A DNA stretch of 64,000 nucleotides, from positions 26,053 through 90,052 of the IMG/VR virus record IMGVR_UViG_3300011115_000716; one strand, written 5' to 3'. Below, in pieces: positions 1-64,000 of the stretch (position 1 is the first letter of the stretch; each line of letters starts with the position of its first letter). Both the position numbers and the translations under genes were made by a program. The notes under the pieces were generated by a model. The model saw nothing but the letters and a program-made list of their open reading frames with translations. It was not told the DNA's origin and made no database searches. Origin of the DNA: a virus.

Positions 1-155
1 GTGACAACGCATTTGGTCACGCAATCTCTCTACCAGTTGAGCTTCGTGACGGTGGTGTTCTGGACTTCGGTCGTGAACACGCACTAGCATGGTACGCCAT
101 CTGGGGTCTAGGTATCATTACCGACCAGGCTATCAACAAGGTTTACACCAACTAA
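1..155 (+). CDS. probable major capsid protein, C-terminal end (partial)
   Basis: The reading frame is open from base 3 to a TAA at 153-155 and gives the last 50 residues of a protein whose start lies left of the window. The tail of the protein contains FGREHALAWYAIWG followed by a short helix, a pattern I associate with major capsid proteins of actinobacteriophages. GC-rich third positions and preferred codons (CGT, GGT, AAC) suggest high expression. A strong hairpin follows at once, as is common after capsid genes. The identity is inferred from a short fragment and its position upstream of connector and tail genes. Confidence 0.55.
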   Translation, partial: DNAFGHAISLPVELRDGGVLDFGREHALAWYAIWGLGIITDQAINKVYTN

Positions 156-174
156 TAGCCAAACCCTTCGTCGA

Positions 175-197
175 GGGGGGCCTCAAAAGGGCCCCCC
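175..197 (+). terminator. strong hairpin after the capsid gene
   Basis: An 8-bp perfect stem (GGGGGGCC at 175-182 with GGCCCCCC at 190-197) closes a 7-base loop. It is not followed by a T run, so it may act as an mRNA-stabilising 3' hairpin or processing element rather than a classic intrinsic terminator. Confidence 0.5.
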
Positions 198-236
198 AAC
201 ACAAACAAACAAACTAAAACAAGGAGAATAAATATC

Positions 237-620
237 GTGGCAAATAAACCCACTAGTCCACAGGACACAACAGGACGCGCAGTAGAAGATGCTGCAAGGC
301 GTAACGCAGCTGAATTAGCTGCTCGCAAAGATGAAATTGCATTATCTCGTCAGGCAGAAGTTACAAGCCTAGAGAATGATGTATTCGACCCAAGACAACC
401 AGATGCTCCAATCTTGCTAGACGAGGTTGAGGAACTTGGTGTTAATGTCACTGCTGATGAGTTCGTTATCATCCGTACAATTTCAGACATTGAAGACATG
501 ACTTATGGTGTAGTAAACGGTGCTCCGCAGAACTTCACCTTTAAAGCCGGAGTTAAGTACAAGGTTCCAGTCGATTTGGCTTCATACCTTGCTCGTCTAG
601 GTTATACCTGGAAAGCTTAA
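237..620 (+). CDS. hypothetical head-region protein
   Basis: This 127-residue protein starts at GTG 237, placed by an AAGGAG at 221-226. The N-terminal half is charged, helical and Ala-rich; the C-terminal half ends in a compact segment with VDLASYLARLGYTW. It lies between the capsid gene and the connector/fibre genes and is followed by an intrinsic terminator, so it probably belongs to the head transcript as a decoration or minor head protein. I do not recognise a family. The leader (GGAGAATAAAT before a GTG) is nearly the same as that of the gene at 14844. Confidence 0.7.
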   Translation: MANKPTSPQDTTGRAVEDAARRNAAELAARKDEIALSRQAEVTSLENDVFDPRQPDAPILLDEVEELGVNVTADEFVIIRTISDIEDMTYGVVNGAPQNFTFKAGVKYKVPVDLASYLARLGYTWKA

Positions 621-632
621 TTTCTTTAAACT

Positions 633-680
633 GTCCGTCCTGCTGGCCCCCGCCTCCTCGTCAGCAGGGCGGACTTTTTT
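633..680 (+). terminator. intrinsic terminator
   Basis: A 13-bp stem (633-645 with 662-674, one G-U pair) with a 16-base C-rich loop is followed by six T at 675-680. It ends the capsid-region transcript. Confidence 0.85.
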
Positions 681-715
681 ACGCTGTATTTACTCGTAAT
701 ATGCGAGAACATAAA

Positions 716-723
716 TATATAGA
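716..723 (+). promoter_or_regulatory. TATATAGA motif before a structural gene
   Basis: The octamer TATATAGA lies 16 bases before the ATG at 739, just after a terminator. The same octamer precedes the genes at 6106 (6086-6093) and 43209 (43186-43193) at similar distance. It could be the -10 element of a phage promoter class with a very short leader, but it may simply be AT-rich leader sequence. Confidence 0.3.
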
Positions 724-738
724 ATTTTTGGAGGAGTA

Positions 739-2073
739 ATGGCTACTATTAACAGCCTAATCTCACGTGTTAGAGTTGAACTTGGCGACCTTGGTAAGAG
801 TTTTGTTACCCAGTTTGTTGCGGATGGTTCCACTAACCGTTTTAAGTTGCACTACGCTCCCCTAGACTCAACTACAGTAACAGTTCAAACTAAGTGGCTA
901 TCTAACGGTACTACGTATAATATTACTGCTAACTCTCATATTGAAGAATCTACCGGTGTTCTTGTTCTACTTCAAAATGACGGGGTTACTCCTTTAGTTC
1001 CTGCTGATGGCGATGAGATTACTGTAACTGGTAGCTACTACAGATACTTTACTGGTGCGGAACTAACTCAGCTTATTAATGATGCTTTTGTTCAACATTC
1101 TTTAAATGCTTTAGACAGCACGGGTCGTAAAGTTACTTTAGATAACTTGCCAGTTAATGAAGAGTACCCGTTAACTATCTACGCCGTAACTTTAGCTCTG
1201 TATACACTAGCTACAGACTCTGCTTTTGATATTGATATTTCTGCTCCAGATGGCGTAAGCATTCCTCGTTCTGAGCGTTATCGCCAGTTGATGGAAATGG
1301 TTCAAACTCGTCAATCTCAATACAGAGAACTTTGTGCTCTTATGGGTATTGGGCTATACCGTATTGAGGTATTTGACCTAAATAGAATTTCTAAGATGAC
1401 TAATCGTCTTATTCCTAGGTATCTTCCTCAAGAAGTTGATGACCGCTCATACCCACAGCGTGTCGATATTCCTGCCCCAACTCTTGGTAATAAGCCAACT
1501 ACTTGGCCTACAGAAGCTGGAGAAGTTACTGCTTATCAGGGCCGTGCGTTTACAACTTCTCTTACATTTAACGACAACTATGCTGGTAAGACTTTTATTG
1601 CCAACCTTCTAAACCAGCGGGGTTCAGTACTTGTAGTTCAGCCGTTTACTCTAAGTGTGTCAACAACTGATACAGATGTTATAACAGGTGCAGCTAGAAC
1701 TTCTGGAAGCACTACTGTAACTATAACTACAAGTGCAGCCCATGGGCTAATTGCAGGAACTGCTATTGTCATTACTGGTGTTGACGCTACTGTTAATGGT
1801 GGTGGTACGGTAGTTGCTGCCCCAACACCTACAACGTTCACCGTTACTAGCACAGTTACTACTGCTCTTTCTTTGACTGGTCTTACTGGTCAAGTTGAAA
1901 CTAATGCAGCTAAGAATTACACATTTACATTAAGCTTTACTGCTGACCAAACATTACGTTTGGCAGAGCGTACCTATTGGTCCCTTTCTACTGTAGATGC
2001 ATTTACTGCTGCTCAAGTTGAGATTAAGGGCGGAAACTTCTTTACAGTTCGTAGCAGCACGGTGGTGCTGTAA
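739..2073 (+). CDS. virion structural protein with beta-module (connector/fibre region)
   Basis: The protein has 444 residues and starts at ATG 739 behind a strong GGAGG. The N-terminal 240 residues look like a folded connector- or head-associated domain. Residues about 318-385 form a Ser/Thr/Val-rich beta module with AHGLIAGTAIVITGV and TTFTVTST signatures; related modules occur in the genes at 6106, 21287, 24063 and 25066. It is the first gene after the terminator at 680 and is followed 1 base later by a collagen-like fibre gene. Exact role unknown; neck, head-fibre base or tail-fibre attachment are possible. Confidence 0.65.
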   Translation: MATINSLISRVRVELGDLGKSFVTQFVADGSTNRFKLHYAPLDSTTVTVQTKWLSNGTTYNITANSHIEESTGVLVLLQNDGVTPLVPADGDEITVTGSYYRYFTGAELTQLINDAFVQHSLNALDSTGRKVTLDNLPVNEEYPLTIYAVTLALYTLATDSAFDIDISAPDGVSIPRSERYRQLMEMVQTRQSQYRELCALMGIGLYRIEVFDLNRISKMTNRLIPRYLPQEVDDRSYPQRVDIPAPTLGNKPTTWPTEAGEVTAYQGRAFTTSLTFNDNYAGKTFIANLLNQRGSVLVVQPFTLSVSTTDTDVITGAARTSGSTTVTITTSAAHGLIAGTAIVITGVDATVNGGGTVVAAPTPTTFTVTSTVTTALSLTGLTGQVETNAAKNYTFTLSFTADQTLRLAERTYWSLSTVDAFTAAQVEIKGGNFFTVRSSTVVL

Positions 2074-2074
2074 A

Positions 2075-2500
2075 ATGACTATTTACCCAGAAAAAGATGT
2101 TGCTTTACTGCAACAACCAAATGAAACTATTGTAAATTATGATAGCGCGTATTTTTCTGTTCCTAATGACCAAGCTCAGCCTGAGGTAGATACTGCACTA
2201 TTGCCAGGTGTTCCTGGGCAACGTGGTCCTGCTGGACCTACTGGACCTACTGGACCTACTGGACCTACTGGACCTACTGGTGCTACTGGTGCAACTGGAA
2301 CTTCAGGTGGTTTTTTAACATTCACACAAAATGCAGTTTCTACTACATGGACTATAACTCATGCTCTTGGGTATTACCCAGCGGTTACAACAACTGATTC
2401 AGCAAATACAGTAATAGACGGTACAATCTCTTATCCATCTCTAACTTCAGTAGTAGTAACTTTTGGTATTGCTACCAGCGGCTTTGCTTATCTATCTTAG
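2075..2500 (+). CDS. collagen-like short fibre protein
   Basis: I start this 141-residue protein at ATG 2075, one base after the upstream stop, rather than at an in-frame ATG at 1997 that lies inside the previous gene. Residues about 46-72 are Gly-X-Y triplets rich in GPT, which form collagen-like trimers in phage fibres. The C-terminal segment contains a TWTITHALGYYPAV-type beta strand pattern seen at fibre tips; a similar strand occurs near the end of the next gene. Role inferred: short trimeric fibre or adaptor. Confidence 0.75.
   Translation: MTIYPEKDVALLQQPNETIVNYDSAYFSVPNDQAQPEVDTALLPGVPGQRGPAGPTGPTGPTGPTGPTGATGATGTSGGFLTFTQNAVSTTWTITHALGYYPAVTTTDSANTVIDGTISYPSLTSVVVTFGIATSGFAYLS
2234..2278 (+). 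repeat. five exact 9-bp tandem repeats (GGACCTACT)
   Basis: Five identical copies of GGACCTACT run head to tail and encode Gly-Pro-Thr triplets of the collagen-like stalk. Two diverged copies (GGTGCTACT, GGTGCAACT) follow to base 2296. Exact DNA-level identity means copy number could change by slippage in steps of one triplet, keeping frame. Confidence 0.95.
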
Positions 2501-2508
2501 GAAAATAA

Positions 2509-3861
2509 ATGGCTAGAAAATTTTTAACCCCAATTGACCTCACTAAACTTGAGATTCAAAATGTGGCCCTACAGAACCTTGGCTCAGACCCAGGTACGCC
2601 AGCTACTGGTCAAATCTACTTTAATACTGGCGGTTCAGTTAAAGTTTACAGCGGCTCTTCTTGGCTAACTCTTAGCACTACTGGTGGAACTGTTACGTCT
2701 GTAACTGGTACTTCTCCGGTCGTATCTAGCGGAGGAACTACTCCGGCTATCTCTCTAGCTTCTGGTTACGGTGATACCTTAAACCCTTATGCCGCTAAAA
2801 CAAATAACTACGTTTTGGCTGGTGCTGCTTCTGGTGCCTCAACTACGCCAACATTCCGCGCTTTAGTTGCTGCTGATATTCCGACCCCCCTTAACGCAAC
2901 TACTTTTAGCGGCGCTATTGCTATGGGTACCAACAAAATTACTGGGCTTGGAGACCCTTCAGCTGCTCAAGACGCTGCTACTAAAGCATATGTAGACACT
3001 ATTGCCACTGGTATTAACGCTCACGAGGCTGTGTCTTACGCTTCAACTGCAAACATTACAGGAACTTATGCAAACGGTACTGCTGGTGTAGGAGCAACTC
3101 TTACAGGAACTGGCTCTCTGGTAATTGATGGGTATACTTTTGTTTCTGGTGACGCAGGTACAAACGTTGCAGGTGGAACTGGTATTAGAGTCTTATTGAA
3201 AGACCAAACCAATACTGACCAAAATGGTATTTACGCCCTAACTGCTTGTGTTTCTACGACTAGCTGGACACTTACCCGTGCCTATGACTATGACGCCCTT
3301 GGTGAAGTAGCCGCTGGTGACTTTACCTATGTGCTTCTTGGAACCGCAAACACTAAGTTTACTTTTGTTGAAACTAGCAAACCTGCCGCTATTAGCGGTG
3401 TTGGCACTGCCCTTAACGCTATTACCTTTGGCGTATTTGCTAACGGTAACCTTAGCGGTATTGTAACGGGTACTCAAGGCGGTACTGGCATAAACAATGG
3501 TTCTAAAACTATTACTATTAGCGGTAACGTTACTATTGGTTCTAGCACAGATACCGTTGCATTTGCAACTGGTGGTGCTACTACCGTAACTTTGCCTACT
3601 AGCGGTACTCTACTTACCTCAGCAACTGCTGTTACTGCTGGGTTTACTAAAAAAGCAGCCAGTACTGTTGCTCTTACAGCAAACACACAGGCTACTATTA
3701 ACCACGCATTAGGAACTCAAGCAGTTATTGTACAAATGTATGAAACAACTTCTAGCCTTCCAACTAATTTAGTGGATATGGACGTGGTAGCATTTGACAC
3801 AAACAACGTAAAAGTTACTTCTCAAACTGGCGGAACATACTACTACGTAATTATTGGATAA
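2509..3861 (+). CDS. tail fibre protein
   Basis: The protein has 450 residues, with start ATG 2509 behind AGGAAA. Residues 1-55 contain a GQIYFNTGGSVKVYSGSSW motif typical of fibre attachment regions. Residues about 145-167 have the classic fibre repeat NKITGLGDPSAAQDAATKAYVD, widely found in phage tail fibres. The middle is a beta-rich Gly/Thr/Ser domain and the C-terminus ends in a strand-rich tip. Together with its neighbours at 2075 and 3865 it forms a set of successive fibre genes. Confidence 0.85.
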   Translation: MARKFLTPIDLTKLEIQNVALQNLGSDPGTPATGQIYFNTGGSVKVYSGSSWLTLSTTGGTVTSVTGTSPVVSSGGTTPAISLASGYGDTLNPYAAKTNNYVLAGAASGASTTPTFRALVAADIPTPLNATTFSGAIAMGTNKITGLGDPSAAQDAATKAYVDTIATGINAHEAVSYASTANITGTYANGTAGVGATLTGTGSLVIDGYTFVSGDAGTNVAGGTGIRVLLKDQTNTDQNGIYALTACVSTTSWTLTRAYDYDALGEVAAGDFTYVLLGTANTKFTFVETSKPAAISGVGTALNAITFGVFANGNLSGIVTGTQGGTGINNGSKTITISGNVTIGSSTDTVAFATGGATTVTLPTSGTLLTSATAVTAGFTKKAASTVALTANTQATINHALGTQAVIVQMYETTSSLPTNLVDMDVVAFDTNNVKVTSQTGGTYYYVIIG

Positions 3862-3864
3862 TAA

Positions 3865-5373
3865 ATGACTAAAAAGATATTAACTGATTTAGATGCTACT
3901 GGGCGTACAATAACTGTCGCTACCCTTACTGGAACCACTGGAACCACATTGGCTATTTCACAACCTTCTGTTTCTGCTGCTACTGGCAATGGCATAACAA
4001 TTACTGGAGGAAGTACCACACTCGCTTCTGGAAGTCCTATTGGCGGTTCTGTATTAATTACAGGTGGTGCACAGACAAATGGAACAATTTCTTCTGGAAC
4101 TGGTGGTCCAGTAACTATTACTGGTGGTGCTGGCGGTGCTAACTCTACTGGTGGAAGTATCTCTCTAATTGCTGGTGCGTCTGCAGGTGGAAATGGGTCT
4201 ATTAATATTGGTACATCAAATACTTCTTCCATAAACATTGGACTTACTTCACCTGCAACAATTACAAACATTTCTGGAACGCTTCAACTTGCTGGAACAG
4301 GTTTAACAACTACTGCTTCAAAATTAAACTATTTAACTTCAGCAACAGGAACAACTGGAACAAATACTACTAACATTGTATTTTCGACATCACCAATTTT
4401 TGCGACATCTGTAATTGGTTCTGCATCTATGGATGTATTTAATACTATTAGCACAGCAATTAACTTTGGTGGAGCAACAACTGGTACATCAACTTCAACA
4501 GGTTTAGTTATTGGTTCTACTGCTACTGGTGCTACATCTTGGACTAATATTGCTACCGCTGCTTTGACAGGTGCTTTTACTAAAAACGTAAATATTGGTA
4601 CTGGTGGTACAACAGGTTCAACCACAACAATTAATATTGGTTCAACAGTTGGTTCTACAACTACAATAAATGGAACTGGGACTATGACTGGTGCCTTAGT
4701 TCTTGCTCTTGGAACGAACGCTCCATTAATACCTTTAAAATTTCTTACCAATACTACAACCCCAACTGCTGTTGCTGGTGGTATGGATTATGACGGAACG
4801 GTATTTTATCAAACACCTAATGCAACTTCAGGTAGAGCAGTTGACGTAGACGCTTATTATTATGCTAATAGTGCTTCATATACCATGGATTTTTCTACAG
4901 ATGCAACTGCTAAAAGCGTTTTGGGTTCATCTACCGCAGGAATTACAGTTGCGGCAGGAACAACGTATGAATATGAACTATATTTTACTTTTAGAGGTTC
5001 TTATGGGCTCACTGGTGCTCAAACACCTACGTTTGGATTTACTTCAACCACGGTAACCCTTTCCCCAGTTGTAGCCTATAACCATTTTATTGAAACGGGC
5101 TCTAATACAACAGGATACACAACAGGAACATCTTTAACTGCAACTCAAACAACAACGACTAGAGCATTGACAGCCTTGACCGTAGGCTCTGTCTATTATT
5201 TTATTAAATCTAGGGGCATTATTAGAGTTACAGGCACAGGAACAGTAAAAATCTATCCATCAATTTCAGCAAATGCCGCAAATGCTGATAATACTTGGAC
5301 TTCTCCTGCTGGAACAATTTTTAAATTAACACCAATTGGTAATGGAACAGTAACAGCAGTGGGAATTGCGTAA
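3865..5373 (+). CDS. tail fibre protein, Gly/Thr-rich shaft
   Basis: The protein has 502 residues. The first ~280 are low-complexity and rich in Gly, Thr, Ser and Ile, with repeated short blocks such as INIGTS and TTTINIGS, which fits a beta-helical or triple-stranded shaft. The C-terminal ~200 residues have ordinary composition and probably form the globular tip. The start ATG lies 3 bases after the upstream stop with only a weak ribosome site, so translation is probably coupled. Long open frames on the opposite strand are a by-product of the biased composition. Confidence 0.75.
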   Translation: MTKKILTDLDATGRTITVATLTGTTGTTLAISQPSVSAATGNGITITGGSTTLASGSPIGGSVLITGGAQTNGTISSGTGGPVTITGGAGGANSTGGSISLIAGASAGGNGSINIGTSNTSSINIGLTSPATITNISGTLQLAGTGLTTTASKLNYLTSATGTTGTNTTNIVFSTSPIFATSVIGSASMDVFNTISTAINFGGATTGTSTSTGLVIGSTATGATSWTNIATAALTGAFTKNVNIGTGGTTGSTTTINIGSTVGSTTTINGTGTMTGALVLALGTNAPLIPLKFLTNTTTPTAVAGGMDYDGTVFYQTPNATSGRAVDVDAYYYANSASYTMDFSTDATAKSVLGSSTAGITVAAGTTYEYELYFTFRGSYGLTGAQTPTFGFTSTTVTLSPVVAYNHFIETGSNTTGYTTGTSLTATQTTTTRALTALTVGSVYYFIKSRGIIRVTGTGTVKIYPSISANAANADNTWTSPAGTIFKLTPIGNGTVTAVGIA

Positions 5374-5423
5374 CAGACTAAGTTAAGCCTCTACTGGGCT
5401 AAATAAACATTTAGAATAGGGTT

Positions 5424-6062
5424 ATGCCTAGAAAAACACTCATACAAATACGCAGAGACACTTCCTCTAACTGGACATCCATTAATCCAGTACTTGCCAA
5501 GGGTGAGTCTGGCCTAGAAACAGATACTAACCGTACAAAAATTGGTAATGGAGTATCTACTTGGACTCAGCTTGTGTATCAAAATGTTCCTTTTTATGGA
5601 GCATTTCAAGATAACACAACACAAACAATTGCTAGTACTACAGTTGCTTATGCAGTAAAGCTTACGGAAACAGACTTTAGAAATGGAGTATCTGTTGTTA
5701 CTAATGGGTCAGCACTTACTAGAATAACGTTTGATTATGCTGGGTTGTATAACCTTCAATGGAGTGGTCAGTTTACTAATGCCAATAGTGCTGCTCAAGA
5801 TGTAACTGTTTGGTTAAGAAAATCTGGTACTGATGTTACAGGAAGTTCTGGGCACATTACAGTCCCCAGTAAACATGGGTCAGTGCCTGGGGCTACAATT
5901 AGCTCTTGGAACTACTTTATACAGGTTACGGCTGGTCAGTATGTAGAGCTTATCTGGCACGCAGATAGCACTGATGTAGCACTAAGTTATTATGCTACTG
6001 GAACTTTGCCAACTACACCAGCAACAGCATCTGTTATTTTAACAGTTCAGCAAGTAGCCTAA
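5424..6062 (+). CDS. short fibre with Mtd-like N-terminal domain
   Basis: In this 212-residue protein, residues 4-52 read IQIRRDTSSNW, then VLAKGESGLETDT and KIGNGVSTW. This is the pattern of the N-terminal domain of phage tropism determinants such as Mtd (virion-attachment domain). Residues about 55-210 form a beta-sandwich resembling C1q/TNF-like trimeric tips. The neighbour at 6106 has the same N-terminal domain, so the two are partial paralogues with different tips. Likely receptor-binding or adaptor fibres. Confidence 0.75.
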   Translation: MPRKTLIQIRRDTSSNWTSINPVLAKGESGLETDTNRTKIGNGVSTWTQLVYQNVPFYGAFQDNTTQTIASTTVAYAVKLTETDFRNGVSVVTNGSALTRITFDYAGLYNLQWSGQFTNANSAAQDVTVWLRKSGTDVTGSSGHITVPSKHGSVPGATISSWNYFIQVTAGQYVELIWHADSTDVALSYYATGTLPTTPATASVILTVQQVA

Positions 6063-6085
6063 TTAAATTAGCCTTAAAATAAGAT

Positions 6086-6093
6086 TATATAGA
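6086..6093 (+). promoter_or_regulatory. TATATAGA motif
   Basis: Second copy of the octamer found before the genes at 739 and 43209; here it lies 13 bases before the ATG at 6106, with AAGGA between. Promoter function is only a suggestion. Confidence 0.3.
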
Positions 6094-6105
6094 TAAGGAT
6101 TTATA

Positions 6106-7068
6106 ATGCCTGCAAATACCGTGATTAAGCTTAGAGCTGGTACTCAATCAGAGTGGTCAGCCACATCTAAAACTAAAACACTTACTGGTGCTGCAATAGC
6201 CACCCCTAGTGCTACCGTTACAGTTGTGAGGTACACAGCAGCTAGCCATAGTTTTGTAGTTGGAAACAGAGTCACTATTACTGGAATTACTGTTTCTAGC
6301 GGAAGTGCAACTCCTTATAATATTGCTGGTGGCGTAATTTACGCTGTTGCTGCTGGTACTTTTGATATTAAAGTTGACCAAGGAACTGTTGCAGGAACAT
6401 ATAGCTCTGGTGGTACGGCAACCCTAGTAGTACTTGCTAAGGGTGAAACTGGGTTTATAACTGACTCTAATAGTTTAAAAATTGGAGATGGCAGCAGTGC
6501 TTGGGAAGTTCTTCCTTATCCTAATCAACCTATGTACCAACATCTTGGTACTCTTAAAACTGTTGCTGGAAGTTCAAATGTTCAAAATTTATTTTTGAAT
6601 AAACTGGCATTAAATGCAAACACTGTTTACTATTTTCAAATTCAAGGCACTATAAATGGAATTGATAACACAGTTGGATTAAAGTTTGGGTTTAATCAAA
6701 CAAGCATGACTGCCTGGACTTATGCAAGGTATAACTGGAATTGCGGCGTCCGAGCTGCAGTAGGTAGTGGTGGTACTGTTTATTACTCTACTTCAACTAA
6801 AACATTTGCTGGAAGCAATGCTGGAAGTGCTGATGCAACCTCAATACTTGTTGAACTTCTACCTTCCACAGCCATAGACACCGATACAGTATTTTTTACT
6901 ATTACTGGAACTATTAGAACTGATAATGGAGATTCGTATTTTCAACCACAAATCCAATTTACAACTAGTCCCGGAACTGGATTGAGCCTACTTGCTGGAA
7001 GCTACGCTATGATTCAACCATTGGGTCCATCTTCAATTGATTCCGTAGGTAACTGGGTATCTAACTAA
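6106..7068 (+). CDS. short fibre with Mtd-like domain split by a beta-module
   Basis: The protein has 320 residues. The Mtd-like N-terminal domain seen whole in the gene at 5424 is interrupted here: the first strand (VIKLRAGTQSEW) is at residues 5-16, and the rest (VVLAKGETGF, then LKIGDGSSAWEVLPY) resumes at about residue 108. About 85 residues of Val/Thr-rich beta module sit between them, of the type also found in four other structural genes. The C-terminal ~190 residues form a different beta-rich tip. The stop overlaps the next start (TAATG). Confidence 0.75.
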   Translation: MPANTVIKLRAGTQSEWSATSKTKTLTGAAIATPSATVTVVRYTAASHSFVVGNRVTITGITVSSGSATPYNIAGGVIYAVAAGTFDIKVDQGTVAGTYSSGGTATLVVLAKGETGFITDSNSLKIGDGSSAWEVLPYPNQPMYQHLGTLKTVAGSSNVQNLFLNKLALNANTVYYFQIQGTINGIDNTVGLKFGFNQTSMTAWTYARYNWNCGVRAAVGSGGTVYYSTSTKTFAGSNAGSADATSILVELLPSTAIDTDTVFFTITGTIRTDNGDSYFQPQIQFTTSPGTGLSLLAGSYAMIQPLGPSSIDSVGNWVSN

Positions 7069-7670
7069 TGCGTGGAAATAAAATCCAAGGTAGATTTGAC
7101 CTAGATTACGAAACCCTCTCTATGTATGAGGGTATTGCTGAGGATTTAGGTGGGACAGTAGGTGTTGACGTAGATTGGTGGCGTTGGCAAGACTACTACC
7201 TACAAGATAACTACACAACTATTGTTGATGACATCTACGATGTAGGCAGCTCTGTCACTGGCGGTGGACGTCGGTGGATGCTCCCATTTAAGTTCCCTGT
7301 TGTTATGGCACAGTTTGTTCGTGGTACTAACGTAATGAACCAAAGAGGTTTCTATGTTACAGACACTTTACGACTGGTTATTAGCGCTGGAGATGCAGAA
7401 CGACTTCTACCTAGTCTTTTAACTAACTCTAACAACCACATTAAAGACCGAATAGTATATCGTGGCGAAGTGTTTGTTCCAACCCGAGTTTTGCCACGTG
7501 GTTCCTTTGGGTACAACTGGGCTGTAGTGACTATTGACTGCAACCAAATGAACGCTGAGGAACTTGTTAATGACCCTCAATTCCTTAAATACGCTACCCC
7601 AGCATTGGCTGAGGCTAGAACTATTGGCTATGGTTATGGTGACTATGGCTCTGACCCTTATGGAGAGTAA
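7068..7670 (+). CDS. putative head-tail connector or baseplate-proximal structural protein
   Basis: The protein has 200 residues, with a start overlapping the upstream stop by one base. It is rich in aromatic residues (DWWRWQDYYLQDNY), with a central beta-rich core and a Gly/Tyr-rich tail. I recognise it only as the kind of protein placed between fibre and neck genes of actinobacterial contractile-tailed phages. A head-closure or neck role is possible but not shown by any motif. Confidence 0.6.
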   Translation: MRGNKIQGRFDLDYETLSMYEGIAEDLGGTVGVDVDWWRWQDYYLQDNYTTIVDDIYDVGSSVTGGGRRWMLPFKFPVVMAQFVRGTNVMNQRGFYVTDTLRLVISAGDAERLLPSLLTNSNNHIKDRIVYRGEVFVPTRVLPRGSFGYNWAVVTIDCNQMNAEELVNDPQFLKYATPALAEARTIGYGYGDYGSDPYGE

Positions 7671-7672
7671 AA

Positions 7673-7888
7673 ATGCCACTTGTTAAACCTACAGTAGGAC
7701 AGACCGCTTGGGGTACTACCTTAAACACTGCCCTTGATTATTTAGACACAAAAGTAGGACCGTGGGTAACAGTGCCTGCAACCGCTACTTCTACTGGAGT
7801 TGCAGGCCAAGTAGCCTACGCTTCAGGATTCTTGTACGTATGTGTTGCAACCAACACCTGGAAAAGAACCGCTTTAACAAGCTGGTAA
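7673..7888 (+). CDS. small fibre-like protein
   Basis: In this 71-residue protein, residues 1-30 carry a VGQTAWGTTLNTALDYLDTKV segment reminiscent of the short N-terminal helix of fibre proteins. The rest is a small beta hairpin unit (GQVAYASGFLYVCVATNTWKR) like the single-strand repeats near fibre tips. It probably forms a small trimeric accessory to the fibres. Family not recognised. Confidence 0.6.
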   Translation: MPLVKPTVGQTAWGTTLNTALDYLDTKVGPWVTVPATATSTGVAGQVAYASGFLYVCVATNTWKRTALTSW

Positions 7889-7889
7889 T

Positions 7890-8012
7890 ATGCCTTTTCT
7901 ATCTCAAGCCCAACGTGCATGGATGTACGCTAATAAGCCTAAGATGGCTAAAGAATGGGAAAAGCATACCAAAAAAAAGAAATTAGTTAAGAAGGTAAAA
8001 CATGACAACTAA
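7890..8012 (+). CDS. small basic phage protein (PFLSQAQRAWMYANKP type)
   Basis: The 40-residue protein starts MPFLSQAQRAWMYANKP and ends in a lysine-rich stretch. This opening resembles a short motif (PFKSKAQRRYMYA-like) found at the start of many small phage proteins of unknown role. The ATG follows the upstream stop by one base. It opens the run of basic small genes that ends at the terminator at 10869. Confidence 0.7.
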   Translation: MPFLSQAQRAWMYANKPKMAKEWEKHTKKKKLVKKVKHDN

Positions 8013-8160
8013 ACACGTTAAAATTGCTAAACCTAAGACTTCCCGTCCTAAAAAAAATGGTAAGGCTCCTGTGACAGTTAAGGCTCATCACACTGCTAAA
8101 GTTGCTAAAATTAAAGGCAAGAAACCTGTAAATACTAAGTCTAACTACGGAGTAAACTAA
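8002..8160 (+). CDS. small lysine-rich protein
   Basis: The 52-residue protein is about one third Lys, with no hydrophobic core visible and no recognised family. It overlaps the previous gene by 11 bases and the next by 1 (TAATG), so it is translationally coupled. Composition suggests nucleic-acid binding; this is inference. Confidence 0.65.
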   Translation: MTTKHVKIAKPKTSRPKKNGKAPVTVKAHHTAKVAKIKGKKPVNTKSNYGVN

Positions 8161-8294
8161 TGCCACGTAAAGCTAAAACTAACGAAACAAATACTAAGGA
8201 CCACATTGGACGTGGAGGAAAAACTGTTCTTCCTAGACATGCCGGTAAGATAACAAAGCCCGCTAAGCACATGGGAACTCGAAAGGGTAGATAA
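8160..8294 (+). CDS. small basic protein
   Basis: This 44-residue protein is rich in Lys, Arg, His and Gly, between coupled neighbours (TAATG junctions on both sides). It carries GRGGKTVLPRHAGKITKPAKH. No family recognised. Confidence 0.65.
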   Translation: MPRKAKTNETNTKDHIGRGGKTVLPRHAGKITKPAKHMGTRKGR

Positions 8295-8599
8295 TGGCTA
8301 CTCCAGCATGGACTCGTAAAGAAGGTAAAAACCCTAAAGGCGGACTAAATGCCAAGGGACGCGCATCTGCAAAAGCAAGTGGGCATAACCTTAAAGCTCC
8401 AGTGAAGAGCGGAAACAACCCTCGTAGAGCCTCTTTCCTGGCCCGTATGGCGGGTAATCCTGGACCTGAACACAAGCCTAACGGAGAGCCTACACGCCTC
8501 CTACTGTCCTTACAGGCCTGGGGGGCATCATCTAAGGCCGATGCACGTAAGAAAGCTGCAGCTATCCGTAAGCATAATGAAGGTAAGAAACATGGCTAA
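8294..8599 (+). CDS. conserved phage protein with WTRKEGKNPKGGLNAKGR motif
   Basis: The protein has 101 residues. The N-terminal WTRKEGKNPKGGLNAKGRAS, central KSGNNPRRASFLARM and C-terminal LSLQAWGASSKADARKKA segments match a small conserved family common in phage structural regions and annotated only as a domain of unknown function (I believe DUF6321, from memory). It is very basic, and its function is unknown. The conserved RRASFLARM core suggests DNA or capsid binding. Confidence 0.75.
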   Translation: MATPAWTRKEGKNPKGGLNAKGRASAKASGHNLKAPVKSGNNPRRASFLARMAGNPGPEHKPNGEPTRLLLSLQAWGASSKADARKKAAAIRKHNEGKKHG

Positions 8600-8849
8600 A
8601 GTAACCGCTGGTGGCCTAAAGCACAGAGTTACTAAGAAAAAAGAAGACCGTGGTGCGGGTGATAGAGGCGACATAATTGTTGAACAAACCAGTGAGTCTG
8701 GTAAAAAAGAACGTATGAATCTTACTAGACTTGCAGGAGCTAAAACTGTAAAACAGGGTGTAAAAGCTACTAAGGCTTATCACAAAAAACACCCTGAGAT
8801 TGGTAAAGGTAAGCGTAATGGCCGCAAAACCACCAGCAAAAAAAAGTAA
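8592..8849 (+). CDS. small basic protein
   Basis: I start at ATG 8592, inside the end of the previous gene, because an in-frame upstream ATG at 8541 would encode a frame-shifted shadow of that gene. The protein has 85 residues, is Lys/Arg/Gly-rich, with an acidic patch at residues 15-40. No family recognised. It overlaps the previous gene by 8 bases. Confidence 0.65.
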   Translation: MAKVTAGGLKHRVTKKKEDRGAGDRGDIIVEQTSESGKKERMNLTRLAGAKTVKQGVKATKAYHKKHPEIGKGKRNGRKTTSKKK

Positions 8850-9018
8850 ATCTAAGGTTAATGAAGCTGGCAACTACACCAAGCCCGAGCTTCGTAAGTC
8901 ATTGTTTAAAAAGATTAAAGCCGGTACTAAGGGCGGTGACCCAGGCGAATGGTCTGCCCGTAAGGCACAACTTCTAGCTGCTGAGTATAAGAAGGCTGGC
9001 GGAGGCTACAAGAACTAA
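8818..9018 (+). CDS. conserved small phage protein (GDPGEWSARKAQLLAAEYKKAGGGY type)
   Basis: The 66-residue protein starts at ATG 8818, overlapping the previous gene by 32 bases. It has GNYTKPELRKSLFKKIKAG followed by a PGEWSARKAQ motif and an AGGGY end. This arrangement is common in small phage and algal-virus proteins and is annotated as a domain of unknown function. The basic surface suggests nucleic-acid binding. Confidence 0.75.
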   Translation: MAAKPPAKKSKSKVNEAGNYTKPELRKSLFKKIKAGTKGGDPGEWSARKAQLLAAEYKKAGGGYKN

Positions 9019-9254
9019 TGGCTAAAGCAAAACCTCAACAAGACTTAGACAAGTGGACTAAGGAAAAATGGAGAACCTCAGATGGTAAGCCGTCTAAGGG
9101 TAAAAAGCGCTATCTTCCTTCAGCTGCTTGGAATGACCTGACTCCTGCTGAAAAACGTGCTACAAATAGAGCTAAGGCTAAAGGAAACAAAAAAGGTAAG
9201 CAGTTTGTTGCTCAGCCAAAGAAAATTGCTAGGAAGACAGCGAGACACAGATAA
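9018..9254 (+). CDS. conserved small basic phage protein (DLDKWTKEKWRTSDGKPS type)
   Basis: The protein has 78 residues, with TAATG coupling at both ends. DKWTKEKWRTSDGKPSKG, RYLPSAAWNDLTPAEKRATNRAK and a basic QPKKIARKTARHR end form a pattern I have seen in phages and large DNA viruses, often next to or fused with the type of domain encoded by the gene before. Function unknown. Confidence 0.75.
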   Translation: MAKAKPQQDLDKWTKEKWRTSDGKPSKGKKRYLPSAAWNDLTPAEKRATNRAKAKGNKKGKQFVAQPKKIARKTARHR

Positions 9255-9535
9255 TGGCAGAGACCAAGAAATTTGGCCCATACAAGGGCTCTAAGGCTAA
9301 TGGAGGCCGTCCTATCTATGTCTATAAGACTAAGGGCAAAGACGGTAAATGGCACACTACAAGCAAAAATAAAGCTCGTGCTGAGTATGAAGAGAAAAAC
9401 GGCAAATTACCCCGTAATGTTGACGTAGACCACAAAAATAATAAACATGCTGATGACCGTAAATCTAATCTGCGTCCTTTGAAGCATGGAAAGAACACCG
9501 CTAAAGAAAACAAGCGGAGAGCGGGAAAGAAATAA
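9254..9535 (+). CDS. HNH-type endonuclease-like protein
   Basis: The protein has 93 residues. Residues about 57-90 carry VDVDHKNNKHADDRKSNLRP and then KHGKNTAKEN, the beta-beta-alpha metal arrangement of HNH nucleases: DH, then SNL, then N. It sits as one member of the basic small-gene array, fully coupled to both neighbours, so it seems a resident gene rather than a recent homing insertion. A packaging or head role, as for HNH proteins of other phages, is possible but unproven. Confidence 0.75.
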   Translation: MAETKKFGPYKGSKANGGRPIYVYKTKGKDGKWHTTSKNKARAEYEEKNGKLPRNVDVDHKNNKHADDRKSNLRPLKHGKNTAKENKRRAGKK

Positions 9536-9798
9536 TGGCTAAAAATCCAAAAGAACTACGTAAGGTAGAAAAAACTGGAGCGGCTAGAGTTCGTGCCGCG
9601 GATAAAAACAAAGACCCACGTAAAGTTCCAGGGATGAAAGCTTATAAAGCGGTATCTAATAAGCCTGGTAAAAAGGGATTAAAGTATGACACCGCTCTTA
9701 TGAAGGGTCAAGATAAAGAAATTGCTAAGACATCAAAACGTACAGGGCCCTTCTCTTCTCCTGTAGCTAAAAAGAAAACTGTTCCAGGAAAGAAATAA
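9535..9798 (+). CDS. small lysine-rich protein
   Basis: The 87-residue protein has nearly one in four residues Lys and a C-terminal VAKKKTVPGKK tail. No recognised domain. TAATG junctions link it to both neighbours. Confidence 0.65.
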   Translation: MAKNPKELRKVEKTGAARVRAADKNKDPRKVPGMKAYKAVSNKPGKKGLKYDTALMKGQDKEIAKTSKRTGPFSSPVAKKKTVPGKK

Positions 9799-10373
9799 TG
9801 TCTAGACAACCTAATCAAGCAGATAGAGATTTCTTAAATGTAGTGGGCACTAAGTTAGACACAGCTAAAGGCGATAGGCAACTAACCTCTGGTATGCCTA
9901 ACCCAAACAGGACACCAATTACTCGAAAAGGACTAGCTAAAGTCTATACCCGTTTTGCTGGAGCAAACCATGGAACTGACCTTGCTTTGCAGAAAACTGC
10001 TGAAATGCTTGGTGGAGAAGACAAGATTCATGAGGCTCAGCAAAGGAGTGCTCAAAGCAAAGAAGCTTTAAGAAAAAGCATTGATACTTGGAGAGCTAGT
10101 GGAGGAGACTCTGGTCCAGTATCACGTGTTTTACGTAGAGCTGTTGGACTTCCTGCTTCTAGACTTGAGGCTGCAGCACGAGAAGGTGTGGTTCAAGGAT
10201 ATCAAGGAACTGCCGGATTCATGGAGGATGCTGCCCGTGCGGGCAGTAGTGACGCCGTGATTATAGGAAACCTACGTCCTGAGCAATTTGAAGAGACAGT
10301 AAACAAGCAACGTGGTAGATTTAAACTAGCTAAAGAGCAGGCCATTGGTCCTGACGGTAAAAGGAACAGATAA
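9798..10373 (+). CDS. hypothetical protein
   Basis: The protein has 191 residues and is helical, basic and Ala/Arg-rich, with repeated amphipathic segments (residues about 55-150). It is the longest member of the basic array and the only one with a plausible folded core. No family recognised. It could be an internal head protein; evidence is position only. Confidence 0.65.
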   Translation: MSRQPNQADRDFLNVVGTKLDTAKGDRQLTSGMPNPNRTPITRKGLAKVYTRFAGANHGTDLALQKTAEMLGGEDKIHEAQQRSAQSKEALRKSIDTWRASGGDSGPVSRVLRRAVGLPASRLEAAAREGVVQGYQGTAGFMEDAARAGSSDAVIIGNLRPEQFEETVNKQRGRFKLAKEQAIGPDGKRNR

Positions 10374-10432
10374 TGAACGAATGTAAATGCGGCAACTGCG
10401 GTTGCGGAAAGAAGGAACCAAATGGCAACTAA
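10373..10432 (+). CDS. tiny cysteine-rich peptide
   Basis: The 19-residue peptide has the pattern CKCGNCGCGKK. Its ATG overlaps the upstream stop (TAATG) and its end overlaps the next start by 11 bases. The next protein begins with a similar cluster (KKCGCGKCAACKK). It could be a real metal-binding peptide, or a relic of a duplicated N-terminus. Confidence 0.45.
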   Translation: MNECKCGNCGCGKKEPNGN

Positions 10433-10676
10433 GAAGTGTGGCTGTGGTAAGTGTGCAGCATGTAAGAAGTCTAAGATGGGCAAGAAGATGCCTCCTTGGA
10501 TTGGTTCTAAAGAAGACAAGAAGCAAGATAAGAAGCTTGAAAAGGGTATGACCCCTGCTCAGAAGAAGCGTTTTGAAGCTGCTGACAAGAAGATGGACGC
10601 TAAGAAGCCTTCTAAGAAGGAAGACATCAAGAAGGACAAGGCTCTAGCAGCTCGTATTAAAGGAAAGAAGAAGTAA
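10422..10676 (+). CDS. small basic protein with N-terminal cysteine cluster
   Basis: The protein has 84 residues. Residues 4-14 contain four Cys (KCGCGKCAACKK), likely to bind one metal ion. The remainder is charged, Lys-rich and helical (over 40% Lys in the last 50 residues). No family recognised. Confidence 0.65.
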   Translation: MATKKCGCGKCAACKKSKMGKKMPPWIGSKEDKKQDKKLEKGMTPAQKKRFEAADKKMDAKKPSKKEDIKKDKALAARIKGKKK

Positions 10677-10678
10677 AA

Positions 10679-10852
10679 ATGGCTCGTAAACCTATAAAAG
10701 TAAAAGAAGAAAAAAATCGCCCTATTACTCCAGCGTTACGGGCTAAAGCAGCTAAGGTAGCTGGCCCTATAGCTAAAAAGGGGACAGTGCTACCTAAAAG
10801 CACTGCACAAAGAATTGCTAAGGCAGCTGGTCCGTCTTTTAAGAAAAAGTAA
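10679..10852 (+). CDS. small basic protein, last of the array
   Basis: The 57-residue protein is Lys/Ala-rich with two similar motifs (AKAAKVAGPIAKK at about 22-34 and AKAAGPSFKKK at the end), so it may be an internal duplication. The transcript terminates just downstream. Confidence 0.65.
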   Translation: MARKPIKVKEEKNRPITPALRAKAAKVAGPIAKKGTVLPKSTAQRIAKAAGPSFKKK

Positions 10853-10868
10853 TTCCAACACAAACAAA

Positions 10869-10893
10869 CCCCTTGCATTGCAGGGGGTTTTTT
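10869..10893 (+). terminator. intrinsic terminator after the basic gene array
   Basis: Stem CCCCTTG (10869-10875) with CAGGGGG (10881-10887), one G-U pair, loop CATTG, followed by six T. A clear intrinsic terminator. Confidence 0.9.
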
Positions 10894-10907
10894 GTTATTG
10901 TGGACCC

Positions 10908-11282
10908 ATGAAGAAACCAAAAAAGGTACTACATCGGCTATCTGAATTAGACATAGATTTAATGATGGGTTGGTGTGCTGGCTGTGAGACTTTAGTTAAA
11001 ATCATTAAAGATAAGATATACAACGGTGAGCAGCTGTATCGGTGTAAAAACAGGCATAGGGAGACTACTGATGCCTCTAAAAAACCTTATAAAAAGCATA
11101 AAAAGACTATATGTGAACATCCTGACTGTACAGCCAATATCCTCTATTCCTGCCAGTTAACGGTTGACCATATTGATGGAAACCGCCATAATAACGAGTT
11201 GTCTAATTTGATGACCCTATGCCATAACTGTCATGCTCTTAAATCTTTTCGTAGCAACGACTACTTAAATAAATACGATTAG
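10908..11282 (+). CDS. free-standing HNH endonuclease with zinc ribbon
   Basis: The protein has 124 residues. A first zinc-binding segment (WCAGCETL, later CKNRH) precedes the HNH core: LTVDHIDGNRHNNELSNL, then LCHNCHALK, with DH, N and the second CxxC in the expected order. I start at ATG 10908; an upstream in-frame ATG at 10815 lies inside the previous gene. The gene begins only 14 bases after the terminator T run, has no Shine-Dalgarno sequence, and lies between two hairpins. This is the setting of an inserted homing-type endonuclease gene. Confidence 0.85.
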   Translation: MKKPKKVLHRLSELDIDLMMGWCAGCETLVKIIKDKIYNGEQLYRCKNRHRETTDASKKPYKKHKKTICEHPDCTANILYSCQLTVDHIDGNRHNNELSNLMTLCHNCHALKSFRSNDYLNKYD

Positions 11283-11318
11283 CCTTTAATTTCCCTTAAA
11301 ATTCCCTATCCTTAACTT

Positions 11319-11351
11319 GTAGCTGTTCGTGCGAGCAGTTGCCTACTTTTT
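11319..11351 (+). terminator. possible terminator after the HNH gene
   Basis: GTAGCTGTTC pairs with GAGCAG and, across a 4-base bulge, CTAC; the loop is GTGC and five T follow at 11347-11351. Imperfect but plausible. The rest of 11283-11376 holds no gene. Confidence 0.5.
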
Positions 11352-11382
11352 GTAGAACCTGCGCCTTTATAAGGATATGCGA

Positions 11383-11589
11383 ATGTCTGAAAAGAACTTC
11401 AACCCTTGGTGGAAACACGTAAACGATTATCAGCAATTTGATGAACGTGAAGAGTTTCTCCGTGGAGCGATGGGCTATAGACCTAACAATAAGCAAGATG
11501 CTATGTTAAGCCTCTTACTTGCGGGTTATACAAATCAGAAATTCGATATTCCTAGGTCGATAGGTTCTAAAAATGATAATAGACCCTGA
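11383..11589 (+). CDS. hypothetical small protein at the start of the tail block
   Basis: I prefer ATG 11383 to ATG 11377 because AAGGA at 11371-11375 lies 7 bases from the former and 1 base from the latter. The protein has 68 residues, is acidic and aromatic at the N-terminus (NFNPWWKHVNDYQQFDERE) and overlaps the next gene by 17 bases. It opens the neck and tail gene block. No family recognised. Confidence 0.65.
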   Translation: MSEKNFNPWWKHVNDYQQFDEREEFLRGAMGYRPNNKQDAMLSLLLAGYTNQKFDIPRSIGSKNDNRP

Positions 11590-11878
11590 AGCTTATGATA
11601 ACGCTCTTCGTGACACTGCTGGAAATATGACAGCAGAGTTACGTAAAGATGCTATAGACCACGGCTGGCACCAAGATGTTGTAAATAACATGCGTGTCGA
11701 GTACAGTGACGAAGCAGGGTTTAAAGTTAAAATCCACCCTGATTATCACGACCGTGCGTTTAAGCATGAATACGGTCAACCAGGCACGCAGCCCACTGCC
11801 GTTATTCGCAAGTTTCGTAATAGAGACACCGAATCTGATAAAGATTTTATTAAACACTTAGATAAGCATTCAGGATAA
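11573..11878 (+). CDS. putative neck / tail-completion protein
   Basis: In this 101-residue protein, the middle IHPDYHDRAFKHEYGQPGTQPTAVIRKF resembles the core of small HK97-gp10-like neck proteins, which often carry a YG..G..P stretch in the same place. Its position just before the tail-terminator-like and sheath genes agrees. Assignment is by pattern and position. Confidence 0.55.
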   Translation: MIIDPEAYDNALRDTAGNMTAELRKDAIDHGWHQDVVNNMRVEYSDEAGFKVKIHPDYHDRAFKHEYGQPGTQPTAVIRKFRNRDTESDKDFIKHLDKHSG

Positions 11879-11880
11879 AT

Positions 11881-12546
11881 ATGGCTTTTTTGTTGGGTGA
11901 GGATAAAGCTCTGAGGGAACGCCTTCAGGGCATAGTTGTGCACGACCAAAAAGCTGATGCTACTAGCACTCCTCGTCAAGTTAGTGTTTTCTTTGGCCAG
12001 CCTGACCAAGAAATTAGGTCTCAGGTCTACCCGTATATAACAATAGATTTAATTGATATTAACAGAGATATGGAACGAGAAATGCGTGGTAAAACCGACG
12101 CAGACTACTTAGTTCCAGATAACGTTACTATTAGTTCTGGACAGTCTTTTGAAACAGACTTGCCAATTCCAGTTACTCTTGACTACCAGATTACTGCTTA
12201 TTCACGTAATCCACAGCACGATAGAACTCTTATGGCACAGCTTCTACATTCAAAACTTCCTTTTAGATTTGGCTACCTAGAAATAGTGGAAAAGAGTGTG
12301 ACCGTAGGTCAGACTACTACAAACACTAATACTATGCGTCGCCTAGATGTTCTGGATGTCTCCAAACGCGATATGACTGAATCGGGTAAGAGACTATTCA
12401 TGAATGCTGTAACTGTTCGTGTCTCGAGTGAAATACCTCAAGATACTTACAGAAAACTAATCGGTGTACAACAGGCAGTTATACGCGTTACAACAAAGCC
12501 TGACGTTTCAACTCAAATTACTGAGACTTTTACAAAAACTGTATAA
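11881..12546 (+). CDS. putative tail terminator / sheath-completion protein
   Basis: The protein has 221 residues. It begins LGEDKALRERLQG and has a beta-rich core (VYPYITIDLIDI, then IPVTLDYQITAYSRN), followed by a helix with HDRTLMAQLLHSKLP. This layout fits tail-terminator proteins of contractile tails, which cap the tube and sheath. The gene lies directly upstream of the sheath gene, as is usual. No catalytic motifs. Confidence 0.6.
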   Translation: MAFLLGEDKALRERLQGIVVHDQKADATSTPRQVSVFFGQPDQEIRSQVYPYITIDLIDINRDMEREMRGKTDADYLVPDNVTISSGQSFETDLPIPVTLDYQITAYSRNPQHDRTLMAQLLHSKLPFRFGYLEIVEKSVTVGQTTTNTNTMRRLDVLDVSKRDMTESGKRLFMNAVTVRVSSEIPQDTYRKLIGVQQAVIRVTTKPDVSTQITETFTKTV

Positions 12547-12586
12547 TCTGGAAACCTCCGAAAAACTAACTAACCAAGGAGTCTAA

Positions 12587-14167
12587 ATGACTGTGTATAA
12601 CCACCCTGGAGTTTATATCAATGAACTTCCATTAACGGTAACCACCAACGCATTTGGCTATTCAGCTAATGCCTCCGGTGCTATCGTGGCTCAATTTGCA
12701 AAGGGCCCAACAACAATTACCCGAGTTACTTCTTACTCTCAATTTGAAGATAAATTTGGTAGCATAAATGGTAGCTATCCTGCTACCTACAGCGTAAAGA
12801 TGTTCTTCAACAATGGTGGAACAGACCTTTACGTTCGTCGTGTAGTCGCTTCAGATGCTCCACAAGCAACTGTTGCCTTGTACGATACCGCTGGAACTCC
12901 TGTAAAGATTGCTGATATTCAGGCAAAGTACAAAGGTAATGACGGCGTGTCTCTACGTATTAAGGTAGATAACAAAACTACTATTAATGGAAAAGACTAC
13001 TACGACTTCCATGTATACTTTGACGATGGTGACAGTGACTACATAAGCAGTAGTTTTACTCAGTCTAGAGCATCTCTAAACACTGAAATTGAGCGCTTTA
13101 ACTCAGTTAGCTTTGACCAGCCTGATTCAAGTAGCTACATTAAGACTGTTCTTGCTTTGTCCTCAACTAAGGTTCAAGTTAATGGAGCTGTAACTACTCC
13201 TACTGCTACAATAAACTCTACCTACTTGCCATTGACAGGTACACTAAGCACTGCTGCTCTTGTTAAGGCTGACTATACTGGTGACACTGGAAGCTTAGCA
13301 ACAGTTGCTTCTTACACTGTTCTAAACGAGTACAATGTTGTTGACTGTCCACTTGTATTTTTCCTTCCAGATGTGCCTAAGTTTCTCAGTTCTTCGGATG
13401 CTCAAAGTGTATTTAACGCCACTATTTCATGGGCTGAAGTAAACACAAGCCGTTTTGTAGTGCTAGATACTCCGGCAGAATTGAGTGTTGCAGGTGCTGG
13501 AACTTTTGCTAGTTCTTTGAGCGTATCAAGTCGTGCGGCAGTTTACTACCCACATGTGTACATCAAAGATACTTCAATTAGCGGTAGCCCACTTCGTAAG
13601 ATTGGTCCAGCTGGTGCTGTTGCAGGTTTATATCTGTTTACTGACCGAAAGTCTGGTCCTTACAAGACTCCTGCCGGTATTGGAGCTAAGATTCAAGATG
13701 CACTTGCTATTGAAAAGCTACTTACCAATGATGACCTAGACACTCTAAACAACACTACCTATCCATTGAACGCTATTCGTAACGTTCCTGGTGCTGGAAT
13801 TGTTGTAATGGGTGGACGTACTCTAAAGCAGGATGGAACCGCTAACCGCTACATTGCAATGCGTCGTTCTCTAACCTACATCGAAAAGAGTTTGTCAGAC
13901 CTTACTCAGTTTGCTGTATTTGAAAGCAACAGTGAGATTCTATGGTCTCGCATTACAACTGCTCTAGCTGCGTTCTTAAACACATATCGCAATCAGGGCG
14001 GTCTTCGTGGCGCAACACCAGAAGATGCTTTCTTTGTAAAGTGTGACTCAACTAACAACTCAACTCAATCAATTGCTAACGGAATTGTTAACATTGATGT
14101 TGGTGTTGCTCTTGAGTACCCAGGTGAGTTTGTAATCATCAACCTAAGCCAAATCGTCGGCCAGTAA
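12587..14167 (+). CDS. tail sheath protein
   Basis: In this 526-residue protein, the N-terminal YNHPGVYINELP opening and the FAKGPTTITRVTSYSQFEDKFG segment are signatures of phage tail sheath proteins. The C-terminal third has the conserved TLNNTTYPLNAIRNVPGAGIVVMGGRT and RRSLTYIEKSL blocks that form the tube-facing domain. The start follows AAGGAG. It polymerises around the tube and contracts on infection. Followed by the tube gene, as in all contractile tails. Confidence 0.95.
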   Translation: MTVYNHPGVYINELPLTVTTNAFGYSANASGAIVAQFAKGPTTITRVTSYSQFEDKFGSINGSYPATYSVKMFFNNGGTDLYVRRVVASDAPQATVALYDTAGTPVKIADIQAKYKGNDGVSLRIKVDNKTTINGKDYYDFHVYFDDGDSDYISSSFTQSRASLNTEIERFNSVSFDQPDSSSYIKTVLALSSTKVQVNGAVTTPTATINSTYLPLTGTLSTAALVKADYTGDTGSLATVASYTVLNEYNVVDCPLVFFLPDVPKFLSSSDAQSVFNATISWAEVNTSRFVVLDTPAELSVAGAGTFASSLSVSSRAAVYYPHVYIKDTSISGSPLRKIGPAGAVAGLYLFTDRKSGPYKTPAGIGAKIQDALAIEKLLTNDDLDTLNNTTYPLNAIRNVPGAGIVVMGGRTLKQDGTANRYIAMRRSLTYIEKSLSDLTQFAVFESNSEILWSRITTALAAFLNTYRNQGGLRGATPEDAFFVKCDSTNNSTQSIANGIVNIDVGVALEYPGEFVIINLSQIVGQ

Positions 14168-14186
14168 TCTAAGGAGAAAATAAACC

Positions 14187-14816
14187 ATGGCTACAGTAAT
14201 CAATAACCGTTCCACACTTGAGACAGACCCAATCAGAAACTTTAGGTTTCTGGTTACCTTCAAGCCGCTAAACTCTGGTGACGCTACCTGGCTTCCAGGT
14301 GGAGCAAACAAAGTCACCGTTGGATTCACCTCGGTTTCGGGATTGGCAGTAACTACTGACTCAATTCCTTACCGTGAAGGCGGGTACAACACCACTGTCC
14401 ACCAGATTCCTGGTCAGACAACTTTTGCACCTATCTCACTACAGCGTGGTGTCGTTCTCGGCACTAAGCAGCACTGGGACTGGATGCGTCAGTTGTTTGC
14501 AACAGTACAGGGGGGAACCAACCGTTCAAACCAAGCAACTAACTTCCGTTGTGATGTTGAGATTGCAGTGCTATCACACCCAATTGCAGGTTCAGGTGGA
14601 GCTAACACCGAACTAACAGGGGTTAACTACACTGACCACGTCTCAATGCGTTTTCAGGTTTACAATGCATGGCCAACCAACGTTGCATACTCTGACCTAA
14701 ACGCGGGTGACAACGCTATCTTTGTAGAGCAGATGACTCTAGTTCACGAAGGTTTCGATGTTAACTGGGCAACAGACCTAACAGCTAATGGTTCAGCAAA
14801 GCAATTTGCTAACTAA
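14187..14816 (+). CDS. tail tube protein
   Basis: The protein has 209 residues of the T4 gp19-like tube family: DPIRNFRFLVTF near the start, GFTSVSGLAVTTDSIPYREGG, then LQRGVVLGTKQHWDWMRQL and the C-terminal MRFQVYNAWPTNVAYSDLNAGDNAIFVEQMTLVHEGF. These match the strand order of the family. It forms the inner tube under the sheath. SD AAGGAG lies before the ATG. Confidence 0.95.
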   Translation: MATVINNRSTLETDPIRNFRFLVTFKPLNSGDATWLPGGANKVTVGFTSVSGLAVTTDSIPYREGGYNTTVHQIPGQTTFAPISLQRGVVLGTKQHWDWMRQLFATVQGGTNRSNQATNFRCDVEIAVLSHPIAGSGGANTELTGVNYTDHVSMRFQVYNAWPTNVAYSDLNAGDNAIFVEQMTLVHEGFDVNWATDLTANGSAKQFAN

Positions 14817-14843
14817 TTAAAAACTAAAACAGGAGAATAAATC

Positions 14844-15656
14844 GTGAACGAAAAAGTAACAGCCAACAACCCGGATTTGCTAAATCAACTCGCAAACCAG
14901 GCAATGTCGGAAGGTAAACAACAAGAAGTAGCCTTTTCGGAGATTACCTACCCTTCAGAGACTTTGGTGCTCCTTCCTGGCGGCTATATAAATGCCGCTA
15001 GGGAGGTCACCAAGACTGCTGAAGTTAGAGAACTAACTGGTAAAGATGAAGAATATATGGGTAAAGCACCTACTCTAGCTAAAGCTTTTAATGGGCTTTT
15101 GGAAAGAGCTGTGGTATCTATTGGTGATGAGCCAATAACTGCAGATATAGTAGACCAACTACTTGTTGGTGACCGCGATGCTTTGCTTTTAGGAATATAC
15201 AAAGTAACTTTTGGAACAACTGCAGAACTTCAGGGTTTTTGCAATGGCTGTTCTGAATATAAAGATGTAGAAATTGATGTGGATGAAGATATTAAAATAT
15301 CTACTTTAAAAAATCCAATTGATGACCGCATCTTTACTGTCCAGGGTAAAAAGCACAAATATCTTGTTACCCTACCCACTGGTACAACTCAGAAAACTCT
15401 GTTAAATAATTCAGATAAAACAATCCCAGAACTAACCACCCTGCTTCTAGAGCAGACAGTCTTAGAAATTGATGACAACCCAGTCATTAGTAAACTTCAA
15501 GCTCAAAATATTGGTTTGGCTGACCGCCGCAAGATTGGTGAGGAACTTGCAAAGCGTGCTCCTGGACCAAAGTTTAGCAATATTGAAGTAGACTGCCCTG
15601 ATTGTGAAGGAAAGGTAGTGGTCCCAATCAGTATTGGGGCTTTATTTCGCTTCTAA
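14844..15656 (+). CDS. tail assembly chaperone / T4-baseplate-like protein (frame-0 product)
   Basis: The 270-residue protein starts at GTG 14844 behind AGGAGAATAAATC. It lies between tube and tape measure, where tail assembly chaperones sit. A FCNGCSEYK pair and a C-terminal DCPDCEGK pair suggest a bound zinc, as in T4-type baseplate/hub proteins of this position. A second frame stays open across the stop to 15813 with no early start codon, so a longer product of about 322 residues is probably made by +1 frameshifting at UUU-C (15645-15648). Confidence 0.75.
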   Translation: MNEKVTANNPDLLNQLANQAMSEGKQQEVAFSEITYPSETLVLLPGGYINAAREVTKTAEVRELTGKDEEYMGKAPTLAKAFNGLLERAVVSIGDEPITADIVDQLLVGDRDALLLGIYKVTFGTTAELQGFCNGCSEYKDVEIDVDEDIKISTLKNPIDDRIFTVQGKKHKYLVTLPTGTTQKTLLNNSDKTIPELTTLLLEQTVLEIDDNPVISKLQAQNIGLADRRKIGEELAKRAPGPKFSNIEVDCPDCEGKVVVPISIGALFRF

Positions 15657-15813
15657 AGTTGCTAATTACAGGACGCTATTAGAGGAATGGGCCTTGATTT
15701 CAATTTCATTTACTGGATGGACTTTAAATGAAATTAAAGAGATAAGCCCAAGAGAAAGAACTAACTGGTTAGAGATGGCTAACTTTTTTGGAAAAGTAAA
15801 CAGAAAGCTATAG
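15619..15813 (+). CDS. frameshift extension of the tail assembly chaperone
   Basis: This frame, +1 relative to the gene at 14844, is open from 15619 to TAG 15811-15813. It has no ATG or GTG until ATG 15775 (a weak TTG lies at 15634), yet reads as a convincing protein: NYRTLLEEWALISISFTGW, then LNEIKEISPRERTNW. tRNA-Phe on UUU (15645-15647) can slip one base to UUC with full pairing, adding 54 residues from GCT 15649. Chaperones of long-tailed phages commonly use such frameshifts, though usually -1. The listed coordinates are the open frame, not a free-standing gene. Confidence 0.7.
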   Translation, partial: WSQSVLGLYFASKVANYRTLLEEWALISISFTGWTLNEIKEISPRERTNWLEMANFFGKVNRKL

Positions 15814-15814
15814 T

Positions 15815-18064
15815 ATGAGTGATAAAGACCTTACTGGTAAAGATTTAGCAAAAAATCTCAGCTCCTCCAAGAAGGATGCTGCTGCAGTTGCTAAATCTGC
15901 TAAGGAGATTGAAAGCAGCCTATCTAGGGCAGCTAGGGCTATCTCTGGAGCATTTGGTAAGGGCGGCTTTATGGCCGGTGGTGGTACCGGTATTGGTATT
16001 GGTGGTGGTGGTGGTATCGGCGGGGGTATGCCAAAACAAGCTGATATGAACAGCAATAGCCTTCAGCGGCCTGGAATTGGTTTAACTGACTTTACTAACT
16101 TTGCTGGTGGTATGGCAAAGGGTCTTGGTAATTTCTTACCAGACGTTTCTTCTACAATTCAACGTGCTGGAAATTATTATAATGCCACAATTATGGGTGG
16201 CTATAGAGGCTCTCAAAAAATCTCACGGGGTGAAGTCGACGATAGAACTTATGGTGTATTAGCATCTATGGGGGGAATTACAAGCGCTGGTTCAAGTTCA
16301 AATGTGGCTAACATCTTTGCTAATCAAGGCATGGTTGCAACTAGTGGCACTTATATGCAAAATGTTCGTGGAGTAGGTAACGCGGCTAGATATTTAAACA
16401 TGTCTAATGAAAAAGCAGCTAATGCTATTGGTGGACTTGGTATGGGTGCAAGTTCTGCTAATATGATGAGAAACTTTGGTGTGTATACCACTGACCCAAC
16501 TACGGGTAAAGAACGTAGCATGAGTGAAATTTTTGAAGACCTTGCTGGAAGATTTACAAAACCTGGAGCCAATGCATCTTCTGAGGATGTTCAGAATTCC
16601 ATCCGTAAAGGTGCTCTTGGAGCTGCTATCTCTGCATCTGGACTGAGTGATGACCAACAAAGCTTATTTAAGCAGTACATGATTGACCGTGCTGGTGGGA
16701 ATAAGATGGATTTAAGTAGTCAATCCGCTATGAATAATTTAATGGGTAAAGCTGGAAAAATGGGAAATAGTAACCCATTAAATGCAATGATGGACCTTGA
16801 AACATCTGGAGAAGGTGCTCAAAAAAGTGCTACTGGTGCTTATACTCAAGGTATTGAAACTGCGGCTATAGCTTTAAAAGGTTTGGATGCAGTTGCTGGG
16901 GCGTTAGCCTCAAAGGTTGGTGCTTTTACTGCCGGACTACAACTTACTCTTGGCTCAAAAACTGGTAGCGGTCTTTTAGATATGGTTGGTGCTAGCCTTA
17001 ACTTAATTAGCAGTGGTATGGAAGCTGCTGAATCTGCTGACCCAACAGGTTTATCAAGAGTTTTTGCTGGCAACGCTGCGATTTCCACTGGAACAGCTGG
17101 GTTACTTGTACCGGCTTCTTTGGCAATAACTGGTGCTGGAGCTGGTGCTCTTGGTGTTACTGGCGCAAGTGATGCTAAGGGTGGTGGTGACGATGAAAAA
17201 CCAAATCCTCTTGCAAATCTAAGTGATGCTGGGTTTACTATTGGTGGAACTGAAAAGACCGTTGTTGGCCAGCCTATCGAAGGTGCGCTTAAAGTTAGTG
17301 GTTACAAATTTGGTGACCCAGTAACTGTTGGAGAACAAAAAGGTAAGCCACATTCAGGTATTGATTACGCAGCAACTACTGATACAAGAGTATACGCTGT
17401 TGCAGACGGAACTCTAAGAAACGTGGTTAGAGGTATAGAGACAACCGATACATGGGGCAAGACTGGAAATGGTAATTATGTGTGTATTGACCATGGAATG
17501 GGTAAGAATAAGCTGAATTTATTTAGTTATTATAAGCATTTAAGTAAAGTTAACCCAGCACTTAAACAAGGTAAACCTATTAAAAAAGGAACTTGGTTAG
17601 GTAATGCTGGTGAGACTGGAGATGCCGACGGTGTTCATTTGCACTACCAAGTAGTAGAGGGCAATATAAATGTCGACCCTAAACTTTTGTCAGCCAAATT
17701 AGGTAATAAGGCTGGAACCAAAGTTAAAATGGAAATGTCTGATAACACCACGTCTATGTTTAATGCCGCTATGGGAATGCTTCAAAACGGAGATATAAAC
17801 ACCCTAGCTTCTGCAGTTCTTGGTTCAAGTAGTTCTACTACTGGTTTTTCTCTTAACTCCACTTCTCCCGCAAATGCATATGCTAATGCTGGTGATACAG
17901 GTACTGGAGGTACTAGTGGTTCTGGAGGCAATGTAACTAACAACGTTGGCGGAATTACTGTAAACATTAAAGATGCTAGTCCTGAGTCCGCTAAAAAGTT
18001 TGCGGAAATTGTTCAAGAATATTTAAATAGTCAAACTTTGACTTCTAATCTTGGGAGCCTATAA
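15815..18064 (+). CDS. tape measure protein with M23 peptidase domain
   Basis: The protein has 749 residues. The N-terminal part is a helical Lys/Ala segment followed by a Gly-rich stretch (residues about 47-70), then long helical and hydrophobic regions (about 350-460) typical of tape measures. Residues about 490-630 are an M23 zinc endopeptidase: H513-S-G-I-D517, and H608-L-H610, the three ligands in canonical spacing. Such domains cut peptidoglycan cross-links during entry. At about 0.15 nm per residue the tail could be near 110 nm, less if the peptidase does not span the lumen (inference). Confidence 0.85.
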   Translation: MSDKDLTGKDLAKNLSSSKKDAAAVAKSAKEIESSLSRAARAISGAFGKGGFMAGGGTGIGIGGGGGIGGGMPKQADMNSNSLQRPGIGLTDFTNFAGGMAKGLGNFLPDVSSTIQRAGNYYNATIMGGYRGSQKISRGEVDDRTYGVLASMGGITSAGSSSNVANIFANQGMVATSGTYMQNVRGVGNAARYLNMSNEKAANAIGGLGMGASSANMMRNFGVYTTDPTTGKERSMSEIFEDLAGRFTKPGANASSEDVQNSIRKGALGAAISASGLSDDQQSLFKQYMIDRAGGNKMDLSSQSAMNNLMGKAGKMGNSNPLNAMMDLETSGEGAQKSATGAYTQGIETAAIALKGLDAVAGALASKVGAFTAGLQLTLGSKTGSGLLDMVGASLNLISSGMEAAESADPTGLSRVFAGNAAISTGTAGLLVPASLAITGAGAGALGVTGASDAKGGGDDEKPNPLANLSDAGFTIGGTEKTVVGQPIEGALKVSGYKFGDPVTVGEQKGKPHSGIDYAATTDTRVYAVADGTLRNVVRGIETTDTWGKTGNGNYVCIDHGMGKNKLNLFSYYKHLSKVNPALKQGKPIKKGTWLGNAGETGDADGVHLHYQVVEGNINVDPKLLSAKLGNKAGTKVKMEMSDNTTSMFNAAMGMLQNGDINTLASAVLGSSSSTTGFSLNSTSPANAYANAGDTGTGGTSGSGGNVTNNVGGITVNIKDASPESAKKFAEIVQEYLNSQTLTSNLGSL

Positions 18065-19293
18065 TGTCAGTTCAACAAATTTCAGCTATTAGAAATAACT
18101 TAGTTACATCAGATTTAAAAAATAGAATTGCACAATTGCAGTCTGATGTAACTGTGCTTGATGATGATATTTCTAACAGGACCATTGCGCTAAATGGTGC
18201 TAATCCTGCAAATGATTCAATAATTATCTCAAAAAATGCAGAAAAAGTTACTAAATTACAGCAAATTGCGGAACTGCAGGCTCAATTAAGTGCAAACGAA
18301 CTTAATAACTCTCAATCATCTATTATTGCTACAAAATCTGCGGCCAAGTCTGGTAATGCATATACTTCTGGTTCTTTTAGTAATACTCCTGGGTATGGTG
18401 TGGGCCATATTACAAAACCTAGTAATGATATGGAGTATAACGTCCCAAGTGTAGTGGACGCATATTACAGCACTAGGGCAAGTTTTTTAACTGCGGCTGA
18501 GTTTTCTTCAAATAGACCTGGAACAGTTGCATCGGCTAATGAGCTATGGACTGGCTCTAAATCTAGTAAGGGAATGATTGTTAGTTATACTCCGCCATCA
18601 AATAACGTAGAGTATCAAGGTGGGCAAGCCCCACCTAGCTCTATAAGCACTTCAGGAGTTAACTACGGATTCCAGTTTATGTATAACCCAGCTACTATTT
18701 CTATGGATTATTCTGGTATGCCTAACGTTGACCAAGGCTTTGAGCTTAGTGGGAAAGATAAGTTTGTTTTATATGGAACCAATATAACTCAAAGCACTAT
18801 TAGTTTTCAACTTCTTATCAATCGTATGTTTGATATGAAATACTATGATGAATATGGTCGTTTAAAAGCTGGTGCTCAAAAAGCGTATGCAGGTAAGGTA
18901 CCCTCAGCAACAGCTCAAAATCAAATTTATACCATGGGAACTATGTATGACGTAGAATACCTGCTTAGAACATTGCTTGGATACACTCTTAAGAGCTATC
19001 TAAGAAACAACCAAACTGCTGACATGGGGTATTTAGGTGCTCGTCCTGTTGAGCTACACTTAGGCAAGTCTCTTAGATACCTTGGAACTGTTACAAGTCT
19101 TACAATTAACCATGTAATTTTTAACGAGCAAATGGTTCCTCTGTTTACTAATGTATCAGTAGGATTTGCTCGTTTACCAGATTATCCTTTGTCCAACACA
19201 AACCAATCGGTAGTTCCCCCACTTCTTCAGGATATCAGTACCCGTGGGGAATTTTCAGGGAGTACCTATGATGGTGGAAGCCCCGGAAGGTAG
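18064..19293 (+). CDS. baseplate hub / tube-initiator (CIS tube-like) protein
   Basis: In this 409-residue protein, residues 10-90 are a coiled-coil-like region. The C-terminal half has the pattern of tube-initiator proteins of contractile systems: FQFMYNPATISMDYSG, STISFQLLINRMFDM, LRTLLGYT, then LRYLGTVTSLTINHVIFNEQMVP. It is coupled to the tape measure gene (TAATG) and followed by a LysM/gpX-like gene, the usual order. It probably joins tube to hub. Confidence 0.7.
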   Translation: MSVQQISAIRNNLVTSDLKNRIAQLQSDVTVLDDDISNRTIALNGANPANDSIIISKNAEKVTKLQQIAELQAQLSANELNNSQSSIIATKSAAKSGNAYTSGSFSNTPGYGVGHITKPSNDMEYNVPSVVDAYYSTRASFLTAAEFSSNRPGTVASANELWTGSKSSKGMIVSYTPPSNNVEYQGGQAPPSSISTSGVNYGFQFMYNPATISMDYSGMPNVDQGFELSGKDKFVLYGTNITQSTISFQLLINRMFDMKYYDEYGRLKAGAQKAYAGKVPSATAQNQIYTMGTMYDVEYLLRTLLGYTLKSYLRNNQTADMGYLGARPVELHLGKSLRYLGTVTSLTINHVIFNEQMVPLFTNVSVGFARLPDYPLSNTNQSVVPPLLQDISTRGEFSGSTYDGGSPGR

Positions 19294-19301
19294 TAAAATA
19301 T

Positions 19302-19577
19302 ATGATTTATTCAGATAGTAGATACGCGACTGGAACCATACTTAAAGCACAAGATGCTAGAAGTGGGGAGTATGTTGTTGCCGTTTACCGCAACTGGCCG
19401 GCAATTAAAACTTCTTTTTATTACTATACCTGGGTTGAAGGTGACCGAATTGATTATGTAGCTCAGGTTCTTTTAGGTAGCTCGTCTTTTTGGTGGAAGA
19501 TTATGGATTTAAACCCCGAGTATTTAGACCCTTTTACTATACCTATTGGAGCAACAATAAGGATTCCAAGTGTCTGA
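19302..19577 (+). CDS. LysM-like / tail protein X-like baseplate protein
   Basis: The protein has 91 residues. WVEGDRIDYVAQVLLGSSSFWWKIMDLNPEYLDPFTIPIGATIRIP is the pattern of gpX or T4 gp53-like wedge proteins, which are built on a LysM fold. It overlaps the next gene by 8 bases. The role is a baseplate or hub clamp. Confidence 0.75.
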   Translation: MIYSDSRYATGTILKAQDARSGEYVVAVYRNWPAIKTSFYYYTWVEGDRIDYVAQVLLGSSSFWWKIMDLNPEYLDPFTIPIGATIRIPSV

Positions 19578-20856
19578 CGTAACACATAACAAGTACAGAA
19601 AAGGCACATCTTATAAAGTTAGCTGGCCTTCTTTACCCTCTCTTAGTGCACAACCTATAAGAATTGACCTTATTCAAAAGCAGTACAACCATGACGTGGT
19701 TATCTTAGAGTATTCAATAGTTAGCCCTCTTTATTTTGACACAATTAAAACCGGTATATTAGTAAAATTTACTTGGACTCAAGAGGGGCTAAGTAGAAGC
19801 TGGGTTGGGTATGTTTCATCTATTGACAGAGTTATTAATAGCCGTCGCGATATAACTATGAAAATACATTGCGTTGGTGCTAGCTACAGGCTTAAGGAAA
19901 GAGCTACAAGGGTGTTTATTAACTCTTCCATACCTGAAGCGGTTCAAACAATTGCTAAAGAATTTGGCTTACATTACTCCGGGATTAATGACGCTAGAAG
20001 ATTTTCGCAACTTGCCATGGCCGGGCATTCTTATTGGGAATGGATTCAAGAGCAGGCTAAAAGAATTGGGTATGCTCTGGTTATTGACGGAACTAATTTA
20101 ATATTTAAACCTATAGACAGCATTATTGATGAGAATTTTAGTACTACTCCGGTAATGAGTTTTGACACTACTCCTACTCCAACAAACACAATGTATTTAG
20201 ATAGAACTTTAGACTATTTTATGGCTCTAAATGGAGAGCATATTGAAACCGGGGGAGAACTACGTGTTAATAAGGTTGTTGGTGGTGTTGACCCAATTAC
20301 TAGTACACCGTCAGTTTACATGGCTAAACCAAATGCACTTGGAAAATCAGTTAGAAATAATGTTAGCGATGTTTTGTTTACTCAATATAAATCTACTGAA
20401 GTTGCAAATGGCGGTAAGTCTGTGGCCCAGGCGGCGGAAGGAATTGCTCATACATCTAGGTTCTCATTGCCAGCTAATGCCAAAGGTCAGGGAGACCCCC
20501 GTTTAATGCCATTTGGTACAGTTCTTATTAAGGGAACGGGTGAATTGACTGACGGGTATTGGTTGGTAAAAGAAGTTATTCATACTCTTCACCGTGTTGG
20601 AGACTACATGGCAACGTTAAATCTTCTTTCGGATGGACTTGGTAATACTAAGGAATCGGTTTTTAGAAACAGAGATAATAGCGCTAGGGGCAGTGTAAAC
20701 TTAAATGAAGCCCTTAAAAATAATGGTAAACAATCAGGGTTGTTCTCTGAAAATGATGCTAAAGCTGTTTTTCCATATGATATTGTAAAAATAGATGACC
20801 AAGGGTTTAATCGTACTCCAGCTGTCTGGAAAAGTGGAAAGGCTAGTGTGAACTAA
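19570..20856 (+). CDS. baseplate hub protein, late control D-like
   Basis: The 428-residue protein starts at GTG 19570. It has the order of gpD/T4 gp27-type hubs: a first beta domain to about residue 110, then VGASYRLKERATRVFINSSIPEAVQTIAKEFGL, then HSYWEWIQEQAKRIGYALVIDGTNLIFKP. It forms the trimeric hub that joins tube and spike. The C-terminal 50 residues are polar and unrelated to the family as far as I can tell. Confidence 0.8.
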   Translation: MSDVTHNKYRKGTSYKVSWPSLPSLSAQPIRIDLIQKQYNHDVVILEYSIVSPLYFDTIKTGILVKFTWTQEGLSRSWVGYVSSIDRVINSRRDITMKIHCVGASYRLKERATRVFINSSIPEAVQTIAKEFGLHYSGINDARRFSQLAMAGHSYWEWIQEQAKRIGYALVIDGTNLIFKPIDSIIDENFSTTPVMSFDTTPTPTNTMYLDRTLDYFMALNGEHIETGGELRVNKVVGGVDPITSTPSVYMAKPNALGKSVRNNVSDVLFTQYKSTEVANGGKSVAQAAEGIAHTSRFSLPANAKGQGDPRLMPFGTVLIKGTGELTDGYWLVKEVIHTLHRVGDYMATLNLLSDGLGNTKESVFRNRDNSARGSVNLNEALKNNGKQSGLFSENDAKAVFPYDIVKIDDQGFNRTPAVWKSGKASVN

Positions 20857-21290
20857 TGACTAAAGTAAATGCACTTGAGTATGCTATTAGTTTTCCTTTT
20901 ACTATTGATGGATACGGTAATATCTCAAAAACTTCAAATCAATCTGAAATTTGGGAAGCAAGAGTTAAATCTGCTATAGGAACAGCGATTAGTGAACGGG
21001 TTATGCGTTCAGATTATGGAACAAGAATTCCTGAATTATTTTTTGATACTCAAGATGCACTGGATACGGGTATTCGTAAAGAAGTAACTAGGGTATTTGC
21101 TAGTTATCTACCTTTATTAACCCTTAACTCTGTAAATGTTGAATATGAAAATCTATTATTCGGAAAAACGACTGGTTTTGCAACCACGGCAACTATTTCT
21201 TACACTTTGCCAAATCAAACAACTACAACCACTAGGGTCAATGTAGTAACTATTAACAAAAATATTCCACCTTATGAGGAGAATCAATGA
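20856..21290 (+). CDS. baseplate wedge protein, gp25-like
   Basis: The 144-residue protein shows the gp25/gpW lysozyme-like wedge pattern: ISFPFTIDGYGNISKTS, IWEARVKSAIGTAISERVMRSDYGTRIPELFF, then VTRVFASYLPLLTLNSVNV. It is an essential sheath-initiating wedge part. TAATG coupling upstream and a 4-base overlap downstream with the J-like gene. Confidence 0.9.
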   Translation: MTKVNALEYAISFPFTIDGYGNISKTSNQSEIWEARVKSAIGTAISERVMRSDYGTRIPELFFDTQDALDTGIRKEVTRVFASYLPLLTLNSVNVEYENLLFGKTTGFATTATISYTLPNQTTTTTRVNVVTINKNIPPYEENQ

Positions 21291-23623
21291 CAACCCCAGT
21301 TAGCAATATCCCTATTTCAATTGATTACACTAGTAGAGATTACTACGCATTAAGGGATGCCCTTATTCAACGAGTAAAAGAACGAACTGGTAATAAATGG
21401 TCAGGTAATGACCCCTCTGATTTTGGTGTTGCGTTAGTAGAGTCTTTTGCTTATATGGGAGATTTAGTTAATTATTACATTGACCGTGTTGCTAATGAAT
21501 CTTATATAGGTACTGCGACTCAGAGACAAAACGTTCTTAATTTAGCCTCTATGCTTGGGTATACTGCTGGTGGGTATACTTCTGCAACTGTTAACGTAAC
21601 TCTTACTAATTCAGTAAATGTTGGTTATAGGGGCCAGGTTGGCGCAAGTCAGCTTTCTGGAGGTATCGCAAGATTAGTAATACCTAATGATAATACATTT
21701 GAGGTAGGTAACCTAGTAAACGTTTCTAATTTAACAAGAAGCGAGTATAACGGAACGTTTACTATTACTTCAAAAAATCTTGGAGCTAATGAAATTGAAT
21801 TTGTGCCTTTAAATAGCTCCGTTACTGCGGCCGGTAATGGCACCATTGTTGTGTTTACTACACCTAGCACACATAACATTTTAATTGGAGAAATTGTTAC
21901 AACTTCTGGGTTTACTGGTGGGTCAACTGCGTATAACTTAGCAAACAAGACTGTTACAGCAGTTACCGCAACTACTTTTACTGTAACGGCTGCGGTAAGT
22001 GGTACTGCTACTGGAGGGGTTGTTAAATACGCTGATATTGCAACAGGTGCAAACATTAACGGGTATGTGCACGATATTGGGTATGTTACTGTTCCCGCAG
22101 GTACTCAACTATTTTCAGAAATATCTGATAACGGAGTAGTTTATCAAGTTATTTTTACTACTCTAACTACAGCCGCTGTTCCGTATGTAAATGATGATGG
22201 TACTGGAGGTTCTCAAACAGTTATTGCACGACATGGTATTGATGTTTCTACTCTAAGTTCAAACCAAGCTAATAGCTCTATTACCCCAGATATAAATGGA
22301 GAACTTATAGGCTATTCGACGGGGGAGGCTGACCAAGTAGTTTCCCTTATAGAAACAGAAGTGGATATAAGTACATTAATTGTGTATGTTGAAAATGGTA
22401 ATACTTTTGATACATGGACAGCTGTTCAATATCTTGAAGACTATACGTCAACTGATAAAGTTTACAGAGTATCAATTGATGCTGACGATAACATTTTTAT
22501 TAATTTTGGTGATGGAATAGGCGGAATAATTCCTACAAAAGGTAGCCGTATAAAAGCTGCATACTATAAGGGGTCTGGTCTGTTAGGAAACATCCCTGCT
22601 TACTCAATTAAGTCTATTTACGACGTACCCGGAGCCACAACTTCTGCTCGTACGTTAATTATGTCTAAAGTTACTCCTTCAAATGCAGTAGCTGCTACTG
22701 GAGGAGATGGTCCAGAATCATTAGACAGTATTAGACACAACGCCCCAAGTGCGCTTAGAGCATTAAATAGGGCAGTAACTTTAGAGGATTTTTCAAATTT
22801 AGCTCTATCTATTCCACGTGTTGGTAAGGCAAATGCTGTTGCTTCCTTACCTACTTCAATTAGTGTTTACATTGCTCCTGAAAGGAGTACTTCAAATAAC
22901 GAGACCACTCCTGGAATTACAAGGGTGGACACTGTTGATACCCCAACTCCTGACTTAGTTATTTTAAAAAGTGAAGTAAGTTCATTTTTAGCTGATAAAA
23001 GTCAAATAGGAACTACTGTAACTATTTTAGAGCCTAAATATTCATACATTTATACAACTATCCAATATAGTAAACTAACTAACTACTCTCAAACTGCAGT
23101 GGAATCTGCAATTAGGGCGTCTTTACTTACAACGTATTCTTATGATAATTTAGATTTTCAAAACGTTATTACTCCTCAAATGATTGAGGATACTTTAAGA
23201 AAAGTAGATGGTGTTCAGAATGTTTTAGTTAAATATTTGTATAAAACAGGCAGTGGAGCTGGAAAAACTACCCTAGCTGGGGATTTTAATGAAATATTTG
23301 TGTTTACTGATGGCAATACTACTTTAGAGCCGTCTTCAAACGAATCTCGTCTAGATGTAAGTGGTGGGTTAACTTCTTCAATTACTATAACCCCTACATA
23401 TAACCAAAACGTTTATCAGTATACCGCAACTACTAGCGCCTCAAGCATAACTTTAACAGCAACAGCAAGCTTGGGAACTATTGCTATTGCAAATATGGCT
23501 ACTGTTAGTGGGGCGTCTAGAACAATAACCTTAAATACTGGAGTAAATAGCATTGAAATTGCTGTGACTGCTGCTGATGGCATTACTACAAGTAAGTACA
23601 CTGTAACGGTTGTTAAGTCATGA
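21287..23623 (+). CDS. baseplate wedge protein, J-like (gp6-like), with inserted beta-modules
   Basis: The protein has 778 residues. Residues 1-85 (IDYTSRDYYALRDALIQRVKE, DPSDFGVALVESFAYMGDLVNYYIDRVANESYIGTA) and about 400-640 (INFGDGIGG, LDSIRHNAPSALRALNRAVTLEDF) are the baseplate-J core. Residues about 120-250 hold two Val/Thr-rich beta modules that are not part of the core. The last ~80 residues form a cadherin-like beta-sandwich (NTGVNSIEIAVTAADGITTSKYTVTVV). Several added domains suggest contact with cell surface or fibres. Confidence 0.85.
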   Translation: MTTPVSNIPISIDYTSRDYYALRDALIQRVKERTGNKWSGNDPSDFGVALVESFAYMGDLVNYYIDRVANESYIGTATQRQNVLNLASMLGYTAGGYTSATVNVTLTNSVNVGYRGQVGASQLSGGIARLVIPNDNTFEVGNLVNVSNLTRSEYNGTFTITSKNLGANEIEFVPLNSSVTAAGNGTIVVFTTPSTHNILIGEIVTTSGFTGGSTAYNLANKTVTAVTATTFTVTAAVSGTATGGVVKYADIATGANINGYVHDIGYVTVPAGTQLFSEISDNGVVYQVIFTTLTTAAVPYVNDDGTGGSQTVIARHGIDVSTLSSNQANSSITPDINGELIGYSTGEADQVVSLIETEVDISTLIVYVENGNTFDTWTAVQYLEDYTSTDKVYRVSIDADDNIFINFGDGIGGIIPTKGSRIKAAYYKGSGLLGNIPAYSIKSIYDVPGATTSARTLIMSKVTPSNAVAATGGDGPESLDSIRHNAPSALRALNRAVTLEDFSNLALSIPRVGKANAVASLPTSISVYIAPERSTSNNETTPGITRVDTVDTPTPDLVILKSEVSSFLADKSQIGTTVTILEPKYSYIYTTIQYSKLTNYSQTAVESAIRASLLTTYSYDNLDFQNVITPQMIEDTLRKVDGVQNVLVKYLYKTGSGAGKTTLAGDFNEIFVFTDGNTTLEPSSNESRLDVSGGLTSSITITPTYNQNVYQYTATTSASSITLTATASLGTIAIANMATVSGASRTITLNTGVNSIEIAVTAADGITTSKYTVTVVKS

Positions 23624-24036
23624 TAAAAGACTCAGCTGGTAATCAAAGGTTTTACGGAGTATACAGAGCTGTTGTTTTTAACAACCAGGACCCAGAAGCT
23701 TTAGGAAGGCTTCGTCTTAAAATTCCTCAAATATTTGCAGAAACTCCTACTGGGTGGTGTTGGCCTGTTAACCCTGCGGGAATTAGTTTGTCGTCTCCGG
23801 CAATTGGGCAAGGAATTTGGGCTATGTTTGAGGGTGGAGACCCTTCCTTTCCTCTTTGGTTGGGTGTTTTTGGTTTAGAGGTCAGTTCATCTAAAAATAT
23901 TGCTATCAATCCGGTTTTAAATGGTACTCCAATTCCCGATAATTTTTCGTTCAGTTCAACTAATACAAGCAATAACATAGACATAGTAAAAAGTTTAATA
24001 AGCGTTGCCTCAGCAATTGACGGCGGAAACGCGTAA
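23620..24036 (+). CDS. baseplate spike protein with gp5-type OB-fold
   Basis: In this 138-residue protein, the NNQDPEALGRLRLKIPQIF and GWCWPVNPAGISLSSPAIGQGIWAMFEGGDPSFPLWLGVF segments are the OB-fold of gp5/gpV-like spikes, with strand order and DP..LGR motif intact. There is no beta-helix needle after it; the C-terminus is short and polar, so the needle tip must be another protein. It overlaps the J-like gene by 4 bases (ATGA). Confidence 0.85.
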   Translation: MIKDSAGNQRFYGVYRAVVFNNQDPEALGRLRLKIPQIFAETPTGWCWPVNPAGISLSSPAIGQGIWAMFEGGDPSFPLWLGVFGLEVSSSKNIAINPVLNGTPIPDNFSFSSTNTSNNIDIVKSLISVASAIDGGNA

Positions 24037-24062
24037 AATAGTAAAGAAGCCTAGGAGAAAAA

Positions 24063-25052
24063 ATGGCATTATACCCCAGTAACGCAGTATCATTTGGTGC
24101 TGACCGTGTTAATTTATCTAGCAGCGTTCTAGCTGAGGATGTCAACTCTCTATATCGTGAGGTAGTAGCAATCTCTCAGGACTTAGTTGGAACTAGTAAC
24201 CCAACTGCAGGTGCGCTTATTTATAGCGCCGCTTGGGGATTAGGTACAGTTGACTTTACTACAACAACATGGCCAAGCCTTAAAGCTAGACTTCAGAATA
24301 TTGAAACTGCGTTGTATAAAACTTATACATTTAGTTTGGATATTAGAGGGTTAGCGGCGTCCAATACGGTTCAAAGTATTGACGCAAAAACAGTTGGTTT
24401 AAATGTTAAAACTGGAGCAATTACTTCGTCAACTTTATCAAGTGCTTCTGGAACTGATGGTGCTACGGTTACTTACACTGGAGCTAACACATTTTCAGTG
24501 GGCCAAAAAGTCACAGTAACTGGGTTTACTATTGCAACCGGGACAACTTTAAACTTTGTTTTACAAACAATTACCGCAGTTACTAGCAATGACTTTACCA
24601 TTGCTGCTCCTTCTGTAACAGGTGTTACAGGAACTACCTCTGGTATTAGTACAAGCCTAACTATTGTTGGAGACATCACTGCGGTTGTTGCAGGAATGAC
24701 AGTAACTGGAACAAATATTGCATCTGGAACAAAAGTGTCTAATTTTAGTGGACAGATAGTTACTTTAGATACTGCTTCAACTGGTACCGTATCTGGAAGT
24801 ATTTCTTTTACGACAAAAGGTACTACTAGCGGAACTGGTTCTGCAACTGCATACCAAACAACTTCTCTACAACAATGGCAAAAAACTGATAATACAGTTG
24901 TTGCGTCTGTTAGTCCAGACGGTAATTTTGCTGCGCTTGGTACATTTACTGCTGGTTCTAACTCCACTATTGGGGGAACACTCGCAGTAACTGGTGCAGC
25001 TACATTTGGTGGCGAAGTCACTGCTGCTGTAATAAACGGTGGAACACCTTAA
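24063..25052 (+). CDS. structural / fibre protein with beta-modules
   Basis: The protein has 329 residues, with SD AGGAG before the ATG. Residues 1-100 are helical and ordered and probably attach to the baseplate. Residues about 120-255 carry two beta modules (TFSVGQKVTVTGF, NDFTIAAPSV; then VVAGMTVTGTNIASGTKV). The C-terminal LQQWQKTDNTVVASVSPDGNFAALGTFTAGS is a common fibre-end pattern. Likely a baseplate-attached fibre. Confidence 0.7.
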   Translation: MALYPSNAVSFGADRVNLSSSVLAEDVNSLYREVVAISQDLVGTSNPTAGALIYSAAWGLGTVDFTTTTWPSLKARLQNIETALYKTYTFSLDIRGLAASNTVQSIDAKTVGLNVKTGAITSSTLSSASGTDGATVTYTGANTFSVGQKVTVTGFTIATGTTLNFVLQTITAVTSNDFTIAAPSVTGVTGTTSGISTSLTIVGDITAVVAGMTVTGTNIASGTKVSNFSGQIVTLDTASTGTVSGSISFTTKGTTSGTGSATAYQTTSLQQWQKTDNTVVASVSPDGNFAALGTFTAGSNSTIGGTLAVTGAATFGGEVTAAVINGGTP

Positions 25053-25065
25053 CTAAGGAATAGCT

Positions 25066-26778
25066 TTGGCTAGATATAATAATTTTAAATATGGTGATGG
25101 GACACTATATGGTGAGTTAACTGCGTCAAAATACTCTGCTTCGCCATTTGTAGCATACTCACAAGATTATCAAAAAGTTGTTTTAACTTGGGGAGCTATT
25201 CAAGGGGATGCAGGTAACCCAGTTGTACTTTATCAGCTGGTTCGTAATCAATACGCGTATTCTGAAACACAAACTGATGGCGTAATTTTATTTACTGGTT
25301 CTTTTAACCCACAATTATTTACTGATACTGTTCAGCTGGCTTCTGGCAGATTTGCATTTTATACAATATGGGTAAAGCTTCAAGATGATTCTTGGGTGCT
25401 TACAGGTGTTACTGAGGTGCTGGTTCCTAGTAAGCATTCCTCAAGAATTTATCCTAGATATATTGACGAAACAAACACTGCAATTCCTGCTGATATTTTA
25501 CTTCAAACAACTCATGAAAGATTTTTAAGCTACATACCTAGGGTGTTTACATCAAGTGCTGGTCTTACAGATGATTATGTTGATGAAACGTCTGATTTAT
25601 CTTTGTTTTTAGAGGGGTTCTCGTTTACAATTGATGAGTTTTTAACTTATAGCCAACTTATTCTTCCTGGAGTAAGTGGTAAGTATAGTAATGCGGCAAT
25701 AGTTAAACTCCAAGGTGACCAACTAGGGGTTCCCGAAGACCCGCAAGGGTTGACTAAAACTCAAAAAACATTTGTTAGAGATTCTATCTATATTTATTCT
25801 CGAAAGGGAACAAAAGTTGGGTTAAATAGATTTATTAAAGCAATAACTGGGTATATTCCAACAACTACTGTTAGTTCTAATTTAATTCTTTCTATTCAAG
25901 ATAGTACTTTTTACAAGGGAATTGGTAACTGGAGCATATCAAATGGTACCGTTTCTATGAACGCTACTAATACCTCAGATGTCCCTACTCCCGGAGGGAC
26001 AGCCACTTCAGTTAGTGGTACTAGCGGTACATCAACTCTTACTGTAACTAACGTGGGGTTTAATATTGCAGTTGGGCAAACGGTTAAAGGAAATGCAAAT
26101 ATTCCTGCTAACTCGGTTGTTACTGCTACTAGTGCTCCTTCTGGAGTTGGAATTACCGTAACAATTAATACTACTTTGACTGGTAGTTTGTCTTCTGCTA
26201 CTGGGATTACATTTGATGATGCAAATGGGTTAGTTATTGACAGCACTTGGATTTCAACTATTGATGCAACTTCTGGTACTTATCCTAGTATTAGCCTTGG
26301 ACAAAACTCCCCGGTATTAACAGGAATACCAGTTATTGCGGGGAATAGTTACTCCTTTAGTTATTGGGTAAAACGTAATAGCACTTCTGGCAGCATTTAC
26401 GGTCAATCAATTCTTTGGTACAACCAGCATGGTGTTCAAATTTCTGATTCTCCTGCACTGGTTGGTCAAACAGTGACAACAAGTTGGGTTAAAAAAACCT
26501 ATACTAAAACAGCACCTACTGGAGCTGTTTTTGCGGCTATTGGGTTAACGTTTACTGGGGGGCCTGTTTACTACCTCGACCGTGTTCAGTTTGCTGTATC
26601 TAGTGAGGTAAACTATTCAGAGGCTAGGGCAATTAAAATTAGCGTTGCCTCAAATACCCAAACTCGTATAGCTAAAATTCCTAGATTAAACTTTGAAATT
26701 ACTAAGTATTTACCTATAAATACCCCATATATCATAACCTCTGCAAGTGGGTTTGAAAGTTCTGGGATTTCGTCGTAA
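25066..26778 (+). CDS. tail protein I-like baseplate protein with carbohydrate-binding-like insert
   Basis: The 570-residue protein starts at TTG 25066, six bases after AAGGA. Residues about 145-265 (YIPRVFTSSAGLTDDYVDETSDLSLFLEGF, LGVPEDPQGL, RDSIYIYSRKGTKVGLNRFIKAITGY) match the tail-protein-I family that links wedge and fibres. A beta module lies at about 305-385, followed to about 510 by a jelly-roll-like segment (SYSFSYWVKRNSTSGS) as in carbohydrate-binding domains. It ends the tail gene block. Confidence 0.75.
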   Translation: MARYNNFKYGDGTLYGELTASKYSASPFVAYSQDYQKVVLTWGAIQGDAGNPVVLYQLVRNQYAYSETQTDGVILFTGSFNPQLFTDTVQLASGRFAFYTIWVKLQDDSWVLTGVTEVLVPSKHSSRIYPRYIDETNTAIPADILLQTTHERFLSYIPRVFTSSAGLTDDYVDETSDLSLFLEGFSFTIDEFLTYSQLILPGVSGKYSNAAIVKLQGDQLGVPEDPQGLTKTQKTFVRDSIYIYSRKGTKVGLNRFIKAITGYIPTTTVSSNLILSIQDSTFYKGIGNWSISNGTVSMNATNTSDVPTPGGTATSVSGTSGTSTLTVTNVGFNIAVGQTVKGNANIPANSVVTATSAPSGVGITVTINTTLTGSLSSATGITFDDANGLVIDSTWISTIDATSGTYPSISLGQNSPVLTGIPVIAGNSYSFSYWVKRNSTSGSIYGQSILWYNQHGVQISDSPALVGQTVTTSWVKKTYTKTAPTGAVFAAIGLTFTGGPVYYLDRVQFAVSSEVNYSEARAIKISVASNTQTRIAKIPRLNFEITKYLPINTPYIITSASGFESSGISS

Positions 26779-26787
26779 GATATCTAT

Positions 26788-27045
26788 ATGGATATTTTTT
26801 ATATAACTTTAGTAACTGGAATGGCTACGGGATTTACTCTCGAGCTTCTGTCAACAGTATTTAGCAAAGCCTCGATTAAGCTTCTTAGGCTAGTATTTGT
26901 TCTCCCCGTCTCCTTCACCGCCGCTTATTTTTTGGGCGTAACTTCGCCTGTTTTGTGGGTTGTAGGGGTGGCCGCTAGTTTCTTTACATTGTTTGTGTTG
27001 CGCTGGTTGGATAAACCTGTTACGATTCAAAATATTCGGCGTTAA
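26788..27045 (+). CDS. small membrane protein, holin candidate
   Basis: The protein has 85 residues with about three hydrophobic segments (4-24, 33-50, 53-72) and a short basic C-terminal tail (LRWLDKPVTIQNIRR). It sits between the last tail gene and the replication block, where small phage membrane proteins often act as holins. No endolysin gene was seen in the window, so the role is inferred from size and topology alone. Confidence 0.6.
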   Translation: MDIFYITLVTGMATGFTLELLSTVFSKASIKLLRLVFVLPVSFTAAYFLGVTSPVLWVVGVAASFFTLFVLRWLDKPVTIQNIRR

Positions 27046-27056
27046 GAAAGGTTCAC

Positions 27057-27998
27057 ATGGATGAGTTATTCCTATTATCGTTAACTCCATCCGAACTTCG
27101 TACTTATCTAGCGTTGCGTCATCTATCGAATGAATCTGGCCTGGTCAAGGCAACTATGGTTGAACTTGGCGAGGTAACTGGGTATTCCCGGGAGAGTATT
27201 CGTTTAGCTGTTCGCGAGCTTGAAAGTAAGGGTTTGGTTGAGACTCATAGGACTAAACGTAACCTAGGTAGGCTGTATAAAAATGAGTATCAACTATTGC
27301 AAGTTGACTTGGCATCAACAGCTGTCTATACTGATAGAAGTAGTCAGCAGACTACTATAACTACTAAAGCAATAAATACTTCGTATTTATTGGGGGCTAA
27401 CGCCCCAAGAGAGGCAAAGATGAAAAAGGAGATTGTTTTGAACAAATGGAGTCCAGACGCGGATGACAACATCGCTGGTGTTGGTAGATTTGATAATGAG
27501 ATTGCTATTGCTCGTGAGGGTACAAAGGTAAGCAAACGTGACCCAAAGACTAGGTACTTGCGCTCAGAGTCTGAATGGACTGCGTCAGATGTTGCTTCAG
27601 AGTTCTCGTCTCGGGTTTACGCTAGAGTTCGGGGTATCCCAGGGCTAGTAAACACCGCAAACGTTCGTGGAGCTCTATCAAAATGGCGTAAACAGCACGG
27701 GATAACCGCCGACATTGAGCTAGAGATTATGGCCATGTATTTTGCTGATGACCGCTTTTTGGTTAACGCTAGAAAGAACCCAAAGTTTATTGTCGGTGGT
27801 TTTTTAAGGATGTTCACAACTCATTTAGACAAGGCCCTAGAGAACCTAGGATTACCACCAATTCCGGTTGAGGAGCCTCTTGTTGCGGATTCTGAGCGTA
27901 AGGTATATGTTTATGCTTCAGACGGTAAAGCGTTTGACAATTCGCTTCCAGGCCGTAAAGCTAGGGACCGTTACGAACTATCTATGAAGGGAAAATAA
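27057..27998 (+). CDS. winged-helix replication protein (initiator / loader-associated)
   Basis: In this 313-residue protein, residues about 9-72 form a winged helix (TPSELRTYLALRHLSNE, GYSRESIRLAVRELESKGLVETHR). The middle is a linker, and residues about 160-265 form a helical domain (EFSSRVYARVRGIPGLVNTANVRGALSKW). The gene immediately precedes a DnaC-like ATPase, as do DnaD/RepL-like initiators in other phages. Binding to the origin and helping load the helicase is the likely job; a regulator is the alternative. Confidence 0.7.
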   Translation: MDELFLLSLTPSELRTYLALRHLSNESGLVKATMVELGEVTGYSRESIRLAVRELESKGLVETHRTKRNLGRLYKNEYQLLQVDLASTAVYTDRSSQQTTITTKAINTSYLLGANAPREAKMKKEIVLNKWSPDADDNIAGVGRFDNEIAIAREGTKVSKRDPKTRYLRSESEWTASDVASEFSSRVYARVRGIPGLVNTANVRGALSKWRKQHGITADIELEIMAMYFADDRFLVNARKNPKFIVGGFLRMFTTHLDKALENLGLPPIPVEEPLVADSERKVYVYASDGKAFDNSLPGRKARDRYELSMKGK

Positions 27999-28724
27999 AT
28001 GGCATACAACATCGCAGAACTCAGCCCCCTAAAAAGGAACTGGTTATATCGTAATTCAAATATTCCTCACCGTTTCTTAGGTTTGGAACCATCAGACATT
28101 GAAAAAGACAAGGGTGCTTTTCCAGAAGAGATTACTGACTGGGTTGAGTCCGCTCTTCGTGGTGAAGTAATCAAAGCTATTGGCGGCCTAGGAGTAACTG
28201 GCGTTGGACTTCTGTTTGATGGTAGTCCAGGTCTTGGTAAGACAACTCACGCTGTGACAGCAATTATGGAGTTTGTTCGTAATTTACCAGAGAGCGATGA
28301 AGAGATGCGCAAGATTCTCGGAGCCTCAGCCGCTGACTTTGGTCAGGCTATGCGTCCTGTGTATTACCTGACTTTTCCTGATTTCTTGTCAAAGAAGAAA
28401 GCTACGTTTGATGCCAAAGGCGACGAGCGGGAGCTCTTAATTGCCGAGATGGAGGGATTCCACGGACGCTCCAAGATGGACCACCTAAACGTTCGTGTCT
28501 TAGTTCTAGATGACCTAGGAAAAGAATATGGTTCCAAGTACGACGACTCATCATTTGACGAAGTACTGCGTTCCCGCTACGATAAAGCTCTACCAACAAT
28601 CATTACCACTAACCGTGACCGTGAAGATTGGGAAAAAGTATATGGCAAAGCTATGGGAAGTTTTGCTTTTGAGGCGTTCCACCTGGTTCGTCTTGTAGGA
28701 AAAGACCTTAGGAAAGAGGGTTAA
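27999..28724 (+). CDS. DnaC-like helicase loader (AAA+ ATPase)
   Basis: In this 241-residue protein, Walker A is DGSPGLGKTTH at about residue 73, Walker B is RVLVLDDLGKEYGS at about 168, and a sensor-like TIITTNRDREDWEKVYG follows. This matches the DnaC/IstB group that loads replicative helicase. The predicted partner, a DnaB-like helicase, lies at 29466. It follows the winged-helix gene directly. Confidence 0.85.
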   Translation: MAYNIAELSPLKRNWLYRNSNIPHRFLGLEPSDIEKDKGAFPEEITDWVESALRGEVIKAIGGLGVTGVGLLFDGSPGLGKTTHAVTAIMEFVRNLPESDEEMRKILGASAADFGQAMRPVYYLTFPDFLSKKKATFDAKGDERELLIAEMEGFHGRSKMDHLNVRVLVLDDLGKEYGSKYDDSSFDEVLRSRYDKALPTIITTNRDREDWEKVYGKAMGSFAFEAFHLVRLVGKDLRKEG

Positions 28725-28726
28725 AA

Positions 28727-29038
28727 ATGGAAGACAATCGTAGAACAATTCAAATATTTATTTCTAATAAACTAAATACTAAAAATGAACTTGAGGTAAG
28801 TGAAGTTTCAATGAATGCAGAAAGCACTGGTAGCATACAGTGCACCTGCAAGGACTATAAAAAATTAGAAATATGCAAACACGCCAACTATGTAATAAAA
28901 AAAATAGAAGATAATGAAGGAAGTTTTGGATTATTAATTCCAGAAAATGTTCCGGACGAGGTAGCATTTCTTGCGTTTAATGATGCCGATTCTTCTCGTA
29001 ATTTTATTCTTAATTATGGAAAAATAGAGGTGATGTAA
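28727..29038 (+). CDS. SWIM-type zinc finger protein
   Basis: In this 103-residue protein, CTCKDYKKLEICKHANYV at about residues 38-55 gives C-x-C-x8-C-x-H, a SWIM zinc finger, which binds DNA or proteins. The rest is acidic. TAATG coupling to the next gene. SWIM proteins partner recombinases in other systems, but no partner is identifiable here. Confidence 0.7.
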   Translation: MEDNRRTIQIFISNKLNTKNELEVSEVSMNAESTGSIQCTCKDYKKLEICKHANYVIKKIEDNEGSFGLLIPENVPDEVAFLAFNDADSSRNFILNYGKIEVM

Positions 29039-29454
29039 TGCGCGGAGGCGACATATCTAATGACACGCCTCCTCGTATTATTGTAGTAATAGATGTGGTC
29101 TGTGAATCAATAATAAAAGAAGAACGCAAGTTTATTCGTGGCACACAGTTTCGCACCTACTCAAAATTAAATAATCTAGCTCTATCTGAACTATGGAGAA
29201 TTTCTGACCGGTATGGATTATCGGTAGAACTTGCAGCTTTTGAAAATGAGCTTTGGACTCAAGAAACTCTTGACGCATTTATTGATAAGCTCGAACGTCG
29301 TGGTGGAAACCCATTTAACTACGCTGAGCTTTACATAAACATCGAGGACTTTATTGGGGACCTACCTTATCGCAATAATTTAAAAGGTGTGATAGATTTA
29401 CAAAGTCGTGTTGCAAGATACGGCTCATGGGGTATCGAACTAAACAACTTATAA
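29038..29454 (+). CDS. hypothetical protein in replication operon
   Basis: This 138-residue protein is an alpha/beta protein with a hydrophobic first strand (RIIVVIDVV) and a C-terminal VIDLQSRVARYGSWGIEL. No catalytic motif is clear. Its placement between the SWIM protein and the helicase suggests a replication accessory role. Family not recognised. Confidence 0.65.
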   Translation: MRGGDISNDTPPRIIVVIDVVCESIIKEERKFIRGTQFRTYSKLNNLALSELWRISDRYGLSVELAAFENELWTQETLDAFIDKLERRGGNPFNYAELYINIEDFIGDLPYRNNLKGVIDLQSRVARYGSWGIELNNL

Positions 29455-29465
29455 GGGAGCAATAA

Positions 29466-30716
29466 ATGGCACACGATAACGAATACAGGCTTGTAAGCAA
29501 GGTAATTGCAGAACGCCACATCATTCCAGTACTAGAACACGGAATCAAAGATGACTGGATTATTGACGATGACTTGCGTCGTATATGGAAATTTGTACGT
29601 GAGCACTATGCAAATTACCGTGAGGTACCGACTGTAGTTGCTGTAAAAGACAACTTCCCAAACTTTCAAATTCTTAAAGTCGAAGACACGATGGATTATC
29701 TTATTGATAAGATGGTCGAGTTTCGTCGTAACTCTATAACTCGTCAAGGTGTCACCGAGGTTGTCCAAAAGATGACTATGAATGACCATGACGCTGCTCT
29801 TATGGAGATGGGTAAAGTAATTACCCTTGTTAATGACCAAGGAGTTATTGGTACTACACATATTGACTTGACTCGTGACCCAGACAAACGCTGGGAAGAA
29901 TACGAAAACATTCAAAACTCTGTTCTCCTTGGAGTCCCTACAGGATTTGAGAAAATTGATGAGGCAACTGCAGGGCTCCAAGGCGGACAGTTAATTACTG
30001 TGATTGCTCCACCAAAGACAGGTAAGTCACAAATTGCTCTACAGATGGCAGTGAACGTGCACAAGTCCGGAATGGTTCCTATGTTCCAGTCGTTTGAGAT
30101 GAACAACCACGAGCAGTCACAGCGCCATGACTCTATGAGGGCTCACATTAGCAATGCCCGTCTTCGCCGTGGAAAGCTTAACCCATCAGAAGAAGCTCGC
30201 TATAAAAAGATGCTGTCTTATATGGACCAAGCTCACCCATTCCATCTGGTCGATGCGGTTAACGGTTTAACTATTGATTCTTTACTAGCTAAGGCCGAGC
30301 AACTAAACCCAGACATTCTATTCGTAGATGGTGTGTATCTGATGCTCGACCAGGTTACTGGCGAGGCTAATACTCCGCAGGCTTTGACAAATATTACTCG
30401 TGGCTTGAAGCGTGTAGCACAGCGTCTCAATATCCCTATTGTTATTACAACACAAACACTATTGTGGAAGATGAAGGGCGGAAAGGTTTCTGCTGACTCC
30501 ATTGGTTACTCGTCATCCTTCTTCCAAGACTCTGATGTCATCCTTGGTTTAGAACCAGTTGAGAATGATGACATGGTTCGTTTACTAAAGGTTGTTCAGG
30601 CCCGTAACTGTCCCCCATCAGAGACAAGTATTACTTGGAACTGGGATACGGGGTGTTTCCATGATGAAACAGCTCAGGCAACCTGTAAGTTCTGTACTCC
30701 TTGGAGTTTGCCATAA
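29466..30716 (+). CDS. dnaB: replicative DNA helicase, DnaB-like
   Basis: The protein has 416 residues. The RecA-like motor shows GVPTGFEKIDEATAGLQGG, Walker A APPKTGKSQ (about 180-188), SFEMNNHEQSQR and Walker B DILFVDG, then ITTQTLLWKMKGG and SDVILGLEP. These are the DnaB C-terminal motifs. The N-terminal ~150 residues are helical and shorter than in bacterial DnaB. SD GGGAG lies before the ATG; the stop overlaps the primase start. Confidence 0.9.
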   Translation: MAHDNEYRLVSKVIAERHIIPVLEHGIKDDWIIDDDLRRIWKFVREHYANYREVPTVVAVKDNFPNFQILKVEDTMDYLIDKMVEFRRNSITRQGVTEVVQKMTMNDHDAALMEMGKVITLVNDQGVIGTTHIDLTRDPDKRWEEYENIQNSVLLGVPTGFEKIDEATAGLQGGQLITVIAPPKTGKSQIALQMAVNVHKSGMVPMFQSFEMNNHEQSQRHDSMRAHISNARLRRGKLNPSEEARYKKMLSYMDQAHPFHLVDAVNGLTIDSLLAKAEQLNPDILFVDGVYLMLDQVTGEANTPQALTNITRGLKRVAQRLNIPIVITTQTLLWKMKGGKVSADSIGYSSSFFQDSDVILGLEPVENDDMVRLLKVVQARNCPPSETSITWNWDTGCFHDETAQATCKFCTPWSLP

Positions 30717-31693
30717 TGTATGACATTCCTTTAGCTTTAACTGCGCTAGGAGTAGACTTTACTGACCACGGTCATGAAGCGTTAGCTTTATGCCCTACTC
30801 ACTATGAGCGCACAGGTAAAGAAGATAACAACCCATCTTGGTGGATTAATCTTGAGACCGGACTACATACTTGTTTCTCCTGCGGATATAAGGGAAATCT
30901 TTTACAATTAATATGTGACATTAAAGGGTTCTACTTTAATGACAAGTACGACTACCGTGCCGCTGAATCTTGGCTAGCAAACGCCGCAGAAATCTCTATA
31001 GAAGACCTGCAGGCTGCTTTGATGGCTATGCCATCTTATATAAATGAGTACGCTAAACCCTTGGAGATGTCTGAGGCTCGTCTAGCAGTGTTTGTTGCCC
31101 CTCCGCAAAAGGCTCTAGATTCTCGCAGTATTACCGCTGAAGATGCAGCTGAGTACGGTGTTCTATGGGACACTAAGTCACAGACATGGATTCTACCTTT
31201 ACGTGAACCAACCTCAAAGAAATTAATGGGATGGCAAGAAAAAGGAACAGTAGACCGTACATTTAAAAATCGCCCAGCAGGGTTACAAAAATCCAGGACA
31301 TTATTTGGAGTTAGGAATCAAAACGAAGATGTGGTTGTTGTTGTTGAATCTCCTCTTGATTGCCTCCGCCTATCCGCTGCTGGTATTTGTGGAGCGGTTG
31401 CTATCTGCGGCTCATCCCCGTCAGAAGAACAAGTCAAACTCCTCCGCTCCTCAGGAAAAATCATCGCTGCCTTTGACAACGACAAAGCCGGTCAAAAAGC
31501 CTCAAAAGTCCTCTTAGAATTTGGTATTAAATACAGTTTAAATTTGCACTTTTTCAACTATGGTAGTAGTAGAGTCAAAGACCCTGGCGATATGACTGAT
31601 GAAGAATTGCGCTGGGGTGTGGAAAACGCCATATCAGCACTTTTTGGAGAATCAGCCTATGTTCAAGGGAACGCTCAAGCCGTATCAAGTTGA
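30716..31693 (+). CDS. DNA primase with CHC2 zinc finger and TOPRIM domain
   Basis: I start at ATG 30716, which overlaps the helicase stop (TAATG); an in-frame upstream ATG at 30701 is inside that gene. The protein has 325 residues. The zinc finger is C26-x2-H29...C53-x2-C56, and the TOPRIM-like part has VVVVESPLDCLRL and IIAAFDNDKAGQKAS. It makes RNA primers for lagging-strand synthesis. It overlaps the SNF2 helicase gene by 35 bases. Confidence 0.9.
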   Translation: MYDIPLALTALGVDFTDHGHEALALCPTHYERTGKEDNNPSWWINLETGLHTCFSCGYKGNLLQLICDIKGFYFNDKYDYRAAESWLANAAEISIEDLQAALMAMPSYINEYAKPLEMSEARLAVFVAPPQKALDSRSITAEDAAEYGVLWDTKSQTWILPLREPTSKKLMGWQEKGTVDRTFKNRPAGLQKSRTLFGVRNQNEDVVVVVESPLDCLRLSAAGICGAVAICGSSPSEEQVKLLRSSGKIIAAFDNDKAGQKASKVLLEFGIKYSLNLHFFNYGSSRVKDPGDMTDEELRWGVENAISALFGESAYVQGNAQAVSS

Positions 31694-33227
31694 GGCAGTA
31701 GCCAAGATGGTCGAACAAAGATGCATCTTAGTAGCCTATGAAATGGGTCTTGGTAAAACACCAATGACCATTGCAGCCATCGAAGAGCTTCGAGGCAAAG
31801 GCAGAATGACTAGAACTGTACTAGTTCTATGTTTAGCATCTTTAAAATATCAATGGGAAAAAGAAATTCTTAAATTTAGTGACTCTTCAGTTATTGTTAT
31901 AGACGGAACTCCTAAACAACGAAAAGAACAGTATGGCCAAATAGTCAATAATGATTATGTGGTTATGAATTATGAACAAGTTTTAAATGATTGGGACATT
32001 ATTAAAACTTTTGATTTTGATGCCGTAGTGTGCGATGAGGCAACGGCTATAAAAGGATTTAGAGCCAAGAGAGCTAAGAAAGTTAAAGATTTATCCAAGA
32101 ACATCCCGGTAAGATTTGCCCTAACAGGAACACCAATTGAAAATGGTAAGCCAGAGGAGATATTCTCTATCATGCAATTTGTTGACCCAAAAGTTCTTGG
32201 CAGGTTTGACATCTTTGATAAAACATTTATCGTTAGGAACTATTTCGGTGGAGTTCAAAGATACCGTAATCTCCCCACTCTTCACTCCGCTTTAATGAAG
32301 CATACAGTCAGAAAATCTCAAAAAGATGATGATGTTAAACCGTATCTACCTGACGCAGTTTACAGAGAGCCACTACTAGTTAAGTTAGATAGCAGTGCTC
32401 AAAAAGTTTATAACTATATAGCTACTGATTTGTTAAACCTATTGACCGAAGCTAAAGAGTTATTTGGTTCTAATTTTAATTTGGCAGCTCATTACGGCCA
32501 AGCATTTGACCCCGGTGACCCAATGAATGAGATGCGGGGGCAAATTATGTCTAGAATTTCAGCCCTACGAATGCTTTGTTCTAACCCATTCCTGCTTCAC
32601 AGCAGTGCTGCAAACTTTGAAAAGCAAACAGGTAAAGGCAGTTCTTATATACATTCTCTTCTAGAAATCTTAGATGGGGTCTCTAAAACACCTAAACTAG
32701 ACTCAGCTATTAGTTATATAAAAGAACACCTCGATATTGACTCTTCCTACAAAGCCGTGGTATTCTCTTCTTACCTGGAATCAGTTGACCGAATAGTTGA
32801 GCAGCTTTCCCAATCAGGAATAACTGCAGTAAAATACACAGGAGAGATGAATGCCAAACAAAAAGAAGAAGCCAAAGTCAGCTTCCAGACTAGAGCTGGA
32901 ATTCGCGTTCTGGTTAGTAGTGATGCTGGTGGGTACGGCGTGGATTTACCTCAAGCTAATCTCCTTGTAAACTATGACCAGCCATGGAGCTCTGGACTTG
33001 CGGTACAACGTAATGGTAGAATAAACCGTACATCCAGCGACTGGACAACAATTACAATTCAAGATATATTAGTAAAAGATTCAATTGAGCAACGTCAGTA
33101 TGATATGCTCAAGCAAAAGGGCAACGTTGCAGGAGCAATTCTAGATGGGGCTAACATAAACTCTAAGGGTGGAGTTGACTTAACAGTAGGAAGCCTTATA
33201 GAGTTTATAACAAATAAGATAATCTAA
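31659..33227 (+). CDS. SNF2-type DNA helicase / ATPase
   Basis: I choose ATG 31659, nine bases after GGAGA, rather than the in-frame ATG at 31599. The protein has 522 residues. Motif I is YEMGLGKTP (K33), motif II CDEATAIKG, motif III ALTGTPIEN, and the second RecA lobe has VVFSSYLESVDRI, LVSSDAGGYGVDL and QRNGRINRTSS. It moves along duplex DNA and is typical of phage replication/recombination blocks. Confidence 0.9.
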   Translation: MFKGTLKPYQVEAVAKMVEQRCILVAYEMGLGKTPMTIAAIEELRGKGRMTRTVLVLCLASLKYQWEKEILKFSDSSVIVIDGTPKQRKEQYGQIVNNDYVVMNYEQVLNDWDIIKTFDFDAVVCDEATAIKGFRAKRAKKVKDLSKNIPVRFALTGTPIENGKPEEIFSIMQFVDPKVLGRFDIFDKTFIVRNYFGGVQRYRNLPTLHSALMKHTVRKSQKDDDVKPYLPDAVYREPLLVKLDSSAQKVYNYIATDLLNLLTEAKELFGSNFNLAAHYGQAFDPGDPMNEMRGQIMSRISALRMLCSNPFLLHSSAANFEKQTGKGSSYIHSLLEILDGVSKTPKLDSAISYIKEHLDIDSSYKAVVFSSYLESVDRIVEQLSQSGITAVKYTGEMNAKQKEEAKVSFQTRAGIRVLVSSDAGGYGVDLPQANLLVNYDQPWSSGLAVQRNGRINRTSSDWTTITIQDILVKDSIEQRQYDMLKQKGNVAGAILDGANINSKGGVDLTVGSLIEFITNKII

Positions 33228-33236
33228 GGAAGTTAA

Positions 33237-33491
33237 ATGGAGCACTCAAAAGAAGATTTAATTAAAATTGTTCTAAACATCATACATGAAGAAACCAACT
33301 ACCCAGAGTCTAGAATAGGATTAAAACAGTCTTTAGCTGATGATTTAGATATAGACTCTATCTCAGTAATGACCATCTTGATAAACACCCAGGAACAGAC
33401 TAAGATAGAAATACCTGATGAGGACTGGGCGTCCTTGACAACTGTAGAACTTTTAGTAAACTATTTACTAGAAAAACAAAAAGGAGAATAA
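33237..33491 (+). CDS. acyl carrier protein
   Basis: The 84-residue acidic four-helix protein has the phosphopantetheine site DDLDIDSIS, with Ser41 as the attachment residue (DSI in place of the usual DSL), and helix III LTTVELLVNYL. Length and pattern match type II acyl carrier proteins. No acyl synthase, transferase or phosphopantetheinyl transferase is near it, so it would depend on host enzymes. It sits in the replication operon with its own AAGGAAG ribosome site. Confidence 0.85.
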   Translation: MEHSKEDLIKIVLNIIHEETNYPESRIGLKQSLADDLDIDSISVMTILINTQEQTKIEIPDEDWASLTTVELLVNYLLEKQKGE

Positions 33492-33492
33492 A

Positions 33493-33933
33493 ATGGCTAA
33501 TTTAATTCCAGAAGAACCGCGCGAATTTGCAGACCCAGAGGATTTTAAAACCCAGGTTGCTGAGTATATCCGTCTAAAAGCAAGTATGAAGTTAATGGAA
33601 ACTCGTACCAAAGAGTTGAACAAACTTATCTCTCAGAAGATTGATGAGCAGGGTTACGAAGATAATGACGGAAACTGGCTTATTGACCTAGAAACCCCAA
33701 TTGATGGAATTTCTCGTTTAGAGAAAATGCGTAAGTCTTCTCGTAAGCTAGACGAAGATGTTGCAGAAACAATCATCGTTGCAGCTGGTATTGAAGAAGA
33801 AGTTTACGAAATGGTAAAAACCTTAAGTGAAGAAAAGCTTATGGCTGCTTACTATGACGGTAAGCTTACCGAAGAACAACTTGACACTATGTTCCCTGTT
33901 GCAATATCATGGGCACTCTGGACAAGAAAGTAA
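33493..33933 (+). CDS. hypothetical protein in replication operon
   Basis: The protein has 146 residues and is acidic and helical (KTQVAEYIRLKASMKLMETRTKELNKLIS), with a possible coiled coil at 20-50. SD AAGGAG precedes the ATG by 9 bases. No recognised family. A DNA-end or nuclease-inhibitor role cannot be judged. Confidence 0.65.
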   Translation: MANLIPEEPREFADPEDFKTQVAEYIRLKASMKLMETRTKELNKLISQKIDEQGYEDNDGNWLIDLETPIDGISRLEKMRKSSRKLDEDVAETIIVAAGIEEEVYEMVKTLSEEKLMAAYYDGKLTEEQLDTMFPVAISWALWTRK

Positions 33934-33942
33934 GATTTAAAT

Positions 33943-34428
33943 ATGCCAGGAATGCGTAGCGAAAAAGATATCCTCGAAGCTTTCGAGGGTCTTGACCGCG
34001 CACCTGGCTCAAAGAAATTACGCAAACCGACCACCGCAGTTGCTGAAAAGCGCCGTAAGAAAATTATGGGTGAATCGAATGGCTGGGATGCAAATCCCCT
34101 CCTTCGCAGCATAAAAGGTGTGGAGACAGAACTGTTTACAATCAGCGCTCTAGCAGATGCTTTAGAGAAGAAGATTGTTACTATTCGTCTATGGGAGAAA
34201 AAGGGATACATCCCTGCTGCTCCCTACCGCTTGCGTTCTAAGAGTCTTAATGGTAAAAAGGTATTAGGTAATCGTGTTTACACAAGAAGCCTAATCGAGA
34301 TTACCATTGAGGAGTTCACAAGGCGTGGACTTCTTGGTTCTGCTCGTGTAGAATGGAACCAACATCACGACTTAACAGAGGTTATTATTAATCGCTGGAA
34401 AGACGCGGTGGAAAACCGAGAGTCGTAA
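33943..34428 (+). CDS. MerR-like helix-turn-helix protein
   Basis: In this 161-residue protein, residues about 65-130 have FTISALADALEKKIVTIRLWEKKGYIPAAPYR, then a GNRVYTRSLI strand, the order of MerR/excisionase-type winged helices. The N-terminal 60 residues are basic and probably flexible. It may be a regulator or origin-binding protein. Its stop codon lies in the loop of the first of two RNA hairpins at 34418-34464. Confidence 0.7.
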   Translation: MPGMRSEKDILEAFEGLDRAPGSKKLRKPTTAVAEKRRKKIMGESNGWDANPLLRSIKGVETELFTISALADALEKKIVTIRLWEKKGYIPAAPYRLRSKSLNGKKVLGNRVYTRSLIEITIEEFTRRGLLGSARVEWNQHHDLTEVIINRWKDAVENRES

Positions 34429-34464
34429 GACCTCCGACAAAATGAGAGCCGCAAGGCCTCCGAC
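34418..34464 (+). promoter_or_regulatory. two tandem GNRA hairpins before the ssDNA-binding gene
   Basis: Two 21-base copies (34418-34438 and 34444-34464) of GAGAGYCGYAAGRCCTCCGAC are separated by 5 bases and end 16 bases before the ATG at 34481. Each folds as GAG-Y-C, tetraloop GTAA or GCAA, then G-R-C-c-TC, with one bulged C. The three differences between copies are a T-A to C-G swap within the stem and a T/C change inside the GNRA loop, so structure is conserved. The CCTCC in each copy could also mask a ribosome site. A likely RNA operator, possibly for autoregulation. Confidence 0.7.
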
Positions 34465-34480
34465 CGAAAGAAGATACACT

Positions 34481-35140
34481 ATGGCTATTACACAGCCTTC
34501 GTTCAACGCTGATGACTACCTAGTAGAAGACAGTGAAACTGCAACACCAAAGCACGGCACCACTGTGCAGGCAGGATGGGGAGCAGCAGCTGCTTTTCTA
34601 AAGCCTACAAAACAGAAGAGTCTGTATCCTACAGACATGAAGTTCAGCGAGCAGGCACAACTTGTGCGTTTCCTCAGTGACGAACCATTCATGGTTTACG
34701 AACTACACTGGATTGACGCAATCAAAGAAGGCCGTCGTTCATTCATTTGCCTAGGCGATGAATGCCCACTGTGCACCATTGCTGGTGACACTCCACGTCC
34801 AAAGTTCGCTTTTAACGTGATGGTAATGACTGACGAAGTTCCAAGCGTTCAGATTCTTACCGCCCCTATCACATTCGCCCGTCAGCTACAGGCTGCTAAC
34901 GAGGACCCAAAGTTGGGCCCATTGTCAAAGCACTTCTGGGCTATCGCTCGTCTCGGTACAGGTCGCGAAACTCAGTACACGCTTAACCGTGTCAAGTCAG
35001 CTGACCTTGCAGAAGACTGGGAGTTGGATGCGGAAGACCTGATGGCTACTCTTACCGATGCTGTTGCATACGGTCCAGAGGCTATCTACGTCGCCCCACG
35101 TGAAGATATGCTAGCAGTAGCACGTCAGCTCATTTCCTAA
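34481..35140 (+). CDS. putative single-stranded DNA-binding protein
   Basis: I start at ATG 34481 rather than the in-frame ATG at 34442, which lies inside the hairpin region. The protein has 219 residues with FICLGDECPLC (C90, C95, C98) and beta-rich flanks, and is acidic near the end. Proteins of this type between helicase and polymerase genes of actinobacterial phages are usually taken as ssDNA-binding proteins with a zinc site, like T4 gp32. I infer this from pattern and place; no OB-fold motif is decisive. Confidence 0.55.
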   Translation: MAITQPSFNADDYLVEDSETATPKHGTTVQAGWGAAAAFLKPTKQKSLYPTDMKFSEQAQLVRFLSDEPFMVYELHWIDAIKEGRRSFICLGDECPLCTIAGDTPRPKFAFNVMVMTDEVPSVQILTAPITFARQLQAANEDPKLGPLSKHFWAIARLGTGRETQYTLNRVKSADLAEDWELDAEDLMATLTDAVAYGPEAIYVAPREDMLAVARQLIS

Positions 35141-35154
35141 CCAACTCACTCACT

Positions 35155-35201
35155 GTGGGGAGCCGGAGGCTGTTTCTCCCTTTCTTACTTCGGCTCCCCA
35201 C
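35155..35201 (+). terminator. long hairpin between ssDNA-binding and polymerase genes
   Basis: Perfect 11-bp inverted repeat: GTGGGGAGCCG at 35155-35165 with CGGCTCCCCAC at 35191-35201, enclosing a 25-base loop that can itself form a small GGAG/CTCC stem. No strong T run follows, so it may attenuate or stabilise mRNA rather than end transcription. Confidence 0.6.
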
Positions 35202-35222
35202 TTCTAAACTTTTAGGGGCATT

Positions 35223-37223
35223 ATGAACATCATCACAACTGTTGAACAGTTACAAGAATTTATAGAGTATTACTCTAAAGTCGATGCGTTTGCATTTGAC
35301 GTAGAAACAATTGGCGATGACCGTTTATACCCAGTCATCAATGATGTTTGCTGGATTTCGTTTGCGACTGATGGTCGTGTAGACGTTATACCAATGGGCC
35401 ACCCTAATGGCGAACTACAGGATTACGATAAGCCCCTTCTTCTTGCAGGCCAGCGTAGGTTAGCAGATGGTAAGGAGCTTTTAGACTCACACTACTCAAA
35501 AGATGAACGTAAGTGGATTCCTAAATTTAGTGAACCACCAACCCAACTAACTCCAGGGCAAGTTTTTAAAGCAATACAGCCACTTATGTTTGGAGACAAA
35601 CTAAAGATTGGTCACAACGTTAAATTTGACCTTAAATCAATTGCAAAATATTTTGGTGGTAAGGTGCCATCTAAACCTTTCTTTGATACCCTAACCGCAC
35701 AGTTTATTATAAATAACTTAAATAAAAATAACCTTAATCTTAAAGACTCAGTAAAACGTGAACTTCATGTTGAAATGGAAAAAGGAGTTGGTGAGAATGT
35801 TGCTTTACACAGTTTTTCTGCTGTTGCTAATTATTCTGGTATTGATGCCGAGCTAACTTGGGAACTTTATAAAACCTTGCTTCCCAGAATTTCTGGTGGA
35901 CTTACCAGAGTCTGGAAGTTAGAAATGGATGTCTTAGGTGCTCTATGTGACATGGAGTTGACTGGCGCATACATTGATACTAAAACTCTTGAAGAACTTG
36001 CTGAACAAATTAGCGAAGATAAAGAAAATGCAAAAGCCTTGGCATTTAAAGTTGCGGGGGAGGCATTTGCCATCAACTCTGTCCCAGCCAAACAGAAGCT
36101 TTTGTTTACAGCCGAAGATGGTAAAAAACCTCGCATAACTCCAAACACAAAGTTTAAAAACGTTTTAACTACAAAAGGCTTTGAAACTCAACGTGCCGGA
36201 GGGCAACTAACTTCTGCACATTATTCCGTATCTGCGGATGCACTTGAGTATTACCGTGGCAAGGACGACCTTGTAGATGCACTATTAGGGTACCAAGACT
36301 TAAACAAGCTTATGACTACCTATGTAACCCCCTATGCAGGTGGAACAGTGGAGCGTGAAACTAACGGTAAAAAGACCTCTAGCGAGCGTAAGAGCCTCTT
36401 AATAAACGGACGTGTACATACCAACTTTAAGTCTCACGGGGCCGAGACGGGCCGGTTTAGCTCGTCTGAGCCTAATTTGCAGAACATCCCATCATCTGGG
36501 GATTACGGTAAGCTTATCCGCAACCTATTTGTTGCTCCTCCTGGACATAAGCTAGTTGTTGCTGACTACTCTCAGATTGAACCTCGTGTTATTGCATCGT
36601 TTAGCGATGACCCTCTTTTGGTTGATAACTATATGACTGGCAAAGATATCTACACAACAATTGGTGACACAATGGGAGTAGACCGTAAAGCAGGTAAGGT
36701 TCTTGTGCTAGCCATTTCGTATGGTGTTGGACCTGACAAAATTGCTGCATCTATTGGCTGCTCTGTAACAGAAGCCAAACAACTTCTTCGTGATTTTGAA
36801 GCTAAATTTTCATCTATTCCTAGATACAAAGGAAAAGTAGTACGCCTAGCCAAACACTCAGGACCAGTACCTTTTGTAGAGACTATATTTGGTCGTCGTA
36901 GATATATTCCAGATTTGCTTCAACGTGACCCAGGCCTACTTGCTCGCGCAGAACGTCAAGCATTTAACACAGTTATTCAGGGCTCAGCGGCAGATATTAT
37001 GAAATTAGCTCTTGTCCGTGCACATTCATGCTTTATAGATGAAGATGATATAAATGTAATATTGACTGTTCATGATGAACTTGTTACAATTACACCAGAA
37101 GACCGTGCAGACGAAGTAGCAGAGGCTATTCGCGTTTCTATGGAAGGAATACAACTTAAGGAGATTACTGTTCCACTTATCGCAGACGTTAAAATTGTTG
37201 ACAAGTGGGGTGAGGCTAAATAA
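35223..37223 (+). CDS. DNA polymerase, family A
   Basis: The protein has 666 residues. The 3'-5' exonuclease has DVET (D26, E28), IGHNVKFDLKSI and YSGIDAELTW. The polymerase has motif A VADYSQIEPR (D448; Pro in place of the usual Leu), motif B DRKAGKVLVLAISYGVG and motif C VHDEL (H617-D618-E619). There is no 5'-3' exonuclease domain. It copies the phage genome. The stop overlaps the next start by one base (TAATG). Confidence 0.95.
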   Translation: MNIITTVEQLQEFIEYYSKVDAFAFDVETIGDDRLYPVINDVCWISFATDGRVDVIPMGHPNGELQDYDKPLLLAGQRRLADGKELLDSHYSKDERKWIPKFSEPPTQLTPGQVFKAIQPLMFGDKLKIGHNVKFDLKSIAKYFGGKVPSKPFFDTLTAQFIINNLNKNNLNLKDSVKRELHVEMEKGVGENVALHSFSAVANYSGIDAELTWELYKTLLPRISGGLTRVWKLEMDVLGALCDMELTGAYIDTKTLEELAEQISEDKENAKALAFKVAGEAFAINSVPAKQKLLFTAEDGKKPRITPNTKFKNVLTTKGFETQRAGGQLTSAHYSVSADALEYYRGKDDLVDALLGYQDLNKLMTTYVTPYAGGTVERETNGKKTSSERKSLLINGRVHTNFKSHGAETGRFSSSEPNLQNIPSSGDYGKLIRNLFVAPPGHKLVVADYSQIEPRVIASFSDDPLLVDNYMTGKDIYTTIGDTMGVDRKAGKVLVLAISYGVGPDKIAASIGCSVTEAKQLLRDFEAKFSSIPRYKGKVVRLAKHSGPVPFVETIFGRRRYIPDLLQRDPGLLARAERQAFNTVIQGSAADIMKLALVRAHSCFIDEDDINVILTVHDELVTITPEDRADEVAEAIRVSMEGIQLKEITVPLIADVKIVDKWGEAK

Positions 37224-37630
37224 TGGGAAAGAAAAAGAAAAACAAAGTCTGGACAATAAATGATGTCTCAGCAAAATTACGCGAGTTTATACTTGATTCT
37301 CAAATACAAAACTCACATGAATTAAGTGTGATACTTGGCTGTGGAAAAATTAGCGATGAGCTTGCAGAAAGAGAAGAAGAAGAAAGCGAAAAACGCGTTG
37401 CCCGTATTTCACATTTAATTCCCCTTCTTTTTGCACATTCTCATGCTTTAGCTGAAGGTTCAATAGAATTTCAAAAAACAAATATACCTCCCGAGTTAAG
37501 GAATCTATCAGACGAGATGTGGCAAGAAAGTCGTAAGTTAATGGAGCAAATCGCAATGTCAGCACTTGTGGGCTCAGTATCTCAACTAGTAGACTTAGGT
37601 TTGGTAAAGCTTCCAAAGGAGAAGAAATGA
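37223..37630 (+). CDS. hypothetical protein after DNA polymerase
   Basis: In this 135-residue protein, the N-terminus is Lys-rich (GKKKKNKVW); the rest is helical with an EREEEESEKRVARI charged stretch. No family recognised. TAATG coupling upstream and ATGA overlap downstream place it tightly in the replication operon. Confidence 0.65.
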   Translation: MGKKKKNKVWTINDVSAKLREFILDSQIQNSHELSVILGCGKISDELAEREEEESEKRVARISHLIPLLFAHSHALAEGSIEFQKTNIPPELRNLSDEMWQESRKLMEQIAMSALVGSVSQLVDLGLVKLPKEKK

Positions 37631-38016
37631 ATAACGCAGATTGGTGGTCTAAAAAGTTAGGCCAACAACCACAGGCTCCTCAAGGACGTCCTGACCCAAC
37701 ACCTTCTATGCCACCTTCACAACAGCCAATGCAACCGATGCCTGCATTTCAACAACCGCAAACAACTAAAGCGCAATCTGCTAACCAGACTGCTTCTTGT
37801 CCTGACTGCGGGTCGGGCAATTACTTTTCTATTCAAAATGCAAAAGCACGTTGCTACGACTGTGGGTATCCCGTGGAGCAATCCGGGTCGCGTTACGGCG
37901 GTCTCGCTGGTGCAAATGTTCAAGGCGCACCTAAAGATGCAAAAGGAAACAGCGGAACAAGTGGATTTAGTGCCATGCCAGCCGGCTATGGACCAAATGG
38001 ACAAAAGTTAGGATAA
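37627..38016 (+). CDS. zinc-ribbon protein with Pro/Gln-rich linker
   Basis: In this 129-residue protein, residues 12-50 are a disordered Pro/Gln/Met-rich tract. A zinc ribbon follows: CPDCGSGNYFSIQNAKARCYDCG, with two CxxC knuckles. A Gly/Ser-rich tail ends the protein. It may bind nucleic acid or the neighbouring recombinase. ATGA overlap with the previous gene. Confidence 0.7.
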   Translation: MNNADWWSKKLGQQPQAPQGRPDPTPSMPPSQQPMQPMPAFQQPQTTKAQSANQTASCPDCGSGNYFSIQNAKARCYDCGYPVEQSGSRYGGLAGANVQGAPKDAKGNSGTSGFSAMPAGYGPNGQKLG

Positions 38017-38019
38017 TAA

Positions 38020-38205
38020 ATGGATGAATCACAGGTACAACTAATTAAAGATAAAACGTATTTAGATATTAGGGCTAAAGTTGCAGAGGTCCTTTTAGAA
38101 CAAGGAATCTTAGATAGCTATGACGGCAAGGTTGGCTGGTGGGTCAACAATGGCGGAGCATCCTTCATCGCATTGTATGATGTATTGGAGGCAGTCCGTG
38201 ATTAA
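38020..38205 (+). CDS. small hypothetical protein
   Basis: This 61-residue protein is acidic, with a helix-strand layout and a GWWVNNGGASFIALYDVLEAV end. It overlaps the recA start by 8 bases and provides its GGAGG ribosome site. No family recognised. Confidence 0.6.
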   Translation: MDESQVQLIKDKTYLDIRAKVAEVLLEQGILDSYDGKVGWWVNNGGASFIALYDVLEAVRD

Positions 38206-39244
38206 TCCAGATGCGCTAAAGGTGCTTGCTCAACTTAATAAAAAATTCGGAGAAAACACTGTAGTTATAGGAGCAAATATTCGTGCAGACCTTATTAGTC
38301 GTGTTACTACTGGTTCTACCACTTTTGACTATGTCCTTGGTGGTGGGTTCCCAGCTAATCAATGGAATGAACTTATTGGTGAAGCAAGCCACGGGAAAAC
38401 AGCTATTGCTCTTAAGACAATCGCGGCTAACCAAGCGCTTGACCCAGAATACATTACAGTATGGGTTGCCGCAGAACAATGGGTACCCGAGTACGCAGAA
38501 ATGTGTGGAGTAGATGCAAGCCGTGTTATTGTTATTGAAACTAATATTATGGAAGAAGCCTATGACGCAGTTCTGGCTTTTGCTGAATCAAAGTCAGTCG
38601 ATGCTATTGTTATTGACAGTCTTCCTGCCTTAGTACCTGGCCCAGAAAACGAAAAGAACATGGACGAAATGACCGTAGGTCGTGGAGCCCTTATCACTAA
38701 CAAGTTCTTCCGCAAGGCTGGAGCTGCTATGAAGCGTTCTTTAGTAGAAGATGAACGCCCTATTCTAGGTATTGTTATTAACCAGTACCGTATGAAGATT
38801 GGAGTAATGCATGGAGACCCACGCACTACTCCAGGCGGGGAAGGTAAAAACTACGCGTTTTTTACTCGTGCTGAAGTTCGTCGTGATGAATGGATTGAAG
38901 CAGGTACTGGAACCAACAAAGTTCGTGTGGGACAACGTATCAAAATTCGCGTCATAAAAAATAAAACAGCTCCACCACAACAAATTGCATATATCGATTA
39001 CTACTTTTCAGACCACAGCATCTATCTAGCCGGAGAATATGACACAGCTAAAGAAGTTGTTGCCATGTCAATTGTTAAGGAAATAGTCGACCGCCGTGGT
39101 GGTTGGATTTACTACGGTGAGCGTAAGTGGAATGGACAAGAAGCATTTGTGAATTCCCTACGTGAGGATGTAGACTTATATGAAGAACTTCGGGATAAGG
39201 TCCTGAAGACCCCAACTAGCTTTGTAGGAGCAAATAATGACTGA
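38198..39244 (+). CDS. recA: RecA-like recombinase
   Basis: The start is GTG 38198, six bases after GGAGG; ATG codons further upstream in frame overlap the previous gene. The protein has 348 residues. Walker A is GEASHGKTA (61-69; classic RecA has GPESSGKTT), Walker B is AIVIDSLPALVPG, and there is a QYRMKIGVMHGDP loop before GGEGKNYAF. It catalyses strand exchange in phage recombination and repair. It overlaps the next gene by 8 bases. Confidence 0.9.
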   Translation: MINPDALKVLAQLNKKFGENTVVIGANIRADLISRVTTGSTTFDYVLGGGFPANQWNELIGEASHGKTAIALKTIAANQALDPEYITVWVAAEQWVPEYAEMCGVDASRVIVIETNIMEEAYDAVLAFAESKSVDAIVIDSLPALVPGPENEKNMDEMTVGRGALITNKFFRKAGAAMKRSLVEDERPILGIVINQYRMKIGVMHGDPRTTPGGEGKNYAFFTRAEVRRDEWIEAGTGTNKVRVGQRIKIRVIKNKTAPPQQIAYIDYYFSDHSIYLAGEYDTAKEVVAMSIVKEIVDRRGGWIYYGERKWNGQEAFVNSLREDVDLYEELRDKVLKTPTSFVGANND

Positions 39245-39413
39245 GCAACAAATTCGTGATAATGAACGCTTAAAGATTGTTACGTATATTCGTGCAGTTG
39301 CAGAAGACTTAAAAAAGTTTGACAACGATTATGACGCAGCGTTTCTTTATGAAATTAGTGAAGTGCTAACTCACCCAGACTGGCCGTCAAAAACCTCAAA
39401 GTTTAAGCAGTAA
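39237..39413 (+). CDS. small hypothetical protein after RecA
   Basis: This 58-residue protein is helical and acidic, overlapping recA by 8 bases. No family recognised. Confidence 0.6.
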   Translation: MTEQQIRDNERLKIVTYIRAVAEDLKKFDNDYDAAFLYEISEVLTHPDWPSKTSKFKQ

Positions 39414-39416
39414 TTA

Positions 39417-39728
39417 ATGGCTAAATCAGAAGGTCAAAAACAATCTCAAAAACACGAAAAAAGAATTGCCAAAGCAGTTGGTGGTAGTACTACTGCTGCT
39501 TCTGGAGCGTTCTGGTCTCGTAAAGGAGACGTTCGTAATAACGACCTTCTAATTGAGCACAAATGGACTGGCAAAAAAACTAAAACCATAAGCTCAGCAG
39601 AATTGAAGAAAATTACTAATGAAGCTATTATGGACGGTAGACTACCTGTCTTTGGAATTCATTTGGATGGAGAAGACTACGTTATTCTTCTTGAGACAGA
39701 CTTCTTAGAAATGTGGAATAAATTTTGA
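39417..39728 (+). CDS. putative Holliday-junction-resolvase-like nuclease (PD-(D/E)XK)
   Basis: The protein has 103 residues. D38 (GDVR), D43 and E47-H-K49 (LLIEHKW) give the metal-binding core of the PD-(D/E)XK fold, followed by helices and a VFGIHLDGEDYVILLETDF strand pair. Size and order resemble small Hjc-like resolvases of phages. Its neighbours RecA and the Cas4-like nuclease support a recombination role. Confidence 0.7.
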   Translation: MAKSEGQKQSQKHEKRIAKAVGGSTTAASGAFWSRKGDVRNNDLLIEHKWTGKKTKTISSAELKKITNEAIMDGRLPVFGIHLDGEDYVILLETDFLEMWNKF

Positions 39729-40057
39729 ATTTCTACTATGATGAAGACCTGCTTGAACAGGCTCGTTGTTCCGGAATAGAAGACCCTGATATATTCTTTC
39801 CTAACCGAAACAAAGATACTTATAAGCAAGTTGCTGCTCAAGCAAAAGAGTATTGCTTTGGTGTGGGTGGAAAAGACCCATGTCCAATTAGAGTAAAATG
39901 TCTGTGGCAGGCAGTAGAATCAGATGAACAACACGGTATTTGGGGCGGCCTATCACACCGTGAACGAAACGCACTTGTGCGTAAGTGGCAAAAGAAGTAT
40001 AAAAGTACTATGACTCTGAAAGAATTTATCTTTCAGTTAGATAAGAAGGAGAAATAA
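39725..40057 (+). CDS. WhiB-family iron-sulfur protein with enlarged cysteine spacing
   Basis: The 110-residue protein starts at TTG 39725. Cysteines are C15, C44, C53 and C59, and the GIWGG turn with HRER follows, as in WhiB. WhiB proteins normally have C-x2-C before the final C-x5-C; here C44-x8-C53 contains an extra FGVGGKDP segment. The family binds a 4Fe-4S cluster and the host sigma factor. It lies in the recombination operon, unlike the canonical WhiB at 57424. Confidence 0.85.
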   Translation: MNFYYDEDLLEQARCSGIEDPDIFFPNRNKDTYKQVAAQAKEYCFGVGGKDPCPIRVKCLWQAVESDEQHGIWGGLSHRERNALVRKWQKKYKSTMTLKEFIFQLDKKEK

Positions 40058-40058
40058 A

Positions 40059-40907
40059 ATGGCAGTAACTAAATCAGAACTACAGAAGTTTCTAGATGCT
40101 AAGAAGAAACCGTATCGTTTAATAGGTGACGTAGAGCGTCATTTGCTGCAACGCCCAGTTGGAGACCGTAGTACTACTGTTCTACACCCATCTGAAATTA
40201 TTAAAAAAGATTGGTGCAAACGGGCATCTTACTTCCTTTTACAAGGACGCACTAAGATTGCTGATAAGCCAGCCCTGCAACTACAGAGTATCTTTGATGA
40301 GGGTCATGCAATCCATGCTAAATGGCAACGTTATTTCCAAGAAATGGGCGTACTATACGGGCGCTTTACTTGCACTTCCTGTGACTTTTCAATATTTGAT
40401 ATTGGAACAACCCTTTGCCCACAATGTGGCAAGGATACTTTTGAATATCGTGAAGTAACCTTAGTCGACAATGAGCTTCGTATTGCTGGTCATACCGATG
40501 GTTGGATTAAAGGAATTGGAGATGACTGTCTAATTGAAATTAAATCTGTTGGTCCAGGCACCATTCGTTCCGAATCTCCTGGGCTTATGTATGATGCCAA
40601 CGGAGACTTCATGGAAGCATGGAAGAATGTTAATCGCCCATTCAGCTCTCACATTATGCAGGGCCAGGTTTACCTAGAGCTTTTAAAGCGTATGGGTACC
40701 CCTGTAAATGAGATTGTGTTCCTTTATGAATTAAAGGCCAACCAGTCTTACAAGGAGTTCACAGTTAAAGCTGATTATGAACTTGTACGCCACGTATTTG
40801 ATGGTGCTAAGTTTGTTGTAGATGCTGTTGACGCAGGAGTTGCACCAGATTGTAACAACACTCCTGGTGGAACATGTAAGCAGTGTGACCCTTACAAGGA
40901 GGACTAA
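40059..40907 (+). CDS. Cas4/RecB-like 4Fe-4S exonuclease
   Basis: The protein has 282 residues with the PD-(D/E)XK nuclease motifs H145 (AGHTDGW, D148), E160-I-K162 and QGQVYLELL. Four Cys for an iron-sulfur cluster are present as one early (C53) and three late (C265, C273, C276), the Cas4/AddB layout. An extra zinc ribbon (C105, C108, C120, C123) is inserted in the middle. It would resect DNA ends in recombination; no CRISPR array is present. Confidence 0.85.
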   Translation: MAVTKSELQKFLDAKKKPYRLIGDVERHLLQRPVGDRSTTVLHPSEIIKKDWCKRASYFLLQGRTKIADKPALQLQSIFDEGHAIHAKWQRYFQEMGVLYGRFTCTSCDFSIFDIGTTLCPQCGKDTFEYREVTLVDNELRIAGHTDGWIKGIGDDCLIEIKSVGPGTIRSESPGLMYDANGDFMEAWKNVNRPFSSHIMQGQVYLELLKRMGTPVNEIVFLYELKANQSYKEFTVKADYELVRHVFDGAKFVVDAVDAGVAPDCNNTPGGTCKQCDPYKED

Positions 40908-41353
40908 TGTCAGCCCTAGAAAAGTTTAAAGACTGGGGGCTTACCTTTTATAAACCAGAAGGTGAGCAAGTTCGTATTCCCACAGACATTACGGCCCTTG
41001 GTTCTGAGGATTTAGGTGAGTTGTTTACCCGTTTAACTGCTTGGACTGATTATATTGCTTCACAGTTAACTATGGCTCAGCTAGAGGAACGTGCCGCTCT
41101 TAAAAAGAAAGACTTTACTGAAACTACTATGCTAATTAAGCGTGTTGGTTCTCAGGCAAAGGGCGAACGCATTACAGCTATCAAAGCAGAGGTCTCTATT
41201 AACCCGGAGATTGTGCAACTTGACAACGATTATGAAGAGAAGTATGCTTATCGTAAGTTAGTTGAAATGCTACTTACAAACCACGAGCGTGACTTATCAC
41301 TAGTCAGCCGTGAAATTACACGCCGTTCTAACGACTATAGGAGAAACTTATAA
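40907..41353 (+). CDS. hypothetical protein in recombination operon
   Basis: This 148-residue protein is helical and charged (TRLTAWTDYIASQLTMAQLEERAALKKKDF). It is joined to both neighbours by TAATG junctions. It may accompany the nuclease; family not recognised. Confidence 0.65.
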   Translation: MSALEKFKDWGLTFYKPEGEQVRIPTDITALGSEDLGELFTRLTAWTDYIASQLTMAQLEERAALKKKDFTETTMLIKRVGSQAKGERITAIKAEVSINPEIVQLDNDYEEKYAYRKLVEMLLTNHERDLSLVSREITRRSNDYRRNL

Positions 41354-41745
41354 TGGGACAGATGAAAGAACTATACACAGATATCCACACCGAAGAAGCC
41401 GAGCTTGGTGAGATTAAAGACCTTCCAGATACTATTAAAGAGATGATTCGTAATGGAAATCCAAACGGAACATTTGAAGAAGCAATTCAACAGAAATTTC
41501 AACATGCAAAACACGTGCTGCTAACAAAGCACAAAGATTATGGGCCAAAGAACATCTCACAGAGCCCAGGAGGTCCTTTAAATGGCCTACGTGTTCGTAT
41601 GTGGGATAAGTTTGCTCGTATCAACCATTTGATTGACACGGGAGCTACACCAGAGAATGAAAGCCTAAAAGACTCTTTTCTAGATATGGCAAACTATGCT
41701 ATTATCGCAATGTTAGTTCTTGATGGAGAGTGGCCAGACAACTAA
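41353..41745 (+). CDS. Nmad1 / DUF1599-like protein
   Basis: In this 130-residue protein, HKDYGPKNISQSPGGPLNGLRVRMWDKFARINHLI followed by LKDSFLDMANYAIIAMLVL matches the all-helical nucleotide-modification-associated domain 1 (DUF1599) found with modified bases in phages. A role in nucleotide metabolism or modification is likely but not known in detail. It overlaps the next tiny gene by 1 base. Confidence 0.75.
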   Translation: MGQMKELYTDIHTEEAELGEIKDLPDTIKEMIRNGNPNGTFEEAIQQKFQHAKHVLLTKHKDYGPKNISQSPGGPLNGLRVRMWDKFARINHLIDTGATPENESLKDSFLDMANYAIIAMLVLDGEWPDN

Positions 41746-41813
41746 TGAGTGTAGTAATACTCTTTGCAATTAGTATAGCAGTTATCGTATTTATAGATAG
41801 GATTTGGAAATGA
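41745..41813 (+). CDS. tiny membrane peptide
   Basis: The 22-residue peptide MSVVILFAISIAVIVFIDRIWK has one hydrophobic span with a basic end. Its ATG overlaps the upstream stop (TAATG) and its end overlaps the next start by 4 bases (ATGA). Coupling on both sides supports translation; function unknown. Confidence 0.55.
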   Translation: MSVVILFAISIAVIVFIDRIWK

Positions 41814-42241
41814 AAGCAACAGGATTTGAACCACGCTTTGACCGTGATATGGAACGTGGAGAAGTTGGAGAACAGCTTCTTGATTTGTTGTTTGAGGACA
41901 GCAAAGACACTAATATTACTATTGAGGTCAAAACTGATTACCGCACTAACGAGACTGGAAATATCTATGTGGAAACTCATAAGTATCGTAATGGCAAAGT
42001 AGAGGACGCAGTTCCTTCAGGTATCAATGGCACAGAGTCTAAATGGTGGGCCCAGGCATCTCCTGACGGCAACGCTGTCCTCCTAATTAAGACAGAGGCA
42101 CTACGCAAGTATATTGATATTGTAGAGCCCCCAAAAAGCTCACAGCCTATTTCTAACGCACACTCTGCCGCCAGCCTAGGATTGTTAGTGTCTATGAAAG
42201 GTCTGATGAAGTATTTAAAGATGTGGAAGTCTACCGACTAG
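41810..42241 (+). CDS. PD-(D/E)XK superfamily nuclease-like protein
   Basis: I start at ATG 41810, seven bases after AGGA, not at the in-frame TTG at 41804. In this 143-residue protein, FDRDMERGEVGEQLLDLLF followed by ITIEVKTDYRTNETGNIYVET gives the E...E-V-K-T-D core of a restriction-endonuclease-like fold, then SGINGTESKWW. Such proteins cut or process DNA in phage recombination. No clear relation to the nuclease at 39417. Confidence 0.7.
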   Translation: MKATGFEPRFDRDMERGEVGEQLLDLLFEDSKDTNITIEVKTDYRTNETGNIYVETHKYRNGKVEDAVPSGINGTESKWWAQASPDGNAVLLIKTEALRKYIDIVEPPKSSQPISNAHSAASLGLLVSMKGLMKYLKMWKSTD

Positions 42242-42248
42242 GTATACA

Positions 42249-42818
42249 ATGAAGATTAAGGAATTCGATGGAGGCCTCAAAATAGGCAGCCAAGAAGTAA
42301 CAATAGGCATAGACCAATCACTAACAGGGTTCGCTCTCTCAGTGGTTTCTGTTGAATTTCCTAATCTTCATATGACTTGGGTTGCAAAATCCGAGTACCG
42401 AGGTGTTCAGCGTTTAGCTGATATACAGGCATGGCTAAACCAGCAATGGTTTGAAATTGCTATAAACCGTTGGAATGTTAAAGACGTTGCTATGGAAGGC
42501 ACTGTTTTAGCCTCCCAAGCCGCTTTAGTATTAGGTGAGCTATCAGCAACAGTCAAGCTAGCCCTGTGGGATAAAGATATAGTTCCTTTACAGATACCCC
42601 CAATGACTCTGAAAAAGTATGCTACAGGCAAGGGAACTGCTAAAAAACAAGAAATGCTCCTCCAGATGTATAAGCGTTGGGGAGTAGAATTTAATGATGA
42701 TAACGCCGCAGATGCGTATGCTCTAGCTAGATTGGCCTCTGGGTCAGCAATTAGTGCTATTGAGCGTGAAACTCAAGAAAAAATAAAAGACCCTAAATAC
42801 AGAGATTTTATTCAATAA
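42249..42818 (+). CDS. RuvC-like Holliday junction resolvase
   Basis: The 189-residue RNase H fold has acidic residues at D22 (IGIDQSLTG), E83 (VAMEGTV) and D150/D154 (DDNAADAYALARLA), the RuvC order. It resolves branched DNA before packaging. With the PD-(D/E)XK protein at 39417 the phage may have two unrelated resolvases. It ends the replication/recombination operon. Confidence 0.85.
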   Translation: MKIKEFDGGLKIGSQEVTIGIDQSLTGFALSVVSVEFPNLHMTWVAKSEYRGVQRLADIQAWLNQQWFEIAINRWNVKDVAMEGTVLASQAALVLGELSATVKLALWDKDIVPLQIPPMTLKKYATGKGTAKKQEMLLQMYKRWGVEFNDDNAADAYALARLASGSAISAIERETQEKIKDPKYRDFIQ

Positions 42819-42874
42819 TTACTCTATTCTTTAATAAGAGGACGGCATATAACTCGTATATTAAAGGACTACAA

Positions 42875-43171
42875 ATGAGTGAAGAAGTCGTAATCCCATT
42901 ATCGACCGAAGAACCCTTTCTTCGTGTTTCTGCTGGGTCTAATCCACAATCCGTTGCATCAGCCATCGCACATGCTATCTATGAAAAACGAGCCGTTCAG
43001 GTTCGAGCTGTAGGTGCAGGAGCGGTAAATCAAGCTGTTAAGGCTATCGCTATTGCTAGCGGTTACGTAGCCCCACGCGGCATGGTACTAAGTTGCAGAC
43101 CTGGCTTTACCACAATCCAATCTCGCGATGGCGATATAAGTGCGATTGTGTTTGCCGTTACTGCATCATAA
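42875..43171 (+). CDS. SpoVS-like protein
   Basis: The 98-residue protein is a close match to the stage V sporulation protein S family: LRVSAGSNPQSVASAIAHAI, then VRAVGAGAVNQAVKAIAIASGYVAPRGM. These Alba-like small proteins may bind nucleic acids; in Bacillus SpoVS affects sporulation and septation. It is the first gene after the only clear gap (42819-42874) in this part. That gap holds an AT-rich stretch (CATATAACTCGTATATTA) that could contain a promoter. Confidence 0.85.
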   Translation: MSEEVVIPLSTEEPFLRVSAGSNPQSVASAIAHAIYEKRAVQVRAVGAGAVNQAVKAIAIASGYVAPRGMVLSCRPGFTTIQSRDGDISAIVFAVTAS

Positions 43172-43185
43172 AAAAGGTTTACTCT

Positions 43186-43193
43186 TATATAGA
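43186..43193 (+). promoter_or_regulatory. TATATAGA motif
   Basis: Third copy of the octamer, 16 bases before the ATG at 43209 and after the SpoVS gene. Together with the copies at 716 and 6086 it may mark a promoter class. Confidence 0.3.
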
Positions 43194-43208
43194 GATGAAG
43201 GAGCCATC

Positions 43209-43658
43209 ATGGCAACTAGTTACAGTGTAGGTCACGGCGTTAGACGTCGTGCCGGAAATACCAAATCAAGCTATACAGAAGCGGCAGGAAAAAGCATGAC
43301 TCGCAATCACCAAACTCACGATGAAGCAATGACAGACGCAGCCTCAGCAGGTAGCGCAAGAGCAACTATGGGAATGGATGCTTATAGTGTAAGCGCAGCC
43401 CCAGCATTAACTGGAACTCCAGTACCTAAGAAGAACCTACAAGCAGGTGACCCAACTGGTATGGGAACAAAAGTCAACAAGACCAACATTCCTTACAACG
43501 AAAAGCTTGGTGCTTCATACCGAGTTAGTGCTTCTTACACTCCAACAATTGACCCAGCAGCTGGTCCTACTATGCAATCAGCTCGTATTGTTCCGTCAAT
43601 TTCAGGTCGTGAAAACCCTAACTTTGAATCAGGCATCCAGGGCGCATCTAGCTACTAG
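43209..43658 (+). CDS. unknown protein of the SpoVS-led operon
   Basis: I start at ATG 43209, five bases after AAGGAG; the in-frame ATG at 43140 lies inside the SpoVS gene. The protein has 149 residues and is polar and Ala/Ser/Thr-rich, with no hydrophobic core and repeated PTxx(A/G) turns, so probably mostly disordered. It contains GTKVNKTNIPYNEKLGASY. No family recognised. Confidence 0.65.
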   Translation: MATSYSVGHGVRRRAGNTKSSYTEAAGKSMTRNHQTHDEAMTDAASAGSARATMGMDAYSVSAAPALTGTPVPKKNLQAGDPTGMGTKVNKTNIPYNEKLGASYRVSASYTPTIDPAAGPTMQSARIVPSISGRENPNFESGIQGASSY

Positions 43659-43666
43659 GAGTCAAA

Positions 43667-43963
43667 ATGGCACAAAGTCCATCAGACTTAATGAGCAGTG
43701 GTAATACCGGAATTCCTTTATCTACCGATTATGGTATAGGTCATGACGTTAATTCTCTTGCTCAGGCTAACGTAGCACCAATATCCTCTCCAGATGTCAT
43801 GCCTGCCTATAAAGGTAACTTAGGTCGCAAAGCTGCTATGTTTGGTAACTTCCGTAACCCTGTTCAGGGTCAAGGAACATTTTTTCCTCAAGACGATACC
43901 CCTTTTGAAGGGCCTCATTCTGACCCAGGTTCTGACTGGGTTCTTAATAAGAGAGATGACTAA
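43667..43963 (+). CDS. unknown protein of the SpoVS-led operon
   Basis: This 98-residue protein is polar, Gly/Pro/Ser-rich and probably flexible. It contains STDYGIGHDVNSLAQANV and a NLGRKAAMFGNFRNPVQGQGTF segment. Linked to the next gene by TAATG. No family recognised. Confidence 0.65.
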   Translation: MAQSPSDLMSSGNTGIPLSTDYGIGHDVNSLAQANVAPISSPDVMPAYKGNLGRKAAMFGNFRNPVQGQGTFFPQDDTPFEGPHSDPGSDWVLNKRDD

Positions 43964-44475
43964 TGGCGGGTACAGTAAATAACTTTAGTGCTAACCAAAA
44001 CTGGCAATCTATTGGTGGTAATGGGTTTAGCGGTTATAACAACCAAGGTGGCTACGGTGGCCCTGTTGCACGTGGTGAGCTTGACGCTATTCGTATTGGT
44101 ACAGGCCGTGTTCCTTCCGCAGAATATCCAGATGGTTACTTAGGTACAATTCGTTCAAGACGTGAAGACCGACTCCTAGATTCTATTAAAAACCGTGTAG
44201 GACAAAAGTCTTACCAACGTGGTGTTCACAAAGGTGAACGTATTGAAGGCTCAGCATACTTTTGGACACCAGAGTTCAATGACATGATGGGCATCAAAAG
44301 ACAGATGCGTGGACAACGAGGAAGTCTAACCCCTAGATTCTCTCCACAAATGCAATTGATGCCAGCACCTCATTTAGTTAATGATGGTAAGGCTAATACT
44401 GTTGCTGACCAACCAACTGCTTTTGATGCGCAACGTGCAAACGCATTAAACTACTTGAAACCTGCGTGGCGATAA
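43963..44475 (+). CDS. unknown Gly/Arg-rich protein of the SpoVS-led operon
   Basis: In this 170-residue protein, the first 35 residues are Gly/Asn-rich (GGNGFSGYNNQGGYGG). The middle is basic and charged (IRSRREDRLLDSIKNRVGQK) and the end proline-rich. This looks like a structural or nucleic-acid-coating protein rather than an enzyme. No family recognised. Confidence 0.65.
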   Translation: MAGTVNNFSANQNWQSIGGNGFSGYNNQGGYGGPVARGELDAIRIGTGRVPSAEYPDGYLGTIRSRREDRLLDSIKNRVGQKSYQRGVHKGERIEGSAYFWTPEFNDMMGIKRQMRGQRGSLTPRFSPQMQLMPAPHLVNDGKANTVADQPTAFDAQRANALNYLKPAWR

Positions 44476-44855
44476 TGTCACAATTTGATGGACGTTACGA
44501 TTATACAAAACCTTGGGCAGGCCCAGGTGATTCAGGATATTCTGCGTATGGCAACTCTGGAACCCCTAAATGGTCTTATAATGGACCATGGGCGTCCAAT
44601 ATGGAACGTCTTACACAGCAGGCGTTGTTGGCAGCAACGTTGCCTGGAGCACAGCTTCAGCAACTAGTTCGCCCACCTCTCCCGCAAATCCGGCTGTTTC
44701 CAGAGCTTTTTGGCTATGGTAATCCACGACTTCAACCAGGTATTGAAGATGTGGTTTCAGTAGACCGCGTGTACACGGACCCAAGAGTTTCGTGGTATTC
44801 AGGTTCACCAGCAGGATACTCTGGCAGCAGTAGAAACGATTTAGGAGCTAACTAA
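44475..44855 (+). CDS. unknown Gly/Ser/Pro/Tyr-rich protein
   Basis: I start at ATG 44475, which overlaps the previous stop; the in-frame ATG at 44466 is less likely. The protein has 126 residues. Aromatic, Gly- and Pro-rich ends flank a helical middle (LTQQALLAATLPGAQLQQLV). No family recognised. Confidence 0.65.
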   Translation: MSQFDGRYDYTKPWAGPGDSGYSAYGNSGTPKWSYNGPWASNMERLTQQALLAATLPGAQLQQLVRPPLPQIRLFPELFGYGNPRLQPGIEDVVSVDRVYTDPRVSWYSGSPAGYSGSSRNDLGAN

Positions 44856-46528
44856 TGGCTAACCGTCCATATCGAGGAAAAAGAACCTCTAAACTTAAAC
44901 TTGAGTTTGGTATTCCTGCAGTAGAGCTGCCAGAAGAAGAAACCACAAAACCACAGATGGGTAGTCCAGATGTTGTTCCTGCTGTAATTCCTGAAGGTGA
45001 AGACTACTCAGCTGCTGCAAAAGGTGGCGGGCTATCTGGTACCCCAAAGATTTTTAGCAATGGCCGTATGGTTGTTGACCGCTCTGCAGCAAGAGATGAA
45101 GATACTGAAAACAGGATTAAAGAAGTTTTAGGTGACACAAGATTAAACGGAGTAACCAAAGACGAAGACTGGGACAGTGCGGCAAAGCAAGTTAGACAAG
45201 GCGCAGAGCCTCTTGGTCTCGATGCAAACGAATCCTATGACCACATAACTCAAACTCACGATGCAATTAAAGGTTTCTTAAGTAAACTTCCTGAAACAAT
45301 TCTTAGCAAAGCAGATGCTCACGACGAGGCCGCTAAAGCAATTGAAAAAATTAAAGCAGGCCATCCTGAAGCTCAGAAACAACGCGATATGGCTGCTAAA
45401 CTCCGTAAGTTTGTAGGAATACCAGAAGGTATTAGCAATGCTCACGAACTCCGTGCTGCAAGAGATGCAGTTATGAATGGTGGAGGAACTCTAGGTAAGA
45501 ACCTAGACTACCAATTAAACGTTAATAACAAACTTGTTAAAGCTCAGGCAAATCTTTGGAAATTAAAAAAAGGTGGTACAACCTTTGCATCTGATTCTCC
45601 TTCAGTAAACCACCCAGCGCTAAAGGCAGCCCACAAAGAAATTATGGGAGTTAATAAATCTATTAATAGTATTTTAAAGCCATTAGGTATATCTTCACCA
45701 GTACCAGCCTCCCAACTTACAGTTTTAGATAAGTCAATAGGTAAACTGCAAGAGCCTAGTAAAACTATATCTCCTGATGAATACCGCGACCCACACCCAG
45801 AAACCGAAGAACTATCTAAGCCTGGCCACATCTGGGGAGAAAAGCCAGGACTTGGTCTTACAGACAGTACTAAAGATTTTACCCCTTATGCTGCAAAAGA
45901 TTCCAGAGAGCGTGAACAAATACCTTTGACTAAAGAAGGTGAAACTTATATTAAAAAAACCTATGGTGAAAAGCATCCAGTAATGACTAGGTTTAGGTCA
46001 GCAAAAGCTTCATTGAATAAAAAGAACATTCTAAAAGATAAACTTAGAAACGCCGGCCCAGATTCCGTTGAAGACATACTTTCAACAGATGATGGTAGAA
46101 ATGATGAATTAAAAGACAAACTAACTATGGGCCAGTATTCTGAAGAAAGCCAAAAAAAGGCTACTGTAAATCCTGCAGCTAAGTTTGTAGATACCTCAGA
46201 AGCAGGAACCATTGCTAGAGGAGCCAGAGCCGCTGCAATGGAAGGCGCAAATGTTGACAGGGAATCAAAGAGGCTAGTTCAACACCACGCTAGCGTTGCG
46301 TTTGAGTCCCTTATTGCAGGAAATGCTGTTCCATTAGCAAGCACCAATTTTATTAAGGCTCACCCTGACGCAGAGAAAATTATAGGCGTTGTTGAAAGAA
46401 AAGCTGCCGCACACATTAGTGCAGTAGCGGCCTTTAAATCAGGACACAGGCCTACCCTAGAACACAGAAACATTTTAGGTCCAGCTGGTCTTAAGAGAGC
46501 TCAAACCCAAGCTGAATCTGGTGAGTAG
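44855..46528 (+). CDS. large unknown helical protein of the SpoVS-led operon
   Basis: The 557-residue protein starts on the previous stop (TAATG). After a polar N-terminus it is mostly charged helix (HDEAAKAIEKIKAGHPEAQKQRDMAAKLRKF and similar), with no Cys-rich, Walker or nuclease motif. Composition resembles that of internal virion, ejection or scaffold proteins. Similar in style to the gene at 47120. No family recognised. Confidence 0.7.
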   Translation: MANRPYRGKRTSKLKLEFGIPAVELPEEETTKPQMGSPDVVPAVIPEGEDYSAAAKGGGLSGTPKIFSNGRMVVDRSAARDEDTENRIKEVLGDTRLNGVTKDEDWDSAAKQVRQGAEPLGLDANESYDHITQTHDAIKGFLSKLPETILSKADAHDEAAKAIEKIKAGHPEAQKQRDMAAKLRKFVGIPEGISNAHELRAARDAVMNGGGTLGKNLDYQLNVNNKLVKAQANLWKLKKGGTTFASDSPSVNHPALKAAHKEIMGVNKSINSILKPLGISSPVPASQLTVLDKSIGKLQEPSKTISPDEYRDPHPETEELSKPGHIWGEKPGLGLTDSTKDFTPYAAKDSREREQIPLTKEGETYIKKTYGEKHPVMTRFRSAKASLNKKNILKDKLRNAGPDSVEDILSTDDGRNDELKDKLTMGQYSEESQKKATVNPAAKFVDTSEAGTIARGARAAAMEGANVDRESKRLVQHHASVAFESLIAGNAVPLASTNFIKAHPDAEKIIGVVERKAAAHISAVAAFKSGHRPTLEHRNILGPAGLKRAQTQAESGE

Positions 46529-46530
46529 TA

Positions 46531-46932
46531 ATGGCAGTTCACGTATACGAGGTTCATATAAAAACTCCTTCATCTAAAAGTTGGAGTTTTCATAGTGAAC
46601 ACACAAGCAACACCTCGGCATTAAACGTTGCAAATAAGCTAAAAAAAGCATCACTTAGCAGTGATTCTATTAGAGGCACACAGATAAAAGTAATAAAAAT
46701 AGAACACAAACCAGTTTCAGAAACAGTTTTATCAACACCTGCACCAGTATCTAAGAAACCTCCTAAAAAGGAGAGGCCTAAAGCTAAAACAAACTTAGAA
46801 AAAATGACAGACATTAAAGCTAAACCACACGCTAGAACCCCTAGGGACCCTTCAAACAAAGTTAGATTACCTAGAAAACCAGGAAAAGTAAACGCAACAA
46901 TGCCTGGGACTACCCCGAAAAGAGGAAACTAA
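46531..46932 (+). CDS. unknown basic protein of the SpoVS-led operon
   Basis: In this 133-residue protein, the first 60 residues are a small alpha/beta unit (VHVYEVHIKTPSSKSWSFHSEH, then a helix with NVANKLKKA). The remainder is Pro/Lys-rich and disordered. Probably nucleic-acid binding. TAATG to the next gene. Confidence 0.65.
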   Translation: MAVHVYEVHIKTPSSKSWSFHSEHTSNTSALNVANKLKKASLSSDSIRGTQIKVIKIEHKPVSETVLSTPAPVSKKPPKKERPKAKTNLEKMTDIKAKPHARTPRDPSNKVRLPRKPGKVNATMPGTTPKRGN

Positions 46933-47120
46933 TGTCATCTGATGGCGACGGCGGCGAAATGATGGAACTTCAGGCCTATGATATTATCAAGAATGGGTCA
47001 AGACCTTGTCCATCATGTAAAACAATGATGAATCCTGTAGAATTTTTATATGGAAAAGGCGTATGCCCAGAGTGTCTGGAAAAGCGCAATGAACTACGTA
47101 TTAAAGGAAGGCTAGCATAA
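46932..47120 (+). CDS. small zinc-ribbon protein
   Basis: In this 62-residue protein, CPSCKTMMNPVEFLYGKGVCPECLEKR gives two CxxC knuckles of a zinc ribbon. TAATG junctions on both sides. Function unknown. Confidence 0.7.
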   Translation: MSSDGDGGEMMELQAYDIIKNGSRPCPSCKTMMNPVEFLYGKGVCPECLEKRNELRIKGRLA

Positions 47121-50056
47121 TGGCTGGTAAAAGACCTATTGGCGGTAACCCCGAAGAAGCTGCACCTGCAGAATCGACTACTGCTGTTCCTAAAAAATCG
47201 GTTACCCTCCCAGACTTTAGCTCTCTATGGGGTAAAACAAGCAACTCATCCCCATCAATTTCTGAGGAACAACTTGGGAATGCTACGGTTGGTAGTGGAG
47301 AAACAGATTCGCTTCGAGAAGAACGTGAAGCTATGCCTGCTGACCCTATGGTTGAGGAAAGTAAGTCAAGAAGACTTGTAACTGCTGCTGCCAATTTAGG
47401 TAGAAAAGGGTTTTTAAACCCAAAGAAAAAAGTTAGTTACAGAGACCAAGCCATTATTGGTCACGCAGAACTTACTAATATAAGCGCAGACCTTGCAACC
47501 AAAGTTGAAGAATTACGTCGTCAAGTTCCTATCACTGAAAACGGAAAAGCCAGTCCAATGTACGATAGATTACACTCTATCCTTGATTTGGCAGACCACC
47601 ACATAGCTCAAGCAAGCATTGAGCACATGCGAGGACACTACGGCGTAGATTATCTTGATGCTCATCCAAACATGGACAACAAGCCAGTTGATGGTGTTGG
47701 TTTAACTGAAATTAGAAAAGCAGCACAAGCGGGCACTGATGCTAAAGGGTTAATCTCTGTTGCTCCAATTATTCCTAAAGGTTCAATTAACTTTACAAGA
47801 CGTGCTGCTGAGCTTTTAAAGCAAGCATCTGCTCACTTAACCACTATTAGCATTCAAGGTCAAGCAGCAGCAAGACAAAACAAGGACTTAACTGCACCAG
47901 AACCATTTGATGTTGATGGCTCTCTTCAAAAAAAGATTGATGATACATCAGCAGAATACGCAAATACTATTGACGTTGGTCACAAATTCCAAAACCCAGA
48001 TAGAAAACAGCCAGAAGGTATGGCGTTAGCAACTGCACAAAGAGATGAGTCTAAGAGAATCAACACTCCTGATTTCTTATCTGCAATGGGCGAGCCAGAA
48101 ATTGGCGCATCAAGAGCAGCTGATATTAAATCTATGTTTGATAGAAGAGGAAAAGCACCTCAGGTATTAGCTGCTGCTAAAAAAGTTCACGCAACTATTC
48201 AGCGTACACTTGCCTTGTCTGCATTTCACAGAATTTTTGGCGAAAAACTTGTAGCTAATGAAGCTGCACAAAACGCTAACATGGACTTTATTAAACCTGC
48301 GCTAGAACGCAACGCCGCAGTACGAACTGGTAATGCGTATGAAGCAGCCAAGGTGAGCACATTAAGACAACAATACCCTGTTACTCCAGTGCTTGCAGAA
48401 ATGCCTGTTGCTGAAAAAGTTGCTAGGGACATTGCGGGACGAAACGTTTCAGTAGATAAGACCACAGATTTACCAGCTGACAGTCTAATGTCCAGAGCTA
48501 AAGAGGCTATCGATAAAGCCAATGCATCCGGAGATACTGCTACAGCGGGAGCATTGCAGGGTCACATTGACTCAATTACCCACCACACTACTATGAGAGA
48601 TTTAAACGCTGACGCTCAGCGTGGTGCCGTAATAAAGAGTGGCTCATCAGCAGCTGCACTAAGACTTCCTACAGAACAAGAACTTCTCGGAGAAGTTGGC
48701 GAGAGAAGTCACCGCTATGGAAACGTCGGAGGACCTAACCCAGGTGTTTCTGCAGATTCTCTTATGACTACAAGCGACTGGGCAGACAGAACTCTAGACG
48801 ACAACCCTGTGCCAACACAAACTATTGAGCGAGCATCCGGTTTCCTTGCCGCTCACCCTGGTGACGCTATGACAGAACTAACTAAATCTTCCGATATTTC
48901 TGATAATAATGAAAGAATTGCTGCAAATAAAGATGAGCTAGAATCAGAAGGAATTAAAACAACACGTAAGCGTAAGCTTCTAAAAGAAAACAAGGCGTTA
49001 GGAATTACAAACGAAAACGCCAAAGATGCTCAAAATAAAATCCCAGCACTTAAATCTGCGCTAGTAGCATACCACGCAGGAGCAATTGATAGAAGCACTC
49101 AAGCTCTTAAACTAGCGTTGTTTAATACGGGAACTATTAAGGGTAGAGAAGGCGACGCACCAGTAAACACAGGTATTCAAGCTGCTGTAAAGCCAGAAGA
49201 AGCACTACCATCTGGAGAAGAGCTTCCTTATCCAGAGCTACCTCACCCAGAACTACCTGACCGTAAAAAGCTATTTAACAGATTTATGGCAACATCCGGA
49301 ATTAACCCAAATCCTAATGAGCCTAACGTAGTTCAACTAAGGGATAAAAAAGGTAACCCATTAGATTATAAAAAGGCAAGAAGTCGTGGGGCTGTTTTTG
49401 CTGATGCTGCACTTAATCAGTATGCCTATGGACCTACCTTCAAAGTTCCTGAAGATGAAGCAGGGTTCTATAAGCAAGAGCAAGAAGTTGCTAAGCAACC
49501 CGTTCGTGGTGACGCTACTAGCGCAAGCCTAGCAGAAGTACAACGACGCCTTGGAGAATCCTTAAAAACCGAAGACCAGTCAAGATTTGCTGCAGCAAAC
49601 GCTGAAGACGAAGCAGCCAGAGAAAAAGGAAGAAGTTACGGAGTCCCAGAAGAACTTCTTCCAATGGTCACAAGCGGAAGCAACGTTCGCGGTATCTTGC
49701 CACTAGGTAACAAAGGAAGTGCTCCACTGGTTTCATCAAGTGGACAGTCAGCAGTTGTCCCTGGTATTGGTGTTGTCCCAATTCCTCCACGTAAAAAGGT
49801 TCAAAAGAAAGCCCGTAAAGGAAAGCTAACCGCAGCTGACCTATTACCAGGCCTCCTAGACTCTACCGATAAGCCAGAAGTGTCTAGCCTAGACGTAAGA
49901 AAACTTATTCGTAAAGGCGCAAGAGGAGACTCAGCTGCTAGTGGAATGGAAGAGGTTGACGCAACAGCTAAACCAGAAAAACTAGGACCCCAGTTTAAAG
50001 GTTACACCGTTGAAGGTGCTACCGAAAACGAAATCAAAAAACTAGGTGAAGTATAA
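47120..50056 (+). CDS. very large unknown protein of the SpoVS-led operon
   Basis: The 978-residue protein is the longest in the window. It has helical, Ala/Lys/Glu-rich blocks (KVSYRDQAIIGHAELTNISADL and LDLADHHIAQASIEHMRGH at about 110-170) separated by polar linkers. A Pro-rich repeat PYPELPHPELPD occurs near residue 700, and a basic stretch RKKVQKKARKGK near 893. No enzyme motif, membrane segment or signal peptide. It resembles internal virion proteins in composition, but no homology is visible. Confidence 0.7.
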   Translation: MAGKRPIGGNPEEAAPAESTTAVPKKSVTLPDFSSLWGKTSNSSPSISEEQLGNATVGSGETDSLREEREAMPADPMVEESKSRRLVTAAANLGRKGFLNPKKKVSYRDQAIIGHAELTNISADLATKVEELRRQVPITENGKASPMYDRLHSILDLADHHIAQASIEHMRGHYGVDYLDAHPNMDNKPVDGVGLTEIRKAAQAGTDAKGLISVAPIIPKGSINFTRRAAELLKQASAHLTTISIQGQAAARQNKDLTAPEPFDVDGSLQKKIDDTSAEYANTIDVGHKFQNPDRKQPEGMALATAQRDESKRINTPDFLSAMGEPEIGASRAADIKSMFDRRGKAPQVLAAAKKVHATIQRTLALSAFHRIFGEKLVANEAAQNANMDFIKPALERNAAVRTGNAYEAAKVSTLRQQYPVTPVLAEMPVAEKVARDIAGRNVSVDKTTDLPADSLMSRAKEAIDKANASGDTATAGALQGHIDSITHHTTMRDLNADAQRGAVIKSGSSAAALRLPTEQELLGEVGERSHRYGNVGGPNPGVSADSLMTTSDWADRTLDDNPVPTQTIERASGFLAAHPGDAMTELTKSSDISDNNERIAANKDELESEGIKTTRKRKLLKENKALGITNENAKDAQNKIPALKSALVAYHAGAIDRSTQALKLALFNTGTIKGREGDAPVNTGIQAAVKPEEALPSGEELPYPELPHPELPDRKKLFNRFMATSGINPNPNEPNVVQLRDKKGNPLDYKKARSRGAVFADAALNQYAYGPTFKVPEDEAGFYKQEQEVAKQPVRGDATSASLAEVQRRLGESLKTEDQSRFAAANAEDEAAREKGRSYGVPEELLPMVTSGSNVRGILPLGNKGSAPLVSSSGQSAVVPGIGVVPIPPRKKVQKKARKGKLTAADLLPGLLDSTDKPEVSSLDVRKLIRKGARGDSAASGMEEVDATAKPEKLGPQFKGYTVEGATENEIKKLGEV

Positions 50057-50058
50057 CC

Positions 50059-50499
50059 ATGGAAATGCCTGAGGAAAATTTATCTAAACAGATGATGGCT
50101 AGATATAACCGTGAAACTGGCGCACCATCATCCATGACTCACCTAAAGAATATTATGCGAATTGCTAATAACGTTAAAGATGCAACTGAAGTAGCCCGCC
50201 CAGTTCCAAAAGAAATTATAGACCAGGCAAATTTAGGCGTTTCCCATACGGAAAAGGCATTAAACTTACATAAGAGCGGTGGAAATCTTGCAGAAGTTGT
50301 CCATCATTTGAAGTCTGGAGTAGATGCCCTAACAGGTGTAGGACATGCTATATTTAATCTAGGAAAAGATGTTCACGGTAAACTTGAGGCAGCCTCCGAG
50401 AACTCTCCTGGAGTATACTCAGATGTAATGGATACTACCCTAGGAGTTCCACAAGAACACCTAGACAATTTTGTTCAAGAAGCTAATAAAGGAAACTAA
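50059..50499 (+). CDS. unknown helical protein
   Basis: This 146-residue protein is almost all helix: LKNIMRIANNVKDATEV, ANLGVSHTEKALNLHKSGGN, VVHHLKSGVDAL. The His-rich helical repeats echo parts of the 978-residue protein before it, so the two may interact or share ancestry. No family recognised. Confidence 0.65.
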   Translation: MEMPEENLSKQMMARYNRETGAPSSMTHLKNIMRIANNVKDATEVARPVPKEIIDQANLGVSHTEKALNLHKSGGNLAEVVHHLKSGVDALTGVGHAIFNLGKDVHGKLEAASENSPGVYSDVMDTTLGVPQEHLDNFVQEANKGN

Positions 50500-50500
50500 C

Positions 50501-50716
50501 ATGGCAGTAAACAGCAGCCGTTCAATGAACGTAAGCCTTACCGAAGGCACTACAGACGGTAAGTACCGTAAGGTTCGCCCTGACACCGAGATTGGTGATA
50601 CAATGGGCAATGAAAAGACTATGGACAATCGTCAGAGTCTACACCCATTCTATGGTTACGGATTTATTACATCCGAATACCCGGATGACCAAAAAGTAAA
50701 CCCAGGAAAGTCGTGA
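50501..50716 (+). CDS. unknown small protein, possibly the 5' part of a frame-broken gene
   Basis: I start at ATG 50501 (AAAGGA upstream), not the in-frame ATG at 50471. The 71-residue protein is polar and ends ...DDQKVNPGKS at TGA 50714. A second open frame (50700-51110), shifted by one base, continues past this stop without a start codon of its own near its beginning. The two may be one gene joined by recoding or split by a mutation or sequence error. Confidence 0.6.
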   Translation: MAVNSSRSMNVSLTEGTTDGKYRKVRPDTEIGDTMGNEKTMDNRQSLHPFYGYGFITSEYPDDQKVNPGKS

Positions 50717-51110
50717 AAAAAAGCTCGCTAAGAGTGAGCTAAAGCGCGCAGTAACTGCACGTGCAAATGTTGAACGTGCTAAAAGCCCTTTCAACTTTCC
50801 TGACCCAGGCGCGACTCAGCGTGCAAACGTCCGTGTTGGTAAAGCCACAAGCGGAACTAAAGAAGCTGGAGTTAGCTCAAGAGGCCAAGCAAGAGCTGCC
50901 TCTAAGGGTCTTAAGGTGGTCACAAAGAGAGTTACCAAAAATGCAAAAGATGAAGTTTCTTCTAACAAGAGATACATGAAGACCGCTGAGGCTATGACTA
51001 AAGGCCAAAATAAACTAAATAGAGCTACAGACGTAGCTGAGAAGTCAACAAAATTTGGAAACGCTAAAGCCTATAAAAAGGTCACAGGAAAAAGCCCGCG
51101 TAGCAGATAA
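50700..51110 (+). CDS. downstream part of the frame-broken gene
   Basis: The frame is open from 50700 to TAA 51108-51110 but has no ATG, GTG or TTG before GTG 50916. Yet residues upstream of that point look coding (KLAKSELKRAVTARANVERA, then RANVRVGKATSG). The protein is basic and helical. Starting at GTG 50916 would give 64 residues. The preceding gene ends in another frame at 50716, with a run of seven A just after it. Either recoding or a real or artefactual frameshift explains this. Confidence 0.5.
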   Translation, partial: TQESREKKLAKSELKRAVTARANVERAKSPFNFPDPGATQRANVRVGKATSGTKEAGVSSRGQARAASKGLKVVTKRVTKNAKDEVSSNKRYMKTAEAMTKGQNKLNRATDVAEKSTKFGNAKAYKKVTGKSPRSR

Positions 51111-51133
51111 CTAAATTTTAAATTTAATTAGTT

Positions 51134-51159
51134 AAACCCCTTCCATTTGGGAGGGGTTT
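51134..51159 (+). terminator. terminator of the SpoVS-led operon
   Basis: An 11-bp stem (AAACCCCTTCC with GGGAGGGGTTT, one G-U pair) with loop ATTT at 51145-51148. The T run is short (TTTATA). It marks the end of the 8-kb operon that began at 42875. Confidence 0.75.
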
Positions 51160-51188
51160 ATACTATGATGGGTATATAAGGAGTATCA

Positions 51189-51743
51189 ATGCAAGAATTT
51201 AAACCAACAATCGGGTCAAAGCCTATCGATGGCCCAGTCATTCGTTTACTACGTTGTTTAGTATGTGAGTCATGGGAAGAGCTGCCAGATTTTGAAGGCC
51301 CATCCAATTTTGATTACCTATTAGAGATTTCACTAGAGAAGCATAAGTTTCCATCCGGTGAGCCACACGTAGGTAAACTGTTTAAGGTTCCGGTAAAGAC
51401 CTGGGTTAACCCAGAACAGAAGAAAGCCGTCCTTGACCAGTTAGCTCAGGGTGGTTCAAAAGGTCTAGATGAGTTAGACCCTAACAAAACATTTTATGAA
51501 ACCAAGATGACATTTGCTGATGAGGCAATGACATGTTGGATTGCTCATAATAAAGTCACAGCCAATTGTGACGATTATGAAACACCTAAGAAGCGTTTGC
51601 TACCAGACACAGCGGTAGAACGTAAAGAACTAGGTATGCCTAAGCCAGAACACCTGGAAGGTCCACAAGTCTACACTTGCCATTTCTGCCCGTACCATGG
51701 TAAAGTGTTAGAACGTAAACGCCAAATTCTTGGCCTATATTAA
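51189..51743 (+). CDS. hypothetical protein with two Cys pairs
   Basis: In this 184-residue protein, CLVC near residue 24 and CHFC near residue 165 may bind one zinc ion across the fold. The centre is acidic and alpha/beta. SD AAGGAG lies before the ATG. It opens the segment up to the reductase, after the terminator. Family not recognised. Confidence 0.65.
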   Translation: MQEFKPTIGSKPIDGPVIRLLRCLVCESWEELPDFEGPSNFDYLLEISLEKHKFPSGEPHVGKLFKVPVKTWVNPEQKKAVLDQLAQGGSKGLDELDPNKTFYETKMTFADEAMTCWIAHNKVTANCDDYETPKKRLLPDTAVERKELGMPKPEHLEGPQVYTCHFCPYHGKVLERKRQILGLY

Positions 51744-51757
51744 ATAAGGAAAATAAC

Positions 51758-52042
51758 ATGGAAAAGCAAGTAGATGTAGCATTCTTGGTACTAGCCCACA
51801 CTGATGGAACATTCGCAGTAAAGCTGGAAGACCTAACCACACCAGTAGAGGCAAACCGTATCGCTAACACAGGTGATGTGTTTGGTATTTCTCAGCAGAT
51901 TGTAAAAGAGATTGAACAGCAGTTGTTGGTCAGTCGCATTGTTGAGGCACTAAACCCACAGGTTCAGAGCGTACCAGAAGTCATTAAAGAAAAGTTAGCA
52001 GAACGCGGCATTCAGGCAGAAAGCACTGAGCCAACCGCATAA
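51758..52042 (+). CDS. hypothetical small acidic protein
   Basis: In this 94-residue protein, a first strand pair (VDVAFLVLAHTDGTFAVKLEDL) is followed by a long helix (ISQQIVKEIEQQLLVSRIVEAL). No family recognised. SD AAGGAAA. Confidence 0.65.
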   Translation: MEKQVDVAFLVLAHTDGTFAVKLEDLTTPVEANRIANTGDVFGISQQIVKEIEQQLLVSRIVEALNPQVQSVPEVIKEKLAERGIQAESTEPTA

Positions 52043-52051
52043 ACTAGGTGT

Positions 52052-52939
52052 ATGACTAACGCCACCTCGTATTTCAGCAAACCTGCAGATACCCTTGACC
52101 CAAAGCTATTCCAGGGAAGGGTCCTAAAAGCATCTATTCGTAATGGTATTACGTCACTTATCAAAGATTTTTTAGGTGAGAGTTACCGTCACAGTGAGAT
52201 GTGGGCCCATCCTTGGTTAGCAGGGTCAGGGGTTTCTTACCAATGGCAGGCAGCACGTGAGCCAGCAGATTTAGATTGTTTAATTGGCATTGATTTTATT
52301 AGATTTAAGAAGGCTAACCCAGAGTTCAGCGGCCTAACTAATAAAGAGATTAGTGACCAATTAAACGAAGAGTTTCACGATAACCTCCAGAAGAAAACAG
52401 AAAACTGGAATGGGTATGAGCTAACATTTTATGCGTTAGCAACCGATGATATTAAAAGCATAAGACCATACGCAGCATATGATTTGATGTATGACGAGTG
52501 GTCAGTTGTGCCAGACCCTAACGCAGCACCTCCAACAGTTCCGGAGTGGGACGCAGTTGCAGATACTGATACAAGTAAAACTAAGAATATTAGTACAAGA
52601 TTTGAGACAGCCTTACAAGATTTAAGGTGGGCAAGTGCGATGCCAGCACGGAGAAATGCTGAGGTTAGACTAGATAGCGCAGCAGCTCAGGGTGGCGCAT
52701 TATTTGACGAGATTCATAATAATAGAAGCCAAGCATTCTCAGACGTTGGCGAAGGCTATTCTGATTTCCACAATTACCGTTGGCAAGCAGGTAAGCGTAA
52801 TGGGACAGTTCAGCAATTAAAGTCAATAAAAAAGTATTTAATTGATAATAGCAGGACAGGTGCTAGAGCATCATACGGCGTAGAATTACCGGATGCAGAT
52901 ACGCTGATTCGTAGAGCAGCAATATATAGGATTAAATAG
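52052..52939 (+). CDS. putative nucleotidyltransferase-like protein
   Basis: In this 295-residue protein, GSGVSYQWQAAREPADLDCLIGIDFIRF around residue 58 resembles the Gly-Ser...D-x-D motif of the polymerase-beta nucleotidyltransferase fold (DLD as metal ligands). A third acidic residue may lie in YELTFYA near residue 122. The C-terminal half is helical and basic. Possible nucleotide or tRNA target unknown. Confidence 0.5.
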   Translation: MTNATSYFSKPADTLDPKLFQGRVLKASIRNGITSLIKDFLGESYRHSEMWAHPWLAGSGVSYQWQAAREPADLDCLIGIDFIRFKKANPEFSGLTNKEISDQLNEEFHDNLQKKTENWNGYELTFYALATDDIKSIRPYAAYDLMYDEWSVVPDPNAAPPTVPEWDAVADTDTSKTKNISTRFETALQDLRWASAMPARRNAEVRLDSAAAQGGALFDEIHNNRSQAFSDVGEGYSDFHNYRWQAGKRNGTVQQLKSIKKYLIDNSRTGARASYGVELPDADTLIRRAAIYRIK

Positions 52940-53049
52940 TGTCATTAACAGATACGTGTCATTTATGCAGGCATGAACTATACGCAGGTATTTGCGTAGA
53001 AGACCAGTGTAAATGTGATTGTTATGGAGAAAATTACAAGGAAGACTGA
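52939..53049 (+). CDS. tiny cysteine-rich protein
   Basis: The 36-residue protein starts at GTG 52939, overlapping the upstream TAG by one base and the next ATG by one (TGATG). Six Cys (CHLC, C, CKCDC) could hold a zinc ion. Coupling supports expression; no family recognised. Confidence 0.55.
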   Translation: MSLTDTCHLCRHELYAGICVEDQCKCDCYGENYKED

Positions 53050-53537
53050 TGCATATAGTTGTTGAATTAGATGGTGTATTAAGAGGCCACAAACATGATG
53101 AGCCAATTCTCGCGGGAATCCAAATGGTGGGAGCCCTCAGCGCCTGGAATAAGATTACATTTATCACCGAGATGAATGCTGCCGAGGCTAACCAATGGGT
53201 TAATATCAATAAGATATTTGATTATGATAACCTCATCGACTCATCCATTGGGCTAGTTGACGAGGATTTGAAACAACGTCAGCTCAAGATGGCAAGAGCC
53301 AGTGGTTCAGTAGAAATGTTTATAACAGCAAACCCAAAGTTGTGGGCAATATCATTTGATTTGGGTATCCCGTCCCTATTGTTTGGTATCCCATCATATA
53401 CTCGCCCAGAGTTTCGCCCTGATGCACCTAGAAAGGTACGGGCCTGGAACGATATTGAGGCAGCCGTAAAAAAGCAAAACGAATTACGTACCAAGGATGC
53501 CCGGTTAACTCGCACAGAAGGCGTCAAATTCGAATGA
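53049..53537 (+). CDS. HAD-like protein with altered first catalytic motif
   Basis: I start at ATG 53049 on the preceding stop; the in-frame ATG at 53019 lies inside the previous gene. In this 162-residue protein, the N-terminus VVELDGVL has the place and shape of the HAD motif DxDG, but the nucleophile Asp is Glu. A later VEMFITANPKLW and GIPSLLFGIPSY fit the Rossmann-like fold. Either a HAD homologue lacking phosphatase action or a different fold. Confidence 0.5.
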   Translation: MHIVVELDGVLRGHKHDEPILAGIQMVGALSAWNKITFITEMNAAEANQWVNINKIFDYDNLIDSSIGLVDEDLKQRQLKMARASGSVEMFITANPKLWAISFDLGIPSLLFGIPSYTRPEFRPDAPRKVRAWNDIEAAVKKQNELRTKDARLTRTEGVKFE

Positions 53538-55000
53538 TTATATTTAGTGGGGTGGAGATTCCCTCCAACAGAACCCTCCTGGAAAAAGCTGGTGTACAAA
53601 ACGTTATGCTGAGTTACTGGGGGTTGAGAAAGCGCGGGTTGCCAAAAACTAAGGCATACCTAATTGGCGAGCATTTCCTACCTAATATGAAAGTATGGGT
53701 AGATTCAGGAGCCATTCAAGCAGACAAAGCAAACCTGTCCAGGGAAGAGCTGGAAGAATACGCAGCAGATTATGAAGAGTTTATTGCGTTAAATTATGAC
53801 CGTATTGAAGGTTGGGTTGAGTTTGATTCACAGGTATTAGGATTACCGTGGGTAAATCAGCAGCGTGCAGCGTTCCAGAATGACCCTAAAATGTGGGTTG
53901 TATGGCACGAGGCGTACGGTATTCCTTTATTACAGGTATGGGGTCAACAATATAATAACGTGGCCATACCGGGCGATGTAATCGATTCTGTGACGTCCCT
54001 GGCGGCCATCGTGAGGAACCTAACAGCACATAACCCAGTGCAATTTCACGCATTAGCAACAGCAAAACCAGATAACCTACGTCAAATTCCGTTTGCAACA
54101 GCAAGCACACTATCGTGGATTTCGCCAATGAGACGCGGGGAGACCATTGTATGGGATTCTAATAAGTTGGTACGATACCCAAAACGGATGAAGGCCCAAG
54201 CCAGGCCGAGATACAAAATGGTGTTGGAGAAGGCAGGATTAGATTTTACAAAGTTCGTAGAAGACGATACTCTGGAAGCAACTAAAGTTGCAGTTTGGTC
54301 ATTTTTACAGTTAGAGAAGACAATGAATAATAACAAAAACAATAAAGTATCTGATAACAGTGATGACACCCTATACAGTGGTTTGATGGAATTAGGGGGG
54401 GTACCTTCTGATAACAGTGGTAGTGAAATGCGGAAAGTTGAACGCACAGAAGTAGTGCAAAGAGACCCACAAGAGATGCAATTGATGCCTGGATTAGGGT
54501 ATGAATTAAAGACCGTAATAGATAATATTGATGGTCGAGACGTACTGGTAGAAGTTCCGGTAGTTCAGTCAAATATGACAAGTTTAAGGCAGTGTAACAC
54601 CTGTTTCGTAGCCGCAAATTGCCCAGCGTTTAAGCCAGATAATTCGTGTGCGTATAACCTACCAATAGAGGTAAAAACTAAAGAACAGTTGAAGGGTTTA
54701 TTAACCGCAATTATCGAGATGCAGGGCCAGAGAGTAGCATTCATGCGGATGGCAGAAGAATTGAACGGTGGATACGCAGACCCAAATATGTCACAAGAGA
54801 TGGACCGTTTGATGAAGTTAGTGAAGACCGTAAAGGATATGGAAACTAATAAAGAGTTCATTCAAATCACCGCAAGCAGAAGCTCAGAAGGCGGAGTATT
54901 ATCACAGTTGTTTGGGCCAAAAGCAGGCAACATGAACAGTAATCAACCGTTGTATTCAGAAGAGCAAACAACGATGATTATTAAAGATTCCATAGAATAG
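53534..55000 (+). CDS. putative TGT/DpdA-like TIM-barrel protein with C-terminal Cys domain
   Basis: In this 488-residue protein, VMLSYWGLRKRG, then VWVDSGAIQA (D57), EEYAADYEEFIALNYDRI and later TASTLSWISPMRRGE resemble the tRNA-guanine/DNA-guanine transglycosylase superfamily as seen in DpdA, which inserts deazaguanines into phage DNA. The C-terminal domain (about 350-488) has C354-x2-C357-x5-C363-x8-C372 and long helices. No queuosine-precursor genes are in the window, so the assignment remains tentative. Confidence 0.45.
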   Translation: MIIFSGVEIPSNRTLLEKAGVQNVMLSYWGLRKRGLPKTKAYLIGEHFLPNMKVWVDSGAIQADKANLSREELEEYAADYEEFIALNYDRIEGWVEFDSQVLGLPWVNQQRAAFQNDPKMWVVWHEAYGIPLLQVWGQQYNNVAIPGDVIDSVTSLAAIVRNLTAHNPVQFHALATAKPDNLRQIPFATASTLSWISPMRRGETIVWDSNKLVRYPKRMKAQARPRYKMVLEKAGLDFTKFVEDDTLEATKVAVWSFLQLEKTMNNNKNNKVSDNSDDTLYSGLMELGGVPSDNSGSEMRKVERTEVVQRDPQEMQLMPGLGYELKTVIDNIDGRDVLVEVPVVQSNMTSLRQCNTCFVAANCPAFKPDNSCAYNLPIEVKTKEQLKGLLTAIIEMQGQRVAFMRMAEELNGGYADPNMSQEMDRLMKLVKTVKDMETNKEFIQITASRSSEGGVLSQLFGPKAGNMNSNQPLYSEEQTTMIIKDSIE

Positions 55001-55053
55001 TTATATCTGATAACATCATCCACTGATATATGAATCAGGGTGGACCAGGGTAT

Positions 55054-55089
55054 TTGACAAAGTTAGTAGAAGGGTATTAGAGTAATACC
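55054..55089 (+). promoter_or_regulatory. candidate promoter with overlapping inverted repeat
   Basis: TTGACA at 55054-55059 is followed 15-17 bases later by TATTAGAG (55075-55082) as a possible -10. A perfect inverted repeat, GGTATTA-GAG-TAATACC at 55073-55089, overlaps that -10 and would suit an operator. It lies in the 128-base gap before the reductase gene, which holds no other gene. Confidence 0.5.
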
Positions 55090-55128
55090 TGAGATACTAG
55101 TTATCCAATAAAAAACATAGGAAGTAAT

Positions 55129-57171
55129 ATGATAAATTTTTCATTTAAATTAGCAGATGAGTTCGTAGCGGGGTATAAAAACAAAAAAGCACCATTTGGT
55201 TACGCAGACGTTGCCGGGAATTCAGTAGGAGAAATTACATTCCTACGTACATATAGTCGTTTGAAAGAAGATGGCACCAAGGAAACCTGGGCGGATGTTT
55301 GCGAGCGTGTTATTAACGGTATGTATTCATTACAGAAAGACCACGCAAAGCAGAACCGTTTGCCATGGAGCGACGCAAAAGCTGCGGCGTCAGCCAAAGA
55401 AGCGTATGACCGTTTATTTAATTTAAAGTGGACACCGCCAGGGCGTGGGTTGTGGGTAATGGGTACTGATATTGTAAATGAGCAGAAGAATTCAGCAGCG
55501 TTGCAGAATTGCGCGTTCGTTAGTACCAACGAGATGACCAAGAACAATCCGTCAAAGCCATTTGGATTCCTGATGGAAGCCTCAATGTTGGGCGTAGGCG
55601 TAGGGTTTGATGATAAAGGCGCTGATAAAGGGTTTGATATATATGAGCCAGGAGCAGTTCAGGAGTATTTGATTCCAGATACCCGCGAAGGCTGGGCAGA
55701 ATCTACAATGGCGTTGATTAATTCATATCTAAAGGTAGACCAGCCAAAATATGAGTTTAATTATGATGATATTAGACCATATGGAGCAGTTATTAAGACG
55801 TTTGGAGGAACAGCGTCAGGCCCGGAACCGTTGGTTAAGTTGCATGAGAACATTAAAAAGATGTTTGATGGCCGTAAAGGCGATAAATTAACACGCGTTG
55901 ATATTGCTGATATCGGTAATATGATTGGTGTTTGTGTGGTTTCCGGGAATGTTCGCCGTTCAGCTGAGCTGTTAATTGGGCGTATTGATGATGAGGATTT
56001 CCTGAACCTAAAGAATGCAGACAAATTCCCTGGGCGTAATTCATATGACCCTGAGAATCCAGGCTGGGCATGGATGAGTAATAACTCTGTAGATGTTTGT
56101 GTTGGGACGGATTTTGGACCTATTGTTGATGGGATTGTACGCAACGGAGAACCCGGCGTTATATGGATGGACGTAAGCCGTAAATACGGACGTCTTGTTG
56201 ATGCGCCTAATAATAAAGATAGGCGTGTAGTGGGCTACAACCCTTGTGCAGAGCAGAGCCTTGAAAGTTTTGAGATGTGTACTCTAGTAGAAACTTACTT
56301 GAATCGCCACGAATCCCTTGAGGACTTCAAGCGTACATTAAAGTTTGCTTATTTATATGCAAAGACTGTGACACTACTCCCAACACATTGGGAGGAGACC
56401 AATGCCATTATGCAGCGGAATCGTCGCATTGGTACGTCTGTCTCTGGTGTGGCTAACTTTGCTGATAACAAGGGTATGCAAACCCTACGTGAGTGGATGG
56501 ATGAAGGCTACAAGACTGTACGCGACTACGACATCTCTTACTCAGAGTGGCTAGGTATTCGCGAGTCTATTAAGATGACTACTGTAAAGCCGTCAGGCAC
56601 TGTGTCTATTTTGGCTGGAGAATCTCCAGGTGTTCACTGGCCTAGTGGTGGTAAGCATTTTTTACGTGCTATTCGTTTTGGAAACAACGACCCTATGTTG
56701 CCGTTGTTTAAGATGGCTAACTATCGTATAGAGCCAGCTAGCGAATCACCAGAGACTACGTCTGTTGTGTTCTTCCCTATTAAGACTGACGCTAAGCGCA
56801 GTGAAAAGGAAGTGTCTATCTACGAAAAGGTTAACCTAGCTGTGACTGCTCAACGCTGGTGGTCAGACAACTCTGTGTCTGTAACAGTAACCTTTGATGC
56901 TGAAAAAGAAAAGAATGATGTTGGCACCGTACTACATATGTACGATGGTCAGCTAAAGACTGTAAGCTTCCTCCCTATGGGTAACCATGTGTACCCACAG
57001 ATGCCATATACTCAGATAACTGAGGAGGAGTACGACCAGTATGCGTTGCAACTATTTGCAATTGACTTTGCTGGGGTGTATGCTGGTATGGCAGCAGATG
57101 CTGTTGGTGAGGCTTATTGCACCACCGATGCATGTGAAGTAAAACTAATAACAGAAAACAATAAGGAGTAA
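55129..57171 (+). CDS. nrdJ: adenosylcobalamin-dependent ribonucleoside-triphosphate reductase (class II)
   Basis: The 680-residue protein matches the monomeric B12-dependent reductase of the Lactobacillus type: WTPPGRGLWVMGTD, LQNCAF (C128), VSGNVRRSAE, NPCAEQSLESFEMC (C373, C384) and a C-terminal CTTDAC pair. It reduces NTPs to dNTPs for phage replication and needs adenosylcobalamin. By eye, codon choice changes sharply inside the gene at about 56.0-56.2 kb. SD AGGAAG is before the ATG. Confidence 0.9.
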   Translation: MINFSFKLADEFVAGYKNKKAPFGYADVAGNSVGEITFLRTYSRLKEDGTKETWADVCERVINGMYSLQKDHAKQNRLPWSDAKAAASAKEAYDRLFNLKWTPPGRGLWVMGTDIVNEQKNSAALQNCAFVSTNEMTKNNPSKPFGFLMEASMLGVGVGFDDKGADKGFDIYEPGAVQEYLIPDTREGWAESTMALINSYLKVDQPKYEFNYDDIRPYGAVIKTFGGTASGPEPLVKLHENIKKMFDGRKGDKLTRVDIADIGNMIGVCVVSGNVRRSAELLIGRIDDEDFLNLKNADKFPGRNSYDPENPGWAWMSNNSVDVCVGTDFGPIVDGIVRNGEPGVIWMDVSRKYGRLVDAPNNKDRRVVGYNPCAEQSLESFEMCTLVETYLNRHESLEDFKRTLKFAYLYAKTVTLLPTHWEETNAIMQRNRRIGTSVSGVANFADNKGMQTLREWMDEGYKTVRDYDISYSEWLGIRESIKMTTVKPSGTVSILAGESPGVHWPSGGKHFLRAIRFGNNDPMLPLFKMANYRIEPASESPETTSVVFFPIKTDAKRSEKEVSIYEKVNLAVTAQRWWSDNSVSVTVTFDAEKEKNDVGTVLHMYDGQLKTVSFLPMGNHVYPQMPYTQITEEEYDQYALQLFAIDFAGVYAGMAADAVGEAYCTTDACEVKLITENNKE

Positions 57172-57173
57172 TA

Positions 57174-57341
57174 ATGTTCGGCAAACTAAAGAAGGTACTT
57201 GCACAGATTGAAACTATCTGGGCTTATATTGATGACCACAAGGACGATATTGCTCAGCTCCAGAAGGAGCTTGCAGCAACTCAGAAGACCTTGAAGGCTT
57301 TAACTGCAACTAAGGCTACAGTTAAGAAGACTACTAAGTAG
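57174..57341 (+). CDS. small coiled-coil protein
   Basis: The 55-residue protein has heptad-like spacing (LKKVLAQIETIWAYIDDHKDDIAQLQKELAATQKTLKAL) and a Lys/Thr tail. It starts 2 bases after the reductase stop, with AAGGAG in the end of that gene. Likely a small oligomeric accessory; function unknown. Confidence 0.65.
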   Translation: MFGKLKKVLAQIETIWAYIDDHKDDIAQLQKELAATQKTLKALTATKATVKKTTK

Positions 57342-57351
57342 TTAAAAGTAA

Positions 57352-57391
57352 TAAGGCCCCCCGCATATAATGGCAGGGGGCCTTATTTATT
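57352..57391 (+). terminator. bidirectional terminator at the strand switch
   Basis: A 10-bp perfect stem (57352-57361 with 57376-57385), G/C-rich with T/A at its base, and a 14-base loop. T-rich sequence follows on the plus strand, and an A-rich flank on the other side serves the minus strand. It separates the convergent plus and minus transcription units. Confidence 0.85.
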
Positions 57392-57423
57392 TGGTCAATG
57401 GTTCTGGTTTGTGTGTGTGTGTT

Positions 57424-57690
57424 TTACTTGCTAGTTACTTGAATAACTAACTCTTTTTTAGCCCTAGGATTATTCTTAACCCTAACGCGTTCAGCCATCG
57501 TAGTGCCTCCCCAAACACCGAACTCATCGTTCTTAAAAGCGTATGTTAAACACTGCATAACTACTGGGCATATACCGCAATAGCTTTTAGCTTCAGCAAC
57601 TTTATCTATTTCTTTTGCATCAGCAAAGAATATCTCTGGGTTAGCAGTTTTACACGCTGCTTGGTCCATATCAATATCATCTATTTCCAT
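57424..57690 (-). CDS. WhiB-family iron-sulfur transcription factor
   Basis: The 88-residue protein has the canonical WhiB set: C13, C38-x2-C41-x5-C47, then FGVWGGTT and a basic C-terminal tail (RVRVKNNPRAKKE) for DNA contact. WhiB proteins bind host sigma factors and redirect transcription in actinobacteria and their phages. It is the last gene of the minus-strand operon. SD GGAGAAAATAAA lies before the ATG. Confidence 0.95.
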   Translation of the reverse strand: MEIDDIDMDQAACKTANPEIFFADAKEIDKVAEAKSYCGICPVVMQCLTYAFKNDEFGVWGGTTMAERVRVKNNPRAKKELVIQVTSK

Positions 57691-57691
57691 T

Positions 57692-57910
57692 TTATTTTCT
57701 CCTGTTCTTTTTAATAAGGTCTATACCATTGGCACGCAAATCACGTTTAATATTTTCTAGTGCCCTGTTATCTGATGGAGTTGAGGATATAAACACGATG
57801 TTTCCATTAGAACAAATTACTTTATAATGGTTGTTACGTGCTCGTAAAACTTGGCCTCCTTGGTTTTCTACTTGTTTAAACAAGGACCGTAGTTCTTTCA
57901 TTGATGACAT
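57692..57910 (-). CDS. HicA-like small protein
   Basis: I start at ATG 57910, behind GGAGGTAAAG; the frame is open further upstream but only as a shadow of the next gene. In this 72-residue protein, LRARNNHYKVICSNGNIVFISSTPSDNRALENIKRDLRANG follows the HicA-like fold (a small double-stranded-RNA-binding type, toxin in bacteria). No HicB antitoxin gene is beside it. It overlaps the gene at 57876 by 35 bases. Confidence 0.7.
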   Translation of the reverse strand: MSSMKELRSLFKQVENQGGQVLRARNNHYKVICSNGNIVFISSTPSDNRALENIKRDLRANGIDLIKKNRRK

Positions 57911-58454
57911 CTTTACCTCCTTTAATTGGCCACACATAGTCATAAGATTCAGGTGCAACACCCCTATCTTCTGGCCAGTTGAATTGGTTATAATGCTCAT
58001 AGTGTTTAAATAGTAATGCTTGACGATGACTAGTTGCCATGGCGTCAAACATTTCTTGGTCACGCATCCAACTAGGGATTGCCTTACCAAGCTTGTCATT
58101 GTCTTTTGCTTTCATAGCTGTTGAAAGTGTTTTGACAGCAAGTGTAGTTTTAAACCCACGAGCCTTCCATTCGTTAATCATTGCTTGAATATAAAAATAC
58201 AATACTAACTCTGAACCACGCCACATCTTAACTGCAGGGTGGCTAGACCACCCTGCAGGTTTACGATAGTTGCCTTGTGGGTCAAGTTCTGTAAGATTCA
58301 TAAGAATCTGCCAACCTTCAAGAGCTTGTTTAAATAGGCGTTTGTTATCTAACTGACGAGCAATGTCTGCTCCCCATTTATTAAGGTCGTTTAACGCTTG
58401 AGTAGTGTTTAACTCAGAGTTAATCGTTATCGATATCGGCAAAAACGTCTGCAT
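57876..58454 (-). CDS. pyrimidine-dimer DNA glycosylase-like protein
   Basis: In this 192-residue protein, MQTFLP at the N-terminus, then IARQLDNKRLFKQALEGWQIL and AGWSSHPAVKMWRGSELVLYFYIQAMINEWKARGF, follow the DenV/MSMEG_6728-like glycosylase pattern (LD.kRL.KQ..E and HPa..MW). Such enzymes cut UV-induced dimers. SD AGAGGA. The gene has 35-base overlaps with both neighbours. Confidence 0.75.
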   Translation of the reverse strand: MQTFLPISITINSELNTTQALNDLNKWGADIARQLDNKRLFKQALEGWQILMNLTELDPQGNYRKPAGWSSHPAVKMWRGSELVLYFYIQAMINEWKARGFKTTLAVKTLSTAMKAKDNDKLGKAIPSWMRDQEMFDAMATSHRQALLFKHYEHYNQFNWPEDRGVAPESYDYVWPIKGGKDVINERTTVLV

Positions 58455-58662
58455 ATGTTTCCTCTGTTAGTAGGCCAATGTCCTGTAGTATTAATGCAAT
58501 AGTAGTTTCGCTAAACTCGTTCTCACGAAGGATAGGGACTAGCTTGTCTACTACTGACAGGCGCTTGTACTTTAAGCCAAGAGTGAACGCTTCTTCCATT
58601 GTTCCACGCACTGTGTTCAATAGCTTGTCTGTTGCATCGTTGATGATTGTTTCTTTTTCCAT
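58420..58662 (-). CDS. hypothetical small acidic protein
   Basis: In this 80-residue protein, helices with KLLNTVRGTMEEAFTLGLKYKRLSVVDKLVPIL are followed by an acidic tail. Its leader AAGGAGAAACAAATG is one of the near-identical ribosome sites in this operon. No family recognised. Confidence 0.7.
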   Translation of the reverse strand: MEKETIINDATDKLLNTVRGTMEEAFTLGLKYKRLSVVDKLVPILRENEFSETTIALILQDIGLLTEETYADVFADIDND

Positions 58663-58672
58663 TTGTTTCTCC

Positions 58673-58891
58673 TTATTTGTTTTCGCATTGTTGTATTGCT
58701 AGTGATTCTGTTGGCCATTTGTCCCAACAGGTTTCTGGTTTGTTTTTAGTGCACTCACTAATACTATGAGTACCCTGTAAATCCTGGTACTCAATAGTAG
58801 AGCAAGTATAGTTTTGATGCCAGTAAAGATATCCTATACCTAACGTCAGACATAATAAAGAAATTAATAGTAACTTTAGTTCTTTACTCAT
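58673..58891 (-). CDS. small membrane-anchored Cys-containing protein
   Basis: I start at ATG 58891, overlapping the previous gene by 8 bases, not at upstream in-frame ATGs that lie inside it. In this 72-residue protein, residues 6-24 are one hydrophobic span (LLLISLLCLTLGIGYLYW). The rest is an outside-facing polar domain with four Cys that may form disulfides. It might act at the envelope, for example in superinfection exclusion; this is a guess. Confidence 0.6.
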   Translation of the reverse strand: MSKELKLLLISLLCLTLGIGYLYWHQNYTCSTIEYQDLQGTHSISECTKNKPETCWDKWPTESLAIQQCENK

Positions 58892-59093
58892 TGTCAGGCT
58901 CTGGTTCCCAACTGTAGTCAGGCTCGTCAGGTTCACACCCTCCATCGCATACGCCTTTACCATCGCAGTACTCACACTTAATATCATCAAGTGTGCCTAC
59001 ACCATCACATTCATCACACTCGTGTTCACAAGCTTCAGATTGGTTTGTGTAGGGCGCTTCTAGCCACGCGTCATACCCAGGTAATGATTCCAT
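58884..59093 (-). CDS. DnaJ-type zinc-knuckle protein
   Basis: In this 69-residue protein, CDECDGVGT and CEYCDGKGVC form two CxxCxGxG repeats as in DnaJ zinc fingers, set in a very acidic sequence. No J domain is present. Possibly a protein-binding decoy. Family otherwise unknown. Confidence 0.7.
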   Translation of the reverse strand: MESLPGYDAWLEAPYTNQSEACEHECDECDGVGTLDDIKCEYCDGKGVCDGGCEPDEPDYSWEPEPDNE

Positions 59094-59096
59094 TGT

Positions 59097-59258
59097 TTAT
59101 TCTCCTTCTTCTTCGTTTAGACTAAGCCAGTCATTAAATGTAACACGATAGGCTATAGGGTCACACTCTTTTAATATTTTAGAGGGGGATAGTATGAGCC
59201 CTACAATTTCATAGGGCTCATACATTTCGTCTAAGAGTTCATCAAACTCTTCTTCCAT
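59097..59258 (-). CDS. hypothetical small acidic protein
   Basis: The 53-residue protein starts at ATG 59258, overlapping the previous stop by one base, with GGAGGAAAA as ribosome site. It is acidic (EEEFDELLDEMYEPYE). No family recognised. Confidence 0.6.
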   Translation of the reverse strand: MEEEFDELLDEMYEPYEIVGLILSPSKILKECDPIAYRVTFNDWLSLNEEEGE

Positions 59259-59434
59259 TAGTTTTCCTCCTCATCGTATCTTGCATCTGCAAGTTTGATT
59301 AGCATATCAGCAATTGCTTCTGCTTGGTCTTTTGTTTTGTCGAACATATTTTCAGCTGGTACTCTAGATTCCAACATCGATATATAGTCAACAATACTGT
59401 CTACAGTATCAATTGATAATTTAATTTTACTCAT
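59258..59434 (-). CDS. hypothetical small protein
   Basis: This 58-residue protein is amphipathic helical (SIVDYISMLESRV, then AIADMLIKLADARYDEEE). SD GGAGGAATGTA is before the ATG. TAATG coupling to neighbours. No family recognised. Confidence 0.6.
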   Translation of the reverse strand: MSKIKLSIDTVDSIVDYISMLESRVPAENMFDKTKDQAEAIADMLIKLADARYDEEEN

Positions 59435-59625
59435 TACATTCCTCCTAACTTAATATCTAAGTCGATGCCTTTATCGCCATCGACATCCATTGCTACCCAG
59501 CCTTCATAAAACATAGCTGGACGTAAGACATTCTTACTGATTAGGTACTCAATAATTCTGTCTTGTTCGTGTTGTGCCCCTAAGTGGTAGTCACCACTGC
59601 GGACTGTACCATCATTTGTTTCCAT
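59434..59625 (-). CDS. hypothetical small protein
   Basis: This 63-residue protein is acidic, with HLGAQHEQDRIIEYLISKNVL helix and a C-terminal DVDGDKGIDLDIKLGG strand region. TAATG coupled. No family recognised. Confidence 0.6.
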   Translation of the reverse strand: METNDGTVRSGDYHLGAQHEQDRIIEYLISKNVLRPAMFYEGWVAMDVDGDKGIDLDIKLGGM

Positions 59626-59789
59626 TAGTTTTCCTCTAGTTGTTCTACTTCATAGTTTTCTAGTACATCATTGATTGCATCTTCTAAAGAGTTATAGAAA
59701 AGGTGTAGTTCAAGTTCATCCATATGATTCACTTGTAGTTCACGTAGGTTCATACTCCATACGATTTCTCCGTGCTCGTGTTGGTTCAT
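59625..59789 (-). CDS. hypothetical small acidic protein
   Basis: I start at ATG 59789, with AAAGGAATC upstream; the longer frame reaches into the previous gene. The 54-residue protein is acidic and helical. No family recognised. Confidence 0.6.
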   Translation of the reverse strand: MNQHEHGEIVWSMNLRELQVNHMDELELHLFYNSLEDAINDVLENYEVEQLEEN

Positions 59790-60001
59790 TAGTTGATTCC
59801 TTTCTTTGCTTTGTAATCTTCTACGATATGCCATAGTTCCATATCAAGGTACTCTGCTACAGCATCTTCAATACTGTCGCAGATGTCTTCCCACTCACTA
59901 TCTGTTAGTCGGTGGGCTAGTGTGTCATCAATATAAGACTCAAAGTTTTCTTTATCGATTAACATTGTTTCCATTGCTTTTCTTATGTGTTGCTCAGCCA
60001 T
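59789..60001 (-). CDS. hypothetical small acidic protein
   Basis: Two starts are possible: ATG 60001 (70 residues, overlapping the previous gene by 19 bases) or ATG 59974 (61 residues). The protein is helical and acidic (LTDSEWEDICDSIEDAVAEYLDMELW). No family recognised. Confidence 0.6.
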   Translation of the reverse strand: MAEQHIRKAMETMLIDKENFESYIDDTLAHRLTDSEWEDICDSIEDAVAEYLDMELWHIVEDYKAKKGIN

Positions 60002-60171
60002 GGCTCTTCTACTTCCTCTTCGTGTGCTGTTACTGGTGATTCCCAATCGTGGTCATCATTAATCCATTCGTTTGCTTCTTCTTCTGTATCAAACGTAGGG
60101 GCCCAGTTAACTGGTACCCAACCATAGCCTGAGCCATAGTCTACGTATACTCTCCATATTGTTTTACTCAT
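59983..60171 (-). CDS. hypothetical small Trp-rich acidic protein
   Basis: In this 62-residue protein, strands (IWRVYVDYGSGYGWVPV) and a helix with EEEANEWIND are followed by an acidic tail. Leader AAGGAAAAACAAATG matches the operon's shared ribosome-site pattern. No family recognised. Confidence 0.65.
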   Translation of the reverse strand: MSKTIWRVYVDYGSGYGWVPVNWAPTFDTEEEANEWINDDHDWESPVTAHEEEVEEPWLSNT

Positions 60172-60361
60172 TTGTTTTTCCTTTGTTTAGTATTTCTAGT
60201 GCGGTAATGTTGTCATCCCAATTTGTAGGTTCCCATGTGTAGGTATCCGTGTCCCAAGTGCCTTCATCTTTTCCAAATCTGGCAGTAAATGTGTCATCAT
60301 CTACCCACCACTCTTTAGTAGCTAGGTCTACAACGACAACAAAGTGAACTTGCTTACTCAT
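60164..60361 (-). CDS. hypothetical small Trp-rich acidic protein
   Basis: In this 65-residue protein, VHFVVVVDLATKEWWVDDDTF and WDTDTYTWEPTNWDD suggest a small beta fold. It overlaps the next gene by 8 bases and carries the shared leader (AGGAGTAACAAATG). No family recognised. Confidence 0.65.
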   Translation of the reverse strand: MSKQVHFVVVVDLATKEWWVDDDTFTARFGKDEGTWDTDTYTWEPTNWDDNITALEILNKGKTNE

Positions 60362-60546
60362 TTGTTACTCCTTTTGTTTTTAATAATTACCTTTACTTCA
60401 AGCTCATAGAATCTTTCTACAAGTTCTAATGCTGTCTCCCAATAACCCAAGTCAATACCTGTGTCATTGTGAGTGGCTACCAGTTCTTCTGCCAAACGTT
60501 CGGCTAGTTCTTCTAGTGTTAAGTGCTTTACATATTTTTCGGCCAT
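60358..60546 (-). CDS. hypothetical small protein
   Basis: In this 62-residue protein, helical LTLEELAERLAEELVATH and ALELVERFYELEVKVII are followed by a basic tail. Leader AAGGAGAAACAAATG. No family recognised. Confidence 0.65.
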   Translation of the reverse strand: MAEKYVKHLTLEELAERLAEELVATHNDTGIDLGYWETALELVERFYELEVKVIIKNKRSNK

Positions 60547-60556
60547 TTGTTTCTCC

Positions 60557-61021
60557 TTATATTAGTGTTAGTGTTAGTGTTGTTGCGAATGTTGCTAGAA
60601 TTACTGGCCCTAGTGGTATTGCTGTAGGTAGTTTTTTCTTTAGGAACATGGTAAGTATTGTTACTACAAACCCAACTGCTATTGATATAGGCATTAGTAA
60701 TACTGCACCTAACATCGTAAACCAACTAAGCATCATAGTTAATGCTACTAGTAGTTTTACATCTCCCATACCAACCCATTGGAAATAGTTAGCGGCTAGT
60801 CCTAGTACTAGCATTGCAAAGCCTAGCCCTACGGAGATACCCAGGGACGCCCAGGCTCCTGTCCATATTGCTAGTGTTAGTTGTGATAAGAAAGTAATTG
60901 CTATCATAGGCAAGACAATCTTGTTAGGAAGTCTGTGCTGTTTAATATCAATTACCATTAGTGGTACTGCTGTTGCTGCTATGTACGCTACTGGTAGCAT
61001 ACTGATTAGTTGTTGTATCAT
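60557..61021 (-). CDS. type IV prepilin peptidase-like protein (A24, TadV/CpaA type)
   Basis: The 154-residue integral membrane protein has six likely spans. The two catalytic Asp of aspartic prepilin peptidases are present: D25 in MVIDIKQHRLPNKI and D87 in VGMGDVKLL (the GxGD motif). The cytoplasmic methylase domain is missing, as in TadV/CpaA. It would cut leaders of host or phage prepilins. No prepilin gene is visible in the window. It lies in the minus-strand host-modification operon. Confidence 0.85.
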   Translation of the reverse strand: MIQQLISMLPVAYIAATAVPLMVIDIKQHRLPNKIVLPMIAITFLSQLTLAIWTGAWASLGISVGLGFAMLVLGLAANYFQWVGMGDVKLLVALTMMLSWFTMLGAVLLMPISIAVGFVVTILTMFLKKKLPTAIPLGPVILATFATTLTLTLI

Positions 61022-61023
61022 TT

Positions 61024-61215
61024 TTATTCCTCCTCTTCTTCTTTTTGTTCTTCTACCCAGGTATCATCCTGCCATTCGAATGAACCATTAACTTCATAGC
61101 CTCCGCCATCCATAAGCTCAGCCATACCTAGTTCTAATGCTTCATCTTCATTATTTGCATCAACAATAACTTCATAGTATGTTACTCCTGCTTGCTGTAC
61201 TTTATATGTTGCCAT
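61024..61215 (-). CDS. hypothetical small acidic protein (A-N-x-E-A type)
   Basis: In this 63-residue protein, strands (YKVQQAGVTYYEVIVDA) lead to NNEDEALELGMAEL helix and an acidic tail. Architecture matches the proteins at 61491, 61988 and the end of 63044. Function unknown. Confidence 0.65.
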   Translation of the reverse strand: MATYKVQQAGVTYYEVIVDANNEDEALELGMAELMDGGGYEVNGSFEWQDDTWVEEQKEEEEE

Positions 61216-61216
61216 T

Positions 61217-61402
61217 TTATTCTCCTTGTATTAGTCGGATGAGGTCTTCAGTGTTTACTACACGAGAGCCATCATCTGTTTTTGATATTGATGTCCAAGC
61301 AATATTGCTGAGTAATTCAATGATTCTTTCATACTCTGCCATTTGCCCTTGTTGATACCAGTGGCGTCTTACCACTAATAGTTTTGCTTTTGCTACATTC
61401 AT
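61217..61402 (-). CDS. hypothetical small protein
   Basis: The 61-residue protein has a basic N-terminus (NVAKAKLLVVRRHWYQQGQMAEYERII) and acidic end. Its ATG overlaps a tiny upstream frame by 4 bases. No family recognised. Confidence 0.65.
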   Translation of the reverse strand: MNVAKAKLLVVRRHWYQQGQMAEYERIIELLSNIAWTSISKTDDGSRVVNTEDLIRLIQGE

Positions 61403-61494
61403 TTCTTATCCTTTCTGATAAGTATTCCTTGTAGTGTTGCTAGTCGCATTATAATACGACTGATTAACCTGATTAGATATAGACGTATCATCAT
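61399..61494 (-). CDS. tiny basic hydrophobic peptide
   Basis: The 31-residue frame begins MMIRLYLIRLISRIIMRL and ends RKDKK. Its start overlaps the upstream stop, its stop overlaps the next start (ATGA), and GAGGAAGAAG lies before it. This frame explains the gap between the two neighbours better than the longer competing frame at 61406-61660. Confidence 0.5.
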   Translation of the reverse strand: MMIRLYLIRLISRIIMRLATLQGILIRKDKK

Positions 61495-61706
61495 TCTTCT
61501 TCCTCACATTCGCATTCATCATCAGGGTTGTCACACTCTTCACAGTGTGGCAATTCTTCAACTTTAATCTCTTCAACACTTTCGTATTGTAATGGAGCAT
61601 TATCGTCATAGTAAGATACCCAAGCAAGTTGCTCGGCTTCTTGTTCGCTGTTTGCTTCAAGCTCTCCTGAATAGTTAACTTGAATAGTTACATAATATTT
61701 ACGCAT
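61491..61706 (-). CDS. hypothetical small acidic protein with Cys-rich tail
   Basis: In this 71-residue protein, YYVTIQVNYSGELEANSEQEAEQLAWVSY is the same strand-then-helix unit as at 61024. A C-terminal CEECDNPDDECECEEEE may bind metal. No family recognised. Confidence 0.65.
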   Translation of the reverse strand: MRKYYVTIQVNYSGELEANSEQEAEQLAWVSYYDDNAPLQYESVEEIKVEELPHCEECDNPDDECECEEEE

Positions 61707-61840
61707 TAGTATTCCTCCAACTCATATACTTCGGTACAGTTAGGGCAAAGGTTGTCGCCCATAACTTTTGTTCCTTCGGATAACTCATACTCTTTACCAC
61801 ACCAATCACATTTAGTAGGCTCCATATATTTGTCTTCCAT
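61706..61840 (-). CDS. small zinc-ribbon protein
   Basis: I start at ATG 61840 with leader AAGGAGAAACAAATG. In this 44-residue protein, CDWCGKEYELSEGTKVMGDNLCPNC forms a zinc ribbon. TAATG to the next gene. Confidence 0.7.
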   Translation of the reverse strand: MEDKYMEPTKCDWCGKEYELSEGTKVMGDNLCPNCTEVYELEEY

Positions 61841-61850
61841 TTGTTTCTCC

Positions 61851-61988
61851 TTATCTATCTTCGTGACCACAGAACACTTGACCGCATTCTGGACACATTT
61901 GGTTTTCGCAGTTATGGCACATTTCCCACTTATCAATTTGTGATTGAGTTGTAGGCTCATCACATTGCGGGCAATATATCATTGTCAT
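61851..61988 (-). CDS. small multi-zinc-ribbon protein
   Basis: The 45-residue protein has three CxxC knuckles (CPQC, CHNC, CPEC) and a last C-G-H, enough for two zinc ions. SD GAGG lies before ATG 61988, which overlaps the previous stop; ATG 61982 is a possible alternative. Confidence 0.6.
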   Translation of the reverse strand: MTMIYCPQCDEPTTQSQIDKWEMCHNCENQMCPECGQVFCGHEDR

Positions 61989-62161
61989 TAGTTAACCTCT
62001 TCATAAGTAATTTTTCCATCTACATACTCTATGTTTTCTTCAGGGATAATATTAGGCAATACAGGGTTTTCATACCCATCAGTAATGGTTTGCCTAACTT
62101 CATCAAGGTTGTCTATTTCTACTAGGTATCTAGCAGTAATAGTTATTTCATATTTACTCAT
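61988..62161 (-). CDS. hypothetical small acidic protein (strand-helix type)
   Basis: In this 57-residue protein, KYEITITARYLVEIDNLDEVRQTI resembles the strand-then-helix units at 61024 and 61491. Leader AAGGAGAAACAAATG. TAATG coupled to the next gene. Confidence 0.6.
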   Translation of the reverse strand: MSKYEITITARYLVEIDNLDEVRQTITDGYENPVLPNIIPEENIEYVDGKITYEEVN

Positions 62162-62294
62162 TTGTTTCTCCTTCTTGTTTGTGGCAATTACAGTAGCAAT
62201 ACCACACCTTATCGTACCAGCGGATTACTGTACGACATTTTTCGTGAGTACCTGTATGACAATACCCACAGATTCTAGTTGTATCTTCTGACAT
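62154..62294 (-). CDS. small cysteine-rich zinc-binding protein
   Basis: The 46-residue protein has CGYCHTGTHEKC and CYCNCHK as probable metal-binding clusters. It overlaps the next gene by 8 bases and supplies its GGAG ribosome site. Confidence 0.6.
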   Translation of the reverse strand: MSEDTTRICGYCHTGTHEKCRTVIRWYDKVWYCYCNCHKQEGETNE

Positions 62295-62614
62295 TACGCT
62301 CCTAGGTTAACTACTACGTAACCTTCCTTAGTCAACTCTTCTTCAAGAGTTCCATCAAGGAACGTGCCTAGCCCTTTAGATACAGCAATACCTTCACCCA
62401 AATCAAAAGCAGGCAGAATCATTGTTTTGCGTTCATTGCCTTGAACTTGGTCATAATCTGATACATCTTCTCCATACATTTGAATAAGGTTTAAGAAGTT
62501 TTGTCCAGTAGTTACGGCTATTACTGCTGCACCATAGTACTCAGGTGTCATTTGGTACATTTGCATTGGTGCTTCAGACATTTCTGTCATTAGACGTGCA
62601 ATTTTTGTTTCCAT
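62294..62614 (-). CDS. hypothetical protein
   Basis: In this 106-residue alpha/beta protein, helices at the N-terminus (RLMTEMSEAPMQMYQMTPEYYG) are followed by a C-terminal Gly-rich strand region. SD AAGGAGAAACAGT. TAATG-coupled on both sides. No family recognised. Confidence 0.65.
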   Translation of the reverse strand: METKIARLMTEMSEAPMQMYQMTPEYYGAAVIAVTTGQNFLNLIQMYGEDVSDYDQVQGNERKTMILPAFDLGEGIAVSKGLGTFLDGTLEEELTKEGYVVVNLGA

Positions 62615-62979
62615 TACTGTTTCTCCTTTTTGTCGATTGCTTGTTGAATACCATCTTGAATTAATACCATAACATCTTGTATTGATTTATCAGATAGACC
62701 AGTTGTGTTACCTTCTTCATCTGCTCCACCAGTAATGATTACATCTCCCATAACTACATCAAAGTTAGGGAAGACTTTATTCCATATGATAGTGGCTATT
62801 ACATTCGGCTCAAGTCCAATTAACTTACCTTCTTCATTGAGCCACATATCAATATCTTCATTGATACTAACCAACTCAATCATTCCGTTTACTGCTGTTG
62901 ATAGAGTTTCATACTCAATAGACTCTACTTCTTTAATCTCCACTGTATTATCAGTTCGGATTGATATTACTTTTTCCAT
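62614..62979 (-). CDS. DUF3846-like protein
   Basis: I start at ATG 62979 (GGAGCAATACAA upstream). In this 121-residue protein, IDMWLNEEGKLIGLEPNVIATIIW and GDVIITGGADEEGNTTGLSD match the small DUF3846 family (VDEEGK.k.lp.N.kA..L.......i.G.vvi..), found in phages and plasmids and of unknown role. Confidence 0.65.
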   Translation of the reverse strand: MEKVISIRTDNTVEIKEVESIEYETLSTAVNGMIELVSINEDIDMWLNEEGKLIGLEPNVIATIIWNKVFPNFDVVMGDVIITGGADEEGNTTGLSDKSIQDVMVLIQDGIQQAIDKKEKQ

Positions 62980-63043
62980 TTGTATTGCTCCTATTGTTTG
63001 TGTTGGCACGCCTGCCTTTATGCTGACGTGTTATTGCTACTCA

Positions 63044-63793
63044 TTACTCAGCGTCTTTCGCTGGTGTAATAAGAATACTTGGCACTGGGTTGTACTTAGT
63101 CATTACAGTATTGGCTGGCATATCAAACCCATCTTCATATGATTTGATAGCATCCATTGCTGCACGCATATTGTTAGCGGTTATGTAATGAGTATGCGTT
63201 ACTTCTACTTTATATACATCTTGCTCATCTCTAGGACAATCGTCATACCATTCAGATTCAGATTCATACTGAACACACCAACAACTGTCAAGCATATCTC
63301 TTGCTTCCCAGTCAGCATGACAGTTTGGTGACTCATAGTTAGTTTGAGTGAACGTACCACCAGTACCTATAATTTCTACGGCTTCAGACTCTTCACCTTC
63401 GGACCATATATTAAACTCTAGGCTAGGGTATTGATTAATTAAGTTATGGAAGATACCTATAGGCCAATCGTATTTAGTATCAATACGTATAGCCGCTACA
63501 TAGTTTGGAGTGTGTGTGATATTGAATACGTCTAGTTCTTCAGCAGGTGCATCATAACATTGCCAGTGTTCTTGTCTCCATTGATTGCCTGTTTCAGTCC
63601 ACCACTCTCCAGACATTAACAGTTCTTCTGGAGGAGGAGTTATATTATAGAATGAAAACTCTTCTTCAGACCATACTATATCTCCTTCATCATTTAGTTC
63701 TTTAGGGCGACGTTGAGTAAGTTTAGATATATAAGCTTCAATATCTTCTTTACTACCTGTTGCTCTTACGTGATGATTAATCCAATAACCCAT
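63044..63793 (-). CDS. hypothetical protein with YubB/ferredoxin-like domain
   Basis: In this 249-residue protein, the N-terminal HHVRATGSKEDIEAYISKL, then FSFYNITPPPEELLMSGEWW, resembles the ferredoxin-like DUF1281/YubB domain of phage and plasmid proteins. The last 60 residues carry a HYITANNMRAAMDAIKSYEDG unit similar in style to the small proteins at 61024 and 61491. The middle is acidic and Trp/Tyr-rich. Role unknown. The gap 62980-63043 holds no gene. Confidence 0.6.
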   Translation of the reverse strand: MGYWINHHVRATGSKEDIEAYISKLTQRRPKELNDEGDIVWSEEEFSFYNITPPPEELLMSGEWWTETGNQWRQEHWQCYDAPAEELDVFNITHTPNYVAAIRIDTKYDWPIGIFHNLINQYPSLEFNIWSEGEESEAVEIIGTGGTFTQTNYESPNCHADWEARDMLDSCWCVQYESESEWYDDCPRDEQDVYKVEVTHTHYITANNMRAAMDAIKSYEDGFDMPANTVMTKYNPVPSILITPAKDAE

Positions 63794-63806
63794 TACTTAT
63801 TCTCCT

Positions 63807-64000
63807 TTACTTATCTAAGTTACGTTTGATGCCAACCTTGACCAATGCTTTGGCAAGAGTTAGCAATGAGTTGCCATCAACAAGAGGCACAACAATTTCA
63901 GCGTTGTGACCATCAATAGTCATACTGTCACTGTAACCCCAAGCCTTACGGCGTTCTTCATCCCACTGACGAGTCTCATCAACAAAGCCTAAGGCAGTAA
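63807..64000 (-). CDS. hypothetical protein, C-terminal end (partial)
   Basis: The minus-strand frame is open from the right edge to a stop at 63807-63809 and gives the last 63 residues of a protein that starts beyond the window. It has a charged helix (DETRQWDEERRKAWGYSDS) and a C-terminal LLTLAKALVKVGIKRNLDK helix. Codon use is typical of the surrounding operon. Family not recognised. Confidence 0.6.
   Translation of the reverse strand, partial: TALGFVDETRQWDEERRKAWGYSDSMTIDGHNAEIVVPLVDGNSLLTLAKALVKVGIKRNLDK

Follow-up and report, generated by a model that had tools for sequence, protein, structure and literature searches.

The gene described here is predicted to encode a prepilin peptidase that is carried by a phage and belongs to an old, virus-specific clade within the Peptidase_A24 family. 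Our preferred reading, to which we give about an even chance, is that it is a working TadV-like prepilin peptidase of a virus-specific actinophage family, acting on prepilins of the Tad/Flp type in the host. Such a viral prepilin peptidase family appears to be previously undescribed. The gene lies in a stretch of 64,000 nt, here called the window, which comprises bases 26,053–90,052 of a viral record of 90,052 b (IMGVR_UViG_3300011115_000716). The features discussed below are collected in Table 1.

Table 1. Features of the window, in window positions
Feature	Position	Strand	Remarks
Tail sheath protein	12587..14167	+	Phage hallmark
DNA polymerase	35223..37223	+	Nearest named relatives in Streptomyces phages
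B12-dependent (class II) ribonucleotide reductase (RNR)	55129..57171	+	75% identity to Actinomycetia phage DSL-LC01
Terminator-like hairpin	57350..57387	-	Strong, 15 pairs; end of small-ORF run, before the converging RNR gene
WhiB-like transcription factor	57424..57690	-	Pfam E=5.7e-18; actinobacterial host marker
Run of very small, tightly spaced ORFs including the peptidase	57424..63793	-	Probable operon
Downstream flank gene, conserved	60358..60546	-	62 aa; 72% identity in G425
Viral prepilin peptidase (Peptidase_A24)	60557..61021	-	154 aa; six predicted helices; D25 and GMGD (84-87)
Small ORF	61024..61215	-	63 aa; directly upstream of the peptidase; missing together with it from sister phage G425
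Upstream flank gene, conserved	61217..61402	-	61 aa; 66% identity in peptidase-less sister G425

The peptidase ORF begins with ATG, has an AGGAGG 7 nt upstream and lies 2 nt after the stop of the preceding ORF. Its product matches the Pfam profile Peptidase_A24 with E=1.4e-11 and 45.2 bits, above the cut-off of 26.5. An earlier note on this DNA had stated that the catalytic Asp pair and the GxGD motif are kept, and indeed both D25 and G84-M-G-D87 were found; the first Asp is followed by a retained RLPNK stretch. In an AlphaFold2 model (pLDDT 90, pTM 0.84) the protein consists of six helices, and the multi-helix membrane domain expected of the family is thus present in this model. Judged from its sequence, the protein satisfies the definition of Peptidase_A24. 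The note had also assigned it to the short TadV/CpaA form: the short, domain-only form holds, but the specific label is not backed by a curated match, as NCBIfam gave none for this peptidase. Searches of the PDB by sequence and by fold gave nothing significant. A fold search in BFVD returned two unnamed proteins of 138–141 aa, A0A5Q2W8A6 and A5Y2D8 (TM ~0.6, probability 1.00, E 0.05–0.17), which may be additional viral A24 enzymes.

That the gene is located on a phage, as had been proposed, is borne out by the 90,052-b source record, which encodes a tail sheath (contractile tail), a baseplate wedge and a DNA polymerase. The record carries a direct terminal repeat of 127 b at its ends and is therefore most likely a complete, circularly assembled phage genome. 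The host is probably an actinobacterium, since a WhiB-like factor is found together with an actinophage-like RNR, polymerase and sheath. The closest named relatives of the sheath are in Streptomyces phages, and the RNR is 57% identical to those of Mycobacterium phages and 93–95% identical to those of G426 and G425, two sister phages without peptidase. A possible second WhiB-like protein (39725–40057, + strand) was noticed on visual inspection and through its clustering with homologues from phages. No tRNA that could serve as a host clue was found within the window.

Successive searches of IMG/VR for relatives of the peptidase yielded one (60% identity), then 18 and finally 44 loci; together with one further contig from a search blind to the peptidase, about 45 contigs are known. 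Altogether 29 distinct viral proteins were analysed, including the one described here, to which the others are 27–61% identical. GxGD is present in all 29 and the first Asp in 28. The aligned viral members are short (152–163 aa), lack an N-terminal domain and match the Peptidase_A24 profile in 28 out of 28 cases at E<=0.01, and each of the 28 peptidase-carrying virus records searched has a single copy. A maximum-likelihood tree divides the viral proteins from 29 bacterial ones with a branch support of 100/100. When the tree was enlarged to 44 actinobacterial A24 proteins, among them short forms selected for their resemblance to the viral ones, the viral proteins still formed a single clade (99/99). 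Scored with viral profiles, the bacterial relatives reach at most 81 bits and the viral members about 98 to 212, the cellular side of this comparison consisting of Actinomycetota only. A pattern scan over 84,980 bacterial and archaeal species gave a closest match of 34%, with none nearer.

The values of dN/dS lie between 0.17 and 0.43 for all viral pairs except one very close pair (0.65) and indicate purifying selection on the viral peptidases. In one lineage, consisting of one protein in three contigs (L050–L052), the first catalytic Asp is replaced by Asn while GMGD is kept, and this natural variant may have lost its catalytic function. The earlier note had named loss of the Asp pair among relatives as evidence against its proposal; such a loss was found in this divergent lineage only. 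The variant would speak for viral proteins that are non-catalytic decoys binding host prepilins or the Tad machine. Both Asp residues are, however, present in 28 of the 29 distinct proteins and dN/dS is low, which makes a decoy improbable.

The earlier note had regarded such enzymes as rare in phages, and this is confirmed for known phages: among 50,697 phage records searched, no peptidase was found, with the exception of one Salmonella contig. Relatives were likewise missing from PHROG, from plasmids and from cultured phages. The literature, as far as it was covered, was not found to describe a prepilin peptidase carried by a phage, and three papers on freshwater actinophages (PMC10202952, PMC10914622, PMC6802176) mention neither pili nor such a peptidase.

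The neighbours of the peptidase had been described as small host-modifying genes on the minus strand. They are indeed small ORFs on that strand, but have no assigned function, so that the host-modifying part of the description is not sustained. A promoter search gave a count at the level of chance. The downstream flank gene is present in 10 records, in eight of which it lies on the strand of the peptidase and less than about 5 kb from it. The run also contains four exact copies of a ribosome-binding and start stretch, AGGAGAAACAAATG (window positions 62171, 61850, 60556 and 58672, minus strand). Short repeats of this kind at gene borders could give rise to gene-sized swaps like the one seen in comparison with G425. 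Another member of the run (58673–58990, minus strand) belongs to a family of one-helix membrane proteins with a C-terminal CW..Y..E..AI..CE motif, which most of these phages encode, whether they carry the peptidase or not. This small bitopic protein was considered as a partner or substrate of the peptidase, to which it seemed linked at a strict threshold, but was rejected because a profile detects it in all four peptidase-less phages.

The 20 phage records that were compared, in which genes outside the present record were called by a simple ORF script, fall into four gene-content groups having few other genes in common. The phage described here (G000) and G001 share only about 4–5 genes, yet their peptidases are 60–62% identical; the peptidase gene therefore has probably moved between phage types. 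It is also missing from close relatives. The sister phage G425 is complete (94,440 b, 62-b terminal repeat), has an RNR with 95% identity and shares 95 genes; both flanking genes are kept there, and a 55-aa ORF replaces the peptidase together with the 63-aa ORF. The gene is also absent from Actinomycetia phage DSL-LC01. Among 12 contigs which were picked via an NlpC/P60 lipoprotein and whose peptidase status was not previously known, only one carries the peptidase. All this characterizes the peptidase as an accessory gene that is gained and lost. The lipoprotein itself is encoded outside the window at positions 12445–12972 of the G000 record (L003:12445–12972) and at L002:7728–8285, where its gene adjoins the prepilin peptidase; an invariant lipobox Gly-Cys and a WDCSG motif are found in 18 of 20 phages, and 249 viral contigs were matched. 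As a partner of the peptidase it was rejected: besides the 18 of the 20 records, it occurs in 11 of the 12 checked contigs in which no peptidase was detected, G425 and G426 among them.

The accessory nature of the gene and its absence from close relatives would fit a host gene that was captured recently, is merely passing through and has no role, and the earlier note had mentioned a passing host fragment as a possible objection. Yet the gene sits in an old viral clade of its own with strong support, recurs in about 45 contigs, is under purifying selection and has a phage-like base composition (GC3 of 0.28 compared with 0.33 +/- 0.08 for the phage). We consider recent capture very improbable indeed.

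A24 enzymes and their substrates are often encoded together. This, together with the recurrence of the peptidase in many phages, would speak for a role in maturing a pseudopilin encoded by the phage itself and serving to build or anchor a structure in the course of infection, a possibility already raised in the earlier note along with the suggestion to look for prepilin signals in the phage genome. The scan was extended to 20 phage records (~1.56 Mb, four of them with terminal repeats) and required a class III signal, i.e. G, A or S, four residues and E, followed by a hydrophobic stretch and accompanied by a basic leader; substrates lacking the Glu are missed by this pattern. Six poor matches and no credible prepilin were obtained, whereas the same scan recovered 24 out of 25 known actinobacterial Flp loci. 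With the Pfam profiles Flp_Fap and N_methyl nothing above cut-off was found in 17 phage records, and none of the gene families follows the presence of the peptidase from phage to phage. A pseudopilin of the phage's own hence finds no support here, and we think it improbable that one is the substrate. Since the phage carries a peptidase but no recognisable pili, it may use the enzyme on the pili of its host.

Among the proteins that branch off first on the bacterial side are short A24 proteins from actinobacteria with genomes of 1.5–1.8 Mb and a GC content of about 47% (45–50% at the loci). These actinobacteria presumably resemble the hosts of the phages. In one of them, G790, the gene for a 158-aa peptidase adjoins genes for T2SSE (TadA), two T2SSF proteins (TadB, TadC) and a TadZ-like protein; the same contig encodes two Flp prepilins (RG/ATAVEYALLV) and one TadE-like protein (KG/AAAVEFAIIL). 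Flp was found in 57 of 149 sampled Actinomycetota. In view of this Tad locus with its prepilins and of the frequency of Flp, hosts of this kind would offer substrates to a TadV-like enzyme made by a virus. Two other small-genome actinobacteria, G776 and G737 (loci L363 and L367), have kept a short A24 gene with no tad or flp genes seen nearby. The products of these two genes are possibly orphan prepilin peptidases, judging from the gene surroundings, and make a non-tad substrate possible. The A24 gene at L363 and L367 adjoins an epimerase-like gene, the homologue of which in G790 adjoins the Tad locus.

These orphans, the lack of a detected prepilin in the phages and the long divergence of the viral clade from bacterial A24 would all be compatible with an active GxGD membrane protease directed at a target other than pilin, be it a membrane protein of the host or a noncanonical one of the phage. 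On the other hand, the active-site motifs and the RLPNK region of the viral proteins match those of prepilin peptidases, no phage family tracks the peptidase, and the CW..CE protein is shared with all four peptidase-less phages. We regard a non-pilin target as rather unlikely, and the Tad pili of the host seem to be the best remaining idea.

According to the preferred reading, the peptidase would be produced from the cluster of small genes, insert into the host membrane and cut the leader of host Tad/Flp-type prepilins (G/ATAVEY...) or of TadE-like pseudopilins. The pool of mature pilins and with it the piliation of the infected cell would be altered, the outcome being, for example, a barrier to pilus-dependent superinfection or a change of the cell surface. 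Additional or changed processing might deplete the store of prepilins, alter piliation or block rivals that use the pili. Catalytic activity, a host substrate, the direction of the effect and a benefit to the phage are what we infer in this scheme. Prepilins need cleavage by a prepilin peptidase before assembly, which makes pilus maturation a choke point. A viral peptidase kept for long in several phage types with few common genes suggests a direct route by which phages act on the pili of their hosts; most phages of these bacteria are uncultured. More tentatively, we propose that a dedicated, exchangeable lineage of actinophage prepilin peptidases might reprogramme host Tad pili without any viral pilin, as an undescribed form of superinfection or surface control. 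The gene is testable, as peptidase-less sister phages and the Asp-to-Asn lineage provide natural controls.

Among known systems, the viral enzyme shares with TadV/CpaA the domain-only A24 architecture of ~155 aa, the D...R-L-P-N arrangement and GxGD, and the tad-linked peptidase of G790 belongs to the group branching early on the bacterial side. It differs in that no flp genes were found in the phage, in its separate clade and in an identity of only ~28–34% to the aligned bacterial forms. No tad/flp company was found in a search that covered pilin families in 17 records and prepilin signals in 20, and in the tree the enzyme falls outside the bacterial TadV-type sequences, in the viral clade (99/99); for these two reasons we call it TadV-like and not TadV. 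With PilD/ComC it has the A24 catalytic domain in common, but the N-terminal cysteine/methyltransferase part of these ~250-aa bacterial proteins is missing from all aligned viral members. The archaeal preflagellin peptidase FlaK is a GxGD membrane peptidase as well, and for one of the viral members NCBIfam returned a weak match to FlaK (E=8e-4); the viral enzyme, however, has no archaeal context and no significant structural match. Actinophage WhiB-like proteins, for which an effect on superinfection has been reported (PMC10202952), are likewise host-type genes on actinophages, but WhiB is a transcription factor and the peptidase a predicted membrane protease. The only precedent on a mobile element that we found is in thaumarchaeal integrative elements, where a prepilin peptidase is accompanied by pilins, TadC and ATPases and belongs with them to a predicted apparatus for conjugation (PMC6563490), whereas the phage enzyme stands alone.
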